52,227 nt of DNA from a virus. The translations under genes and the position numbers were made by a program. The first letter of the stretch is position 1; every line of letters begins with the position of its first letter. The stretch is taken from positions 1-52,227 of IMG/VR virus record IMGVR_UViG_3300042914_001648; one strand, given 5' to 3'. Positions 1-52,227 of this stretch are shown piece after piece. Below the pieces are notes generated by a model, which was given only the letters and a program-made list of their open reading frames with translations, did not search any database and had not been told where the DNA came from.

Positions 1-438
1 TCCCTATGAGGATCGCTGTAGTCACTTCCTTGTTCGGTGCGTATGACCCGCTTTCCCCACCGCCTGCGGGATTCGATGACGCCGTGTGCGTAACGGATTC
101 GCCGGATGATATCCCTGACGGGTGGCGCGTCGTCATGGAGGCACACCCTCTTGCCGACGATCCACGCCTGTTGAGTAAAGGCGCGAAGATGCAGCCGTGG
201 CGTTACACGGACTGTGACGCGGCGATTTACCTTGACGCATCCATCGAAGTAACTTCCCCAAATCTGCGCGCATGGGTAGAACCGCAACTAGCCGCTAATG
301 ATCTGGTTGTGTGGTCGCACCCGGAAGGTCGGACCTGTTATCGGGATGAGGCGGCGGTCTGTTGGGACTGGCCTAAATACTCGGGGTATGACTTGCGCGG
401 TCAGATCGCAGCGTATGAGGCAGACGGGATGCCTGCGG
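1..438. repeat. Left member of window-end overlap (allelic repeat)
   Basis: Bases 1-101 are identical to 51796-51896. Bases 102-311 are homologous to 51897-52100 but clearly diverged, with a net 6-base (two-codon) length difference. Bases 312-438 are again identical to 52101-52227, the last 127 bases of the window. The pattern fits one locus assembled twice from two alleles at the junction of a circular or terminally redundant genome. A real tandem duplication is the alternative. Confidence 0.85.
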
Positions 439-683
439 GTTGGGGCTTGTTCGCGTGCGGCATGATCGGCTGGCGATTCACAGACAAGGCTAAGGCGTTC
501 GGGGACGCGTGGCTAGGGGAGCAACATAAATGGTCGTGCCAGGATCAAGTATCTTTACCTTACCTACTGTGGCGTGAGGGCAAGGCGTTCGGTATCTGGC
601 CTGCGAACCAGTACCAGAACCCGCACATTCGCGTCAGGTGGGATCGGCGTGCCGTGGGCAACGGACCTACCGCAACACATTAG
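6..683 (+). CDS. DUF616/TOD1-MUCI70-like glycosyltransferase (copy A)
   Basis: A 225-residue protein that I match to the DUF616 (TOD1/MUCI70) glycosyltransferase-like family from its motif order: KMQPWRY then YLDASIEV (about residues 61-83), WSHPEGRTCYRDEA (about 103-116), QIAAYEADGMP followed by a GLF-type segment (about 131-150), and CQDQVSLPYLLWR (about 178-190). In the family these form a GT-A-like fold; YLDAS takes the place of the metal-binding DxD region. Donor and acceptor are unknown. The ATG at 6 is preceded only by tccct, which equals the end of the hydroxylase gene at 51235-51804, so the upstream part is cut by the window edge. A second, divergent copy starts at 51801. Family call moderately sure; role in decorating virion or host glycans is inference. 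Confidence 0.72.
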   Translation: MRIAVVTSLFGAYDPLSPPPAGFDDAVCVTDSPDDIPDGWRVVMEAHPLADDPRLLSKGAKMQPWRYTDCDAAIYLDASIEVTSPNLRAWVEPQLAANDLVVWSHPEGRTCYRDEAAVCWDWPKYSGYDLRGQIAAYEADGMPAGWGLFACGMIGWRFTDKAKAFGDAWLGEQHKWSCQDQVSLPYLLWREGKAFGIWPANQYQNPHIRVRWDRRAVGNGPTATH

Positions 684-692
684 TGTCGGATT

Positions 693-863
693 ATGGCCTA
701 CGTTTACATAGTTGCTAGCAAAGAAGATGCTTACGAGTCAGCCGTATTCTCCCGAAAGGGGGAAGCGATTGACTATGCCAAGATGATTCGGGCAGTAGCC
801 GTGGATCAAGTGGAACTAAATAGCCCTAACTCTGAACGCGAGGTATGGAATATTAACGAATAG
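693..863 (+). CDS. Small hypothetical protein (56 aa)
   Basis: An ATG at 693 opens 56 codons ending in TAG at 861-863, nine bases after the DUF616-like gene and in the same direction. The product begins MAYVYIVASKED and has an N-terminal pattern of alternating hydrophobic residues followed by an acidic C-terminal half; no membrane segment or metal motif. It is convergent with the GT32 gene at 871-1524. I do not recognise a family. Support is position, a complete reading frame filling the gap, and codon use like its neighbours. Confidence 0.5.
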   Translation: MAYVYIVASKEDAYESAVFSRKGEAIDYAKMIRAVAVDQVELNSPNSEREVWNINE

Positions 864-870
864 TCTTTAG

Positions 871-1524
871 TCAGCCCCACAGTAAATGGTCGGGGTGCTT
901 ATGCCCCCAATGATGCGCGCACAGGCTATCGGGGTGCGGCTCACCCCACGGCGTATCAGTCCACGGATTGCAGTACCTAGCGGGTAGCACAGGCGTATCC
1001 GGGTACTGCTCTTCCTTGATCCGGGTCAAGAGTTTGGGTCCGGTCTGCCAGTCAATCGAACGCGTTTCCTTAGCGATGTTGTCGGGGATCGCGTCAATCA
1101 CCGCACGAATAAGCGGCTGCTCCGGGGCACTCATCATCCAAGCGTTAGAGAGCAGCCAATCGTCAATCTCATTCGCAAGCAGAACATCCATCTGCGTGAA
1201 CTCGTCAGGGATCGGGCGCAGCGGTTCCATATCGGTGTTCACATACAACCCGCCGTAACGGTACAGCAGTTCGTAACCTAACAAGTCTGCTTGCGCTACC
1301 TGAATGATGCTGGTTGTCTTTGCCGCTCCCGCAATCGGGGTCCACTCATTTCCGCAGTTCACGAACAGCGATTCGTTAATGAGTGGTGGGCGGTTGTCGT
1401 AACCCCATTCGATCACTTGCCAGTCAGGGTTCAGTTCCTTCCAACGTTCGCCGTACTGAACGTACTCGTTGGGCATTTCGCGTGGTCCGAACCATGCGCG
1501 GTGTATCAGTTTGGGGATCGCCAC
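871..1524 (-). CDS. GT32-like glycosyltransferase (Gly_transf_sug/OCH1-like)
   Basis: 217 residues beginning with IPKLIHRAWFG, the usual opening of the sugar-binding DXD (GT32) family, and carrying the nucleotide-sugar segment QADLLGYELLYRYGGLYVNTDME around residues 78-100. Family members transfer a sugar from a nucleotide donor through a GGxYxDxD metal site. Here the first acidic residue is Asn (N96) while D98 and E100 remain, so metal binding may be altered. The gene overlaps the end of the epimerase gene by 19 bases and is last in a four-gene minus-strand run, which suggests coupled translation and a shared pathway. Acceptor unknown; family call good. Confidence 0.78.
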   Translation of the reverse strand: MAIPKLIHRAWFGPREMPNEYVQYGERWKELNPDWQVIEWGYDNRPPLINESLFVNCGNEWTPIAGAAKTTSIIQVAQADLLGYELLYRYGGLYVNTDMEPLRPIPDEFTQMDVLLANEIDDWLLSNAWMMSAPEQPLIRAVIDAIPDNIAKETRSIDWQTGPKLLTRIKEEQYPDTPVLPARYCNPWTDTPWGEPHPDSLCAHHWGHKHPDHLLWG

Positions 1525-2522
1525 GTTACGCCCTCATTCTCACGGAACCAGTTAACGGTACGTTCGATGCCTGCCGCGAGCGGCGTGAAAGCATCCGGGG
1601 TGACACCGATCAGGTGCAGAGTCTCCACGTTCGCTGACACGACGGTGCCCAACTGCTTGACGGCGCGGTTCACGGCGATGCGGTCTAGCGCAGGCATCGC
1701 TTCCATCACGGCATCCTGCACGACCTTGACCCGCTGCGGGGTGGACAGGGGACCGCCTTCCGGTTCCCCGGCACGCATCGGCACGGATTCGATAACGGCT
1801 GTGGGGATGAACCGCTGTACCGCGTGCGCCACATCCAACACGGTTAACGGTTCACGGTTGCCTACGTCAATGGGGTGGGCTGGCACTACATCGTCGCTAG
1901 CGGCTTCCAGAGCCGTGACGAATACGGCTGCTACGTCGCCTACCCATACGGTGTCGCTGAACTGTGTACCGCCTCCGTAGAGCCGCATAGGGTCACCTGA
2001 GAGCGCGGAGCATACGAACGAGGGCACGATCTTGCGTACCTTGCTAGGTCCGTAGGGTGCGGGTGCTGACTGGCGTGGACCGTAAGCGTTCATCGGCCTA
2101 ACGGCGGTAACGCGTAACCCTCTGTCCTCGCGGTACATCTTCACGAACTCTTCCCCGCACGCCTTAGTGAGACAGTAGGTGCCGCGCCCGATCCCTGAGT
2201 TCCCGACAGCCGCGAACACCACGGGCAGGTTGTAGCGGCTAGCAGCCTCGAAAACGTTAAGGGTGCCGATGATGTTTGTCTCCGCAGCAGGTCGCGGGTT
2301 GTCGATAGTCTCAGCCGTGCCCAACACAGCCGCTAGATGAATGATGCCGTCAACGTGGGCGGCGAGTTCATGGACGATGGTTTCGTCCCGCACATCACCC
2401 AACAGCGTGTTAACGCCACGGGATTTGTGATCTAGGATCAGCGGTTTGTGACCGCGCCTGTGTAGTTCGTCCTGAATCCAACTGCCAATGAATCCGTTAC
2501 CGCCCGTGATTCCTACGATCAC
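1506..2522 (-). CDS. NAD-dependent nucleotide-sugar epimerase/dehydratase (SDR)
   Basis: 338 residues of an extended short-chain dehydrogenase. The N-terminus has the Rossmann motif GGNGFIG (7-13); the catalytic YxxxK appears as YCLTK (Y116, K120), preceded by a Ser-containing strand; RPMNAYGPRQ is the usual substrate-domain segment. Members interconvert UDP-, GDP- or dTDP-sugars; the exact substrate cannot be read from the sequence. It overlaps the glycosyltransferase gene upstream by 4 bases (ATGA) and the GT32 gene downstream by 19 bases, so it likely prepares a donor sugar for them. Confidence 0.82.
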   Translation of the reverse strand: MIVGITGGNGFIGSWIQDELHRRGHKPLILDHKSRGVNTLLGDVRDETIVHELAAHVDGIIHLAAVLGTAETIDNPRPAAETNIIGTLNVFEAASRYNLPVVFAAVGNSGIGRGTYCLTKACGEEFVKMYREDRGLRVTAVRPMNAYGPRQSAPAPYGPSKVRKIVPSFVCSALSGDPMRLYGGGTQFSDTVWVGDVAAVFVTALEAASDDVVPAHPIDVGNREPLTVLDVAHAVQRFIPTAVIESVPMRAGEPEGGPLSTPQRVKVVQDAVMEAMPALDRIAVNRAVKQLGTVVSANVETLHLIGVTPDAFTPLAAGIERTVNWFRENEGVTWRSPN

Positions 2523-3154
2523 CGCATACCCCTCACGTTACGTTCCGCTGCTGCCATGTCCGTGCGTAGTGTGATGTTGTCCCCGTGGATGACGTATTCA
2601 TAGTCGATATCGGGGGAGGCGTGGAAGCGCGCCCCGTTACGCGCGGCGTCAATCCAAAACATCCAATCTTCACAGACCATATCCCGGTATGGTGACCGCT
2701 CCCAGACCCAACGCCGGAACGGTGAACCTGAGAACACTAGGTTGTGTGGGGATTTGAGTATGTCTGCGCGGGTTGCGTGACGCGCTGGCAACCATTGACC
2801 CGACAACTGAATCCCGAACATATAAACGTCTGCGTCTGTGTGGTCTAGGTTGTTGAGTGCGTGAGGGAAAATCACATCATCTATGTCCATCTTGCACACC
2901 CACTCCGTGTTAACGGCGGCGATAGCCTCATTCACTAACACCTGAGGGTGGTTAACGAACGTGCCGTGAGCCTGCTTAAATACCGCGCTAGACAAATGCA
3001 CTTCACCTAGTGTGGCTATTGCTGACGGCACATCATCGGTCACGATCAGTACCCGGTCAGGTTGCCGTTCCAGCATTGTGACGGCGCGCATCCAACGCGG
3101 CAGGAACGCCCGGTATTTGTCCCCGTAAGCGACGGCTACTAGGCCGATGCTCAC
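2519..3154 (-). CDS. GT-A type glycosyltransferase
   Basis: About 211 residues with a GT2-like layout: an N-terminal nucleotide-binding strand (IGLVAVAYGD), then CKMDIDDVIFP, in which DIDD fits the metal/nucleotide-sugar motif, and a later CEDWMFW acidic segment resembling the catalytic-base ED. Two in-frame GTG codons exist, at 3166 and 3154. I prefer 3154 because its GTGA overlaps the stop of the upstream gene, the coupling style used throughout this genome. It sits between a peptidoglycan-binding protein and an epimerase, consistent with surface or virion glycan work. Substrate unknown. Confidence 0.68.
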   Translation of the reverse strand: MSIGLVAVAYGDKYRAFLPRWMRAVTMLERQPDRVLIVTDDVPSAIATLGEVHLSSAVFKQAHGTFVNHPQVLVNEAIAAVNTEWVCKMDIDDVIFPHALNNLDHTDADVYMFGIQLSGQWLPARHATRADILKSPHNLVFSGSPFRRWVWERSPYRDMVCEDWMFWIDAARNGARFHASPDIDYEYVIHGDNITLRTDMAAAERNVRGMR

Positions 3155-3396
3155 AGCGCGTCCCACGTTTTACGGTCGATAACACCTGTCACCTTGAGCC
3201 CCTTACTGTCCTGAAACTGTCTGACGGAGAGGGCTACTGTGCGACGGTATCTGCCGTCTAGTGGCCCGTCGTAGCAGCCGTGTTGCGCTAGCCGCGACTG
3301 TGCCCACAGCACAAGTGTCCCCCTGTCGTCTAGGTCAAGGGGATGCCTGTAGTCGGGGCGGTCTTTGGGCGCGATGCTGCCGCTTGTGTGTGTCAT
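3151..3396 (-). CDS. Peptidoglycan-binding domain protein
   Basis: About 81 residues from the ATG at 3396. The C-terminal two thirds form a PG_binding_1 domain: VLWAQSRLAQHGCYDGPLDGRYRRTVALSVRQFQDSKGLKVTGVIDRKTWDAL has the usual QxxLxxxGxxxGxxDGxxGxxTxxAVxxFQxxxGLxxxGxxxxxTWxxL spacing. No catalytic domain is attached, which is unusual unless it works as a wall-targeting partner for another enzyme. The frame stays open upstream to 3471, so a longer N-terminus is possible. It is first in the minus-strand sugar run and divergent from the lysis genes at 3481. Confidence 0.72.
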   Translation of the reverse strand: MTHTSGSIAPKDRPDYRHPLDLDDRGTLVLWAQSRLAQHGCYDGPLDGRYRRTVALSVRQFQDSKGLKVTGVIDRKTWDAL

Positions 3397-3480
3397 TAGT
3401 TTGCGTGAACCCTTACGCATATCCGGTATCCTAATGGTGCGAACGTGATAACTGAATGATGCCACCCGCACGGAGGAAAC

Positions 3481-3747
3481 ATGACGTATGAAACGCCGGA
3501 TTGGGTGGAGTTCGTTAGGGACGCCGCAATCGTTTTGGGTTTCATCGTCGCGCTGGTAGCCGCGCTAACAGCAGCCGGAAAGTTTTTCATAGTCAAACCA
3601 CTTGAGCGTTACATAGATGAGCGCACGCCCCGTAATGGTGGGAAGTCGTTGGGTGACTTGCACACTAAGGTGGATGCGTTAGGGCACAGGATGACGCGGA
3701 TCGAAACTGAGATCGTGCGTTTGGATGATGAACTTGACGCCCTCTAA
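3481..3747 (+). CDS. Small membrane protein (DUF2746-like)
   Basis: 88 residues with a strong ribosome site (GGAGGAAAC) directly before the ATG. One membrane segment spans about residues 15-38 (AIVLGFIVALVAALTAAGKFF); the C-terminal half is a charged, heptad-like helix (LHTKVDALGHRMTRIETEIVRLDDEL). This layout matches small actinophage membrane proteins often grouped under DUF2746 and found beside holin and endolysin. It overlaps the next gene by about 20 bases and is probably the first cistron of the lysis operon. It may assist holin assembly; that is inference. Confidence 0.65.
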   Translation: MTYETPDWVEFVRDAAIVLGFIVALVAALTAAGKFFIVKPLERYIDERTPRNGGKSLGDLHTKVDALGHRMTRIETEIVRLDDELDAL

Positions 3748-4024
3748 AAAGCCTTCATGGAAACTCCGTCGCCGTGCCGTATTCGGAAGCCTGCTGTTCG
3801 GAGTCGCTGTCATCGTCTATGTCGCGCTGCGGTGGGATGACACAGCACTCGCACAAACGTTAGCGTTAGGCGGGTTTGGTTTGATCGGCGCTGTCGTCGC
3901 GGCATATGTCGGGGGTGCCGCGTATGAGGATGTGAGAAACTATCAGACAGACGCCGCATACCTGAGCGGCGAACCTGAGATAACAGATTACGGCTTGGAG
4001 GGCGAAGATTATGTGGAGCGGTAA
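3728..4024 (+). CDS. Two-helix membrane protein of the lysis cassette
   Basis: About 98 residues. A basic N-terminus (KKPSWKLRRR) is followed by two predicted membrane segments (about 17-33 and 44-65) and an acidic soluble tail. The size, charge pattern and position before the r1t-type holin suggest a second holin, an antiholin or a holin-associated protein. Two adjacent ATG codons at 3725 and 3728 are both possible starts. It overlaps the upstream gene's end and its own end overlaps the next start at 4011, so the four lysis genes are coupled. Confidence 0.6.
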   Translation: MNLTPSKKPSWKLRRRAVFGSLLFGVAVIVYVALRWDDTALAQTLALGGFGLIGAVVAAYVGGAAYEDVRNYQTDAAYLSGEPEITDYGLEGEDYVER

Positions 4025-4250
4025 GTGGTGGATGCTCGCCACAGAGAGGGCCGCTAAGACGGCTGCGCAGATCGTCCTCACCATCGGTGCAGGCAACGCA
4101 TTTAACCTGTTCACGGCTGATCTACAGTCCATTTTGGGGCTTGCGTTGGGTGGCGCTGTCCTGTCCTACGCAACGTCCATCGTGTCTAGTGAGATCACTA
4201 AGAGCGACGATCCGACTCTGCTGCCTAAGTCTGTGCGGGATGAGCCGTGA
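4011..4250 (+). CDS. Holin, r1t type
   Basis: 79 residues. The pattern ERAAKTAAQIVLTIGAGNAFN...LGLALGGAVLSYATSIVSS is typical of the lactococcal phage r1t holin family common in actinophages: two short hydrophobic helices with a Gly-rich turn and a Ser-rich end. It would oligomerise in the cytoplasmic membrane and release the endolysin. It overlaps the endolysin start by four bases (GTGA), the classic holin-endolysin coupling. Confidence 0.85.
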   Translation: MWSGKWWMLATERAAKTAAQIVLTIGAGNAFNLFTADLQSILGLALGGAVLSYATSIVSSEITKSDDPTLLPKSVRDEP

Positions 4251-5071
4251 GCGGCATATGGCTTAAAGACCTTGCCGACATTCTCCGCAAGGCTAACGTT
4301 TCCGTTATCGAAGAGTCGTATAACCGTGGCCCGTATGCGGGTAAGTCGTGGAAGCAGGTTGGATTTAACGGTCAGGGCTACCGCCAGTTCCGTTACATTC
4401 TCTGGCATCACGACGCGTCACCGCATGGTGATTCGCCCGGTGCGCTTGAGTGGATGAAATACATGGAGATCGCCCCGGCAGGCGCGATTTGGGTTTGCTC
4501 CGGGTGCAACGGTAAGCACGCGTCAGGCACTTGGCATTTGATCGCCGCTGGTTTGTCGAACCATGCAGGCACAGGCGGTTACGACCCGAAAAAGGGCGGC
4601 AACACTTGGAGCGTTCCGAAAGATGGAATGAACGCCGTCAGCCTAGGCATCGAAACAGACCACACCTACAACGAGTCGTGGAAGGGTCGCAAAAAGCAGG
4701 CGCAACTTAACTCCCTGCGCAGGGGAACAGCCGCGATCATGCTCGCTTACAACCTTGACCCTAAGCCCGGCTTGCTCCGTCATCTGGATTGGACGAACGG
4801 ACTGATCGACGGTAACGGCAAGTTCACTACCTACGGTCGCAAAAACGATATCGACGGTCTAGACCTTGCCGACGAACGCGCAACCGTTAAGCGCATCATC
4901 GGTGAACTCCGCAAGGGCGGGGAGCCACCGAAACTGCGCGCCACCCGCAGACAACTCGCACGCACACAAACAGCCGCGCAAGAGCGCAAGGCTGCTGGCG
5001 AGTCCATCACCGGATACCCCACCTTCATCCGTAAACTGCGAGACAGGATCACCCGACTCACAAAGGGGTAA
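4247..5071 (+). CDS. Endolysin, N-acetylmuramoyl-L-alanine amidase (Amidase_2/PGRP)
   Basis: 274 residues from a GTG that overlaps the holin stop. The N-terminal two thirds form a zinc amidase: first ligand in WHHDAS (H54/H55), a GTWHLIAAGLSNHAG strand-turn, and the distal ligand in LLRHLDW (about H179), with an acidic NDIDG segment near 200-204 where the third ligand is expected. It cuts the amide between muramic acid and the stem peptide. The last 60 residues are basic and helical, with no recognised wall-binding repeat. There is no separate LysB-type esterase nearby, which argues against a mycolate-bearing host. Confidence 0.88.
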   Translation: MSGIWLKDLADILRKANVSVIEESYNRGPYAGKSWKQVGFNGQGYRQFRYILWHHDASPHGDSPGALEWMKYMEIAPAGAIWVCSGCNGKHASGTWHLIAAGLSNHAGTGGYDPKKGGNTWSVPKDGMNAVSLGIETDHTYNESWKGRKKQAQLNSLRRGTAAIMLAYNLDPKPGLLRHLDWTNGLIDGNGKFTTYGRKNDIDGLDLADERATVKRIIGELRKGGEPPKLRATRRQLARTQTAAQERKAAGESITGYPTFIRKLRDRITRLTKG

Positions 5072-5076
5072 CCCCG

Positions 5077-5322
5077 ATGCCGTCACTCGCAGACGCACTA
5101 TCAGCAGCCATACCAAACAAAGGTGGACCCTCATGCCACCTATGCGATGTAATAACAGACCTGCCTAACGCCGACAAGGAAGCGTTAAACGCAGCCATGA
5201 ATGATCGCCGCATGACAGCAACCATGATCACAAAAGCACTAACAGATAGCGGCTATGATGTAGGCGTAGCAAGCGTACGACGCCACAGACGCGGCGAGTG
5301 CGCTGCACAGAACGTGGGATGA
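5077..5322 (+). CDS. Small HTH-like protein with paired cysteines
   Basis: 81 residues starting six bases after the endolysin. It carries CHLCDV near residue 20 and an HTH-like stretch (ATMITKALTDSGYDVGVASVRRHRRGEC) ending in a basic RRHRRGEC block. Proteins with the same CxxC, long helix and VRRHRRGEC ending are common small genes in actinophages and are sometimes called HTH DNA-binding proteins. It might be a regulator or a packaging accessory. Family resemblance is from memory; function unproven. Confidence 0.6.
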   Translation: MPSLADALSAAIPNKGGPSCHLCDVITDLPNADKEALNAAMNDRRMTATMITKALTDSGYDVGVASVRRHRRGECAAQNVG

Positions 5323-5485
5323 CGCGCGCCCCACACAGGCGGGGAGCGGGACGCGAGTGCGCCCCTCTCTCAACTCCCCTCCCCGCCACCCCACCACACG
5401 TTAAAACCAACTAACCGGACGCGTTAAAAAAGGGCACAGGGGCGGCAGTATCCTAGAAAGCATGCAGACCGAAGGGCCACACCCC

Positions 5486-5743
5486 ATGAGCGAAACAGCA
5501 TCGGTCAAAACAGAGGATCAGATCGAAGCCGCCGTACTCGCCTACCTCCGCGACGTATACGAAGACCCCGCAATCATCACCGGGTGGGTTGTGATCGCTG
5601 AGTTCGTGGACTCTAAGGGGATACCTGACCTGCACGCGTTCGCCACAACAGGTATGCCCTACTGGAAGATTAACGGCATGTTGGATGCGGCCCCGTCAGA
5701 AATCGCCTACACCTATGACGATGACGATGAGGACGATGACTGA
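5486..5743 (+). CDS. Acidic hypothetical protein
   Basis: About 85 residues from the ATG at 5486; the frame also has an ATG at 5462. The body reads as a compact alpha/beta protein (QIEAAVLAYLRDVYEDPAIITGWVVIAEFVDSKG) that ends in a run of Asp and Glu. A weak promoter-like pair (TTAAAA 5424-5429 and TATCCT 5449-5454, spacer 19) lies upstream. The 138-base gap before it holds GC-rich sequence and no gene. It overlaps the next gene. I do not recognise a function. Confidence 0.55.
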   Translation: MSETASVKTEDQIEAAVLAYLRDVYEDPAIITGWVVIAEFVDSKGIPDLHAFATTGMPYWKINGMLDAAPSEIAYTYDDDDEDDD

Positions 5744-5915
5744 GATCGCGTCCCTGAGCCGTGACCTTGACCGCCTCATCCGGGTAGTCGGAGAAATGAA
5801 ACAAGCCGACTTGGATACGTTGGAAGGCGTGTTAGAGCGTGGCCTGATTCATGTGATGGTGGAACGTCAATTGCGGGTGCATACAGGCGTGTCTGCGTTG
5901 CGTCCGGTGTCCTGA
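5736..5915 (+). CDS. Small helical hypothetical protein (59 aa)
   Basis: Starts at the ATG at 5736, inside the end of the acidic protein gene (8-base overlap), and reads MTEIASLSRDLDRLIRVVGEM..., almost entirely helical with heptad-spaced Leu and Val. No metal or membrane motif. Probably co-translated with its neighbour. Function unknown. Confidence 0.5.
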   Translation: MTEIASLSRDLDRLIRVVGEMKQADLDTLEGVLERGLIHVMVERQLRVHTGVSALRPVS

Positions 5916-5932
5916 CTGACAGACTTACGCGC

Positions 5933-6706
5933 GTGCCTTACTTCACGCAGAACAGGGAAATGCGCCGTGATGGTGTGTGGAACTTTACGCTTCCGGCGTG
6001 GGTAGTTGAGTTACCAGACGGTTCGCATTTTAACGTGTGCCCTAATGCGGGTGCGTGCGCGAAGTTCTGCTACGCCCGTAACGGAACATATCTGTTCCCC
6101 AAGGTGCGCGGTAAGCATCTGTCTAATCTGCTGCTTGTGCGTGATAACCCTGATTGGGTGAACATCCTCATGGGTGAGTTACGGCATAAGCGATTCACGC
6201 AGACGGGTGTGCCGCGAGTGATACCGGGGCTAGACGACACCGGGCACCTGTCCCCGTGGGCGAAGCATTGGCTCATGGTGGGTGGGGCGGCTGTGCGTAT
6301 CCATGACTCCGGGGACTTTTTCTCCCGCGACTACCTGAACGGGTGGAGGCAAATCGCGAAGCGCAACCCGCACATCCTGTTCTATGCGTACACGAAAGAG
6401 GTCGCGATGGTGAAGGATGCGGGACTGAACCCGGCAAGTAACTTCCTTACCTGTTACAGCATGGGTGGGCGGCAGGATCATCTGATTGACAGGGCCACGG
6501 ATAGGCACGCAGATGTGTTCCCTGACGAACAGGCGTTAACGGATGCGGGTTATTTCAATCAGCACGCGAGTGACCTGCTGTGTGTTCTCGCGCCTAGTGA
6601 CCGAATAGGCATCCCACAAAACAACATCCCCCACTTCCGTAAGGGTCTAGCGGGTCGCACGTTCTCGCAGGCGCAACAGGACCGGGCACGGGTAGTGGTG
6701 GCATAG
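5933..6706 (+). CDS. GP88-family protein
   Basis: 257 residues from a GTG. The cluster CPNAGACAKFCYAR (C36, C42, C46) and the following LVRDNPDWVN..., HDSGDFFSRDYLNGWRQIAKRNPHILFYAYTKE and LTCYSMGG stretches match the actinophage gene-product-88 family. The family has a CxxxxxCxxxC motif and a barrel-like pattern reminiscent of radical SAM enzymes, but no activity is known to me. The stop overlaps the WhiB-like gene start by one base. A tight link with an iron-sulfur regulator gene makes an Fe-S or redox role worth considering (inference). Confidence 0.75.
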   Translation: MPYFTQNREMRRDGVWNFTLPAWVVELPDGSHFNVCPNAGACAKFCYARNGTYLFPKVRGKHLSNLLLVRDNPDWVNILMGELRHKRFTQTGVPRVIPGLDDTGHLSPWAKHWLMVGGAAVRIHDSGDFFSRDYLNGWRQIAKRNPHILFYAYTKEVAMVKDAGLNPASNFLTCYSMGGRQDHLIDRATDRHADVFPDEQALTDAGYFNQHASDLLCVLAPSDRIGIPQNNIPHFRKGLAGRTFSQAQQDRARVVVA

Positions 6707-6984
6707 TGGCGATAAAGGCAGCACGCATCCGGCTCATAGAACAAGCCGCCTGCCGGGAAGCAGACCCCTATATTTTCAACTTCACAGACGGACCATTCGT
6801 GTTCATGGCTCTGCGCTACTGCGACCGATGCCCGGTAGTGCGAGAGTGCGACGAATTCGTGCGCCCACGGAAATCCTTTTACGACGGTGTAGCGGCAGGC
6901 AAGGCGTGGCGTAACGGTGAGCGTGTAGAACCTGACAGCGATGGGCGTAGAATCCCCACCGCTCGCGGTAAACTAACAGAATGA
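6706..6984 (+). CDS. WhiB-like Fe-S transcription factor
   Basis: 92 residues from a GTG. Four cysteines are spaced as in the WhiB/Wbl family: C16, C39, C42 and C48 (CRExDP... then YCDRCPVVREC), which would ligate a 4Fe-4S cluster and allow contact with the host principal sigma factor. The usual GVWGG turn is altered to GVAAGKAW, followed by a basic C-terminus. Phage WhiB proteins can repress host whiB genes or redirect transcription; it is a candidate regulator for the TTGAC-type promoters in this genome, but that link is unproven. Confidence 0.88.
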   Translation: MAIKAARIRLIEQAACREADPYIFNFTDGPFVFMALRYCDRCPVVRECDEFVRPRKSFYDGVAAGKAWRNGERVEPDSDGRRIPTARGKLTE

Positions 6985-7112
6985 TGAGTCCCCTCACGGC
7001 TTACGCGGTGTCAGTCCACGAACTGTACCTAGCGTTTCGTGAGGCAGGATTCACGGAGGCTCAGGCAATTTTTCTGACAGCGCAGAGGATGAACGCAGAT
7101 GCCAAACGATAA
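6981..7112 (+). CDS. Small hypothetical protein (43 aa) between WhiB and portal
   Basis: ATG at 6981 overlaps the WhiB stop (ATGA) and the frame runs 43 codons to TAA at 7110-7112, inside the portal gene start. The product (MMSPLTAYAVSVHELYLAFREAG...) is a short two-helix protein. Overlap coupling at both ends and in-frame filling of the gap support it. It resembles the short helical proteins often found just before actinophage portals; function unknown. Confidence 0.6.
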   Translation: MMSPLTAYAVSVHELYLAFREAGFTEAQAIFLTAQRMNADAKR

Positions 7113-8373
7113 CGTCGGGTCGCATAAGGATGAGTTCATCGAACTAGGGTCTAGTGGTCTGCGCCGATCCGGTGGAACCATTACGGAAGAGTTCCTTGCG
7201 AACCTGCAAGGCGTCAAGGGCTTTAAGGTCTACCGTGAAATGCGGGACAACGATCCCGTTATCGGGGCGATGCTGTACGCCATTGACAAGGTGATTACCC
7301 GCCTTGAGTGGCATGTGGAAGGTGACGACGAACGTACTGCCGTGTTCGTGCAAGAGTGCCTAGATGATATGTCGGACTCGTGGGATGCGACGCTACAGAA
7401 CATCCTGTCGATGCTTGTTTACGGATGGTCTTTCCATGAGATCGTGTACAAAATCCGGGGCGGGTTAACGGATGATGCGCGTACGTCGTCACGGTTTAAG
7501 GATCACCGCATCGGGTGGCGCAAGTGGCCCGTGCGCGCGCAGGAGACTTTGCAAGAGTGGATGATTGACGAGCGTGGCGGTATTCAGGGGATGGTGCAGA
7601 TCGACCCGTCCGGTGGCGGGTTGCACCGTATCCCTATCGAAAAGGCGTTGCTGTTCCGCACGACGACGAACCGCAATAACCCTGAGGGCTATTCGCTGCT
7701 GCGTAACGCATACCGTCCGTGGTTCTACAAACGGCGTATCGAAGAGATCGAAGCGGTCGGCATTGAGCGTGACCTAGCAGGTTTGCCTATGGCGTTTGTG
7801 CCACCTGAGTATTTGATGAACACGGCGAACCCCGCGCAAAAGGCTGTGCTGCAAGCGATCACGGATATCGTGCAGAACGTTAAGCGCAACGAGCAAGAGG
7901 GCATCGTGTTCCCCGCCGCTTACGATGAGCAAGGTAACAGGGTGTTCGATCTGCAACTGCTGTCCGCTAGCGGGGGTAGGCAGTTCGACACGGGTGCCGT
8001 TATTCAGCGTTACGATCAGCGCATTGCTATGTCGCTGCTGTCTGACTTCCTGCTGCTAGGGAGTGACCGGGTTGGGTCGTTTGCGTTGGGTACGGCGAAG
8101 ATTGACCTATGGACCCTCGCAGTAGACAGTATCGCTAAGACGATCGCGGAGGTTGTGAACCAGTACGCGATCCCCCGCCTGCTAACGCTTAACGCTATGC
8201 GTACCGATAAGTTGCCTTATCTCACTTACGGTCAGGTCAGTAGCGTGGAACTGAGCGACGTTGCCGATTACGTTTCGAAACTGGTCGGGGTGGGTGCGAT
8301 CATGCCTGACCCGCAGTTGGAAGAGCATTTGCGCCAGTTGGGTGATCTTCCTGATTCGCAGCCTCTCGTTTAG
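7099..8373 (+). CDS. Portal protein
   Basis: 424 residues with the portal/DUF935-like signature: YREMRDNDPVIGAMLYAIDKVI near residues 44-65, VYGWSFHEIVYK, a RTTTNRNNPEGYSLLRNAYRPWFYKRRIEEIEAVGIERDLAGLPMAFVPPEY core, and AIPRLLTLNAM toward the end. Twelve copies would form the DNA gate at one capsid vertex and dock the terminase motor. It is directly upstream of the MuF-type gene, as expected. The terminase is unusually far away, on the other strand at 26.6-28.6 kb. Confidence 0.9.
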   Translation: MPNDNVGSHKDEFIELGSSGLRRSGGTITEEFLANLQGVKGFKVYREMRDNDPVIGAMLYAIDKVITRLEWHVEGDDERTAVFVQECLDDMSDSWDATLQNILSMLVYGWSFHEIVYKIRGGLTDDARTSSRFKDHRIGWRKWPVRAQETLQEWMIDERGGIQGMVQIDPSGGGLHRIPIEKALLFRTTTNRNNPEGYSLLRNAYRPWFYKRRIEEIEAVGIERDLAGLPMAFVPPEYLMNTANPAQKAVLQAITDIVQNVKRNEQEGIVFPAAYDEQGNRVFDLQLLSASGGRQFDTGAVIQRYDQRIAMSLLSDFLLLGSDRVGSFALGTAKIDLWTLAVDSIAKTIAEVVNQYAIPRLLTLNAMRTDKLPYLTYGQVSSVELSDVADYVSKLVGVGAIMPDPQLEEHLRQLGDLPDSQPLV

Positions 8374-8382
8374 GCTGTTGCC

Positions 8383-10149
8383 GTGTTGCGGTTTAAGGCG
8401 CGTCGCCGTCAGTCGCCTGCGCTGAAACCTCAGGGCGAGTTGACCGCGAGTGAACGTCGCGTTATTCGCTTGTTGGATGAGGCGATGCAGGCTGTCGCGC
8501 GGCAGGCTCAGTCGCAGTTGACGCGTATCGCTGACGCTGTAGCGCATAAGCCGGAAGGTGCTGTGGCTGATCTTGTCACGGTGGACCCGTGGTATGACTT
8601 GCAAGCGAAGTTGGAAGCGGAGTTGCTTGCCGAGTTTTTGGATGCGGGTTCGCGGGTGCAGTTGCCTGCTGTGCAAAAGGCGACACTTAATTTCGCGTTT
8701 GACCGGGACCGTCCTGAGTCGGCGGCATGGGCGCGCACAGAATCCGCGAACCTAGTGCGGGAGATCACGGAGGGTCAGCGGCAGACGATCCGTGACGTTA
8801 TCGTGTTTGGGCAGGAACAGGGGTTGTCCCCGCAGGATACGGCGCGGAGGATTCAGCAGAGCGTTGGGCTAACCAGTCAGCAGGCAGGTTGGGTGTCGAA
8901 CTTCCACAGCCGTCAGGTATCGCAGGGGCTCGCTGCGGGGATGACGCTGGAACAGGCTATGGCAGCCGCTAACGGTCCCACGGGGAAGTACCAGCAGCAG
9001 ATACACCGCTACCGTTCTATGACGATTGCGCGTACTGAGATCATGCGCGCGAACAGTCAAGGCAGGCAGGCGGCGTGGGATCAGGGATTGACCGGGGGTT
9101 GGATCAGTCCCACATCGAAAAAGGAATGGATTGCGGAGTCTGACGCGTGCGATATCTGTATGCCTTTTAACGGGACGCGTGTGGACGTTAAGGGGCAGTT
9201 CCCCATCGGTGAGCCTCCCGCGCACCCGAACTGCCGTTGCGATGTGCTGCTGATTCCTGACCCGGTGCCTGCTGATCTTGCGGGTATGTCGGGTGCTGAG
9301 TTGGATTCGCTGATCGGTGATTTGTTGTCGGGTGATTTGTTGCCGACTGTGCCGACTCCGGGCGCACAGCCGTTGCCGTCTGTGCAGTTGCCGTCTGTCG
9401 CGCCGACTAACGCAGCGCGGCATGGGTTCGACTATTTCGCCGCTGACGAGTACGCGTACTTCATTGACAAGGTGGACCGTTACAAAAAGGCGGGAAGTAG
9501 TAACCCGGAGGACACGATCCTTAAATCCATGCTCAAGGATCAAGGGTTTGACGCGAAGCCCACGCTTGTTGACGATGCGGCGTTCCAAGCGTTGCGCGAG
9601 GACGACGCGTACACCTACATGGGGCGCGGCTTGTCTAACGATGAGTCCGTTAACGTGGAGTGGTTCGCGGAGAACTTTAAAGACGGTGAACTGTTCGCGG
9701 GTCGCGGCATCTTTGGTAACGGCACCTACATGACGCCAGACGAGGAAGTCATGCAATGGTTCTCCCGTTACGCCGCTGACGGTTCGCCCCGCGCTCACGG
9801 CACGATTGTGGATTCGTTGCTTAAGCCTGACGCGAAGGTGATTGACTATGACGACGCGTACAGGATGATGCAGGAAGCGACGCCGTATTCGGAGCGCAAA
9901 AAGTATTTCGATGCGACAGGGCATGGCTACACGGCACCGAATAAAAAAACAGATGATCGTCTGTATGGGCTCATGGACGTAGGGCGATGGGCAGTAGCAA
10001 ACGGATACGACGCAATCCGAATCCCAAACCCGGTGATCGGTGGCAGCCCCATCGAAGCCACCTACTACAATGTGTTAAACCGGGGCGCTCTCGTTGTCAG
10101 GCGCACAACGAGGGACCGCGACCCCGCATACAACGACGTAGGCGAATAA
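8383..10149 (+). CDS. MuF-type minor head protein fused to an ADP-ribosyltransferase-like domain
   Basis: 588 residues from a GTG. The N-terminal ~300 residues are a phage Mu F-like head morphogenesis domain ending in CDIC (C256, C259) and HPNCRC (H281-C286). A Pro-rich linker (about 315-340) joins a C-terminal domain with ADP-ribosyltransferase hallmarks: YMGRGLS with R415, GIFGNGTYMTPD (442-453), and the VANGYDAIRI plus YYNVLNRGALVV ending typical of phage ARTs. MuF proteins enter the virion in few copies; fused toxin domains may be delivered with the DNA to modify host targets. The C-terminal call rests on motif pattern, not structure. Confidence 0.82.
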   Translation: MLRFKARRRQSPALKPQGELTASERRVIRLLDEAMQAVARQAQSQLTRIADAVAHKPEGAVADLVTVDPWYDLQAKLEAELLAEFLDAGSRVQLPAVQKATLNFAFDRDRPESAAWARTESANLVREITEGQRQTIRDVIVFGQEQGLSPQDTARRIQQSVGLTSQQAGWVSNFHSRQVSQGLAAGMTLEQAMAAANGPTGKYQQQIHRYRSMTIARTEIMRANSQGRQAAWDQGLTGGWISPTSKKEWIAESDACDICMPFNGTRVDVKGQFPIGEPPAHPNCRCDVLLIPDPVPADLAGMSGAELDSLIGDLLSGDLLPTVPTPGAQPLPSVQLPSVAPTNAARHGFDYFAADEYAYFIDKVDRYKKAGSSNPEDTILKSMLKDQGFDAKPTLVDDAAFQALREDDAYTYMGRGLSNDESVNVEWFAENFKDGELFAGRGIFGNGTYMTPDEEVMQWFSRYAADGSPRAHGTIVDSLLKPDAKVIDYDDAYRMMQEATPYSERKKYFDATGHGYTAPNKKTDDRLYGLMDVGRWAVANGYDAIRIPNPVIGGSPIEATYYNVLNRGALVVRRTTRDRDPAYNDVGE

Positions 10150-10160
10150 AGGGGTAACAA

Positions 10161-10391
10161 ATGGACAGGATTATTAAGTTCGCGCAGTTGGATGCAGCCG
10201 TGGGGCGCATCAAAGATTGGCTAAACATCGAAGTGCAGGAACAGATCATTACGGCGGCGCGTGAAGCAGGGTCGATAGATCGGATGCCTGAGCCGTACAG
10301 GTCGTGGCTTGGCATGGAGTTTGACGAGTTGCCGCCTGAGGTTCTGGAAGTTAACTACGGGGAGATTGTGGCTGCGCGGGAAATGGATTGA
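10161..10391 (+). CDS. Small hypothetical protein after MuF
   Basis: 76 residues with a good ribosome site (AAAGGGGTAACAA before the ATG). Amphipathic helices (IIKFAQLDAAVGRIKDWLNIEVQEQIITAAREAG) followed by a Trp- and Pro-containing acidic tail. It is the last gene of the portal-MuF operon and meets a GC-rich hairpin. Possibly an immunity or chaperone partner for the ART domain, but this is only positional inference. Confidence 0.6.
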   Translation: MDRIIKFAQLDAAVGRIKDWLNIEVQEQIITAAREAGSIDRMPEPYRSWLGMEFDELPPEVLEVNYGEIVAAREMD

Positions 10392-10432
10392 CCCGCCCTC
10401 CGGGGAAGCGGGGGACGGGCCAAACCAGATTA
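10391..10432. terminator. GC-rich hairpin between convergent genes
   Basis: CCCGCCC (10392-) and GGGGGACGGG (to about 10419) can pair around a short loop between the + gene ending at 10391 and the - gene ending at 10441. There is no T-run, so this is a candidate bidirectional stop only. Confidence 0.4.
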
Positions 10433-10440
10433 GGGCGCGG

Positions 10441-10737
10441 TCAGTCGTCGTCGTAATCCTCGTAGTGAATCCAACCGCTGTCGTCGCCGTACAGTCGCGT
10501 TAGCACTTTGCTGATTGCCTTGCTTTCGCGCTGTGTTACCGGGGTCATGCTCAGGTCGTGAAGATCGCTTGCGGAGTCGCCGTACCATTGCCAGTAGCGT
10601 CCTGCCATATCGCGTAGCCGCTTCATGCTGATCTGTGATGGGCGTAGACCGTCGCGTAGCAGGTTAAGGATCGCGGCGTGTGTATGTGGCGCGTCGGGTT
10701 GCATGGTGATGTGCAGGGTGATGATCGTGCCGCTCAT
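10441..10737 (-). CDS. Hypothetical protein
   Basis: 98 residues from the ATG at 10737, chosen because it overlaps the upstream zinc-ribbon gene by ATGA and has an AGGGGCAC ribosome site. The sequence (MSGTIITLHITMQPDAPHTHAAILNLLRDGL...) is alpha/beta with a Trp/Tyr-rich middle (MAGRYWQWYGDSASDLHDL) and an acidic end. Last gene of the small-gene operon that starts at promoter 11431-11459. No family recognised. Confidence 0.6.
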   Translation of the reverse strand: MSGTIITLHITMQPDAPHTHAAILNLLRDGLRPSQISMKRLRDMAGRYWQWYGDSASDLHDLSMTPVTQRESKAISKVLTRLYGDDSGWIHYEDYDDD

Positions 10738-10886
10738 GGGATGTGCCCCTGAACTCTCGCAGACTCTAGGCAAGCAGCACAGGTGACTGAACTAGGGAAC
10801 CCGGTGACGGTCGCAGGGTCTTTCAGTCCGGTGATCCCGCAGTAGGTTGCCCATCCCGGTCCCCCAATTAGGTGCCGCGCGGTCAT
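10734..10886 (-). CDS. Zinc-ribbon-like microprotein (50 aa)
   Basis: 50 residues, overlapping both neighbours by four bases (ATGA). Cysteines at about positions 16, 39 and 42 in YCG...VTCAACLESARVQGHIP resemble the small CxxC proteins widespread in actinophage accessory regions. May bind zinc and act as an adaptor; function unknown. Confidence 0.6.
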   Translation of the reverse strand: MTARHLIGGPGWATYCGITGLKDPATVTGFPSSVTCAACLESARVQGHIP

Positions 10887-11086
10887 CGTGTTACCTCCGC
10901 GTACTGCTGCAACAGCGCAAGGCTGACGGTGTGCGACGGGGCACTAGCGCGGTCTGTATCTATCCTGTAGTAGACGGTTCCCCGCGCGACACGGGTAACG
11001 GTTGCGTACTGTACGCAATTGGCCCGGCGACCCATGCGCCATTTTGGGAGGGTGAAGCGGGTGCCGCGCTTGATCGTGGCGGTCAT
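10883..11086 (-). CDS. Basic hypothetical protein (67 aa)
   Basis: 67 residues, overlapping both neighbours by ATGA. Basic N-terminus (MTATIKRGTRFTLPKWRMGRR) followed by short beta-like strands (YATVTRVARGTVYYRID), suggesting a small beta-barrel or KOW/SH3-like fold, possibly nucleic-acid binding. No family recognised. Confidence 0.55.
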   Translation of the reverse strand: MTATIKRGTRFTLPKWRMGRRANCVQYATVTRVARGTVYYRIDTDRASAPSHTVSLALLQQYAEVTR

Positions 11087-11388
11087 GCCGTCACCGCCTC
11101 TCCGAACTCATAGGACCGGAAAGCGTGAGCGCGGTACGCGAGTTCGCCTACCTGATCGCAGTACACGTTAGTGATCTCGCCCTTGATCCACCGCTTGCCT
11201 GCGCGGTTAAAGACGCGGCGCACGGTGTAGGTGTCTGTTCCCTCGCTGTAGTCGATTTCGACGGTGTAGCCGCTGGCGACGGGCAGAATGAGTGTGCCGT
11301 CTGTGAGTCGGACGCGACCGCCGCTGATCGCGAAGATGGTCATGCGACCAATCTGTTCGGTGAGTGTGGCGGCTTGTTCGGTGTTCAT
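11083..11388 (-). CDS. Hypothetical protein, first gene of an operon
   Basis: 101 residues, alternating beta-like strands (TIFAISGGRVRLTDGTLILPV, YTVRRVFNRAGKRWIKGEITNVYC). It is the first cistron after promoter 11431-11459; its leader contains a GCCCCGTGGGGC palindrome (11408-11419) and an AGAGGGGAA ribosome site, features repeated before other cassettes. Coupled by ATGA to the next three genes. No family recognised. Confidence 0.6.
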   Translation of the reverse strand: MNTEQAATLTEQIGRMTIFAISGGRVRLTDGTLILPVASGYTVEIDYSEGTDTYTVRRVFNRAGKRWIKGEITNVYCDQVGELAYRAHAFRSYEFGEAVTA

Positions 11389-11430
11389 TGTGGTTCCCCT
11401 CTGTTTGGCCCCGTGGGGCGTGATGGAACG

Positions 11431-11459
11431 AGTCTAGCAGGGTCAGGCTGTAGGTGCAA
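11431..11459 (-). promoter_or_regulatory. Family promoter 1 with operator dyad
   Basis: Minus-strand -35 TTGCAC (11454-11459), 17-bp spacer, -10 TAGACT (11431-11436). The spacer holds CAGGGTCAGGCTG (11438-11450), a member of the CAGSSTSASSCTG palindrome family. It lies inside the last codons of the upstream gene 11443-11850 and drives 11388-10441. Confidence 0.68.
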
Positions 11460-11850
11460 GGCGATTGGGCATCGGACCCGGCTCAATGTCCTCCCGAACC
11501 CAATTGTCCGAATAGACCGAATCGCGGGTCACGGGGTCAGCGAAGCACTCATACGACAGGTGATCGTTAAGCAGTTCACTCATCCGGTCCAACCAGTCGT
11601 CAAGGCTGCCCTTCCACGGTGCCGCCGCTGACGGGTCGAACTGTCGCATCGTGCCGTCCCTGACCATCGCATCCGACAGGTCATCGGACAGGATGAACAG
11701 GCTTGCCCAATGCTCACGACCGGGGTAGGTCAGACCCGTGACCCTGGCGAGTCCCCAACCGCGCATGGAGGATGAGAACTCTGTGGCGTTTATGCAGCAC
11801 ATGCCGCGCGCCTCTTGCGGGTCTTTGTACGCCTTGCCACGCCGCGCCAT
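11443..11850 (-). CDS. Hypothetical protein with shared N-terminal tag
   Basis: 135 residues. Its first 19 residues (MARRGKAYKDPQEARGMCC) are the same as those of the 42-residue product at 12098-12226, while the rest is unrelated: Trp-rich and acidic (GSLDDWLDRMSELLNDHLSYECF, DNWVREDIEPGPMPN). The start overlaps the stop of the upstream gene (TAATG). The end runs into family promoter 1. No function recognised; the repeated N-terminus suggests a targeting or docking module. Confidence 0.6.
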   Translation of the reverse strand: MARRGKAYKDPQEARGMCCINATEFSSSMRGWGLARVTGLTYPGREHWASLFILSDDLSDAMVRDGTMRQFDPSAAAPWKGSLDDWLDRMSELLNDHLSYECFADPVTRDSVYSDNWVREDIEPGPMPNRLAPTA

Positions 11851-11852
11851 TA
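11792..11852. repeat. Dispersed repeat coding an N-terminal module (copy 1)
   Basis: 61 bases matching 12168-12228, of which 38 (11792-11829 and 12168-12205) are identical. It encodes the first 19 residues of the protein at 11443-11850 plus the start context. Confidence 0.8.
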
Positions 11853-12101
11853 TGAAGCCTCACCTTCCTGAGCCTCACGCAATGCCGCTACCGCATCGCG
11901 GCGAGTGGGAGAGTCTGCAAGCGTGTAGCCGTTAGGGGAGTAAGCGATCCACCGCAGGTAACGCTTATCGTGTGTGCCGCCGCGTGGATGGAACTCGCTC
12001 CGGGTGTATTCGACGCGCCACAGCGTTCCCCACGGCACCGCGATCTGGCGTGCGTCAGCATCCATTATGTTGACCGCGCGCTGCACCTTGACTGGCATCA
12101 T
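11850..12101 (-). CDS. Hypothetical protein (83 aa)
   Basis: 83 residues from adjacent ATGs at 12101 and 12098. Beta-strand-rich middle (IAVPWGTLWRVEYTRSEFHPRGG, RYLRWIAYSPNGYTLADSP) and a final helix (RRDAVAALREAQEG) of the kind seen in small phage proteins with a DUF-like AALREA ending. Overlaps both neighbours by one to four bases. Function unknown. Confidence 0.55.
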   Translation of the reverse strand: MMPVKVQRAVNIMDADARQIAVPWGTLWRVEYTRSEFHPRGGTHDKRYLRWIAYSPNGYTLADSPTRRDAVAALREAQEGEAS

Positions 12102-12226
12102 CGCGTGACTTCCTTCCTGACCGTTACGGCGTACCTGAACGGGGCATCGTCAATGCGCTGCACCCGCATGCAGCACATGCCGCGCGCCTCTTGCGGGTCT
12201 TTGTAAGCCTTGCCGCGCCTAGCCAT
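12098..12226 (-). CDS. 42-residue protein with the shared MARRGKAYKDP tag
   Basis: ATG at 12226 overlaps the stop of the zinc-ribbon gene upstream (TAATG); the frame ends at TGA 12098-12100, overlapping the next start. Residues 1-19 equal those of the 11443-11850 product; the remaining 23 (MRVQRIDDAPFRYAVTVRKEVTR) differ. Either a truncated paralogue or a small protein built on the same module. Confidence 0.55.
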   Translation of the reverse strand: MARRGKAYKDPQEARGMCCMRVQRIDDAPFRYAVTVRKEVTR

Positions 12227-12228
12227 TA
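12168..12228. repeat. Dispersed repeat coding an N-terminal module (copy 2)
   Basis: Partner of 11792-11852. The 38-base identical core with few differences outside implies a recent duplication or recombination. Confidence 0.8.
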
Positions 12229-12390
12229 GATCGCCCCCTGGTAGCAGTTAGCGCACAGCGCACGACCGTCATCGCTCACGGTAGTAGCGATCCCCGGACA
12301 CCCCTCACACGAGGGACAGGCGCAGCAGAGCCCCGTATCTTCCGCGTCCCACTCTTGACTCTTCCCGCAGTTGTGGCACTTGCTAGCCAT
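12226..12390 (-). CDS. Cysteine-rich zinc-ribbon microprotein (54 aa)
   Basis: 54 residues with ten cysteines and a His: CHNC at 5-8, CCACPSCEGC around 22-31, and CANC at 46-49. This gives at least two CxxC pairs that could bind one or two zinc ions. It overlaps the upstream gene's stop by eight bases and the downstream start by one. Likely an adaptor or nucleic-acid-binding small protein; no target known. Confidence 0.65.
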   Translation of the reverse strand: MASKCHNCGKSQEWDAEDTGLCCACPSCEGCPGIATTVSDDGRALCANCYQGAI

Positions 12391-12661
12391 TAGCGCACCC
12401 CCGTCTGGCTTCCCGATGAAACCTCTGCGGAACCTTGTGCCACCCGTTATCGAACAGGGTGGGCAGAGCGCCGCCCTCCATGTAGGCGTAAGCGCGCTCT
12501 AGTTCTCCGTCGTCGTCGTTGCCGTCCCGCCACATCAAAGCGATATCTGCGTTCGGTAGGGCATCTTTGCGGCACTCCGCGAGTGTGTCCCAAAACCCGT
12601 GGGCGATTATGTCGCCGTGTTCGTCAGTTACTTCCCAGGTCCATTCGTAGCAGTAGGTCAT
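12383..12661 (-). CDS. Hypothetical protein (92 aa)
   Basis: 92 residues. N-terminal strands (CYEWTWEVTDEHGDIIAHGFWDTLAECRKDAL) followed by an acidic helix-rich part ending PQRFHREARRGCANG. Resembles small phage proteins carrying a WEV-D-G-x-I start, but I cannot name a family. Coupled by ATGA to the gene upstream. Confidence 0.55.
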   Translation of the reverse strand: MTYCYEWTWEVTDEHGDIIAHGFWDTLAECRKDALPNADIALMWRDGNDDDGELERAYAYMEGGALPTLFDNGWHKVPQRFHREARRGCANG

Positions 12662-12993
12662 GCCGTCCCTCCCAAAGCCTCGCAGCGGTACGCCACGGGA
12701 ACGTTAGCGCCGCAATCCGGGCCGACCATCCAAAAGCCCATGTAGCCGTTATCGTTGTCCTCTGCTGCTTCCTCGTCGTCGGGGTGGATCAGTCCGGTGC
12801 CGCCCAATCCCAACAGCACGGTAATGCCCTTGTTGTCGCGGGTCTTACGACCGCACACGATGCAGCAGTTGTGTTCCTCTGCGTTGGGGCTGTTGTGGTA
12901 TTCGTCGGAGAACGCGGTGCGTCCGGGCTTCAGGTAGTCGTTGAGTTCCAAGATGGGGTGTGTCGCCCATTCGGTAACGGTCGTGATTGTCAT
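12658..12993 (-). CDS. Hypothetical protein with CxxC (111 aa)
   Basis: 111 residues. CCIVCGRKTRDNKG (about 43-56) followed by MVGPDCGANVP near the C-terminus gives a split zinc-ribbon layout, similar to small phage proteins that begin with a CxxCGR knuckle. Overlaps the first cassette gene by ATGA. Function unknown. Confidence 0.6.
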   Translation of the reverse strand: MTITTVTEWATHPILELNDYLKPGRTAFSDEYHNSPNAEEHNCCIVCGRKTRDNKGITVLLGLGGTGLIHPDDEEAAEDNDNGYMGFWMVGPDCGANVPVAYRCEALGGTA

Positions 12994-13280
12994 GCCGTCA
13001 CCCCCTTGCTGATCTCTGCGGCGACAGCGCGAACAATCTCGCCGCGAACCTTTGTCTTGCCGATCACCACATGCGCGAAATCGTTAACGTCCTCGCGGCT
13101 AACGTTCCAGCCACTCCACATTTCGCGGAACCACTTGTCGCGAATGATGATGCGCTCGCCGTTGCTCAGGCTGATGTTGATGCTGTGGCTGATGCCGCCG
13201 GGGTAGGCGCGCTGCACCATTCGGTGTGTGATGCCTGCCGCGTCTAGTGCGTCGTGGAGGCGGTCCCAACGTGTCTGCAT
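12990..13280 (-). CDS. Hypothetical protein, first gene of cassette B
   Basis: 96 residues from the ATG at 13280 (MQTRWDRLHDALDAAG...). This start is chosen over the upstream codon at 13325 because that one lies inside the -10 region of promoter 13319-13348, and because the 13280 ATG has a strong ribosome site (GGGGAGCAAGG). The leader holds a GCCC-GTTGTT-GGGC hairpin (13298-13311). The protein has a helix, beta strands (GISHSINISLSNGERIIIRDKW) and a final helix. No family recognised. Confidence 0.62.
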   Translation of the reverse strand: MQTRWDRLHDALDAAGITHRMVQRAYPGGISHSINISLSNGERIIIRDKWFREMWSGWNVSREDVNDFAHVVIGKTKVRGEIVRAVAAEISKGVTA

Positions 13281-13318
13281 GATCCTTGCTCCCCTCTGCC
13301 CGTTGTTGGGCACAGCCC

Positions 13319-13348
13319 TAGTCAAGCAGGTTCAGGCTGTACATGCAA
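13319..13348 (-). promoter_or_regulatory. Family promoter 2 with operator dyad
   Basis: Minus-strand -35 TTGCAT (13343-13348), 18-bp spacer, -10 TGACTA (13319-13324); spacer palindrome CAGGTTCAGGCTG at 13327-13339. Drives 13280 down to 11443. It is back to back with promoter 13394-13422. Confidence 0.75.
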
Positions 13349-13371
13349 GGGGGCGCGACAACTATTTCTAG

Positions 13372-13422
13372 AAACGGACATTTTGGAACACCCTTGACCC
13401 ACAGGCTGAAACTGCGTATGCT
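13372..13422 (+). promoter_or_regulatory. Family promoter 3 (plus strand, leaderless) with upstream motif
   Basis: -35 TTGACC (13394-13399), 17-bp spacer, -10 TATGCT (13417-13422). The spacer dyad is CAGGCTGAAACTG (13402-13414). A CGGACA motif ends at 13380, 14 bases before the -35. Only six bases separate the -10 from the ATG at 13429, so the mRNA is probably leaderless. Confidence 0.72.
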
Positions 13423-13428
13423 CGCCTT

Positions 13429-13656
13429 ATGAGCGACAACATCAGCAGCCCAACCAAACTCCGACACGGCACCTACGCAGGCACACCCGGCGTCTATTGG
13501 GCATGGAAGATCGACGGCTATTACGACCTGCACCACGTACCCGAAGGTGTCACGCCTGACGGATCGGATGTGGTCGCGGAACTGTTCCCGACGCTGACCG
13601 AAGCGCGCGCGTGGGCGCGGGATATGGCGAACCTAGAGAAGACGGGGTGGATGTAA
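13429..13656 (+). CDS. Hypothetical protein, probably leaderless
   Basis: 75 residues (MSDNISSPTKLRHGTYAG...), with aromatic-rich strands (GVYWAWKIDGYYDLHHVPEG) and a helix ending ARAWARDMANLEK. No ribosome site; the ATG sits about seven bases after the -10 of promoter 13394-13422. Its TAATG overlaps the next gene. Function unknown; placed just before the structural genes but transcribed from the small-gene promoter family, so it is probably early. Confidence 0.62.
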   Translation: MSDNISSPTKLRHGTYAGTPGVYWAWKIDGYYDLHHVPEGVTPDGSDVVAELFPTLTEARAWARDMANLEKTGWM

Positions 13657-13883
13657 TGAGTCGCCGCGCATCGCACACGGGGGGTCCCGGCGCATGGACA
13701 GGCGTGATCCGCGACGGCAAACAAATCGTTTGGGCGTGCCCCCACCGCCACCGCAACCGGGACACAGGCGATTCCGCATACGGCTGCGTGCGTTCCTACA
13801 TGAACGCCCCGGAAATGTGGCAGCAGCGCGAGGATCAGCGCGTGGCAGAAATGGAGGCTAGGCGCGCTCGCGGCTGGCACTAA
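13656..13883 (+). CDS. Hypothetical His/Arg-rich protein (75 aa)
   Basis: 75 residues from the ATG overlapping the previous stop. Contains WTGVIRDGKQIVWACPHRHRNRDTGDSAYGCVRSYM, where CPHRH and a second Cys could coordinate a metal, then a charged C-terminal helix (QQREDQRVAEMEARRARG). No family named; small actinophage proteins with a WxCPHxHxxR motif look similar to me. Confidence 0.58.
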   Translation: MSRRASHTGGPGAWTGVIRDGKQIVWACPHRHRNRDTGDSAYGCVRSYMNAPEMWQQREDQRVAEMEARRARGWH

Positions 13884-13921
13884 TACCGAACCGTGAGCAT
13901 TATCGCCCGTACAATGGGCGA

Positions 13922-15871
13922 ATGGACTTGCTAGACAGAATTAACGCGCTCACAGACGATCAGTTGCGTATGGTCGCAGAGCGCGACGACGCATCCGGCG
14001 TACTCGCCGCGTACCGTCTAGCCGAACTCCGGGGACTTCCCTACCCTGACCGTGAAGCAGCGATCCTAGGTGACGGGTACGTCATCGTTGCGCAGGCGGG
14101 GCAGATTCAGAAACTCCCGATTGAGTCAGTCGAAAAGATCATCCGTGAAGAGGGCGGCGAATACTGCGTCTACTCGCACGACGGCTCTCAGTCTTTCGGC
14201 TGCTACCCGACGATGGAGGACGCGGAAAGACGGCTGCGTCAGATTCACGTTTTCCGTGCGGTGATCCGCGAAGGTTCGTTCGTGTCGTGGAACTCATCCG
14301 GTGGCAGGGCGCGCGGTCAGGTCGAACACGTTATGCGTGAAGGCGTGCTAGGTGTGCCTGACTCAGAGTTCTCTATTAACGCCACGGAGGATGACCCGGC
14401 TGTTTTGATTCGTATTTGGCGTCAGGGGTCGCAGGGTTGGGCGGCTACGGAAACTCTTGTGGGTCACAAAATGTCCACGCTGACGCCGATCACGCCGCTG
14501 AACAAGCAGGCGACGAAGCGTGAGGATGGGGAGGATTTCCCGCCTGAGGCGTTCGCTTACACGCCCGATAGGGAAATGCCGTCTACTTGGAAACTGCGTT
14601 TGTGGGATTCGCTGGAAGAGCGGGAGACAGCGGCGCAGGTTGGGCGTGCGCTTGCGGCGTTGGGTCCGGGTGGGTTCCGTGGCAATCGCGTGCAGATTCC
14701 GGCAGAGGATTTGCCGTCTGTGCGTCGGAAGGTTCTCGCTGCGTGGCGCAAGGTCAATGAGCCTGACGCGGAGATTCCTGAGGTTCTGAAGCAGACGTTT
14801 ACCCCGCCTGAGGGCGTGCAGGAAGCCGCTCAGAGGGCGCTTGAGTGGATTGCGGAGGGTCACGCGGGTTCGGGGTTCACGGACACGGGGAGGGCGCGTG
14901 CGGCTCAACTGGCGCGCGGCGATGGGGTGAGTGAGGACACGATCCGTCGTATGGCTTCCTTCCTGGCGCGGCATGAGGGCGACAGCAGCGCGGAAGGTTT
15001 CTCTGCGGGTGAGGACGGTTTCCCGTCACCGGGCCGGGTGGCGTGGGATGCGTGGGGCGGTGACCCCGCTGTCGCATGGACCCGTTCCGTTATCGCTGGT
15101 TTGGATGCTGCGGAAAAGCAGTACGACCCCGATGATGTGGCGCTGAATCCGCGTCAGCGAATGATGTATGAAAAGTTTGAGTGGATCGCCGACACGTTCG
15201 GTGCGTGGGATGGTGGCGTCGGCGCTGACGGCGCGCACTACATCACGGCAGCAGATAACGTGTTTAAGGATCAAGGGCTGAACTGCGCTAACTGCGTGTT
15301 CTATAAGGGCGGCGGCGGCTGCGAGATTCTGAACATGCCTGTTGAGCCTGAGGGCGTGTGCAAACTTTGGATCATCCCAGAGCGCAACGTTACGGAATCC
15401 GCTAAGGCGACTGTTAAGCAGATCAGTAGGGATGGGCGGTTCCTGCGTAAAGACGCGTACCAGAGGTTCACTCTAGGTCCGCTGTACGTTCCTGACTTCA
15501 TGGACGCCCACGGGGAGTGGACTGACGGCGCGGAGTTGCAGCAGGCAGTTTGGGAGTGGGTTAAGGGCGGGGATCGCACTATCTATTTGCAGCATGACCG
15601 TGATGTGCGTGCAGGCGAGTGGGTCGAAGTGATGACGATGCCGCAACCGTGGACCGTCGATATGCTGAACGGTAACGGTGAATCCATCGGGAAGATCACC
15701 TACCCCACGGGAACCGTGTTCCTAGGTGTTATCTGGGATGAAGAGCCGTGGCAGCAAATCCTTAACGGCGAACTGCGCGGTTACAGCATCGGCGGGTTCT
15801 CTGACCGGGTGCTAGCCGATCTGCCGGAAGAGGCAGCGCGCGACGGTATCGAACTCACGCAGGGAGGCTAA
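13922..15871 (+). CDS. Multi-domain prohead protease (XkdF-like) fusion
   Basis: 649 residues in several modules. About 112-190: an HVA1/TUDOR-like domain (FVSWNSSGGRARGQVEHV...HKMSTLTPI). About 215-275: a helical segment starting MPSTWKLRLWDSLEERE. About 290-375: RMASFLARHEGDSS...FPSPGRVAWDAWGGDPAVAW, often seen in phage head proteases. About 415-480: a Cys-rich unit (CANCVFYKGGGGCEIL...GVCKLWIIP). About 500-640: an XkdF-like serine protease with LQHDRD (catalytic His) and GYSIGG (Ser). It should process scaffold and capsid precursors. The three or four accessory modules ahead of the protease are unusual. Confidence 0.78.
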   Translation: MDLLDRINALTDDQLRMVAERDDASGVLAAYRLAELRGLPYPDREAAILGDGYVIVAQAGQIQKLPIESVEKIIREEGGEYCVYSHDGSQSFGCYPTMEDAERRLRQIHVFRAVIREGSFVSWNSSGGRARGQVEHVMREGVLGVPDSEFSINATEDDPAVLIRIWRQGSQGWAATETLVGHKMSTLTPITPLNKQATKREDGEDFPPEAFAYTPDREMPSTWKLRLWDSLEERETAAQVGRALAALGPGGFRGNRVQIPAEDLPSVRRKVLAAWRKVNEPDAEIPEVLKQTFTPPEGVQEAAQRALEWIAEGHAGSGFTDTGRARAAQLARGDGVSEDTIRRMASFLARHEGDSSAEGFSAGEDGFPSPGRVAWDAWGGDPAVAWTRSVIAGLDAAEKQYDPDDVALNPRQRMMYEKFEWIADTFGAWDGGVGADGAHYITAADNVFKDQGLNCANCVFYKGGGGCEILNMPVEPEGVCKLWIIPERNVTESAKATVKQISRDGRFLRKDAYQRFTLGPLYVPDFMDAHGEWTDGAELQQAVWEWVKGGDRTIYLQHDRDVRAGEWVEVMTMPQPWTVDMLNGNGESIGKITYPTGTVFLGVIWDEEPWQQILNGELRGYSIGGFSDRVLADLPEEAARDGIELTQGG

Positions 15872-15873
15872 CT

Positions 15874-16077
15874 GTGGCTAAGACGATTAGGCCGGGCACG
15901 CACGTTAAGACACTCACGGACGCGGGACGTATCCGTCATGTGCGTGTTCTCGCGGTGGATGATCAGGACAATATCGACGTTCGCCTAGGCTACGCGTCTA
16001 ACGCTACGTCGTCGTCTTTCTCCGCTGATCGTGTTACGTCCACCACGACGCGCGGCACCATTTTCTCTGAGGATTAG
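15874..16077 (+). CDS. Small beta-rich protein between protease and scaffold
   Basis: 67 residues from a GTG two bases after the protease stop. RIRHVRVLAVDDQDNIDVRLGYASNA suggests a small SH3/KOW-like barrel, followed by a Ser/Thr-rich tail. Could be a head accessory protein; position is the only support for a structural role. Confidence 0.55.
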   Translation: MAKTIRPGTHVKTLTDAGRIRHVRVLAVDDQDNIDVRLGYASNATSSSFSADRVTSTTTRGTIFSED

Positions 16078-16148
16078 CACCGGAATCCTGTCACGGTCTA
16101 GGGGTTAAAAAGCCCGGTATGATTGTGAAGGATATTGGAGGTGCAATC

Positions 16149-16991
16149 TTGGCTAGGAAAGCCCCAAAGATGACGGAACTCATTATTGAGGAAACGTCTG
16201 GCGTGGATCATCCCGCCCACTTGCATGAGGGGTGGCTTGTTATTAAGGCTTCCAATACGCAAACTGTGGCAGACGTTATGGATGCTCTGCCCGAACCGTT
16301 AGGAGAGAGCATGGCTAACGACCCCACAGAGGTTGTGACCGCTGAGACTGACTCTGAGGTTCTGCTGTCTGCCGAAGAGGACAAGGCAGAGGGCATGGAG
16401 CCTGAGTCAAAGCAGATCGAAGAGGAACTTGCTATGGCTATGGCGCGCATCGCTGAACTTGAGGCGCGTATCGCGGAGATGGAGGGCGCAGAGCCTTCCG
16501 ATATGGAGCCGATGGAGGAGGGCGCAGACGATGTTGTGGCGCTCGCGAAGTCTGCCCCGGAGCCGATCCGCAAGGCTATGGAGGAACTTGTTAAGGCAAA
16601 GGCAGAGGCAGAGGGTGCGCTTGCTAAGGAGCGCGAGGATCGTGCCGACGCTGACGCGATTGTTAAGGCGCGTGACACGTTTAAGCATCTGAACCTTGAC
16701 CCGGAGCGTGTCGGTCCTGCGCTGCGTCGCCTCGCGGCGATTGACGCTGATCTGGCGAAGTCCGTGGAGGATGCGCTTTCTGCTGCTGACGCGCAGAACG
16801 AGAGCGCCGATATTTTCACGGAGGTCGGCAAGGGTTACGTTCCTTCCGGCGATGCGATTAACCGTATGACTTCCCTCGCGAAAGCAGCGGTGAGTGAGGG
16901 TAAGGCCGCAACAGTTGAGCAGGCTATGGCTCAGGTGGCTATCGAAAACCCTGCGCTTTACAACGACTACCTGAATGAGAAGGGAGCCTAG
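16149..16991 (+). CDS. Scaffolding protein
   Basis: About 280 residues. The start is taken as TTG at 16149 because a GGAGGTG ribosome site (16137-16143) lies at the right distance; an ATG at 16119 in the same frame lacks one. Near the N-terminus SGVDHPAHLHEGWLVIKA matches the short protease-linked motif often found at the start of phage scaffold or protease proteins. The rest is highly acidic and helical with Glu/Ala heptads (IAELEARIAEMEG, VKAKAEAEGALAKEREDRADADAIVKA) and a C-terminal capsid-binding-like helix. It lies between protease and capsid genes, as expected for a scaffold removed by proteolysis. Confidence 0.75.
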   Translation: MARKAPKMTELIIEETSGVDHPAHLHEGWLVIKASNTQTVADVMDALPEPLGESMANDPTEVVTAETDSEVLLSAEEDKAEGMEPESKQIEEELAMAMARIAELEARIAEMEGAEPSDMEPMEEGADDVVALAKSAPEPIRKAMEELVKAKAEAEGALAKEREDRADADAIVKARDTFKHLNLDPERVGPALRRLAAIDADLAKSVEDALSAADAQNESADIFTEVGKGYVPSGDAINRMTSLAKAAVSEGKAATVEQAMAQVAIENPALYNDYLNEKGA

Positions 16992-16993
16992 TA

Positions 16994-17392
16994 ATGGCTT
17001 TTGAGTTCTCTAATGCTGCGGTCAAGACTACGTTCACCGCTGGTGAGGATCTTTCCGCGAAGCAGTTTCATTTTGTGAAGATCGACAATGGCGACGGTGA
17101 GGTCGTGGCGGTTTCCGCTGCTACTGATCGTCCCATCGGCGTGCTTCAGAACGCCCCTACCGCTGGTCAGGCCGCTGAGGTCACCATCGTGGGCGGCACT
17201 AAGGTGGAGTGCGGCGGTTCCGCATCGTTCGGTCAGCCGCTTTTCTCTTCCGCTTCCGCTACTGCCGTGACGCTCACGTTCGGCACTACCGCGTCGGCTG
17301 CTTTCTCCGTTGGCACGTTCATTGAGAGCGCCGCTGCCGGGGCTATCGCTGCTGCCGTCATCGACTGCGCTTCCGCTGCGCGTGGACTCTAA
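16994..17392 (+). CDS. Head decoration/cement protein (DUF2190-like)
   Basis: 132 residues, Ala/Val/Thr-rich beta protein: LSAKQFHFVKIDNGDGEVVAVSAATDRPIGVLQNAPTAGQAAEVTIVGGTKVECGG follows the DUF2190/decoration pattern (surface knob that stabilises capsomers). Position directly before the major capsid gene agrees. Strong expression is likely; it shares the capsid transcript. Confidence 0.78.
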   Translation: MAFEFSNAAVKTTFTAGEDLSAKQFHFVKIDNGDGEVVAVSAATDRPIGVLQNAPTAGQAAEVTIVGGTKVECGGSASFGQPLFSSASATAVTLTFGTTASAAFSVGTFIESAAAGAIAAAVIDCASAARGL

Positions 17393-17405
17393 GGAGAAAT
17401 AGAAA

Positions 17406-18383
17406 ATGCCACAGCCTACACAGAGTCAGGTTCATGTTGACGCAATCCTGACTAACATCAGCGTTGCGTACATGCAGCGTGCAGAGAATTTCATTGCGGA
17501 CAAGGTTTTCCCTGTTGTCCCGGTGGATAAGCAGAGCGACAAGTATTTCGTTTACGAGAAGAATGATTGGCTGCGCGATGAGGCGCAGGTTCGTACCGAT
17601 GGTACGGAGTCTGTCGGGTCCGGTTACAACATTGCTACCGCGACCTACTACGCAGATGTGTTCGCGATTCACAAGGATATTGGCGATCAGACGCGTGCGA
17701 ACGCCGATGCGCCGATTAACGTGGACCGTGAGGCTGCGGAGTTCGTTACTCATCGTCTGCTGACCCGTCGCGAGATTCAGTTTAATAGCGACTTTATGAC
17801 CACGGGCAAGTGGGCTAATGACGTTACTGGCGTCGCGGCTTCACCCACCACGGGTCAGACGATTCAGTGGTCTGATTACACGAACTCTGATCCGATTGAG
17901 GACATCGAAGAGGGCAAGGCAGACATCCTGTCCGTGACCGGGCTTGAGGCTAACACTCTCGTTCTGGGATACGAAGTTTTCCGTCAACTCAAGAATCATC
18001 CCGATCTCGTGGATCGCATTAAGTACACGAGTTCGCAGACGATCACGGAAGACATGCTTGCTCGCATGTTCGACATTGAGCGTGTTCTCGTGTCGAAGTC
18101 GATTAAGGCCACGAACAAGGAAGGCGCTACTGGCGCTTACTCGTTCACCACGGGTAAGACGGCGCTGCTTGCGCACGTTGCCCCGAACCCCGGTGTGCTT
18201 ACCCCGTCTGCTGGTTACACGTTCTCGTGGACTGGCGTTTCGCAGGGCATGGGTCTGACCATCGGTACGTCGTCGTTCCGGCTTGAGTCGCTGCGCGCTA
18301 CCCGCGTGGAGGCTGAACTGGCGTTCGATAACAAGGTCGTTGCTTCCGATCTTGGGTACTTCTGGAACAGCATCGTTGCCTGA
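17406..18383 (+). CDS. Major capsid protein
   Basis: 325 residues with an AAGGAGAAAT-like ribosome site upstream. It belongs to an actinophage capsid family recognisable by ILTNISVAYMQRAENFIADKVFPVVPVDKQSDKYFVYEKNDWLRDEAQVR, then GYNIATATYYADVFAIHKDIGDQTRANADAPINVDREAAEFVTHRLL and a C-terminal DNKVVASDLGYFW. HK97 fold expected. No N-terminal cleavage-peptide helix (delta domain) is present, so the separate scaffold gene probably does that job. Ends at a hairpin. Confidence 0.9.
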   Translation: MPQPTQSQVHVDAILTNISVAYMQRAENFIADKVFPVVPVDKQSDKYFVYEKNDWLRDEAQVRTDGTESVGSGYNIATATYYADVFAIHKDIGDQTRANADAPINVDREAAEFVTHRLLTRREIQFNSDFMTTGKWANDVTGVAASPTTGQTIQWSDYTNSDPIEDIEEGKADILSVTGLEANTLVLGYEVFRQLKNHPDLVDRIKYTSSQTITEDMLARMFDIERVLVSKSIKATNKEGATGAYSFTTGKTALLAHVAPNPGVLTPSAGYTFSWTGVSQGMGLTIGTSSFRLESLRATRVEAELAFDNKVVASDLGYFWNSIVA

Positions 18384-18412
18384 TCCGGGTAACTGATAAC
18401 TGAATAGCGCGG

Positions 18413-18445
18413 AGCGGGGTCACTCTCACAAGGGGTGGCCCCGCT
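18413..18445 (+). terminator. Hairpin after the capsid gene
   Basis: AGCGGGG (18413-18419) pairs with CCCCGCT (18439-18445), extended by a CAC/GTG inner pairing, and is followed by a TTTTA a few bases on. Likely an attenuator or partial terminator that makes capsid mRNA more abundant than connector mRNA. Confidence 0.6.
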
Positions 18446-18499
18446 TCCGGCTTTTAGGGGACGGTTACGGCTCTACACTAGACGCGGGAGGTCAACATT

Positions 18500-18913
18500 A
18501 TGACTTGGAGTTACAGCGGGAATCCGGGGGCAAGCGATCTTGACCTGATCCGTTTTCTCATTCAGGACACGGACACTACGGAACAGTTGTTCAGCAATGA
18601 GGAACTGACCTATTTGGATAACGCGTACGGGGATGCGTACTCTGCCGCTATCGCAGCCGTTACCACTTTGATTGCGAAGGGGTCGCGGGTTCAGGAAGAG
18701 TCTAAGACTGTCGGTGACTTGTCGCTGTCTGTGAAGTCCGGTGCGCTTGTGTCGCAATGGGAAGCCCTCTTGCGGCACCTTAAAGCGGAGCGTTTCCGGC
18801 TTAACCCCGCAGCACCGATCATTAACGGCAATGCGATTGTGCCGACTGTGGAGCGGGTCGAAGAGGACGAGTCAACAGACTTTGTTGTCGGGCAGATGGA
18901 TAACCGCACATGA
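18500..18913 (+). CDS. Head-tail connector (adaptor)
   Basis: 137 residues beginning MTWSYSGNPGASDLDLIRFLIQDTDTTEQLFSNEELTYL, the classical opening of gp6/gp15-like head-tail adaptors, with a helical bundle core. It would bind under the portal ring. A ribosome site GGGAGGTC precedes the ATG. Overlaps the next gene by ATGA. Confidence 0.8.
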   Translation: MTWSYSGNPGASDLDLIRFLIQDTDTTEQLFSNEELTYLDNAYGDAYSAAIAAVTTLIAKGSRVQEESKTVGDLSLSVKSGALVSQWEALLRHLKAERFRLNPAAPIINGNAIVPTVERVEEDESTDFVVGQMDNRT

Positions 18914-19251
18914 GTCTAGAGTCCAATTTTCGGGAATTGTTCTCGCAGATCGTGACGCTTTTCCCGCCTGCATCGTCGGCGTCTATCGACAAGTATGGGA
19001 AGCGGTCTTTTACGGCGTCTGCGTCTGTGTCAGCGTGCGCACATTACGTTAGTGAAACGACGTTGACGCGGGATGAGTTGGGTCGCGAAGTCGTGGAGGA
19101 CGGCAGGTTCTATCTGTATGGCGTGTTCCCGGTGACAACTGATTACAAAATCCGTTTGGATGATGGTTCGGAGCCCGTGATTATCGCGGTCGATACACCG
19201 TACGATCAGAACGGTGCGCATCACACGGTCGTTCATGTGGGCGGCGGCTGA
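18910..19251 (+). CDS. Head-closure (stopper) protein
   Basis: 113 residues, mostly beta, between adaptor and tail-completion genes; RFYLYGVFPVTTDYKIRLDDGSEPVIIAVDTPYDQNGAHHTVVHVGG fits the small barrel of stopper proteins that seal the head before tail joining. Assignment is mainly by gene order and fold pattern. Confidence 0.7.
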   Translation: MSLESNFRELFSQIVTLFPPASSASIDKYGKRSFTASASVSACAHYVSETTLTRDELGREVVEDGRFYLYGVFPVTTDYKIRLDDGSEPVIIAVDTPYDQNGAHHTVVHVGGG

Positions 19252-19253
19252 TC

Positions 19254-19676
19254 GTGGCGAACTTTAGCGTGAGGCTTACCGGACTAAACAAGGTCATTGC
19301 CCTGGCGAATCGGGATGATGGTTTGGGTCCGGTGATTCAGCGCGCTATTTTCGCGGAGGCGACAACGGTTCTGAATGAGTCAAAGCGGATCGTCCCTGTC
19401 GCTACGGGCAATCTACGCGCGTCTGGCAAAGTGGAGAACCCGCAGCGACTAGGAACGAAATACAGCGTCGAAGTCACTTACGGTGGAGCGGCTGCGCCGT
19501 ATGCGTTGTTCGTTCACGAGATTCCCCCGAACTCTGGTGGTCGTTGGGGAACGGGCAACACGCACAAGGCGGGTAAGACGTTTAAGTTCCTTGAGATTCC
19601 GGCTAACGCTCACCGCGACAAGTTCACGAATAACGTGAAAGCGCGGGTCGTGGAGTACCTGAGGCGGTCACGATGA
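19254..19676 (+). CDS. Tail completion protein (HK97 gp10-like)
   Basis: 140 residues from a GTG. FSVRLTGLNKVIAL...AIFAEATTVLNESKRIVPVATGNLRASGKVE and YALFVHEIPPNSGGR...KFLEIPA are the usual motifs of HK97 gp10-like neck proteins (VPVxTGxLRxS, YAxxVHE). Acts at the head-tail joint. Confidence 0.82.
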   Translation: MANFSVRLTGLNKVIALANRDDGLGPVIQRAIFAEATTVLNESKRIVPVATGNLRASGKVENPQRLGTKYSVEVTYGGAAAPYALFVHEIPPNSGGRWGTGNTHKAGKTFKFLEIPANAHRDKFTNNVKARVVEYLRRSR

Positions 19677-20068
19677 TTCTGGAAGCATTGGCAGACAAGT
19701 TGACAGCGGCGTCTGTCGCGACGGTGGGCACGAACCTGTTTATCGGTTTGATGCCGGACAAGCCTGACACTTGTGTGGCGCTGTATGAGTATGCGGGTGC
19801 TGCGCCGCTGGAAGTGCTGCGCGATAACGACGCGACGTTGGAGCGTCCGTCTGTTCAGGTGATGGTGCGCGCGTCCCGCAACGACTACCCCACGGCTAAT
19901 GCTTTGATTACGGCGGTTCGTGACACGCTCACGGATGTTACAGATGAGACAATCAGCGGCGTGAGATTCCTCAGGGTTAATCAGAACTCATCTATTAACC
20001 ATGTGGGTACGGATGACAATGATCGTCCGGGCTTTACCCTGTCGTTAACGACTGTTATTGAGCGGTAA
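19673..20068 (+). CDS. Tail terminator protein
   Basis: 131 residues: MILEALADKLTAASVATVGTNLFIGLMPDKPDTCVALYEYAGAAPLEV ... RPSVQVMVRASRNDYPTANALITAVRDTLTDV. This is the minor-capsid-3/tail-terminator pattern (ring ending the tail tube). Overlaps the previous gene by ATGA. Its end leads into the Com-like gene. Confidence 0.8.
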   Translation: MILEALADKLTAASVATVGTNLFIGLMPDKPDTCVALYEYAGAAPLEVLRDNDATLERPSVQVMVRASRNDYPTANALITAVRDTLTDVTDETISGVRFLRVNQNSSINHVGTDDNDRPGFTLSLTTVIER

Positions 20069-20070
20069 GC

Positions 20071-20208
20071 ATGGATGCTTACGGGAAAGGTGCCCTGACC
20101 GTAGATCGGCCTCGTTGCTGGCGCTGTAATAAGTTGCTTGCGGAACTGGTAACGGCACCCTGGCGTATCACTTGCACACGGTGTAAGGCTGCTAACAAAC
20201 AGGAATAG
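20071..20208 (+). CDS. Com-like zinc-finger protein (45 aa)
   Basis: 45 residues. RCWRCNKLLAELVTAPWRITCTRCKAANKQE follows the Mu Com family pattern: CxxCxKLLA, then IxCxRCK, then AN. In Mu, Com is a zinc-binding protein that opens the mom mRNA for translation; Com-like genes also occur without mom in other phages. No Mom-like acetyltransferase was seen here. It sits two bases after the tail terminator and five before the phosphoesterase, so it could act on a downstream mRNA (inference). Confidence 0.72.
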   Translation: MDAYGKGALTVDRPRCWRCNKLLAELVTAPWRITCTRCKAANKQE

Positions 20209-20213
20209 TCATC

Positions 20214-21380
20214 ATGGGTTTGCGTGACGAGTTCACTAAACAGATTCAGGCTACGGAAGAGTTGCAGGCGCGGAAGCGCATGTGGCAACCGGGCGTGGAG
20301 TGGTTGGGTACGGAAGGCACCGTAACTACGGATGCGTTGCAGGGTGATCCTGAGTGGGCGTCGATTTTGCGCGCGTGGGATTTGGACCCTGACGAATTTC
20401 AGATCATCGAACCTGTCCTGTTTAACTCGTGGGGTGGGGAGGATGGGTTAACGAACCGTCAGTTTAAGGCGAAGGTCGTTAGGCGTGTTCACGCGCATGT
20501 GGACCTTGAGCCGCTGATAGCGCAGGCAATGAAACACAAGCCGCGTAAGCGTGAGTTCACGGGTGAGGCTGTGCTGAACGTTGTTCTCGCGGATTGGCAG
20601 ATCGGTAAGGCTGACGGCGACGGGTTGGAAGGAACTATTGAGCGGATCGTGGATGCGCGTGGTGCCGTGGTGGATCGTGTGCGGGAGTTGCGGAAGATCG
20701 GTCGCGAAGTGTCGCACCTGAACGTGCTGTGGACCGGGGACAGCGTAGAAGGTTGCGTGGGGTACTACCCGTCGCAGACGTTCGCTGTTGAGTTGGATCG
20801 CCGCGATCAGGTCAAGATTACCCGCAGGTTGTTAACGGATTCGTTGCAAGAGTGGTCGAAGCATTTTGGGACGGTGACTGTTGCCGCTGTCGCAGGTAAC
20901 CACGGAGAGAACAGGAACGCGGGGGGCAAGGCGTTCACGGGTGCGCATGACAATGACGATCTCGCGATTGTCGAACAGGTGTCGGAAATCCTCGCGGCGA
21001 ATGAAGAGGCTTACGGGCATGTGCGGTTCGCTGTCGCGCGCGACAACCTGACTGTGACTGTCCCTGCTGCGGGTTGGATTGTGGGCGTGACGCACGGACA
21101 CGTTACCCGTAACGGCTCTAATGCGGAATCCAAGTTGCGGTCGTGGTGGGAAAAGCAGGCGGCGGGTAAGCAGCCGATTGGGGATGCTGACGTTCTCGTG
21201 TCGGGGCATTACCATCATCTGCGTGTAGCGGATTGGGGTGGCTGTTTCTGGTTGCAGGCACCTGCGATGGACGGTGGCTCTGAATACTGGCGCGTTGCGA
21301 CGGGTGAAGTTTCGCAGCCGGGTATGCTCACGTTTGTAACGACTACCGATCAGCGTGTGTGTGATATCGCTGTGCTGTGA
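20214..21380 (+). CDS. Calcineurin-like metallophosphoesterase (DNA exonuclease-like)
   Basis: 388 residues. Metal-site motifs occur in order: NVVLADWQIGK (D with following G), LWTGDSVEG (GD), VAGNHGENRN (GNH), VTHGHVT (H) and VLVSGHYHHLRV (GHxH). This is the SbcD/Mre11-like two-metal phosphoesterase layout. An N-terminal ~120-residue helical extension begins FTKQIQATEELQARKRMW. Phage relatives are annotated as exonuclease or phosphoesterase. It lies among late genes, so a virion or glycan-phosphate role is possible, but DNA hydrolysis is the default. Confidence 0.8.
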   Translation: MGLRDEFTKQIQATEELQARKRMWQPGVEWLGTEGTVTTDALQGDPEWASILRAWDLDPDEFQIIEPVLFNSWGGEDGLTNRQFKAKVVRRVHAHVDLEPLIAQAMKHKPRKREFTGEAVLNVVLADWQIGKADGDGLEGTIERIVDARGAVVDRVRELRKIGREVSHLNVLWTGDSVEGCVGYYPSQTFAVELDRRDQVKITRRLLTDSLQEWSKHFGTVTVAAVAGNHGENRNAGGKAFTGAHDNDDLAIVEQVSEILAANEEAYGHVRFAVARDNLTVTVPAAGWIVGVTHGHVTRNGSNAESKLRSWWEKQAAGKQPIGDADVLVSGHYHHLRVADWGGCFWLQAPAMDGGSEYWRVATGEVSQPGMLTFVTTTDQRVCDIAVL

Positions 21381-21392
21381 AAGGGGCCGGGT

Positions 21393-21539
21393 GTGATTTG
21401 TGCTGATTGCAAGGCGGGTGGCGATCTTAACGCGGCGGGTGATGCGGCGGCTGCCGCGCTGTGTCATGGGCGGTGCCGTTGGGCTGCTGGTAGTTGTTTC
21501 TGTCAGCACGCGGTAGGCAGGTATGGACGACTCTCCTAG
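21393..21539 (+). CDS. Cys/His microprotein (48 aa)
   Basis: 48 residues from a GTG: CADCKAGGDLNAAGDAAAAALCHGRC and CFCQHAVGRYG give a likely zinc site (CxxC with CxxxC and CxCxH). Proteins of this CADCxAG...C-CxH type are frequent in actinophage genomes. It overlaps the glycosyltransferase gene by 17 bases. Function unknown. Confidence 0.6.
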   Translation: MICADCKAGGDLNAAGDAAAAALCHGRCRWAAGSCFCQHAVGRYGRLS

Positions 21540-22584
21540 CGTCGCGTTCATTAGCGGCGACTGGAACACACAGGTAGACCCACCTGAGGCTAACGGGTGC
21601 GCGTATTACCGTCAGGTGCTTCCGTGTCGGCTGCTACAGGCGCAGGGGTTTGATGCGATGGTGGGGCAGCCGCGACCGCATGATCCGATGGGGATAGGTT
21701 TGGCGAAGGATGACGGTGGCCTATTCGGATTCGACGTTAACGTTTACAAACTTATGATGCACGCGTCCGTGCCACAACTGTTCCATGTGATGCAGGCTAA
21801 GGGGCAGACGGTCGCGGTAGATATTGACGATTTCCATTTTGATCTGCACGCGGAGAACATCGCCTACGCTGCGACGAACCCGCACACGAATCCGACTAAT
21901 AACCGCATGTGGTATGAGATTGGGATACGGCAGGCAGATTTCGTTACGGTGTCTACGGCGTTCCTCGCGGATTTCTACGGGCGTAGGTGTCGGGATGTGC
22001 GTTTGGTTCGTAACGCTGTGGAGACTGACAGGTTTACTCCCGTGCAGCAGCCTGAGTCGCCTACGTTCGGATGGTTGGGTGGCACGCTGTGGCGATCGGG
22101 CGATATCGAAATGTTGCGAGACTGGTTGCCCGATTTCGCGAAGACACACGGAATCCGTGTACATCATGCGGGGCACATCCCCGGTGACCCCCGGCATTTT
22201 GCCGTGCGCGCGGGATTGACGCGGGTGGATACCGGACCCATGCAAACCATTAGCAATGTGCCTCAGATGATGCACTCGTTTCATGTGGGGCTTGTGCCGC
22301 TCGCGCCGGGAGCGTTCAACGAAGCAAAGAGTTACCTGAAGGGGCTTGAGTATGCGGCGGCGGGTATCCCGTTCATCGCCACCCCTACAGAGGAATACAG
22401 GGTGCTAGCGGCTGCGGGAGTCGGCAGGCTGGCATCTACCCCGGATGAGTGGCGCGACCACGCTACGGCGCTCCTAGACCCGTCTACGCGTATCGCGGAG
22501 GCGCAGCGGAACCGGGATATCGTGCGAGAACAATTCGATATCAAAGGGATGGGGGAGGCGTGGGCTACCGCGATCACTACCTAA
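21523..22584 (+). CDS. GT4-like glycosyltransferase
   Basis: 353 residues with a GT-B layout. N-terminal domain: GCAYYRQVLPCRLLQAQGFDAMV, then VDIDDFHFD and the linker NAVETDRFTP. C-terminal domain: TFGWLGGTLWRSGDIEMLRDWL, then LVPLAPGAFNEAKSYLKGLEYAAAGIPFIATPTEEYRVL, in which N-E-x-K...E-Y-x-A-x-G-I-P corresponds to the donor-binding E(x7)E element. Similar proteins are common in tailed actinophages, often next to a methyltransferase as here. It likely adds a sugar to a virion protein or host glycan; acceptor unknown. Confidence 0.82.
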   Translation: MDDSPSVAFISGDWNTQVDPPEANGCAYYRQVLPCRLLQAQGFDAMVGQPRPHDPMGIGLAKDDGGLFGFDVNVYKLMMHASVPQLFHVMQAKGQTVAVDIDDFHFDLHAENIAYAATNPHTNPTNNRMWYEIGIRQADFVTVSTAFLADFYGRRCRDVRLVRNAVETDRFTPVQQPESPTFGWLGGTLWRSGDIEMLRDWLPDFAKTHGIRVHHAGHIPGDPRHFAVRAGLTRVDTGPMQTISNVPQMMHSFHVGLVPLAPGAFNEAKSYLKGLEYAAAGIPFIATPTEEYRVLAAAGVGRLASTPDEWRDHATALLDPSTRIAEAQRNRDIVREQFDIKGMGEAWATAITT

Positions 22585-23165
22585 ACCACGCAGGCTGCAT
22601 TGCGGTGCAGAATGAGGCGACGCTACATGCACTAGACCGCAGTATTCCGGCGCGTCCCCTAGCGATGCTGCTAATCGGTGTAGGTAACGGCGGCGTCGTG
22701 GAAATCTGGCGCAAATCCCTACCGGACGGCTCTACCGTTACCGCGCTGGACTCTGATCCTGCCGCCGTCGAACTCCCCGGACTAGGTGTTATCGGATGCG
22801 ATACGAAAGACCGTATCGCTATACGACACGCGCTCAAGGGTCAATGGTTCGATGTAGTGATCGACGCGACGGGAATGATGCAGCCCTACGCGTGGCCTTT
22901 CCTGCGCCCCGGTGGGATTCTCATTTACGAAACCTATAATCCTGAAATGATAATGATGCTGGCACGCGACCTGGCACTAGGTGACGATTCGTGGCTGCCC
23001 ATCGAAGAGGTCATGCGCGTAGATGTGTACCAGTCGTGTGCGGTCGTGGAGAAACGGAACCCTAGGGTTGTGCCCTACCTTGACGTAATGACCGGGAATT
23101 TCGCTGACGTTACCCCGGAGAGTGTGTATTACGCGGCGGGGGCGAAGCGCGTTATCCCCGCGTAG
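22560..23165 (+). CDS. SAM-dependent methyltransferase-like protein
   Basis: 201 residues from GTG 22560, chosen for its GGGGGAGGC ribosome site; the frame is open further upstream but only as an Arg-rich shadow of the glycosyltransferase gene. LLIGVGNGGVVEIWRKSLPDGSTVTALDSDPAAVEL is a Rossmann SAM site (GxGxGG plus acidic end of strand 2), with VVIDATGMMQPYAWPFLRPGGILIYETYNPEM as strands 4-5. The layout recalls sugar O-methyltransferases; it may cap the sugar added by the adjoining glycosyltransferase (inference). Confidence 0.72.
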   Translation: MGYRDHYLNHAGCIAVQNEATLHALDRSIPARPLAMLLIGVGNGGVVEIWRKSLPDGSTVTALDSDPAAVELPGLGVIGCDTKDRIAIRHALKGQWFDVVIDATGMMQPYAWPFLRPGGILIYETYNPEMIMMLARDLALGDDSWLPIEEVMRVDVYQSCAVVEKRNPRVVPYLDVMTGNFADVTPESVYYAAGAKRVIPA

Positions 23166-23174
23166 ACTAGGAAC

Positions 23175-23714
23175 GTGGCGAACTACTGGCGTAAGCGCGC
23201 GTATCAGCAGGCGGCGACCGAACCTGACGGGCTAGCCAGGCGTGGACTCGTCTACCTGATGAATCAGTTTTTCACGGTCGGGGCTGGTGCTTCTGTCTAC
23301 TTTGCGATTGACACTAACGACGCTGAAGTGGAGTTTCAGTTCTATGACATCGCTAGTGACCAGGGGGAGATCCAAGCGACACTACTAGAGGCTCCCGCTA
23401 CGGTGACGCAGTACAACTACATCACCCCCAGGAACCTGAATAGGAAGTTCCCCGACAACTCAGCGGCATCATTGTCTGCTGCGAGCGCGGTCACAGGAGG
23501 AACACCTATCGCTTCCGAACTGGTCGGTAATACCGCTAAGGCTGGCGGCGATATCACGCAACAGAAGATCCACACCCTGCGCGACGATACGGTTTATGTT
23601 ATGCGGTTCGTGAACGTGTCGAATCAGTCTTCCACGGTTCATATGAACCTGGGATGGTCTGAGAATGATCCGCAACATTACCGACTCATTGAACCCGTAG
23701 ATCCTGCTTCCTAG
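23175..23714 (+). CDS. Virion-associated structural protein
   Basis: 179 residues from a GTG. The pattern FTVGAGASVYFAIDTNDAEVEFQFYDIASDQGEIQATLLEAPATVTQYNYITPRNLNRK, then GGTPIASEL and LRDDTVYVMRFVNVSNQSSTVHMNLGWSE matches a widespread beta-sandwich virion protein of tailed phages (GPTxT...RNLNR...LKxNTxYxxxxxN...xWxE). It may be a head or tail decoration protein. Last + gene before the strand switch; followed by a bidirectional hairpin. Confidence 0.72.
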   Translation: MANYWRKRAYQQAATEPDGLARRGLVYLMNQFFTVGAGASVYFAIDTNDAEVEFQFYDIASDQGEIQATLLEAPATVTQYNYITPRNLNRKFPDNSAASLSAASAVTGGTPIASELVGNTAKAGGDITQQKIHTLRDDTVYVMRFVNVSNQSSTVHMNLGWSENDPQHYRLIEPVDPAS

Positions 23715-23721
23715 GCGGGAA

Positions 23722-23759
23722 AAGGGAAAGCCACCGTTGCCGGGGGCTCTGTTTCCCTT
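23722..23759. terminator. Bidirectional terminator
   Basis: AAGGGAAA (23722-23729) pairs with TTTCCCTT (23752-23759), with an inner GCC/GGC pairing. On the + strand it ends in TTTCCCTTA, on the - strand in TTTCCCTTTT. It separates convergent genes ending at 23714 and 23768. Confidence 0.7.
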
Positions 23760-23767
23760 ACTCCCTG

Positions 23768-24214
23768 TCAGATGACGACGGTGACGTTGCTGGTTGCCAT
23801 GAAGATCATTTCGCCGTCTGCGGTGCGGAAGCCGATGCGGGGCTTGCCGTAGTTGTCCGTCCCCATCCATGTAACGATTCCGGTGGTGCCGTGCGCGACC
23901 TTGCGACCCTTGACGACGACGACCTGCGCGCCCTTGATGATCTCGCCTGCGTCGATCTTGGCTGCGCGGCTAGCGGTGTAGGCGGTGGCGATTTCGGGAT
24001 TGCAAACGTGACCGTGTGACCAGCAGGCGATTGTGCTACCGCCACGGGCAGAAAGAAAAACGTCTAGGATGCGCCCGTTGTCGGTCTTTGCGACGGGGAA
24101 GCCGCAGCCGTCGCAGTTGCCCATGCGCGCGCTGTCGTGGTGATTAGCGCCCATACACGAGGCGTGGAGGCGGTCTGCACGGGCGGTGAAGCCGGGGCGG
24201 GTGGCGGTATTCAT
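23768..24214 (-). CDS. Hypothetical protein with CxxC (148 aa)
   Basis: 148 residues from the ATG at 24214 (MNTATRPGFTARADRL...). That start is preferred over 24238 because GAGGGGAACGAA forms its ribosome site and the upstream ATG is only a few bases past the -10. It has MGNCDGCGFPVAKTDNGRILDVFLSARGG near residues 32-60 and a C-terminal KOW-like stretch (AQVVVVKGRKVAHGTTGIVTWMG). Possibly a nucleic-acid-binding zinc protein. Single-gene cassette under family promoter 4. Confidence 0.62.
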   Translation of the reverse strand: MNTATRPGFTARADRLHASCMGANHHDSARMGNCDGCGFPVAKTDNGRILDVFLSARGGSTIACWSHGHVCNPEIATAYTASRAAKIDAGEIIKGAQVVVVKGRKVAHGTTGIVTWMGTDNYGKPRIGFRTADGEMIFMATSNVTVVI

Positions 24215-24243
24215 TTCGTTCCCCTCTGTCGTGGTCATAGCCC

Positions 24244-24312
24244 TAGTTAAGCAGCCTGACCCTGCCCGGTCAAGTCGAAACCGGGGATTCCCAAAAGTTT
24301 CCGTTATGTCCG
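24244..24312 (-). promoter_or_regulatory. Family promoter 4 with dyad and upstream motif
   Basis: Minus-strand -35 TTGACC (24268-24273), 18-bp spacer, -10 TAACTA (24244-24249); dyad CAGCCTGACCCTG (24252-24264). Upstream lie GGAAACTTTT- and CGGACAT-type motifs (24284-24312), with CGGACA 34 bases from the -35. Nearly the same upstream block occurs at promoter 5. Confidence 0.8.
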
Positions 24313-24356
24313 ATTCGGGCTGTCATCGCCCTAGGCTCTCGCGTCCTGCTGTGCCC

Positions 24357-24752
24357 CTAGGCGGGGACACAGCCCTTGCCCTGGCATCCGTAGCAGACGT
24401 ATCCGGGCCAAGCCTGCGACCCGCCTGCGCCCCCGCAGCGACCGCATGAGCGCATCCCCTGCGCTGCCCACTCTGCTTCCTTGGCTGCCCAATGCGCTGC
24501 GCGCTCGCGCTGTTCGTCTGTGACCTCAGGGCGTGGGGCGTGACGGGCGGTGACCATTTCGCGTGCCTCACGGCGGCGGTAACGGTCGCACGCGTAGGTG
24601 CGCACCAGAACGGTTTCCCCGTCAATCTGGTATTCGCCTGCGCCGCTGATCGGCTCTGAGCAATACACGGCGCGTCCGTCTAGCACGCCTGCGTGGGCGT
24701 CCACAGCGGTGCCACACGCGGTGCAGATTCCGGGGTAGCGGTTCGTTGTCAT
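24357..24752 (-). CDS. Zinc-ribbon protein with DnaJ-like CxxCxGxG ending
   Basis: 131 residues from ATG 24752, overlapping the upstream stop. N-terminal CTACGTAVDAHAG...YCSEP gives one split zinc site; the C-terminus CGRCGGAGGSQAWPGYVCYGCQGKGCVPA has two CxxCxGxG-like knuckles as in DnaJ zinc fingers. The middle is a charged helix. Could be an adaptor to host chaperones or nucleic acids; unknown. Second gene of the cassette driven by promoter 5. Confidence 0.65.
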   Translation of the reverse strand: MTTNRYPGICTACGTAVDAHAGVLDGRAVYCSEPISGAGEYQIDGETVLVRTYACDRYRRREAREMVTARHAPRPEVTDEQRERAAHWAAKEAEWAAQGMRSCGRCGGAGGSQAWPGYVCYGCQGKGCVPA

Positions 24753-24967
24753 CACTTGCCCCCAATCGCGTCGCGTCCAGCGGCGGTCAGGTTCCAACCG
24801 CTCTCGCTAGCCCATTCGATCAGGCCACGGGCAGACAGTTTCTCCGTCATCTGCCACGCGACGCCATGACCGATCCAGTAGGTGCGGCAGCCGCCTGCCG
24901 CGACTGTGTTTGCGTCGATAACGCGCAGCGCGTCAATCGCCTTGCGGGTCAGTTTCGTTTCGCTCAT
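24752..24967 (-). CDS. Winged-helix-like protein, probably leaderless
   Basis: 71 residues. LTRKAIDALRVIDANTVAAGG...WQMTEKLSARGLIEWASESGWNLTAAGRDAIG has the helix-helix-wing-helix pattern of small winged-helix proteins (turn KLSARGLIEW, then strand GWNLTAAG). The ATG is five bases after the -10 TAACTA, with no ribosome site, so it is probably translated from a leaderless mRNA. It could be a DNA-binding regulator; a candidate for binding the promoter family, untested. Confidence 0.62.
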   Translation of the reverse strand: MSETKLTRKAIDALRVIDANTVAAGGCRTYWIGHGVAWQMTEKLSARGLIEWASESGWNLTAAGRDAIGGK

Positions 24968-24972
24968 GGGTC

Positions 24973-25042
24973 TAGTTAAACAGCCTGAGGCTGTACCGTC
25001 AAGCCCAAATCGGGGGATTCCTAAAAGTTTCCGTTATGTCCG
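24973..25042 (-). promoter_or_regulatory. Family promoter 5 with perfect-type dyad and upstream motif
   Basis: Minus-strand -35 TTGACG (24997-25002), 18-bp spacer, -10 TAACTA (24973-24978). The dyad CAGCCTGAGGCTG (24981-24993) is the most symmetric of the set. CGGACA (25037-25042) is 35 bases from the -35, preceded by the same GGAAACTTTT block as promoter 4. Confidence 0.85.
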
Positions 25043-25072
25043 TTTTCCCGCGAGGGGTAGAAACGAGAAAGC

Positions 25073-25098
25073 CCCCGCCTCAGGGGGATAAGGCGGGG
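25073..25098 (-). terminator. Strong hairpin, minus-strand terminator
   Basis: CCCCGCCT (25073-25080) pairs with AGGCGGGG (25091-25098); on the minus strand the stem is followed by GCTTTCTCGTTTC, a weak T-rich tail. It would end the terminase-lipoprotein transcript and/or a short RNA from promoter 25154-25183. Confidence 0.65.
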
Positions 25099-25153
25099 AC
25101 TCTCTCTGACCCTTTTGGAGACTTACTAACGGCGCTCCGTGGTGCCGCACTCA

Positions 25154-25183
25154 TAGTCAAGCAGACCCGGCAACCCCACGCAA
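25154..25183 (-). promoter_or_regulatory. Family promoter 6 (no dyad), possible short RNA
   Basis: Minus-strand -35 TTGCGT (25178-25183), 18-bp spacer, -10 TGACTA (25154-25159), sharing CTGCTTGACTA with promoters 2 and 7 but lacking the palindrome. No gene lies between it and the hairpin at 25073-25098, so it may produce an RNA of roughly 80 bases. The rest of 24968-25201 holds only this, promoter 5 and the terminator. Confidence 0.45.
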
Positions 25184-25201
25184 GGGCTACCCGTCAGTAA
25201 C

Positions 25202-25564
25202 TTACGACTCGTGCCACGGGCAATACACAAGGACGGCAGCAGCCACAAGTGCAGCCGCTTCCCGCTCCGTAAACCCCGAATCCACCGCGAGCAACGCTAG
25301 AACAGCCTTGTCATACCCGTCATCTAGCGCGCCACAAATCGACCTGCCGACTTCGATGCTGGTTTCCCGGCTAGCCCTGATCCCCTCAGACGCAAGCAGC
25401 GACAGGTACAGGTCATCGTCATCCGTCGCGCGCTCAGGCGCGGGGACTGGCGCGGGAACGGGAGCCGCCTCCGTCACCGTAACGGTCGCCTCCGGGGTGG
25501 CTGCGGGGCGCGCACACGCGGTAAGCGCGATGATCACCACGGCAATAGCAATCAGATACTTCAT
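25202..25564 (-). CDS. DUF732-like lipoprotein
   Basis: 120 residues from ATG 25564. MKYLIAIAVVIIALTACAR is a lipoprotein signal with lipobox LTAC (Cys17 as lipidated residue), followed by a Pro/Ala-rich spacer and a helical domain LYLSLLASEGI...SIEVGRSICGALDDG...AVLALLAVDSGFTEREAAALVAAAVLVYCPW. Two cysteines and the YCP ending match DUF732, known from mycobacterial and related secreted proteins. It would sit on the outer face of the cell membrane; a superinfection-exclusion role is plausible (inference). Last gene of the terminase-SDR-lipoprotein run. Confidence 0.75.
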   Translation of the reverse strand: MKYLIAIAVVIIALTACARPAATPEATVTVTEAAPVPAPVPAPERATDDDDLYLSLLASEGIRASRETSIEVGRSICGALDDGYDKAVLALLAVDSGFTEREAAALVAAAVLVYCPWHES

Positions 25565-25575
25565 CGTTACATCCC

Positions 25576-26586
25576 TTACAGGTTCAGCCATTGCGGGTGA
25601 TCCAACGTCCACCGCACGGTACGTTCCAACGATTGTTCTAGCGATAGCGGTGCTTTCCATCCGGCGTCGGCGATCTTCGCCCCGTCAAGGGCGTAACGCA
25701 GGTCGTGACCGGGACGCGAGGAATGGAAGTCAACAAGGTCATAGCGCAGCGGCTTGCCTAGACAGTCAGCGACCATCTGCGCCATTTCCAGATTCGTTAC
25801 TTCACGCTCTCCCACAACGTGCCATTTCGCCGGGGTGGGCGACTCCCAAAATGTCGGGGCGTCCTGTGTGAGCGCGAACAGTAGAGCGTCTGCCTGATTC
25901 CTGGCGTGCAGGTAGAACCGTGAACCGATGACGCCTTCCGGGGACGCGTGGATCGGGACGGGCTCTCCCGCTAGTACTCGTTTCATCACCATTGGCATGA
26001 ACTTTTCGGGGTCTTGCATTTCCCCAATAATGTTCATCGTGTTCGTGATGATGAGCGGCATATCGTAGGTGCGCCAGTACGCGTACCCGATGGACTCTTG
26101 CGCAGCCTTCGACGCGCTGTACGGGTTCGATGGGAAGTACTGATCGGTCCACTCGCGGTGTGCGTGTCCGGGCGCGGCAGGTCCGTATACTTCATCGGTC
26201 GAAACATGGATGAGTCGCTTAATGTCGCGGCGTCGCGCGAACTCAAAAACGTTAACGGCTAGTGCGACGTTGTTTTGGATGAACGGTGCGGGGTGCGTGA
26301 TCGACCTGTCTACATGCGACTCTGACGCGACGTTCAGGATGTAGTCGATCTCCCCGATCTCAGAGTTCAGTACGGCGCTGAATGGTGCGGTCAAATCATG
26401 CCGAATAATTGTTACCCGTGAGTAGTCGTCGTCCAATCCCGCCACGGCGTAACGGATGCGGTCTGTGATACCGCGATGCTGGAACGAAACAAGGCATACG
26501 ATCTCATCGGTCGTGTTCGCTAGCAGATGCCTGAGAACATGCGATCCAACGAACCCTGACGCCCCTGTGAGTAGTACCCGTGCCAC
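25576..26586 (-). CDS. dTDP-glucose 4,6-dehydratase-like SDR
   Basis: 336 residues. GASGFVG (8-14) binds NAD; NVASESHVDRSI (85-96), HVSTDEVYG (127-135) with D131 and E132, and YSASK (Y156, K160) are the diagnostic RmlB-type motifs, where Asp/Glu catalyse water loss after C4 oxidation. Such enzymes make dTDP-4-keto-6-deoxyglucose, a rhamnose precursor; GDP- or UDP-linked substrates cannot be excluded. It lies directly after the large terminase and before the lipoprotein, on the same transcript. It could supply a deoxy-sugar to the phage glycosyltransferases. Confidence 0.8.
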   Translation of the reverse strand: MARVLLTGASGFVGSHVLRHLLANTTDEIVCLVSFQHRGITDRIRYAVAGLDDDYSRVTIIRHDLTAPFSAVLNSEIGEIDYILNVASESHVDRSITHPAPFIQNNVALAVNVFEFARRRDIKRLIHVSTDEVYGPAAPGHAHREWTDQYFPSNPYSASKAAQESIGYAYWRTYDMPLIITNTMNIIGEMQDPEKFMPMVMKRVLAGEPVPIHASPEGVIGSRFYLHARNQADALLFALTQDAPTFWESPTPAKWHVVGEREVTNLEMAQMVADCLGKPLRYDLVDFHSSRPGHDLRYALDGAKIADAGWKAPLSLEQSLERTVRWTLDHPQWLNL

Positions 26587-26599
26587 GGGTGCCCCTTCC

Positions 26600-28150
26600 C
26601 TAAATCCATTCGCTCTGCTGCGTGATGCTCAATGGCGGCGCAATGCCGTAACTGCGTGTCGGCGGTTCGAACATCGCTAACAATACGGCTTCCGCGCGGT
26701 CGGGAGAGTTAACGCCGCGCCGCTTCATATCGGCTTTCGATTCGATCTGCAAACGACCGGAAGCGTTAGCGCGGTAGGTGGGCGCGGTCAACTGCGCAAC
26801 AACCTTACGATCCACCACGAGAGAACAATCCTGTTCGCCGTTGTCGTCAGGTTGCAGCAGCGTCCGCAGATTCCACCACATTTCGGCGCGCTGGTTCGCG
26901 AACTTCTCCGAATCGTAGGCACGTTCTGCGACGTTCACGGCGACTATATCTGCGCTGTGTCTGCCTTCCTTGCCCCACTCTTGCAGCAGACTGGTCACGC
27001 CCCATCCGACGCCGATAGCGTCGATCTTCACGCGCACTTTCTCTGCGATGCCGCGTTCAGCGTGGGACGTTTGCGCGCGGTGGATGTGTTCCAGCACGGT
27101 CCCCGCAACCGCAACAGCGTTATCGTTATTCGTGGATGTGTGAACGATGTGCGTGCAGAGCCCGTCTGCCCGTGCGATAACGAACTCGTCGCCACCATCG
27201 GCAGCAACGTCCACACCCAACCGCACCCTGCCTTCATCGGGAACGCTGTCAATGACAGCACTCTCCACCCAATCGACGGGAATGGTTGCGTTAGTGGTTG
27301 TGCGGGGGAAGCGCGCGAGTACACGCGCCTGAACGAACGGCGCATCCGGCCCGAACTCTTTAATAACGTCGTTCACCCAATCGGGACTGACAAGATTTTT
27401 CGCCCAATCGCCCACGACTTCACCCGTGAAATTAGGTGTCGAATACGCGTCAATCGGGATCACGTTGTACAGGTCGCTATTACAGGCACGTTCGAACCAT
27501 GAACCTGTCTGATCTGTCGGCGGGTTACCCAACAACAGCAGGCGTGTATGCCCACCCGTCATAAGGGCTTCGATAGCGTTACCGATGATCTGCGAGATAC
27601 CGCCTGCCTCGTCCACCACGATAAGCAAATGTTCCGCGTGGATACCCTGCACAGCGGCTTCATTATGGTCGGCGGCAGAGAAACCGTCAGCGATAACGAT
27701 ATCGTCTATCTTCCATTCCGTTGTCAGCACTTCACCGGGCAGCCCGTGCGCTGCGTGCAGGCGGCGAATGTGGGGCCACAAGATGCCGCGCACCTGACGG
27801 AACGTGGAAGCGGTCGTGACCACGCGCACTTTATCGGCAGGATGCACAGCAACCCACCATGCGATAGCGCGCGCAGCAATATGCGACTTACCCGGAGAGT
27901 GACAGGCAGGTACGGCGGTGCGCTTATTGTCGCGTACCGAGTTCAGAATCTCTACCTGCTTCGACCAGACGGCTTCACCTAACCCATCGGTCACGAACTT
28001 GACGGGATCGTTCCGGTACGGCAACCAGCGCGGATCCACGCCTTGATGAATTACATTCCGCAATGCTAGTAACTGTTCGCGGTCTAGTTGCATGAGAGCG
28101 GCTGCACGCTTGTCACGCGGAGCCGCTAACAGAATGTCGTTAGGATTCAT
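26600..28150 (-). CDS. terL: Terminase large subunit
   Basis: 516 residues. ATPase motifs: a degenerate Walker A ACHSPGKSH (82-90) and Walker B LLIVVDEAGG (175-184), followed by the coupling motif LLLLGNPP. The C-terminal nuclease starts with LGVDVAADGGDEFVI (D314) and continues with KVRVKIDAIGVGWG and the late acid in the C-terminal RAEAVLLAMF region. It packages DNA into the prohead. It overlaps the putative small subunit by 11 bases. Its place within the minus-strand early block, about 19 kb from the portal gene, is unusual. Confidence 0.9.
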   Translation of the reverse strand: MNPNDILLAAPRDKRAAALMQLDREQLLALRNVIHQGVDPRWLPYRNDPVKFVTDGLGEAVWSKQVEILNSVRDNKRTAVPACHSPGKSHIAARAIAWWVAVHPADKVRVVTTASTFRQVRGILWPHIRRLHAAHGLPGEVLTTEWKIDDIVIADGFSAADHNEAAVQGIHAEHLLIVVDEAGGISQIIGNAIEALMTGGHTRLLLLGNPPTDQTGSWFERACNSDLYNVIPIDAYSTPNFTGEVVGDWAKNLVSPDWVNDVIKEFGPDAPFVQARVLARFPRTTTNATIPVDWVESAVIDSVPDEGRVRLGVDVAADGGDEFVIARADGLCTHIVHTSTNNDNAVAVAGTVLEHIHRAQTSHAERGIAEKVRVKIDAIGVGWGVTSLLQEWGKEGRHSADIVAVNVAERAYDSEKFANQRAEMWWNLRTLLQPDDNGEQDCSLVVDRKVVAQLTAPTYRANASGRLQIESKADMKRRGVNSPDRAEAVLLAMFEPPTRSYGIAPPLSITQQSEWI

Positions 28151-28610
28151 CCTCGTTATCGTCCATCGCCTCTAGCACGGACAGCAATTCGTTAACGAGT
28201 TCCTGCTTCGATACTTCCACCTGAACGGGACCGTTATCGGGTCCGGTGATTTCGGTTCGCATGTGCCTGCCGAAAAATGCGGGGGCGGTGCGCTCTAGAT
28301 ACCACGCGGCTGCCTGCCAATTTTTCGGTGCCGCATCTTGGATCATTTGCAGGTTCGTAGTGATCGCCTCAGAGCGTGCGCGATCTACGTCCATCATAAA
28401 ATCTAGGTAACGCTGCTGCATTTCGTCTAGTTCGTCGCCTGCTTCCTGTACAGCAAGAGCGGCTTCACCTTTACGCAACCATTCGTAAATGGTGCTGCGT
28501 GCGATGCCTGCTGTGGATGCGGCGTGTTCGACGTAGTTCCCTAGGCGCAAACTCTGAACAATGTGTGCGTGAACTTCCGGCGTTAGCCGGGGCTTGTGTG
28601 GGCGCGCCAT
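28140..28610 (-). CDS. Terminase small subunit-like protein
   Basis: 156 residues. An N-terminal HTH (RLTPEVHAHIVQSLRLGNYVEHAASTAGIARSTIYEWLRKGE) is followed by long helices (MQQRYLDFMMDVDRARSEAITTNLQMIQDAAPKNWQAAAWYLERTAPAFFGRH), a layout common in small terminases; it ends with a Glu-rich tail. Directly upstream of and overlapping the large subunit. It should recognise the packaging site. Ribosome site TTAGGAG before the ATG. Confidence 0.82.
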   Translation of the reverse strand: MARPHKPRLTPEVHAHIVQSLRLGNYVEHAASTAGIARSTIYEWLRKGEAALAVQEAGDELDEMQQRYLDFMMDVDRARSEAITTNLQMIQDAAPKNWQAAAWYLERTAPAFFGRHMRTEITGPDNGPVQVEVSKQELVNELLSVLEAMDDNEDES

Positions 28611-28665
28611 AGCAACTACTCCTAACGGTCGGGGGATTGTGGCCCACGATCAGCATAACGCACGG

Positions 28666-28896
28666 TTAGTATTCGCCGCGTGCTACGCCTGTCGCGTGCG
28701 CTGCGTGTACCCAAATGTCCGGGCGCTCTTTCTGTCCGTCCTCGTAGTTCAGAAAGTCGATACGAACCCACCGCGATTCAAGGTGTGAGGACAGGTCAGC
28801 GACAGCGTTAGCGGCGTCCTCTCTGCCGCGCCTGTACCCTTCGATTGCGCCACGTTGATACGCCTCTTCCACGACTTCGTTAACGTCAAGTGTCAT
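28666..28896 (-). CDS. Small hypothetical protein (76 aa)
   Basis: 76 residues: DVNEVVEEAYQRGAIEGYRRGREDAANAVADL then WVRIDFLNYEDGQKERPDIWVHAAHATGV. The repeated YxRGxxxGYxxGRxDA pattern is typical of short helical phage proteins of unknown role. Overlaps the small zinc-finger gene upstream. Confidence 0.55.
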   Translation of the reverse strand: MTLDVNEVVEEAYQRGAIEGYRRGREDAANAVADLSSHLESRWVRIDFLNYEDGQKERPDIWVHAAHATGVARGEY

Positions 28897-29029
28897 TTTG
28901 TTTCCCTCCCTTCATATATTTGGTTAGACAATCTTTCGAACAGAAATCCAACATTTCGTCATGCACGCGGAAGATCGTCAACATGGAGTTACGCGGTAGT
29001 TCCTTCCGGCACATGCGACACGACAGCAT
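28886..29029 (-). CDS. MYM/TRASH-like zinc-finger microprotein (47 aa)
   Basis: 47 residues: CRMC near the start and FCSKDCLTKYMKG near the end (C4, C7, C30, C34), the CxxC...FCSxxC layout of MYM/TRASH-type fingers. Its start overlaps the stop of the gene at 29029-29325 and its stop lies 8 bases inside the next gene. Function unknown. Confidence 0.62.
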   Translation of the reverse strand: MLSCRMCRKELPRNSMLTIFRVHDEMLDFCSKDCLTKYMKGGKQNDT

Positions 29030-29325
29030 TAGTCGGCATCCTCCGGGGTGACCCGGAAATCTTTAACGTCCATGATGACGCGCCACAAATAGTCTGCCGA
29101 TTCTCGGCTAGGCGCGTACTCCGCGAACCAAGTCATGCGCTCCACGAACTTGTTACGCATCGTGTCGGCACCATGAATAAAACTGTTACGGCGTACTAGG
29201 TCGTACTGTGTCGGTGCCCCACCGGGGACCGTTATTGACGGGGTAGGTATCGCGTTGTCCGATCCTGATAACACAAAGTTCGCACCGCGCATCACCCAAT
29301 CGGATAGACGATTTGTATTGCTCAT
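29029..29325 (-). CDS. Hypothetical protein (98 aa)
   Basis: 98 residues from ATG 29325 (MSNTNRLSDWVMRGANFVLSGSDNAI...), with a GAGGGCAC ribosome site. Contains helices VRRNSFIHGADTMRNKFVERMTWFAEYA and ADYLWRVIMDVKDF. It overlaps out of frame with the 3' half of the next entry by 140 bases, so one of the two may be mis-framed. Its ribosome site and the TAATG-type coupling to the next gene favour it being real. Confidence 0.55.
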   Translation of the reverse strand: MSNTNRLSDWVMRGANFVLSGSDNAIPTPSITVPGGAPTQYDLVRRNSFIHGADTMRNKFVERMTWFAEYAPSRESADYLWRVIMDVKDFRVTPEDAD

Positions 29326-29497
29326 GTGCCCTCGCAACAATCCATGCTTCCGCTTCCGTATCGGCGTTGCCGTGATTTTGGCAATCGTCGCAGTACCAGT
29401 ACCAGCCTGCGAGCGTGCAACCTGACTGTTCCACGCTGTGACGGATGATCTGTTCGAAAAGTTGCCGCGCTCGCGCGCGATGCTCTGCGTCATTCAT
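29186..29497 (-). CDS. Zinc-binding hypothetical protein, 3' half overlapping another gene
   Basis: 103 residues; start overlaps the transglycosylase stop (ATGA). The first ~65 residues look genuine: QLFEQIIRHSVEQSGCTLAGWYWYCDDCQNHGNADTEAEAWIVARAHEQYKS has CxxC and a helix ending typical of small actinophage proteins. The last ~40 residues run in another frame through the gene at 29029-29325 and look unlike conserved protein. A stop lost by mutation or an assembly frameshift near 29325 would explain this. Confidence 0.5.
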   Translation of the reverse strand: MNDAEHRARARQLFEQIIRHSVEQSGCTLAGWYWYCDDCQNHGNADTEAEAWIVARAHEQYKSSIRLGDARCELCVIRIGQRDTYPVNNGPRWGTDTVRPSTP

Positions 29498-29985
29498 CGC
29501 TTAACGCACTTGTGCGGGAACGACTGGTAGTAACGTTCGTAGGGCACCCATATCCAATTCGTGATCTGCCATTGCGACCACGGGTATTGCGTTGCGTCTA
29601 CGCCGCGACCATTAGGGGTCAAGCCCCACGGCTGCCACCATCGCCCCTTGTTTGTCATATGGAGATAAACGATGCGCGCCTGACGCGCCGGGTTCAGCAT
29701 CGCGGCACGGGACCACCACCACTTGTGAGAATGTGCGGAGGTCTGTATCTGAAAAATACCGAGGGCACCTGAATACCACGGACTAGATTCTGAAAGGTTC
29801 TGGCCCTTGGATTCGCGCATGACAACCCCGTACGCGATGCGTAACGGGTGACCCTTAAAGCCTGCGTCTTGCAGAATCTTGACGACGCGGCACTCTCCCG
29901 CTTCCGCGCGAGCGGCTAGCGGAAACCCAATAAGGATTCCCGCCAGCACGCCCACAACGAGTGCGTAGAGAGCGGCGCGCTTCAC
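29494..29985 (-). CDS. Secreted lytic transglycosylase-like protein
   Basis: 163 residues. An N-terminal signal peptide (MKRAALYALVVGVLAGILIGFPLAARAEAG, likely cut after ARA) precedes an SLT-type fold: AYGVVMRESKGQNLSESS holds the catalytic Glu (E58), SGALGIFQIQ is the usual GxxQ strand, and WQPWGLTPNGRG is in the right place. Such enzymes cleave the glycan strand of peptidoglycan. It is not in the late lysis cassette but in the replication block, and it carries its own export signal, so it may remodel the wall early or affect superinfection (inference). Confidence 0.75.
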   Translation of the reverse strand: MKRAALYALVVGVLAGILIGFPLAARAEAGECRVVKILQDAGFKGHPLRIAYGVVMRESKGQNLSESSPWYSGALGIFQIQTSAHSHKWWWSRAAMLNPARQARIVYLHMTNKGRWWQPWGLTPNGRGVDATQYPWSQWQITNWIWVPYERYYQSFPHKCVKR

Positions 29986-30269
29986 TTACTTCGCCGTTCT
30001 CGCAAAGCCTCCACATCGGCGCGATTAAAGATTGTCCTGCGTCCACGCTTTCCGACAGGAATAATCTGCCCCTTATGCACCATCTGACGGAGATTATTTG
30101 CCGTGACCCCTAGGATCGCAGCCGCTTCCACACTATCGACCTGAGCGTCAGTCGGCGCGGCGTTCTGCACGGGTGCCGGGGCAACCGCGTCTGCTACGGC
30201 ATGCGTGATCTGATCCCGCAGATTCGGGCTATCCACAAAAGCGACTGACGGAAACTCGTTACTCATCAT
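29982..30269 (-). CDS. Excisionase-like (MerR-type HTH) DNA-binding protein
   Basis: About 95 residues. After a disordered Ala/Pro segment, SVEAAAILGVTANNLRQMVHKGQIIPVGKRGRRTIFNRADVEALRERRSK is a helix_turn_helix_17/excisionase domain. No integrase is present, so it is more likely a regulator or replication accessory than an excisionase. Overlaps the SSB stop (TAATG). Confidence 0.72.
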   Translation of the reverse strand: MMSNEFPSVAFVDSPNLRDQITHAVADAVAPAPVQNAAPTDAQVDSVEAAAILGVTANNLRQMVHKGQIIPVGKRGRRTIFNRADVEALRERRSK

Positions 30270-30649
30270 TACCACGGTGCCCTCTCCGATTCGTTAGATG
30301 CTGCTGTCTTAGTTGGGTTTTCGATTTTGGGGACGATGCCGACTGAATCCGCACGAACCTCCGCGCCCGTGCGCTTTTGCCCATCCTTTTCGTAGGTGCG
30401 CATTTCCACAACACCTGTAACGGTAACGCGGTCGCCTTCCTTAACGGTATCTGCTACCGCTTCGCCCTGCTTGCCCCACACGCTGACGCGATACCACGAC
30501 GGTTCGCCGCGCTTCGCACCTTCAGGACCGCGCTTAAACGGAGTCACCTTCACAACGAGCGTCGCGACAGCATCGCCACCATTCATAAACCGAATCTCAG
30601 GGTCTTTATGCACAAACCCCGTAAACCCGATTTGGGCTTCACCAGCCAT
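30269..30649 (-). CDS. ssb: Single-stranded DNA-binding protein
   Basis: 126 residues with an OB-fold: GFTGFVHKDPEIRFMNGGDAVATLVVKVTPF, SWYRVSVWGKQGEAVADTVKEGDRVTVTGVVEMRTYEKDGQKRTGAEVRADSVGIV, the standard SSB spacing. The C-terminus ends ERAPW, not the acidic DDDIPF tip, so contacts with host replication proteins may differ. It lies among recombination and replication genes. Confidence 0.88.
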   Translation of the reverse strand: MAGEAQIGFTGFVHKDPEIRFMNGGDAVATLVVKVTPFKRGPEGAKRGEPSWYRVSVWGKQGEAVADTVKEGDRVTVTGVVEMRTYEKDGQKRTGAEVRADSVGIVPKIENPTKTAASNESERAPW

Positions 30650-30998
30650 GTTCTCTACCTTCCACTATTCGTGTTCCTCCGTCGTCGTCCAACAGGACAC
30701 GGGAGCCATTAGGGGTTGTCATGGGCCATTCGCTAGGGTCAGCCCACGACGGCACAAGCCACCCATTTTCGTAACTGTCACGCGGGTTTTGATGCACGGA
30801 TTCGGGTGCGATGTTGTGGCACGGGGAGCAAAGCGCAATCAGGTTAGATAACGCATCTTTGCCGCCGTGCTTCCGCAACTTCCGGTGATGAACTGCAACG
30901 GAATCGTAAAGGTGCTTCCCGCATTTTTGACACACGCGATCACGGTCGAATACGGCTTGCCGCATTTCGGGTTTCATAGCCTGCCACCGATCAGCCAC
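30639..30998 (-). CDS. HNH endonuclease
   Basis: 119 residues from a GTG. The HNH motif is clear: CQKCGKHLYDSVAVHHRKLRKHGGKDALSNLIALCSPCHN, with two CxxC zinc pairs, the HH catalytic/metal site and the LSNLIALCxxCHN end. It could be a packaging-associated HNH nuclease or a homing-type enzyme; it is not beside the terminase, but is on the same strand. An alternative start is the ATG at 30977. Confidence 0.82.
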   Translation of the reverse strand: MADRWQAMKPEMRQAVFDRDRVCQKCGKHLYDSVAVHHRKLRKHGGKDALSNLIALCSPCHNIAPESVHQNPRDSYENGWLVPSWADPSEWPMTTPNGSRVLLDDDGGTRIVEGREHGW

Positions 30999-31019
30999 AT
31001 CACGGGCCGAAAGATTACG

Positions 31020-31448
31020 TTATCTATCGTGTTCAGGAAAAAGCGGTGGCACTCCGACAGCGCGGATTCGAATGTGAGCGCCCGGGATTCCGTACTGCTT
31101 TTCGCAGACCAGTCGCGTGACTTGACCGTCATCTGCGAACGCGATTCCCGTGAGCCCGTCCAATACAGCACGCGCCAGTTTGTCGATATCGGGTCTGACA
31201 TACGGTGTCGCCCTCCGCGTGCTGCGTGGTTGCTCAAGTGAAAACGTGATTTCCACTTGCACCGCTCCCGTTAGCGGCGCATCCATTACAGCAGCACACG
31301 CGCGGTAGATATCGTTACGCCACGCCGTTAGTTCCTTGTTTTTTTGGTGGACTACGCGACCGTTAAACACACTCATGGAACCCTGCGTGATCGGTTTTCC
31401 TGGCACGGTGAATTGCCACGACTCGCGTTCGCTACTCACGAGTAACAA
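31020..31448 (-). CDS. RusA-like Holliday junction resolvase
   Basis: About 142 residues. FTVPGKPITQGSMSVF, then RPDIDKLARAVLDGLTGIAFADDGQVTRLVCEKQYG, is the RusA signature with its conserved Asp residues (RPDxDKL and DDxQV). It resolves branched DNA before packaging. The start may be TTG 31448 or GTG 31439; a TATAAT sequence lies eight bases before the GTG, so this gene may also have a leaderless mRNA. Follows the hypothetical gene at 31466. Confidence 0.85.
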   Translation of the reverse strand: MLLVSSERESWQFTVPGKPITQGSMSVFNGRVVHQKNKELTAWRNDIYRACAAVMDAPLTGAVQVEITFSLEQPRSTRRATPYVRPDIDKLARAVLDGLTGIAFADDGQVTRLVCEKQYGIPGAHIRIRAVGVPPLFPEHDR

Positions 31449-31465
31449 TTATACGCGATCAAATG

Positions 31466-31837
31466 TTACCCCTCGCGTTCGATGATCTGCCTGAGTTTCC
31501 GCACAGCGTTACGGAACCCGTAAACGTAGATCACGGCGTTGGGTCGCGCGGGAGTTGTCTGCATGATCGACCCGCCCTTGCCGTCTGAAACGGGGTAGGT
31601 CTGTTCAGGGATATCTTCGCGCAATCGCTCACCCGTCAGCGTATCTACTAACCAGTATGACGATGATCCCTGCTGCCATGCGCTCTGCGGAATCGTGTGG
31701 ATTTCGTAGCGTCCGTCCGTCGTGACGTAGTAGTTATGCAACTTCGCTGAGTACGGTTCGACTCTGATAAGCGGCAGACCTTCGACGCGGCGCGGCTTAC
31801 CGCTTGTCATGGACGCGGTTCCAAAAATGTCAGTCAT
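31466..31837 (-). CDS. Hypothetical protein (123 aa)
   Basis: 123 residues with an AGAGGGGAAAG ribosome site identical in type to those of the promoter-family cassettes. Sequence: beta-rich middle (KLHNYYVTTDGRYEIHTIPQSAW...SYWLVDTLTGERL) and a final helix (GFRNAVRKLRQIIEREG). No family recognised. Probably transcribed from promoter 32360-32389 upstream. Confidence 0.6.
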   Translation of the reverse strand: MTDIFGTASMTSGKPRRVEGLPLIRVEPYSAKLHNYYVTTDGRYEIHTIPQSAWQQGSSSYWLVDTLTGERLREDIPEQTYPVSDGKGGSIMQTTPARPNAVIYVYGFRNAVRKLRQIIEREG

Positions 31838-31854
31838 TGCTTTCCCCTCTCGGT

Positions 31855-31929
31855 TCAGTCTGTCCAGAAACTCATTTCGGCTAGAACTTTCTTAACGTCA
31901 GGTCTGGCACTCGCGCAGCCCGGGGCCAT
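31855..31929 (-). CDS. Possible 24-residue peptide
   Basis: ATG 31929 with an AGAAAGGTA ribosome-like site opens 24 codons (MAPGCASARPDVKKVLAEMSFWTD) to TGA. It fills the gap between two minus-strand genes. Weak support because of its size. Confidence 0.35.
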   Translation of the reverse strand: MAPGCASARPDVKKVLAEMSFWTD

Positions 31930-31947
31930 TACCTTTCTGCGCTATTC

Positions 31948-32148
31948 CTAGCGTTGAGTCTTTCGCCACTTGCGATACGCCGTCATCTCGTCTGGCGTCA
32001 ATGAGTCAAGAGCCGTCAGCCACCGCTCTTTGCAGCCCCGATATCCACGGTCGTCGGCGTCTATCGGCCTTGCATGCGTTAGCGCCACCCATGAATAACG
32101 CGCGGCGCGCTCTAGGCGGTCGATCTCTGCGAACTTGCTGTTCATCAT
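31948..32148 (-). CDS. Small helical protein, paralogue of 37588-37800
   Basis: 66 residues (MMNSKFAEIDRLERAARYSWVAL...CKERWLTALDSLTPDEMTAYRKWRKTQR). It lines up with the product at 37588-37800 across its length: MNxKF start, a middle xxxxRRxKxxxALDxLTxDExxAxRxxR. The shared ALDxLTxDE-xAYRxxR ending suggests a helix-turn-helix or a protein-binding helix pair. Both belong to promoter-family cassettes. Overlaps the upstream gene by ATGA. Confidence 0.62.
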   Translation of the reverse strand: MMNSKFAEIDRLERAARYSWVALTHARPIDADDRGYRGCKERWLTALDSLTPDEMTAYRKWRKTQR

Positions 32149-32354
32149 TTGCCCTCCGTTCGTGTCGCGATCCATGCGGTCGCAGCCCTGAGCGTACGGA
32201 AGCCTCCGTCGCCCGTGCTTGTCGTGGTGCGCGGGAGCATCATGCGCAGCCCGTCGCGGTAAATGAAATAGCGGGTTACGCCGCTGCGCTGCATCGCGCC
32301 GCTCTTCCAAGTGGTGCGCACTTTGCTGATCTCTGTCGCGATCCGGTATGTCAT
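32145..32354 (-). CDS. Hypothetical protein (69 aa), probably leaderless
   Basis: 69 residues from ATG 32354 (MTYRIATEISKVRTTWKSGAMQRSGVTRYFIYRDGLRMML...RTLRAATAWIATR). The ATG is five bases past the -10 of promoter 32360-32389 and lacks a ribosome site. Longer upstream versions of the frame are rejected because they would begin above the promoter. No family recognised; the ending TLRAATAWIA resembles small DUF-like phage helices. Confidence 0.6.
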   Translation of the reverse strand: MTYRIATEISKVRTTWKSGAMQRSGVTRYFIYRDGLRMMLPRTTTSTGDGGFRTLRAATAWIATRTEGK

Positions 32355-32359
32355 GGGTT

Positions 32360-32438
32360 CAGTCAAGCAGCCTGAGCCTGCACCGTCAAGCCGAAAACTA
32401 GGAAATCCCGAAAGTTTCCGAAAGGTCAGGAATGTCCG
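32360..32438 (-). promoter_or_regulatory. Family promoter 7 with dyad and upstream motif
   Basis: Minus-strand -35 TTGACG (32384-32389), 18-bp spacer, -10 TGACTG (32360-32365); dyad CAGCCTGAGCCTG (32368-32380). CGGAAACTTT and CGGACA (32433-32438) lie upstream, the latter 44 bases from the -35, about one helical turn farther than in promoters 4 and 5. Confidence 0.8.
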
Positions 32439-32445
32439 ATTTCCC

Positions 32446-32538
32446 TTAGCGGGGGCGGTCACGCAGAACGCGGCAGGTCTGGCACTCCCGACGCGCATAC
32501 AACCAGCCGCCACAGCCTGTGCAGCGGTGGACGCTCAC
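32446..32538 (-). CDS. Zinc-ribbon microprotein (30 aa)
   Basis: GTG 32538 overlaps the stop of the gene at 32535-33005 (GTGA) and the frame runs 30 codons: MSVHRCTGCGGWLYARRECQTCRVLRDRPR. Two CxxC pairs (6/9 and 19/22) make a minimal zinc ribbon. Its end lies just upstream of promoter 7's motif block. Short, but coupling and motif support it. Confidence 0.5.
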   Translation of the reverse strand: MSVHRCTGCGGWLYARRECQTCRVLRDRPR

Positions 32539-33005
32539 GACCGCTCCAAGTGGCGCAGGCGCAGGGTCGCCCAATCGTGTTCGCTCCGTGACCCTACTGG
32601 CGCGATTAGGTCAAGCGTGTTCGCGAGATCGCCCCGGCACATGCGGCACGGGGAAGTCGCATCCTCATAGTCAATCCACCCTTTAAAGCAGGGGTCGCCG
32701 TGCGTGCATACGCAATTCTGCTTCCCGCAATGGCGCTCCGGGGACGTATCGCTTAATGCTTTGCGTGATTCGTGTAAGTAACGTGCGTGCTTTTTCCATG
32801 ATGCAACAAGGGTAGCGGGTGTGAGCATCGCGTCCGTCGCGCCGTAATGCTGTCGGATTGTGTCGCGCGCGAACTCTACTGTCATGCCGGGCGCGGCGTC
32901 GCGGAGTACGTCCTGCCACGCCAGCACCTTAGCCTCGTTGGGCGAGTGTCTGCCGTCTAGTTCGTTCGCGTAAATCAGCAGCCCTAACACTTCCGCGTCT
33001 GTCAT
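32535..33005 (-). CDS. Replication-associated hypothetical protein with zinc site
   Basis: 156 residues. N-terminal half (VLGLLIYANELDGRHSPNEAKVLAWQDVLRDAAPGMTVEFARDTIRQHYGATDAMLTPATLVASWKKHARYL) matches a helical module that follows replication initiators in many actinophages. C-terminal HGDPCFKGWIDYEDATSPCRMCRGDL gives Cys ligands. Overlaps the replication initiator by ATGA. May be a helicase-loader-type factor, unproven. Confidence 0.62.
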   Translation of the reverse strand: MTDAEVLGLLIYANELDGRHSPNEAKVLAWQDVLRDAAPGMTVEFARDTIRQHYGATDAMLTPATLVASWKKHARYLHESRKALSDTSPERHCGKQNCVCTHGDPCFKGWIDYEDATSPCRMCRGDLANTLDLIAPVGSRSEHDWATLRLRHLERS

Positions 33006-33838
33006 GCCCCTATCTCCCTCTGTCCGAACTTCGCTGCGAGCGCGGCGTAGGCGTCCATCCTGCGTTCTCCCCCGGTCGCTTGTCTAGTGCTTTTCGCGGG
33101 TAGCGGATCGTCGTCCCATCGCCCCTGTCGCAGCCATGTTTGGGGATGGGCTGTGAACTGATCTTCCCTGTTGGGGTCGTGGGCATAACGCTCCGCAGCG
33201 GCGATTATCAAACCCGCGTCAGTCTCGCAGATCGCTCGCTTCCACGCGCCGTATGCAGCCTTTTTCCCGACGCGCCTAGGGTAGACCTGCCAGAACACTT
33301 CGAAAAGGGGGCTGTAGGCGACTCTGGCGTACGCGACGGGCAGGTCCGGGGCAATGAGGGCGGGGAGAATTTCCGGCTCTCTGAATGGCTCTGAGGGCGT
33401 CAGTTCAGGAAAAGGCTCAGGCGAATGATGGATAGTAGTAGTTCTAGTGTTCTGTTCTAAGTGTTCTGTATTTATAGTGCGGTTTTCCGACTTCGCATAA
33501 TCCGACTTCGGGTAATGTCCATTCATTTCCGTAATGTTAGGCGTTTGTGGGTCATCGTAGATGAATGAAGTCTTAGCAAACTGCCCCTTCGCATCCCGCT
33601 CAGTAACCGTTACTAGATACCCGGTTTCCCGCAACTCATCCAACCCACTCAACACCGCTCGCCTACCGTCCGAATCAGACGACTCCGCAAGCAAATCAGC
33701 CGTAATCCGATAGTTGTCAGGGAACGAAAGCATGTAGGCCAGCAGACCACGCGCCTTATAGGACAGTCGGCGGTCCCTAATGACCTCGTTCCTGATCTGG
33801 ACGAAATGGGACTCTGGGCGCGGCGCGCGAACGATCAT
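33002..33838 (-). CDS. Replication initiation protein (winged helix)
   Basis: 278 residues. RPESHFVQIRNEVIRDRRLSYKARGLLAYMLSFPDNYRITADLLAESSDSDGRRAVLSGLDELRETGYLVTV is the winged-helix domain common to actinobacterial plasmid and phage replication proteins; the C-terminal part (FEVFWQVYPRRVGKKAAYGAWKRAICE...TAHPQTWLRQGRWDDD) is a DnaD-like or primase-helper helical domain. It should bind the origin and recruit host helicase. No origin repeat array was recognised. With no phage polymerase in the window, host replication machinery is implied. Confidence 0.8.
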   Translation of the reverse strand: MIVRAPRPESHFVQIRNEVIRDRRLSYKARGLLAYMLSFPDNYRITADLLAESSDSDGRRAVLSGLDELRETGYLVTVTERDAKGQFAKTSFIYDDPQTPNITEMNGHYPKSDYAKSENRTINTEHLEQNTRTTTIHHSPEPFPELTPSEPFREPEILPALIAPDLPVAYARVAYSPLFEVFWQVYPRRVGKKAAYGAWKRAICETDAGLIIAAAERYAHDPNREDQFTAHPQTWLRQGRWDDDPLPAKSTRQATGGERRMDAYAALAAKFGQREIGA

Positions 33839-33842
33839 CTAT

Positions 33843-34265
33843 CTACTCCCCATGCAACTGACGGAAATGAAACAGGTCTGCCAAATCAGGTTCGTTCGCC
33901 GCAATCAGACGCGCGTAACGGCTAGTGAAATCGTTACTAAGCGCGAACGGTTCCCCTGTCCGGGTTTGGATACCGTACTGCCAGCGCAGAATCTCAAAGA
34001 GCATCTTAATGCTGCACTTTTCGTTACCCGCCTGCTTCCACTCACGCCCCAAACTAACGAGAGCGTCATAAACCTGCGGGTTATCGTGATGAAACTTCAC
34101 GAAACGCACTTCGATCTCATCGGGCAACAGCGCCATTTGCCGCGAATCGTAACGCGGTCTAGCCGCTGACGGGTCAAGCGCACACACCTGACACGATTCC
34201 CCGGAACAGGCGTGGATTTTATCTAGACGTTCTATGTCGTCCCCAAACAATTCCCACAAACTCAT
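33843..34265 (-). CDS. Conserved phage protein of unknown function
   Basis: 140 residues from ATG 34265, overlapping the nuclease stop (TAATG). CSGESCQVC near the N-terminus; the main part EVRFVKFHHDNPQVYDALVSLGREWKQAGNEKCSIKMLFEILRWQYGIQTRTGEPFALSNDFTSRYARLIAANEPDLADLFHFRQL is a widespread phage/plasmid domain recognised by FxxFxxxNPxVYxxL and the YARL...FxxR end. Function unknown, but it usually lies among replication genes. Confidence 0.68.
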   Translation of the reverse strand: MSLWELFGDDIERLDKIHACSGESCQVCALDPSAARPRYDSRQMALLPDEIEVRFVKFHHDNPQVYDALVSLGREWKQAGNEKCSIKMLFEILRWQYGIQTRTGEPFALSNDFTSRYARLIAANEPDLADLFHFRQLHGE

Positions 34266-34924
34266 TACCGATCCCCTCCGGGGCAACCGATCTCCCCTGT
34301 CGCGTCATAAAACTTGCAGTAGTCCCGGCAGAAACGCACCGGACGTTCACCCTCAGGTGGCGTATCCAACGTTTCCAGTTCGCGCAGCCACTCAATTCCC
34401 TGCAACGCGAGTTCAGGATCGTACGGTTCGCTGTGAATCTGCACATGGTTCTCGTTGCCGTCGCGCGGAATCCCCACAAGCGTTACCGTTTCCACGATCC
34501 TGTCATTGCAAGTCAGCAGATATGCGTACAACTGCACCTGCATACGCTGCTGATCGCTAGGCCACGGGTGCGACTTGCTCGCAAGTTTACTTTTCGTGGT
34601 CGTTTTCCAGTCGATTACTTCATGTGCGGCGGTGTCGTACACATCCACATGACCCATGAGCCCGTCTGCGCTGACTTCCATTTCCGTTATGTAACGCTCA
34701 CCGAAAGGGTCAAGGCGCGTGATCCGCTTTTCCAACTCTGTGTGAATCGCTGTGCCCATCCACGCAGCCATTTCCAGCGTGTCCGGGTTAGTCGTGCGCG
34801 TCCCGAACAGGCGATGCCACACCTGAGCGCGGCACCCGCCGATCTCGCTAGGGCCGACAGCCTTTTGCACAGACCGCGCACTCTGCCTATTCGACATTAA
34901 CGAGAGTACGAAATCCTTATCCAT
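34265..34924 (-). CDS. Cas4/RecB-like (PD-(D/E)XK) exonuclease
   Basis: 219 residues from ATG 34924. Early part ARSVQKAVGPSEIGGCRAQVWHRLFG holds the first Cys; the nuclease core is GLMGHVDVYDTAAHEVIDWKTTTKSK (D...E-x-D-x-K) followed by QQRMQVQLYAYLLTCNDRIVETVTLVGIPRDG (the QxxxYxxxL RecB motif); the C-terminus CRDYCKFYDATGEIGCPGG supplies the Cys cluster of Cas4-like 4Fe-4S enzymes. It would resect DNA ends for the Rad52-like annealing protein encoded just upstream on the same transcript. Confidence 0.85.
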   Translation of the reverse strand: MDKDFVLSLMSNRQSARSVQKAVGPSEIGGCRAQVWHRLFGTRTTNPDTLEMAAWMGTAIHTELEKRITRLDPFGERYITEMEVSADGLMGHVDVYDTAAHEVIDWKTTTKSKLASKSHPWPSDQQRMQVQLYAYLLTCNDRIVETVTLVGIPRDGNENHVQIHSEPYDPELALQGIEWLRELETLDTPPEGERPVRFCRDYCKFYDATGEIGCPGGDR

Positions 34925-35051
34925 GCTTCGCCTCATCCCGCGCAGCGTCATCATCATGCAACCACGATTCGATAACGTCGTCATGGTCGATAGCGACGCC
35001 CTCATCTGCGAACTGCTGTAGCCGCTCCATGCGTTCGACGTAGCCCCTCAT
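34917..35051 (-). CDS. Small acidic protein (44 aa)
   Basis: ATG 35051 overlaps the stop of the membrane peptide gene (ATGA), and the frame ends at 34917, eight bases inside the nuclease gene. The product (MRGYVERMERLQQFADEGVAIDHDDVIESWLHDDDAARDEAKHG) is acidic and helical. Function unknown; coupling supports it. Confidence 0.5.
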   Translation of the reverse strand: MRGYVERMERLQQFADEGVAIDHDDVIESWLHDDDAARDEAKHG

Positions 35052-35137
35052 CGCTTGTCCTTCCTGTCTCCCGTCATACCTAGCCAATAGCCAAGCGCGA
35101 ACACAAGCCCGATTAGTAAAAGGTCAATCACGTTCAT
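35048..35137 (-). CDS. Single-pass membrane micropeptide (29 aa)
   Basis: 29 residues, MNVIDLLLIGLVFALGYWLGMTGDRKDKR: one membrane segment (about 3-21) with a basic tail, so probably N-out/C-in. Its start is preceded by a weak ribosome site; its stop overlaps the next start (ATGA). Small membrane peptides like this occur among phage early genes; role unknown. Confidence 0.5.
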   Translation of the reverse strand: MNVIDLLLIGLVFALGYWLGMTGDRKDKR

Positions 35138-35142
35138 GTGCG

Positions 35143-35511
35143 TTACCCCATATCCATCGCGGCACGAACCGCTGTGCCGACACTACGAGCAATGTCGATC
35201 TGTGTCCGCAGCCGTTGCGCGTTAGCGCGCGCAGCCCGGACGATAGCCTCACTCGTGTTCAGGCGCGTGAGTTCGCTAGCGCACTCTACTGTCGATTCGT
35301 CGTCCACTTCCTGAACCGTGATCTTGCGTCCCGCTTCCAGAGCGCGAGCGCGAATCGTGAGCCTAGCCCTCGCGGAGTTAATTTCGTACAGCGACTTAGC
35401 CGACGCGTATTCCATTTCCGCATGGTCTAGTTGCTTGTGCGATTCGTCGTACTCTTGCGAGAGCGCGACAAGTTTCGCTTCCACATCTGCCGGGGTGTAA
35501 AGGCGACTCAT
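35143..35511 (-). CDS. Coiled-coil protein next to the recombinase
   Basis: 122 residues from ATG 35511 (a GTG at 35514 is also possible), overlapping the Rad52-like gene's stop. ADVEAKLVALSQEYDESHKQLDHAEMEYASAKSLYEINSARARLTIRARALEAGRKI... is one long helical region rich in Ala, Glu and Arg. Similar helical proteins accompany phage recombinases, perhaps as mediators. Function inferred from place only. Confidence 0.58.
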   Translation of the reverse strand: MSRLYTPADVEAKLVALSQEYDESHKQLDHAEMEYASAKSLYEINSARARLTIRARALEAGRKITVQEVDDESTVECASELTRLNTSEAIVRAARANAQRLRTQIDIARSVGTAVRAAMDMG

Positions 35512-36206
35512 CACGCCTCCGCGTTCTCACGCAGTTGCGCCAGACGGTCAAGCAGGCGGCTGCGGGGAGTCTCATCCTTACCGTCCCACAGCATCGAATC
35601 CAATTCACCCATTTCGTTGAGCCGATCATAGATCGCTTTAAGGTCCGACTCGTTATCCACGGCTACCGCATCACCCAACAGGGCGAACACGACAGCAGGT
35701 GGCGGCGTGAACTGTTCCACCGCGACCGCGTAACCCTCAGGCGGGTTCAGAGTATGCCCCACAACATCATTACGATTACCCCCGTCGTACAGGGACAGCC
35801 CGAACTGTGTGCCCAGGTTAATCGCGGCACGCTTGAGCGCGTCCGACTCTGCCGTCTTGACCGCCATATCGTGCGCTTCCCCACGCTGCGGGAGAGTCGC
35901 TGAACCCACAGCGGCTTCCGTATATGTCGTGTCTCCTAGGAAATCTTCATCTACATGTAGGCGTAGACGCATCACTACTTTGTAGCCGACATTCCAACGC
36001 CCCTTGTCGTCCTGATCTTCGAACGCGAGTTCAGCGGAGAGAACGTCAGCGGACCATCCACCGAAACCGAACACCCGGATAAGGTGCGCTTTAACGTCCC
36101 ACGCTTCCAGATAGGACAGGTGCATCCCTCCCTGCTGACGGGACGAAACGCGATGCTTCGCGAGCGGCTTAAGTAGCGTCGCGTATTGCTGCGGAGTGAG
36201 TTTCAT
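35511..36206 (-). CDS. Rad52-like single-strand annealing recombinase
   Basis: 231 residues. LAKHRVSSRQQGGMHLSYLEAWDVKAHLIRVFGFGGWSADVLSAEL, then DTTYTEAAVGSATLPQRGEAHDMAVKTAESDALKRAAINLGTQFGLSLYDGG, are the two core blocks of the Rad52/Rad22 (Sak-like) annealing family (YxxxWxVxxxxNxxFGFxGWS...A.K.A.TDALKRA...G). The C-terminal 90 residues are variable. Together with the Cas4/RecB-like nuclease, SSB and RusA-like resolvase it forms a complete recombination set. Confidence 0.88.
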   Translation of the reverse strand: MKLTPQQYATLLKPLAKHRVSSRQQGGMHLSYLEAWDVKAHLIRVFGFGGWSADVLSAELAFEDQDDKGRWNVGYKVVMRLRLHVDEDFLGDTTYTEAAVGSATLPQRGEAHDMAVKTAESDALKRAAINLGTQFGLSLYDGGNRNDVVGHTLNPPEGYAVAVEQFTPPPAVVFALLGDAVAVDNESDLKAIYDRLNEMGELDSMLWDGKDETPRSRLLDRLAQLRENAEA

Positions 36207-36224
36207 CGTGCCCCTCTTCCTCGT

Positions 36225-36407
36225 TTACGCCTTGACGCGGGGCGATGCCTCACGCCATGACTTAATTGTTTCGGGCTTCCATAGCGGTGTGCGCCCGTAC
36301 TGCACATCCGGGGCAGGCATCTTGCCGCGCGCCCGGTACGCGGTCACGGTAGACGGGGCTAGCCCCAATTCTCGCGCGACCTCTGTAGCCGTCCAATAAC
36401 CTGACAC
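36225..36407 (-). CDS. AlpA/excisionase-like HTH protein
   Basis: 60 residues from GTG 36407, chosen for the strong AGGAGGAACC ribosome site directly before it. SGYWTATEVARELGLAPSTVTAYRARGKMPAPDVQYGRTPLWKPETIKSW is a MerR/AlpA-type winged HTH. It precedes the recombination operon and may regulate it. Confidence 0.72.
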   Translation of the reverse strand: MSGYWTATEVARELGLAPSTVTAYRARGKMPAPDVQYGRTPLWKPETIKSWREASPRVKA

Positions 36408-36415
36408 GGTTCCTC

Positions 36416-36823
36416 CTAACGGAACTTGTTTACCCAATCGGTGATCTCATGCGGGTGCATGAAACTTGCGGTGTGTGTGACATTCCAAAAGTTCTCATGC
36501 TTGTCGTACTCGCAGTATTCGGCATGGAACTTCCCGCCACGCACGAACACTTCCACAAGAGCCCGATCACTCGTAGCGACTTCGACACTATGAACGGTGG
36601 GCTTCGCAGCAGATGTTGACCAGTCCCATTTGATGCCCTCTACGTTCATGTGCGCGAGCGCGGGAGCGAACTCGCCCCATTGCCGGATGCTGTCCTCAAC
36701 GCTAGTCATAAACCTATCGGGGAAGCAGGCGGGGCAGATGCACTCAGGCTCACAGAACCGTACGCCGTGACAGTCCGGGCAATCGACCCCAACAAGCGCA
36801 AGCGGGTTAATGGTGGCGGTCAT
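36416..36823 (-). CDS. Zinc-binding hypothetical protein (135 aa)
   Basis: 135 residues. DCPDCHGVRFCEPECICPACFPD near residues 14-36 holds six cysteines (CxxC, C, C, CxxC), then a beta-rich body (VHSVEVATSDRALVEVFVRGGKFHAEYCEYD...). Overlaps the upstream gene by ATGA. Function unknown. Confidence 0.6.
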   Translation of the reverse strand: MTATINPLALVGVDCPDCHGVRFCEPECICPACFPDRFMTSVEDSIRQWGEFAPALAHMNVEGIKWDWSTSAAKPTVHSVEVATSDRALVEVFVRGGKFHAEYCEYDKHENFWNVTHTASFMHPHEITDWVNKFR

Positions 36824-37155
36824 GCGTCCTCCCTGTCGTGGCGCGGTTCGAACTCGTTATCAGGCGCGGGTGTGGCGTCGTCGCGAACGATGTTCGACTC
36901 GCAGAGATTGCACCCGAACCAGTACGGCGGGTAGACGGCGAGATCGGTTTTCGCGATGCCGCACCACTTGCACATCCCGTCCGCGTCCCACACGGGCGCG
37001 GCGCTATCGGCGGTAATGAACTCCCGCGCTGCTTCCTCTGTGGGGAAGTCGCGGAGCGTGGACGGTCCCGCGCCCCACATATTGACCTGAACGGAGTAGA
37101 CCCATTCGGTCTGCCCGGTCCACGGGCTCTTTTCGGAAACGAGTGTGTACGTCAT
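36820..37155 (-). CDS. Zinc-binding hypothetical protein (111 aa)
   Basis: 111 residues. YSVQVNMWGAGPSTLRDFPTEEAAREFITA is followed by MCKWCGIAKTDLAVYPPYWFGCNLCESN, a two-CxxC zinc ribbon. ATGA overlaps on both sides. The N-terminal WxVxxxxxFxTxEEAxxFI pattern recalls SPOR/DUF1508-like small domains. Function unknown. Confidence 0.6.
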   Translation of the reverse strand: MTYTLVSEKSPWTGQTEWVYSVQVNMWGAGPSTLRDFPTEEAAREFITADSAAPVWDADGMCKWCGIAKTDLAVYPPYWFGCNLCESNIVRDDATPAPDNEFEPRHDREDA

Positions 37156-37325
37156 CGCGCAGCCGCCTCTGCTTCAGCGCGGGTGTCGTACTCACCGATG
37201 AACAGCCCGTCAGCATCGAACACATGCCAGTTGCCGTCCATGCCGGGACTCTTGCAGGGCATAATCATCCAACCTGCGGGGGTCATGCCCACAAGCCCGG
37301 TCTGTGCCCAGTTGACTGTTGCCAT
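37152..37325 (-). CDS. Hypothetical protein (57 aa), first gene of cassette G
   Basis: 57 residues from ATG 37325, picked for its AGAGGGGAAAGA ribosome site; the frame opens further upstream but only through the promoter. MATVNWAQTGLVGMTPAGWMIMPCKSPGMDGNWHVFDADGLFIGEYDTRAEAEAAAR: beta strands with a final helix. Leader holds the GCCCCGTGGGGC palindrome at 37345-37356, identical to that at 11408-11419. Coupled to two zinc-protein genes. Confidence 0.62.
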   Translation of the reverse strand: MATVNWAQTGLVGMTPAGWMIMPCKSPGMDGNWHVFDADGLFIGEYDTRAEAEAAAR

Positions 37326-37367
37326 TGTCTTTCCCCTCTGTCGTGCCCCGTGGGGCGCTGATACCCC

Positions 37368-45526: not shown

Positions 45527-46824
45527 TGTCTCTGACTGTCCGTATCGGTTTCGACCTTTCCGCTATCGGTGACCCGACGCTGTTCACGTTGGATGATCCG
45601 GTGCAGGGCGAGTTGGATTCGGTATATGTATTGGGCGGCACGCTGTTCCAAGATGTTACGTCGTATGTGCGTGGGGTGAGTGTGCGGCGCGGTAGGTCGC
45701 GCAGGTTGGACAAGTTCCAGACGGGAACAGCCACGGTCACGCTAGACAACACAGGCAGAGTGTTCGACCCGGAGTATTCCGGTAGCCCTTATGTGGGGCA
45801 GATTCAGCCACGACGCCCGATACAGATAACTGACGGGGTTAACTTCCTGTTCGTCGGGCTGATCGAAGATTGGAACCTTGACTATTCGCTGAACCGGGAC
45901 AGTATCGCTACCGCTCTGTGTGTGGACGGGTTCACGTTGCTGGCGTCGTCGGAACTGGCAGGGTTTACGGCGTCGGCTACGTTGCCGGGTGCCCGTATCT
46001 CTGAGGTTCTGGACCGCCCGGAAGTGTCGTGGCCTGCGGGTTCCCGCGATATCGCTACGGGTACGCAGCAGTTGCAGACCGATACGGTGAGCGAGGGCAC
46101 CGGGGTTCTCAACTATCTGCAAATCGTAGAGGAAACGGAAGCGGGTGCCCTGTTCGTAGGGTCGGACGGTGTGCTTACGTTTAAGGGCAGTAACACTCCG
46201 TCTGCGGCGATCACGGGCATAACATTCACAAGCCTAGATGAAGGCGTTGATACTCCATATGACAGCGCGAGTGTCACCTACGACGCGTTAGATGTGAAGT
46301 ACTCGTTCGATGCAATCGTCGGAACCTACGTCAAATTTAACGATATCGGAGTGGAGTACGGTACGGAGACTTTGCATAACCGGGTTGTGGTGGGGCGCGC
46401 GAATAGTGCGACGACGGCGACGGCAGATGACACGACGAGTCAAGCAGCGTTCGGTGTTTCTACCTTGTCGCGCACGGGTTTGTTATTCGCGAATGACGAT
46501 CAGTTAGCACCTATGGCTGAATACCTCGTGAACCGTTACGGCACGCCGCAGGTTCGTATCCGTAGCGTCGGCGTGGACGTAGGAAACAGCATCTACAAAT
46601 CTCAGTTGTTGGGTTTAGAGTTCGGGGATGTTGTGCGCGTCAGGTTCACGCCTAACGGTATCGGTGACCCTATCGACCAGTACCTAACGATTGAGGGTCT
46701 ATCGCATGAGATAAGTCCATCGCGGCATCAAATGACCTTCCAGTTTGAGCGCATCACCTACTTCCCGTTTGAGTTGGACTCAAGCGATTACGGTATCCTT
46801 GACACTAATGTTTTGGGATTGTGA
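45526..46824 (+). CDS. Minor tail (tail tip hub) protein
   Basis: 432 residues directly after, and overlapping, the tape measure. DVTSYVRGVSVRRGRSRRLDKFQTGTATVTLDNTGRVFDPEYSGSPYVGQIQPRRPIQIT is the recurrent actinophage tip-protein opening (RGR...LDxxxAGxxxxxLxNxxRxFDP), and the end carries the ITYFPF motif. It likely forms the hub under the tube. Confidence 0.82.
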   Translation: MSLTVRIGFDLSAIGDPTLFTLDDPVQGELDSVYVLGGTLFQDVTSYVRGVSVRRGRSRRLDKFQTGTATVTLDNTGRVFDPEYSGSPYVGQIQPRRPIQITDGVNFLFVGLIEDWNLDYSLNRDSIATALCVDGFTLLASSELAGFTASATLPGARISEVLDRPEVSWPAGSRDIATGTQQLQTDTVSEGTGVLNYLQIVEETEAGALFVGSDGVLTFKGSNTPSAAITGITFTSLDEGVDTPYDSASVTYDALDVKYSFDAIVGTYVKFNDIGVEYGTETLHNRVVVGRANSATTATADDTTSQAAFGVSTLSRTGLLFANDDQLAPMAEYLVNRYGTPQVRIRSVGVDVGNSIYKSQLLGLEFGDVVRVRFTPNGIGDPIDQYLTIEGLSHEISPSRHQMTFQFERITYFPFELDSSDYGILDTNVLGL

Positions 46825-46830
46825 GGGCTA

Positions 46831-47355
46831 ATGGCTGGCGCAGGTAAAAAGACTTTCGTTGCAGGTGATGTTCTCACCGCATCGGACGTTAATTCCTATC
46901 TGATGGATCAGAGTGTGATGCGTTTTGCCACGGCATCGGCTAGGTCTAGCGCGTTGCCCTCACCGTCTGAGGGAATGGTCGTCTACCTAGACTCCACTAA
47001 TGCGGTGGAGGTCTATGACGGTTCATCTTGGGTGAGTGTTGCGGGTGACGAAATACCCTTTGCTCAATATGCGACGCGCGTTATCGCTCCGCTTGGATTC
47101 TCATTTGGTCCGGGCGATGGGATTACTACGGCGGCTACCATCACATTCCCCACCGGGCGGTTTAGTGTGGCGCCTATTTGCTTCACAACTCCGATTAGTA
47201 ATGCTGCGGGTTCGTATCGCTTGATGTACACGCCTGACCCTAGCGCGTCAGCGGTAACGGTTTATGTGACGAACGCTAACATTTCGGCGTCAGTTGCAAG
47301 CGTGGCGTTCGCGCTCACGGCGATTCAGATGACATCAGGGAGTGCGGCAGGATGA
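46831..47355 (+). CDS. Minor tail protein
   Basis: 174 residues. The start AGKKTFVAGDVLTASDVNSYLMDQSVMRFATASARSSALPSPSEGMVVYLDSTNAVEVYDGSSWVSV is a widespread phage tail-tip/fibre adaptor motif (TFxAGEVLTASDVNxYLMxQxVM...). The second half is a beta domain that may bind the fibre. Ends in ATGA with the zinc protein. Confidence 0.78.
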   Translation: MAGAGKKTFVAGDVLTASDVNSYLMDQSVMRFATASARSSALPSPSEGMVVYLDSTNAVEVYDGSSWVSVAGDEIPFAQYATRVIAPLGFSFGPGDGITTAATITFPTGRFSVAPICFTTPISNAAGSYRLMYTPDPSASAVTVYVTNANISASVASVAFALTAIQMTSGSAAG

Positions 47356-47531
47356 GCGAACCTACACCCTCATATGACCATGTGGCAGAGTGTTCTAGTC
47401 TGTGCTTGCGTCCACCATGCCCGAACGAGGGGATTGTCTACGATGTTCCGTCATTGGACGGGCGTATCTCGCAGATGATTTGCGGAACGTGCGGCGTTAA
47501 CTTTACTGCTAACGTTGTTCCGAAGGAGTAG
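47352..47531 (+). CDS. Small zinc-ribbon protein in the tail operon (59 aa)
   Basis: 59 residues; ATG overlaps the previous stop (ATGA). CSSLCLRPPCPNEGIVYDVPSLDGRISQMICGTCGVNFTANVVPKE has a C-x3-C-x4-C group and a CxxC, a plausible zinc site. Rare placement between tail proteins. Could be structural (a metal-bound tail knuckle) or an assembly factor. Confidence 0.6.
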   Translation: MSEPTPSYDHVAECSSLCLRPPCPNEGIVYDVPSLDGRISQMICGTCGVNFTANVVPKE

Positions 47532-47534
47532 GCG

Positions 47535-48473
47535 GTGGCAGGCACAAGTAACTATCCCGGTGCGCTAGACAACTTCGCAGAAGCATCCCCGACAAACCTG
47601 GGGGATGAAGACAGTACAGGGCGTACCCATAGTGAGCGTCACGACGACCTAGAGGCCGCGATGGAGGCGGTGCAGGAGGAATTGGGCGTCGATCCTGCTG
47701 GCCTGTCTGCGTCCACGGTAGCGGCACGATTCACTATTATTGAGGGCTCTTATCTTACGGCGTCTGCCGCGTCTGCCGCTTATCTAACGCAGGCTAGTGC
47801 CGCGTCCACCTACCTTACACAAAGCAACGCGTCATCCACTTATCTAACGCTTGATACCGCTTCCGCAAACTACCTTACGGCGTCGGCGGCGTCGCTAACA
47901 TACCTAACGCAAGCGAGCGCGAACTCAACCTATTTGACGCAAGCGACCGCTTCATCTACCTATCTCACTCAGGCGAACGCTTCCGCTGCATATCTCACTA
48001 AAACAGACGCCTCCGCTACTTATCTTTCTCAGGCTGACGCGGTTGCAGATTACTTGACGGCATCGGTAGCGTCAGCGACCTATTTGGCTCAGTCTGACGC
48101 GTCAGCAACCTATCTCACGCAGGCGAACGCCTCAGTAGTTTATTTGACTCAGGCTAACGCAAGTGCTACCTATCTAACGCAGGCTAATGCGAGCGGCACA
48201 TATTTGTCACAGGCGAGTGCTGCTGCAACTTACTTGACTTCCGCAAGCGCCGAATCGACTTACATCCCATCGTCAATCGTTACCGCAGCGGGTGATCTCA
48301 TCGTTGGGGCAACATCGGGGAGCGTCGTTCGCTTAGGTAAGGGTCCGACCGATTACGTACTTACGTCAGGATCGGCGGGTTTAGAATGGTCAGCGGCAAG
48401 CACCGTCGCGCCGCCACCTGTGTTTAGCGATGAGGATGCTTTCCCCGTCGTCTTTCTTATGATGGGAGCATGA
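47535..48473 (+). CDS. Tail fibre with tandem 10-residue repeats
   Basis: 312 residues from a GTG. The first ~70 residues (NYPGALDNFAEASPTNLGDEDSTGRTHSERHDDLEAAMEAVQEELGVDP) match the virion-binding start of many phage fibres. Then 17 decamers of the form YLTQANASAT run without a break (about 73-242), followed by IPSSIVTAAGDLIVGATSGSVVRLGKGPTDYVLTSGSAGLEWS, a common fibre module. The repeats probably build a thin triple-stranded fibre stalk. Chain trimerisation is inferred from family behaviour. Confidence 0.85.
   Translation: MAGTSNYPGALDNFAEASPTNLGDEDSTGRTHSERHDDLEAAMEAVQEELGVDPAGLSASTVAARFTIIEGSYLTASAASAAYLTQASAASTYLTQSNASSTYLTLDTASANYLTASAASLTYLTQASANSTYLTQATASSTYLTQANASAAYLTKTDASATYLSQADAVADYLTASVASATYLAQSDASATYLTQANASVVYLTQANASATYLTQANASGTYLSQASAAATYLTSASAESTYIPSSIVTAAGDLIVGATSGSVVRLGKGPTDYVLTSGSAGLEWSAASTVAPPPVFSDEDAFPVVFLMMGA
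47751..48260 (+). repeat. 17 in-frame 30-bp repeats in the fibre gene
   Basis: Each unit codes ten residues starting with Tyr-Leu (YLTQxxASxT consensus). Codons vary widely between units, so the DNA is diverged while the protein repeat is kept. Such arrays change length by recombination. Confidence 0.9.
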
Positions 48474-48476
48474 CAT

Positions 48477-48806
48477 ATGGCTACTGACTACAAAGTATTG
48501 GGCCAGTCTGCCCCTTCTGCAACAACGCCCACGAATCTTTACACGGTGCCCTCTGCGACTAAGGCTGTCGTTTCGACATTGTTCGTGTGTAATCGGGGAG
48601 CAGCAGCGGCAACGTTTCGCATTTCGGTACGACCGGGCGGCGCTTCACAAGCCAATCAGCATTACATTGCTTACGATATTTCGATTGACGCTAACGCGAC
48701 CATTCCTTTCACAACTGGTATCACTATCGGTGCGTCAGATGTTTTGACTGTCTATGCGTCTACGGGGGATATGTCATTCTCTGCGTTTGGATCGGAGATT
48801 ACCTGA
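48477..48806 (+). CDS. Small virion protein (fibre-associated)
   Basis: 109 residues. MATDYKVLGQSAPSATTPTNLYTVPSATKAVVSTLFVCNRGAAAATFRISVRPGG...AYDISIDANATIPFTTGITIGASDVLTVYASTGDMSFSAFGSEI is a small beta-sandwich typical of short virion proteins in aquatic phages (TLYTVPxxTxxVxxxxxVxNxxxxxxTxxV). Between fibre and adhesin genes; probably a tail-tip component. Confidence 0.75.
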   Translation: MATDYKVLGQSAPSATTPTNLYTVPSATKAVVSTLFVCNRGAAAATFRISVRPGGASQANQHYIAYDISIDANATIPFTTGITIGASDVLTVYASTGDMSFSAFGSEIT

Positions 48807-50074
48807 TGAGTATTGAGCAGATTCCTGCGCGTCAGGCGGCTGGCGGTGCGGTTATTTCATGGAATCCTATTCCCGCTACAGGAACTTACGCCTTGCAGGA
48901 ACCCCTTGATGCTGGACTGTATCGTGTCGTAACGGATACTACGCAGAGCATTGCATCAGCGAGCGTTAAGATTCTAGGCTCATCCGGTTATCAGTTCGGT
49001 AGCATCGCTATTCGTGGTGGATTGGGTTATGTTGCTGTCGCTGATACGGCAGCATCTTTCAGCGTTAACGCTGGAACGTTCCCTTTGCTTATCGGGTTTG
49101 AGAAGTTGGAAACATACGCGCTGCGTAGTGCCCCAACGAATGTTTCTGCCGATTACACTAGCGCCTCCGCGCCCTACACGTTTACCGCGTCGTACACCGC
49201 TCCCCCCGGCGCAGCGAGTATCGGCATCTTTTGGCCTAACGGCACGTTTACAAACTACGGTGCTGCAAGTGGATCATTTTCCGGTTCTCTTGTCGGGATA
49301 ACACCTACTAGTGGCTCTACGGTGTCGTTCATTATCGCCGCTAGCGACGCTAATGGAATCTTTGGTATCGGCGCTTCCGCATCTGAGCCGTTCCCGTATT
49401 ATCTGTTTACGTCGTCTGGTACTTACACGCCTCCCCCTGGCAGTAGTTTCGCTGATGTGTGGGTTGCTGGCGGTGGCGGTGCTGGCGGCGGCGCGACTAG
49501 CAGTTATTCGCGCGGCGGCGGTGGCGCTGCTGGCACCCTTGTCCACTCTGCGTCTGTTGCTACTAGTGCATCTGTATCCGTGACTATCGGCGCTGGTGGC
49601 ACGGCGAACGCGAGCGGTAGCGGTGGCACGGGCGGCGCGTCAAGTTTCGGCGGCGTATCCGCTAGTGGAGGTGTAGGCGGCGCGGTCAGCGGTTCTAACG
49701 GTCTTAATGGTGAGGTAGGTAGCGGGGCGGGAGCGCCACCGAATCGCACAGGTGGCACGGCGACTATCGGTTTTGCGGGAGGTAACTCTAACTACGGTAG
49801 CGGCGGCGGCGGCGGCATGGGTGGCGCTGGCGCTAACGCAACGGGCGCATCCCCTAGCGTTACCCCCGGTGGCAGCGGATCGGTTGTCTCTAGTGTCACG
49901 ATCTCTAGCGGAGGAAACGGGGCGAACAGGTGGAGTCCGACCGGGTCGCTTGTGCAGGGTGGCGCTAATCCCGTTAGGGGCGGCGGCGGCGGTGGCGCGT
50001 CGAAGGCTACCGGGGCAAATGTCGCCGGATCGAACGGCACCGATGGGATCGTTCTCGTCAAGGCATTGTTCTAG
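48806..50074 (+). CDS. Glycine-rich tail adhesin
   Basis: 422 residues. Part 1 (1-110) attaches to the tail; part 2 (~115-200) is a fibronectin-like sandwich; from about 205 YYLFTSSGTYTPPPGSSFADVWVAGGGGAGGG starts the classic Gly-rich domain (runs GGGGAGGG, SRGGGGAAG, GSGGTGG, YGSGGGGGMGGAG, RGGGGGGAS). Such polyGly-II domains form the receptor-binding end of phage adhesins (T4-like gp38 type). It overlaps the previous gene by one base. High Ser/Thr content makes it a possible glycan-modified protein (inference). Confidence 0.82.
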   Translation: MSIEQIPARQAAGGAVISWNPIPATGTYALQEPLDAGLYRVVTDTTQSIASASVKILGSSGYQFGSIAIRGGLGYVAVADTAASFSVNAGTFPLLIGFEKLETYALRSAPTNVSADYTSASAPYTFTASYTAPPGAASIGIFWPNGTFTNYGAASGSFSGSLVGITPTSGSTVSFIIAASDANGIFGIGASASEPFPYYLFTSSGTYTPPPGSSFADVWVAGGGGAGGGATSSYSRGGGGAAGTLVHSASVATSASVSVTIGAGGTANASGSGGTGGASSFGGVSASGGVGGAVSGSNGLNGEVGSGAGAPPNRTGGTATIGFAGGNSNYGSGGGGGMGGAGANATGASPSVTPGGSGSVVSSVTISSGGNGANRWSPTGSLVQGGANPVRGGGGGGASKATGANVAGSNGTDGIVLVKALF

Positions 50075-50098
50075 TGAGTGAGTAGGTGACTATCCATT

Positions 50099-50410
50099 AT
50101 GGCTATTTATGCTATTCACGACGGTAGCAACGTTGTTAATGTAGTCGTGGCAGATTCGTTAGAAAGCGCACAAGCCAATGCTGACGGCAATCTCCAAGTA
50201 GACGAAGTAACTGACGGCTTGGTCAGCGTAGGGTGGGAAGCGCACGACGGATACTGGCGTCCTCTTGCTACTTATCCTTCATGGGTTTGGAACGCTGATT
50301 CGCGCGAGTGGGAAGCGCCGATTCCAGAGCCGGAACCTACTGAGGAACTGCTGCATTATTGGGATGAAGATACCGTGTCGTGGGTCGCTTACGAAAGACC
50401 AGTAGGCTAA
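50099..50410 (+). CDS. Tail fibre-associated small protein
   Basis: 103 residues. DGYWRPLATYPSWVWNADSREWEAPIPEPEP...LLHYWDEDTVSWVAYERP shows two W-x-W repeats of the kind found in short proteins next to fibre genes of aquatic phages (YPSWxWNxxxxxWExPxPxP...YxWDExTxSW). May assist fibre assembly or bind sugar. Confidence 0.65.
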   Translation: MAIYAIHDGSNVVNVVVADSLESAQANADGNLQVDEVTDGLVSVGWEAHDGYWRPLATYPSWVWNADSREWEAPIPEPEPTEELLHYWDEDTVSWVAYERPVG

Positions 50411-50420
50411 CTTAAGCGCC

Positions 50421-51245
50421 ATGAAGGTTCACTTCATGGCTGGTATGCCACGTTCCGGCACGACGCTGCTTGCGTCTATTCTGAATCAGAATCCCGCCGT
50501 TTACTGTTCGCCCAATAGCCCTTTGTATGAGCATCTGCGAGATATTGACACGGCGAACTATGAGAGTTACCGCATGGGCGTGATGCAAGATTGTAAGCGC
50601 AGCCTGCTTAATGGAGCCATAGACAGTTTCTACAAACACAAAGATGCCGATGTGGTCATAGATAGGTCAAGGGTATGGGGCGTGCCCTACTACATGAGGT
50701 TGTTGCGTTATGCGCTAGGGATGAACAGCCCGAAGATACTTTGCCCAGTGCGACCATTAGCGGAAGTGGTCGCATCCTTCATCGTCAAAGCGCAGGCTAA
50801 TCCCAATAACTTCATAGACCGAAGCATGATGGAACAAGACTTTTTGCCCCTGTGGAGAAAGCCAATAAATGATGCGCGGGTGGATTGGTTGCTGAGTCCC
50901 AACAGCATGTTAGACACGGCGATACTGAGCGTGCATACGGCTCTAAGGTCTGAGGATAAGCATCTATTTCATGTGTTCTCCTATGACGATCTAGTCGGCA
51001 AGCCGGGTGACACGATGGACGCTATTTACGATTTTCTCGGGCTTGACAGTTTCTCGCATGATTACGCGCGCATCGCTAACACGGAACCTTACGACGATAT
51101 GAACGCGTTTGGCATCCCCGATCTGCACTCTGTCGATCACAAGATTCGTCGTAGCCGGGTGGAGCCGGAAACTGTTTTGTCTCAGTACGCATTAGAGCGA
51201 TGTGCTCTGGAAGACTTTTGGACGGGGAAACTTGATGACCGATAA
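50421..51245 (+). CDS. Sulfotransferase
   Basis: 274 residues. AGMPRSGTTLLASIL (7-21) is the 5'-phosphosulfate-binding loop (PxRSGTTxL) for PAPS; VVIDRSRVWGV and a later VFSYDDLVGKPGDTMDAIYDFLGL supply the second strand and the 3'-phosphate/helix signature. It transfers sulfate from PAPS to a hydroxyl, often on a sugar or Tyr. Followed by a 2OG hydroxylase and a glycosyltransferase, the context is surface or protein decoration. Acceptor not known. Confidence 0.82.
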   Translation: MKVHFMAGMPRSGTTLLASILNQNPAVYCSPNSPLYEHLRDIDTANYESYRMGVMQDCKRSLLNGAIDSFYKHKDADVVIDRSRVWGVPYYMRLLRYALGMNSPKILCPVRPLAEVVASFIVKAQANPNNFIDRSMMEQDFLPLWRKPINDARVDWLLSPNSMLDTAILSVHTALRSEDKHLFHVFSYDDLVGKPGDTMDAIYDFLGLDSFSHDYARIANTEPYDDMNAFGIPDLHSVDHKIRRSRVEPETVLSQYALERCALEDFWTGKLDDR

Positions 51246-51804
51246 CGATTTGCCGCTGGTGCAGCCGCGTTTAATAGCAGGCGCGATAGAAGTTTACGAC
51301 GATGCGTTTGACCCGGATAGTGCATTATTTCGACGCTTGATGGATACTGAAATGTGGGAGCGGTCGAAGGTCGGAACTGACAATGTTGTATCTGAGGTAC
51401 GCACTAGCAGTAACTACTTCCTGAGTTTGTCATCGCTGTCTAACCCGGTAGATGTATTCATGTTTGGTCGCACGCTGTATGCCTATCTTGATGATTACGG
51501 TAAGCGATACGATGTGGCGTTCGCAGGCATTGAGGATGTGTGCATTAACCGCTATCAGCCGGGGCAAAGTTACCGCAAGCATAGCGATGCTGGTCCGGGC
51601 TACAATCGCGTGATCTCGGCTTTGGTTTATCTTAACGATGTTGCATCCGGTGGCGAAACGGTATTCACGTTGTTTGATGAGGCTGTAACGCCTAGGGCTG
51701 GCAGGCTGGTTATCTTCCCGTCTAACTATGCGTATGCGCATGAGGCGCGACCCCCGGCTATGGGAATCAAGTATTCGTTAGCGGCGTGGGCGATTTCCCT
51801 ATGA
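51235..51804 (+). CDS. 2-oxoglutarate/Fe(II) oxygenase (prolyl 4-hydroxylase-like)
   Basis: 189 residues from ATG 51235 (GGGGAAACTTG upstream as ribosome site; overlaps the sulfotransferase stop). Iron ligands are H116 and D118 in YRKHSDAG and H169 in YAYAHEA; K179 in IKYSL is placed to bind 2-oxoglutarate. YLNDVASGGETVF is the usual P4H strand. It would hydroxylate a peptide side chain (Pro in the family), making an acceptor for glycosylation. Its last codons overlap the DUF616-like start, CTATGA. Confidence 0.84.
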   Translation: MTDNDLPLVQPRLIAGAIEVYDDAFDPDSALFRRLMDTEMWERSKVGTDNVVSEVRTSSNYFLSLSSLSNPVDVFMFGRTLYAYLDDYGKRYDVAFAGIEDVCINRYQPGQSYRKHSDAGPGYNRVISALVYLNDVASGGETVFTLFDEAVTPRAGRLVIFPSNYAYAHEARPPAMGIKYSLAAWAISL

Positions 51805-52227
51805 GGATCGCTGTAGTCACTTCCTTGTTCGGTGCGTATGACCCGCTTTCCCCACCGCCTGCGGGATTCGATGACGCCGTGTGCGTAACGGATTCGGCAA
51901 ACGGTATCCCTGACGGCTGGCGAACGGTAGCGCAAGAGGGCACGGATGATCCACGCCTAGACAGCAAGACCGCGAAGATGCAGCCGTGGCGTTACACGAA
52001 CTGTGACGCCGCTATCTACCTAGACGCATCCATCGAAGTAACATCCCCTGATCTCCGCGCATGGGTGGAATTGTTGCTCGCGAGGCATGACCTCATCGTA
52101 TGGTCGCACCCGGAAGGTCGGACCTGTTATCGGGATGAGGCGGCGGTCTGTTGGGACTGGCCTAAATACTCGGGGTATGACTTGCGCGGTCAGATCGCAG
52201 CGTATGAGGCAGACGGGATGCCTGCGG
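51796..52227. repeat. Right member of window-end overlap (allelic repeat)
   Basis: Partner of the repeat at 1-438. The identical right flank is exactly 127 bases and ends at the window end, which is what a de Bruijn-graph assembly with k=127 would leave at a branch point (inference). The central 204 bases differ from copy A at both silent and amino-acid-changing sites. Confidence 0.85.
51801..52227 (+). CDS. DUF616-like glycosyltransferase, copy B, cut by window end
   Basis: Partial gene. Translation starts MRIAVVTSLFGAYDPLSPPP as in copy A, differs around residues 33-100 (about two dozen substitutions and a two-residue deletion, YLDASIEV kept), then returns to identity from SHPEGRTCYRDE through DGMP. 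This allele follows the hydroxylase gene and overlaps it (CTATGA). If the genome is circular, its unseen 3' end would continue as in the first gene of the window. Confidence 0.72.
   Translation, partial: MRIAVVTSLFGAYDPLSPPPAGFDDAVCVTDSANGIPDGWRTVAQEGTDDPRLDSKTAKMQPWRYTNCDAAIYLDASIEVTSPDLRAWVELLLARHDLIVWSHPEGRTCYRDEAAVCWDWPKYSGYDLRGQIAAYEADGMPA

What the first reader, a model, noticed from the sequence alone, without database searches (positions are those of the whole stretch)
50421..52227. Hydroxylase, sulfotransferase and glycosyltransferase downstream of the adhesin: a possible virion decoration pathway
The Ser/Thr/Gly-rich adhesin and fibre genes are followed by a sulfotransferase, a prolyl-hydroxylase-like oxygenase and a DUF616-like glycosyltransferase, all overlapping or nearly so. 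A chain of hydroxylation, O-glycosylation and sulfation of a phage structural protein, or of a host glycan, would be a novel combination in a phage. DUF616-type enzymes are best known from plants.
Basis: inference. Interest (0 to 1): 0.8.

Follow-up and report, generated by a model that had tools for sequence, protein, structure and literature searches.

The report
Phage tail-adhesin sugar-decoration gene module
Right behind its tail adhesin gene this virus of bacteria (probably of actinobacteria) carries a sulfotransferase, a collagen-hydroxylase-like oxygenase and a sugar transferase that were exchanged between viruses together with the adhesin, so the virus probably decorates its own receptor-binding tail protein with modified sugars.

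Summary
The three genes are real and form one overlapping operon: PAPS-type sulfotransferase (50421-51245), prolyl-4-hydroxylase-type 2OG oxygenase (51235-51804) and a TOD1/MUCI70-like glycosyltransferase (51801-52227, cut by the record end). The record is a circle cut inside that glycosyltransferase: the complete copy lies at 6-683, followed by two more glycosyltransferases and a nucleotide-sugar epimerase (871-3166, minus strand). Relatives show a constant glycosyltransferase core and a variable slot between adhesin and glycosyltransferase that holds sulfotransferase+oxygenase (window, L003), sulfotransferase only (L010), two oxygenase-type genes (L012, L016, L028) or nothing (L005, L007). 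Its main idea, tail decoration, gains support: adhesin, its small partner, sulfotransferase, oxygenase and glycosyltransferase were exchanged recently as one block (dS 0-0.21 against 0.7-2.3 for most flanking genes); in this family the sulfotransferase accompanies one adhesin type only; and in 10 of 11 sulfotransferase lineages, many from unrelated phages, it sits beside tail-fibre or adhesin genes, mostly with a 2OG oxygenase nearby. The acceptor is not shown: virion protein is preferred, host surface glycan is the main rival. A published survey says the role of phage sulfotransferases is unclear; this gives a testable one.

The parts
48806..50074 (+). Gly/Ser/Thr-rich tail adhesin (422 aa), presumed acceptor
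   Evidence: PF21722 Gly_rich_2 3e-16, phrog_863; 22% Gly, 23% Ser+Thr
50099..50410 (+). small tail protein of unknown function (103 aa); similar small proteins follow adhesins in most of the family
   Evidence: phrog_7759 4e-6; 99.7% nt identical to L003
50421..51245 (+). PAPS-type sulfotransferase
   Evidence: PF13469 1.2e-13, phrog_27463 5e-62; P10/R11/G13/T15 P-loop and R111/S119 invariant in 16 full-length homologues
51235..51804 (+). prolyl-4-hydroxylase-type 2OG-Fe(II) oxygenase
   Evidence: PF13640 3e-15; best solved relative 3itq (prolyl 4-hydroxylase) 7.6e-9; HSD motif at 116-118, H169, K179
51801..52227 (+). TOD1/MUCI70-like glycosyltransferase, 5' part, cut by the record end
6..683 (+). 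complete version of the same glycosyltransferase (225 aa); the circle closes here
   Evidence: AF2 pLDDT 87; GT-A fold
871..1524 (-). DXD-type glycosyltransferase
   Evidence: PF04488 1.7e-11
1506..2522 (-). NAD-dependent nucleotide-sugar epimerase/dehydratase
   Evidence: PF01370 4e-36; phrog_540
2519..3166 (-). family-2-like glycosyltransferase
   Evidence: phrog_9549 1e-21

Best explanation
This is a modular glycan-decoration unit tied to the tail adhesin. A conserved core (TOD1/MUCI70-like GT-A transferase, DXD transferase, family-2-like transferase, nucleotide-sugar epimerase) makes or adds a sugar chain. A variable slot between the adhesin partner gene and the core supplies tailoring enzymes, here a sulfotransferase that most likely sulfates the glycan (or a tyrosine) and a P4H-type oxygenase that hydroxylates a side chain or sugar. 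The most likely acceptor is the co-transferred adhesin, modified in the cytoplasm during late infection; the effect would be a changed receptor-binding or stability surface of the tail tip. Shown by sequence: enzyme families, active-site residues, operon overlap, block exchange with the adhesin, recurrence beside tail fibres. Inferred: co-expression, acceptor, order of steps, biological effect.
For: Catalytic residues intact and dN/dS about 0.13-0.28 for ST, oxygenase and GT. Overlapping reading frames. dS window vs L003: adhesin 0.18, ORF103 0, ST 0.16, oxygenase 0.14, GT 0.13-0.21, against 1.25 (distal tail), 0.69 (ORF109), 0.96-2.3 (other sugar genes) and 1.3 (portal); ORF174 is also low (0.11). 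The ST-only genome carries the same adhesin type (80% identical) with ST only 67% identical, so the link persists over time; relatives with other adhesins lack this ST. In 10 of 11 ST lineages (60% identity clusters) ST lies within about two genes of a fibre/adhesin gene, often with a 2OG oxygenase: L022 kelch fibre-ST-P4H; L118 fibre-ST-Oxy_5-fibre; L119 Gly-rich fibre-ST; S-SRM01 RCC1-propeller-ST-GT. No strongly hydrophobic segment in ST, oxygenase or the four sugar enzymes. Published precedents: glycans on mycobacteriophage virion proteins (Che8, Rita; PMC11256854 citing Freeman 2023); viral prolyl 4-hydroxylase with peptide substrates (PBCV-1, cited in PMC9301287); mimivirus L230 hydroxylates and glucosylates collagen-like proteins (PMC9614988).
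Against: No acceptor evidence. The tail-fibre region is also where phages collect host-interaction genes of any kind, and the adjacency count has no matched control. The core sugar genes (871-3166) did not move with the adhesin block. Cytosolic transferases could equally build a host-surface or small-molecule glycan. Classification of several neighbours as adhesins (kelch, RCC1, repeat proteins) is itself inference.
Confidence: 0.5

Rival explanations
1. The enzymes remodel the host cell surface glycan (receptor masking, superinfection exclusion) and sit next to the adhesin because receptor binding and receptor modification co-evolve.
For: Epimerase plus several transferases resemble cyanophage clusters proposed to alter capsular polysaccharide or O antigen and to include hydroxylating 2OG enzymes (PMC7824862). 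Adhesin-type linkage is also expected under co-evolution.
Against: Genes lie in one overlapping series behind tail genes, presumably late; no membrane-spanning segment in the enzymes checked; recurrent placement inside fibre modules.
Confidence: 0.25
2. One reading: the oxygenase makes hydroxyproline/hydroxylysine in the adhesin, the GT glycosylates that hydroxyl, the ST sulfates the glycan.
For: Same operon; oxygenase-positive adhesins (window, L003) have prolines, for example at 211 (TPPPG) and 311, that the oxygenase-negative L010 adhesin lacks. Mimivirus L230 is a precedent for hydroxylation then glycosylation.
Against: GT occurs without oxygenase (L005, L007, L010), ST without oxygenase (L010), oxygenase without ST (L012, L016, L028), so no step depends on the others across the family. 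Three adhesins are too few for the proline comparison.
Confidence: 0.12
3. Unrelated cargo: ST and oxygenase are independent auxiliary metabolic genes caught in a hypervariable slot, acting on host metabolites or host proteins.
For: Slot contents vary freely; ST and oxygenase have lower GC (50-51%) than the genome (57%); 2OG oxygenases are abundant in phages (430 of 50,697 records match at 1e-5; 24 in S-SCSM1, PMC9602691).
Against: Block exchange with the adhesin and ST/adhesin-type link; repeated ST+oxygenase co-location with fibres in unrelated phages.
Confidence: 0.13

Closest known systems
Synechococcus phage S-SRM01 glyco-tail region (ST QPX48310, GT, epimerase)
   Same: homologous ST (31% id) directly after an RCC1-propeller protein and before GT and nucleotide-sugar epimerase; PF13759 oxygenase and further putative transferases nearby
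   Different: a Kyanoviridae cyanophage (240 kb); different oxygenase family and transferases; function untested
Mycobacteriophage virion glycosylation (Che8, Rita)
   Same: actinophage-encoded glycosyltransferases acting on virion proteins (PMC11256854)
   Different: capsid is the reported acceptor; no sulfotransferase or oxygenase is mentioned in the passages read
Mimivirus L230 and PBCV-1 prolyl 4-hydroxylase
   Same: virus-encoded 2OG hydroxylases with virion or viral peptide substrates, L230 also glycosylating (PMC9614988, PMC9301287)
   Different: L230 is one fused protein acting on collagen-like chains; the adhesin here is not collagen-like
Bacterial/collagen prolyl 4-hydroxylases (PDB 3itq, 5hv0)
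   Same: sequence similarity 8e-9, HxD...H with Lys ten residues on
   Different: substrate here unknown
TOD1/MUCI70 (DUF616) and GT6 glycosyltransferases
   Same: GT-A fold; TM 0.83 to a viral TOD1/MUCI70 domain; GT6 enzymes (blood-group GTA/GTB, BoGT6a) at Z 12-13
   Different: window protein scores below the PF04765 cut-off; no member found in 84,980 bacterial/archaeal genomes with the two patterns used
OM43 phage metagenomic genomes with PF13469 and PF13640
   Same: same two enzyme families in one phage lineage; the paper states that phage ST function is unclear (PMC10580990)
   Different: not described as adjacent or tail-linked in the passages read

Membership tests
PAPS-dependent sulfotransferase (PF13469) | profile score above curated cut-off | tested here: met
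   52.3 bits vs 27
PAPS-dependent sulfotransferase (PF13469) | 5' P-loop (PRSGTT) and 3'-phosphate Arg/Ser | tested here: met
   P10, R11, G13, T15, R111, S119 invariant in 16 full-length homologues
PAPS-dependent sulfotransferase (PF13469) | sulfate transfer and acceptor | not testable with these tools
   needs enzyme assay
Prolyl-4-hydroxylase-type 2OG oxygenase (PF13640) | profile score, HxD...H iron triad, Lys at H+10 for 2OG | tested here: met
   57.2 bits vs 27; HSD at 116-118, H169, K179; invariant in four homologues
Prolyl-4-hydroxylase-type 2OG oxygenase (PF13640) | peptidyl-proline substrate | not testable with these tools
   sequence similarity only (3itq)
TOD1/MUCI70 (PF04765) | score above Pfam cut-off | tested here: not met
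   18.3 and 14.6 bits vs 21.4; a 29%-identical homologue, L139, scores 56.5
TOD1/MUCI70 (PF04765) | shared GT-A fold | tested here: met
   TM 0.83 to a viral TOD1/MUCI70 domain, 0.79 to Cellulophaga phage phi18:2 GT
GT6 family | GT-A fold similarity | tested here: met
   Z 12-13, 180-198 residues aligned, 9-16% identity; fold only, no sequence membership claimed
Virion-glycosylating phage | glycan on virion protein | not testable with these tools
   needs mass spectrometry
Mimivirus L230-type hydroxylase-transferase | fused hydroxylase and transferase; collagen Gly-X-Y acceptor | tested here: not met
   separate genes; adhesin is a Gly_rich_2 protein without collagen repeats

The most novel reading that the evidence does not exclude
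Phages of several unrelated lineages carry an exchangeable kit that puts sulfated, oxidised glycans on the tail adhesin, and the kit is swapped together with the adhesin to change host recognition: to my knowledge the first sulfated phage virion protein, and a function for phage sulfotransferases.
Probability: 0.35. Interest if true: 0.85.

Novelty: new variant of a known kind. Interest (0 to 1): 0.58.

Why it matters
A published survey calls the role of phage sulfotransferases unclear, and phage 2OG oxygenases are usually filed as metabolic genes. The block exchange with the adhesin and the repeated placement beside tail fibres turn this into a testable claim: post-translational decoration of receptor-binding proteins with sulfated glycans, which would bear on host range and receptor recognition.

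Tried and rejected
Fixed three-step pathway: rejected as obligatory because all partial combinations exist. A second, tandem GT gene: rejected, every relative record has one GT and the two window ends behave as strain variants of one gene. A second sulfotransferase family in the L132/L143 slot (PKTGTSS...REP motifs, between Gly-rich fibre and GT): not confirmed; no Pfam, PHROGs, NCBIfam or PDB sequence match, PF03567 negative, AF2 model failed at pLDDT 33; left as a motif-only suggestion. PDB sequence search with the GT profile gave nothing. GT in genome contigs: none. tblastn of the truncated GT in phage records: none. ST matches to tyrosine sulfotransferases and NoeE cover only the P-loop and do not fix the acceptor. 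DNA modification by this GT/oxygenase: considered unlikely, the oxygenase is P4H-type, not TET/JBP or AlkB. Matched control for ST-fibre adjacency: not done.

Full report
What is there. The window is a complete IMG/VR record of 52,227 bp. At its end lie three overlapping plus-strand genes behind a Gly-rich adhesin (48806-50074) and a small tail protein (50099-50410): a sulfotransferase (50421-51245), a 2OG-Fe(II) oxygenase (51235-51804) and a glycosyltransferase from 51801 that the record end truncates. Families are clear for the first two: Sulfotransfer_3 52 bits vs cut-off 27 and phrog_27463 5e-62; 2OG-FeII_Oxy_3 57 bits vs 27, with prolyl 4-hydroxylase 3itq the best solved relative at 7.6e-9. 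The oxygenase has HSD, a distal His and a Lys ten residues after it, the arrangement of collagen prolyl 4-hydroxylases (the comparison rests on established knowledge of that family). The sulfotransferase keeps P10/R11/G13/T15 of the PRSGTT loop and R111/S119 in all 16 full-length homologues.

The glycosyltransferase. PF04765 (TOD1/MUCI70) is only a weak match for the window protein (18.3 and 14.6 bits, cut-off 21.4), but a 29%-identical phage homologue (L139) scores 56.5 bits, and an AlphaFold2 model (pLDDT 87) matches a viral TOD1/MUCI70 domain with TM 0.83 and a Cellulophaga phage transferase with 0.79. Among solved structures the GT6 group (blood-group transferases, BoGT6a) is closest (Z 12-13). 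So it is a GT-A fold transferase related to TOD1/MUCI70; donor and acceptor are unknown.

The record closes on itself. Window 1-683 is the same junction and the same gene: TCCCTATGAGG at both places, identical over the first 60 nt of the gene, 86% overall, with the difference concentrated around nt 120-180 and 240-300. The relative L003 has one GT that matches the end version in its first part and the start version afterwards, all 14 relative records have exactly one GT, and the relative of 54.4 kb (L010) has overlapping ends. The window is therefore most likely a circle opened inside a strain-polymorphic gene, and the module continues with a DXD transferase, an epimerase and a family-2-like transferase on the minus strand (871-3166), as in L003, L005 and others.

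A constant core and a variable slot. In this phage family the GT is nearly always followed by the three minus-strand sugar genes. What lies between the adhesin partner gene and the GT varies: ST+oxygenase (window, L003), ST only (L010, L009), two oxygenase-type genes (L012, L016/L025, L028; the second one is assigned by PHROGs only, phrog_2954), nothing (L004, L005, L007). This speaks against an obligatory chain in which each step feeds the next.

Link to the adhesin. Synonymous divergence between window and L003 is 0.18 (adhesin), 0 (ORF103), 0.16 (ST), 0.14 (oxygenase) and 0.13-0.21 (GT), but 1.25 in the distal tail gene, 0.69 in ORF109, 0.96-2.3 in the minus-strand sugar genes and 1.3 in the portal gene; ORF174 is low too (0.11). 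So adhesin to GT was exchanged recently as a block, while dN/dS of 0.13-0.28 for ST, oxygenase and GT indicates selection to keep function. The ST-only phage L010 carries the same adhesin type (80% identical) although its ST has diverged to 67%, whereas relatives with other adhesins lack this ST. That is a link between ST and adhesin type, with only three ST-bearing genomes in the family whose adhesin can be read.

The pattern recurs elsewhere. ST homologues fall into 11 clusters at 60% identity. In ten, ST lies beside, or within about two genes of, a fibre or adhesin gene: kelch-type fibre-ST-P4H followed by a cytidylyltransferase-like gene in marine virus AG-345-O18; fibre-DUF6445-ST-fibre in AG-345-L05; fibre-ST-Oxy_5 oxygenase-fibre in L118; Gly-rich fibre-ST in L119 with two oxygenases upstream; RCC1 propeller-ST-GT-epimerase in S-SRM01; kelch-like repeats around ST in S-SKS1; Gly-rich/ORF103-type next to ST in L111; repeat adhesins in the L106 and L115 groups. 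Only S-SCSM1 breaks the rule. No matched control was run, and calling some neighbours adhesins is inference.

Mechanism proposed. The core transferases and epimerase provide a sugar chain; ST sulfates it (or tyrosine) and the oxygenase hydroxylates a side chain or sugar; the acceptor is most likely the adhesin that travels with the genes. No strongly hydrophobic segment was found in these enzymes, so a cytosolic acceptor is natural, and their place behind tail genes suggests late expression (inference). A host-surface glycan as acceptor remains the main rival. The host is probably an actinobacterium, since a WhiB-type gene is present (PF02467, 25.2 bits vs 23.6), a marker used for actinophages (PMC10202952).

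Known or new. Single elements are known: virion glycosylation in mycobacteriophages (PMC11256854), viral hydroxylases for viral peptides (PMC9301287; PMC9614988), ST genes in phages with a role stated to be unclear (PMC10580990), many 2OG oxygenases in cyanophages (PMC9602691), sugar clusters thought to modify host polysaccharide (PMC7824862). I found no description of the tail-linked, exchangeable ST/oxygenase/GT arrangement in the papers searched, a limited library. I rate it a new variant of a known kind.

Noticed in passing
1-683 and 51801-52227: Both ends of the record hold versions of one glycosyltransferase gene that differ mainly in a short N-terminal segment (50% identity at nt 120-180), i.e. 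a strain-polymorphic hot spot at which the assembly broke.
   Followed up: yes
21523-23165 and 25576-26586: A second sugar locus in the head/packaging part: group-1-like glycosyltransferase (phrog_7162) with an overlapping methyltransferase-like ORF, and a nucleotide-sugar epimerase (phrog_540) next to the terminase genes.
   Followed up: partly
L132:3495-4193, L143:1031-1729: Unassigned 232-aa protein with PKTGTSS / REP motifs reminiscent of another sulfotransferase family, again between a Gly-rich fibre and a glycosyltransferase (TOD1-like in L132, family 2 in L143).
   Followed up: partly
L012:1830-2459, L016:3051-3551, L028:535-1023: Second protein beside the oxygenase (phrog_2954, labelled 'ferrochelatase'); phrog_3531 seems to fuse this type with a P4H-type domain, so the 'ferrochelatase' label looks wrong.
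   Followed up: no
48806-50074: Adhesins of oxygenase-bearing phages (window, L003) have extra prolines, for example at 211 and 311, compared with the oxygenase-free L010 adhesin: candidate hydroxylation sites, three sequences only.
   Followed up: partly
6706-6984: WhiB-like transcription factor gene, a marker of actinophages (PF02467, just above cut-off).
   Followed up: yes
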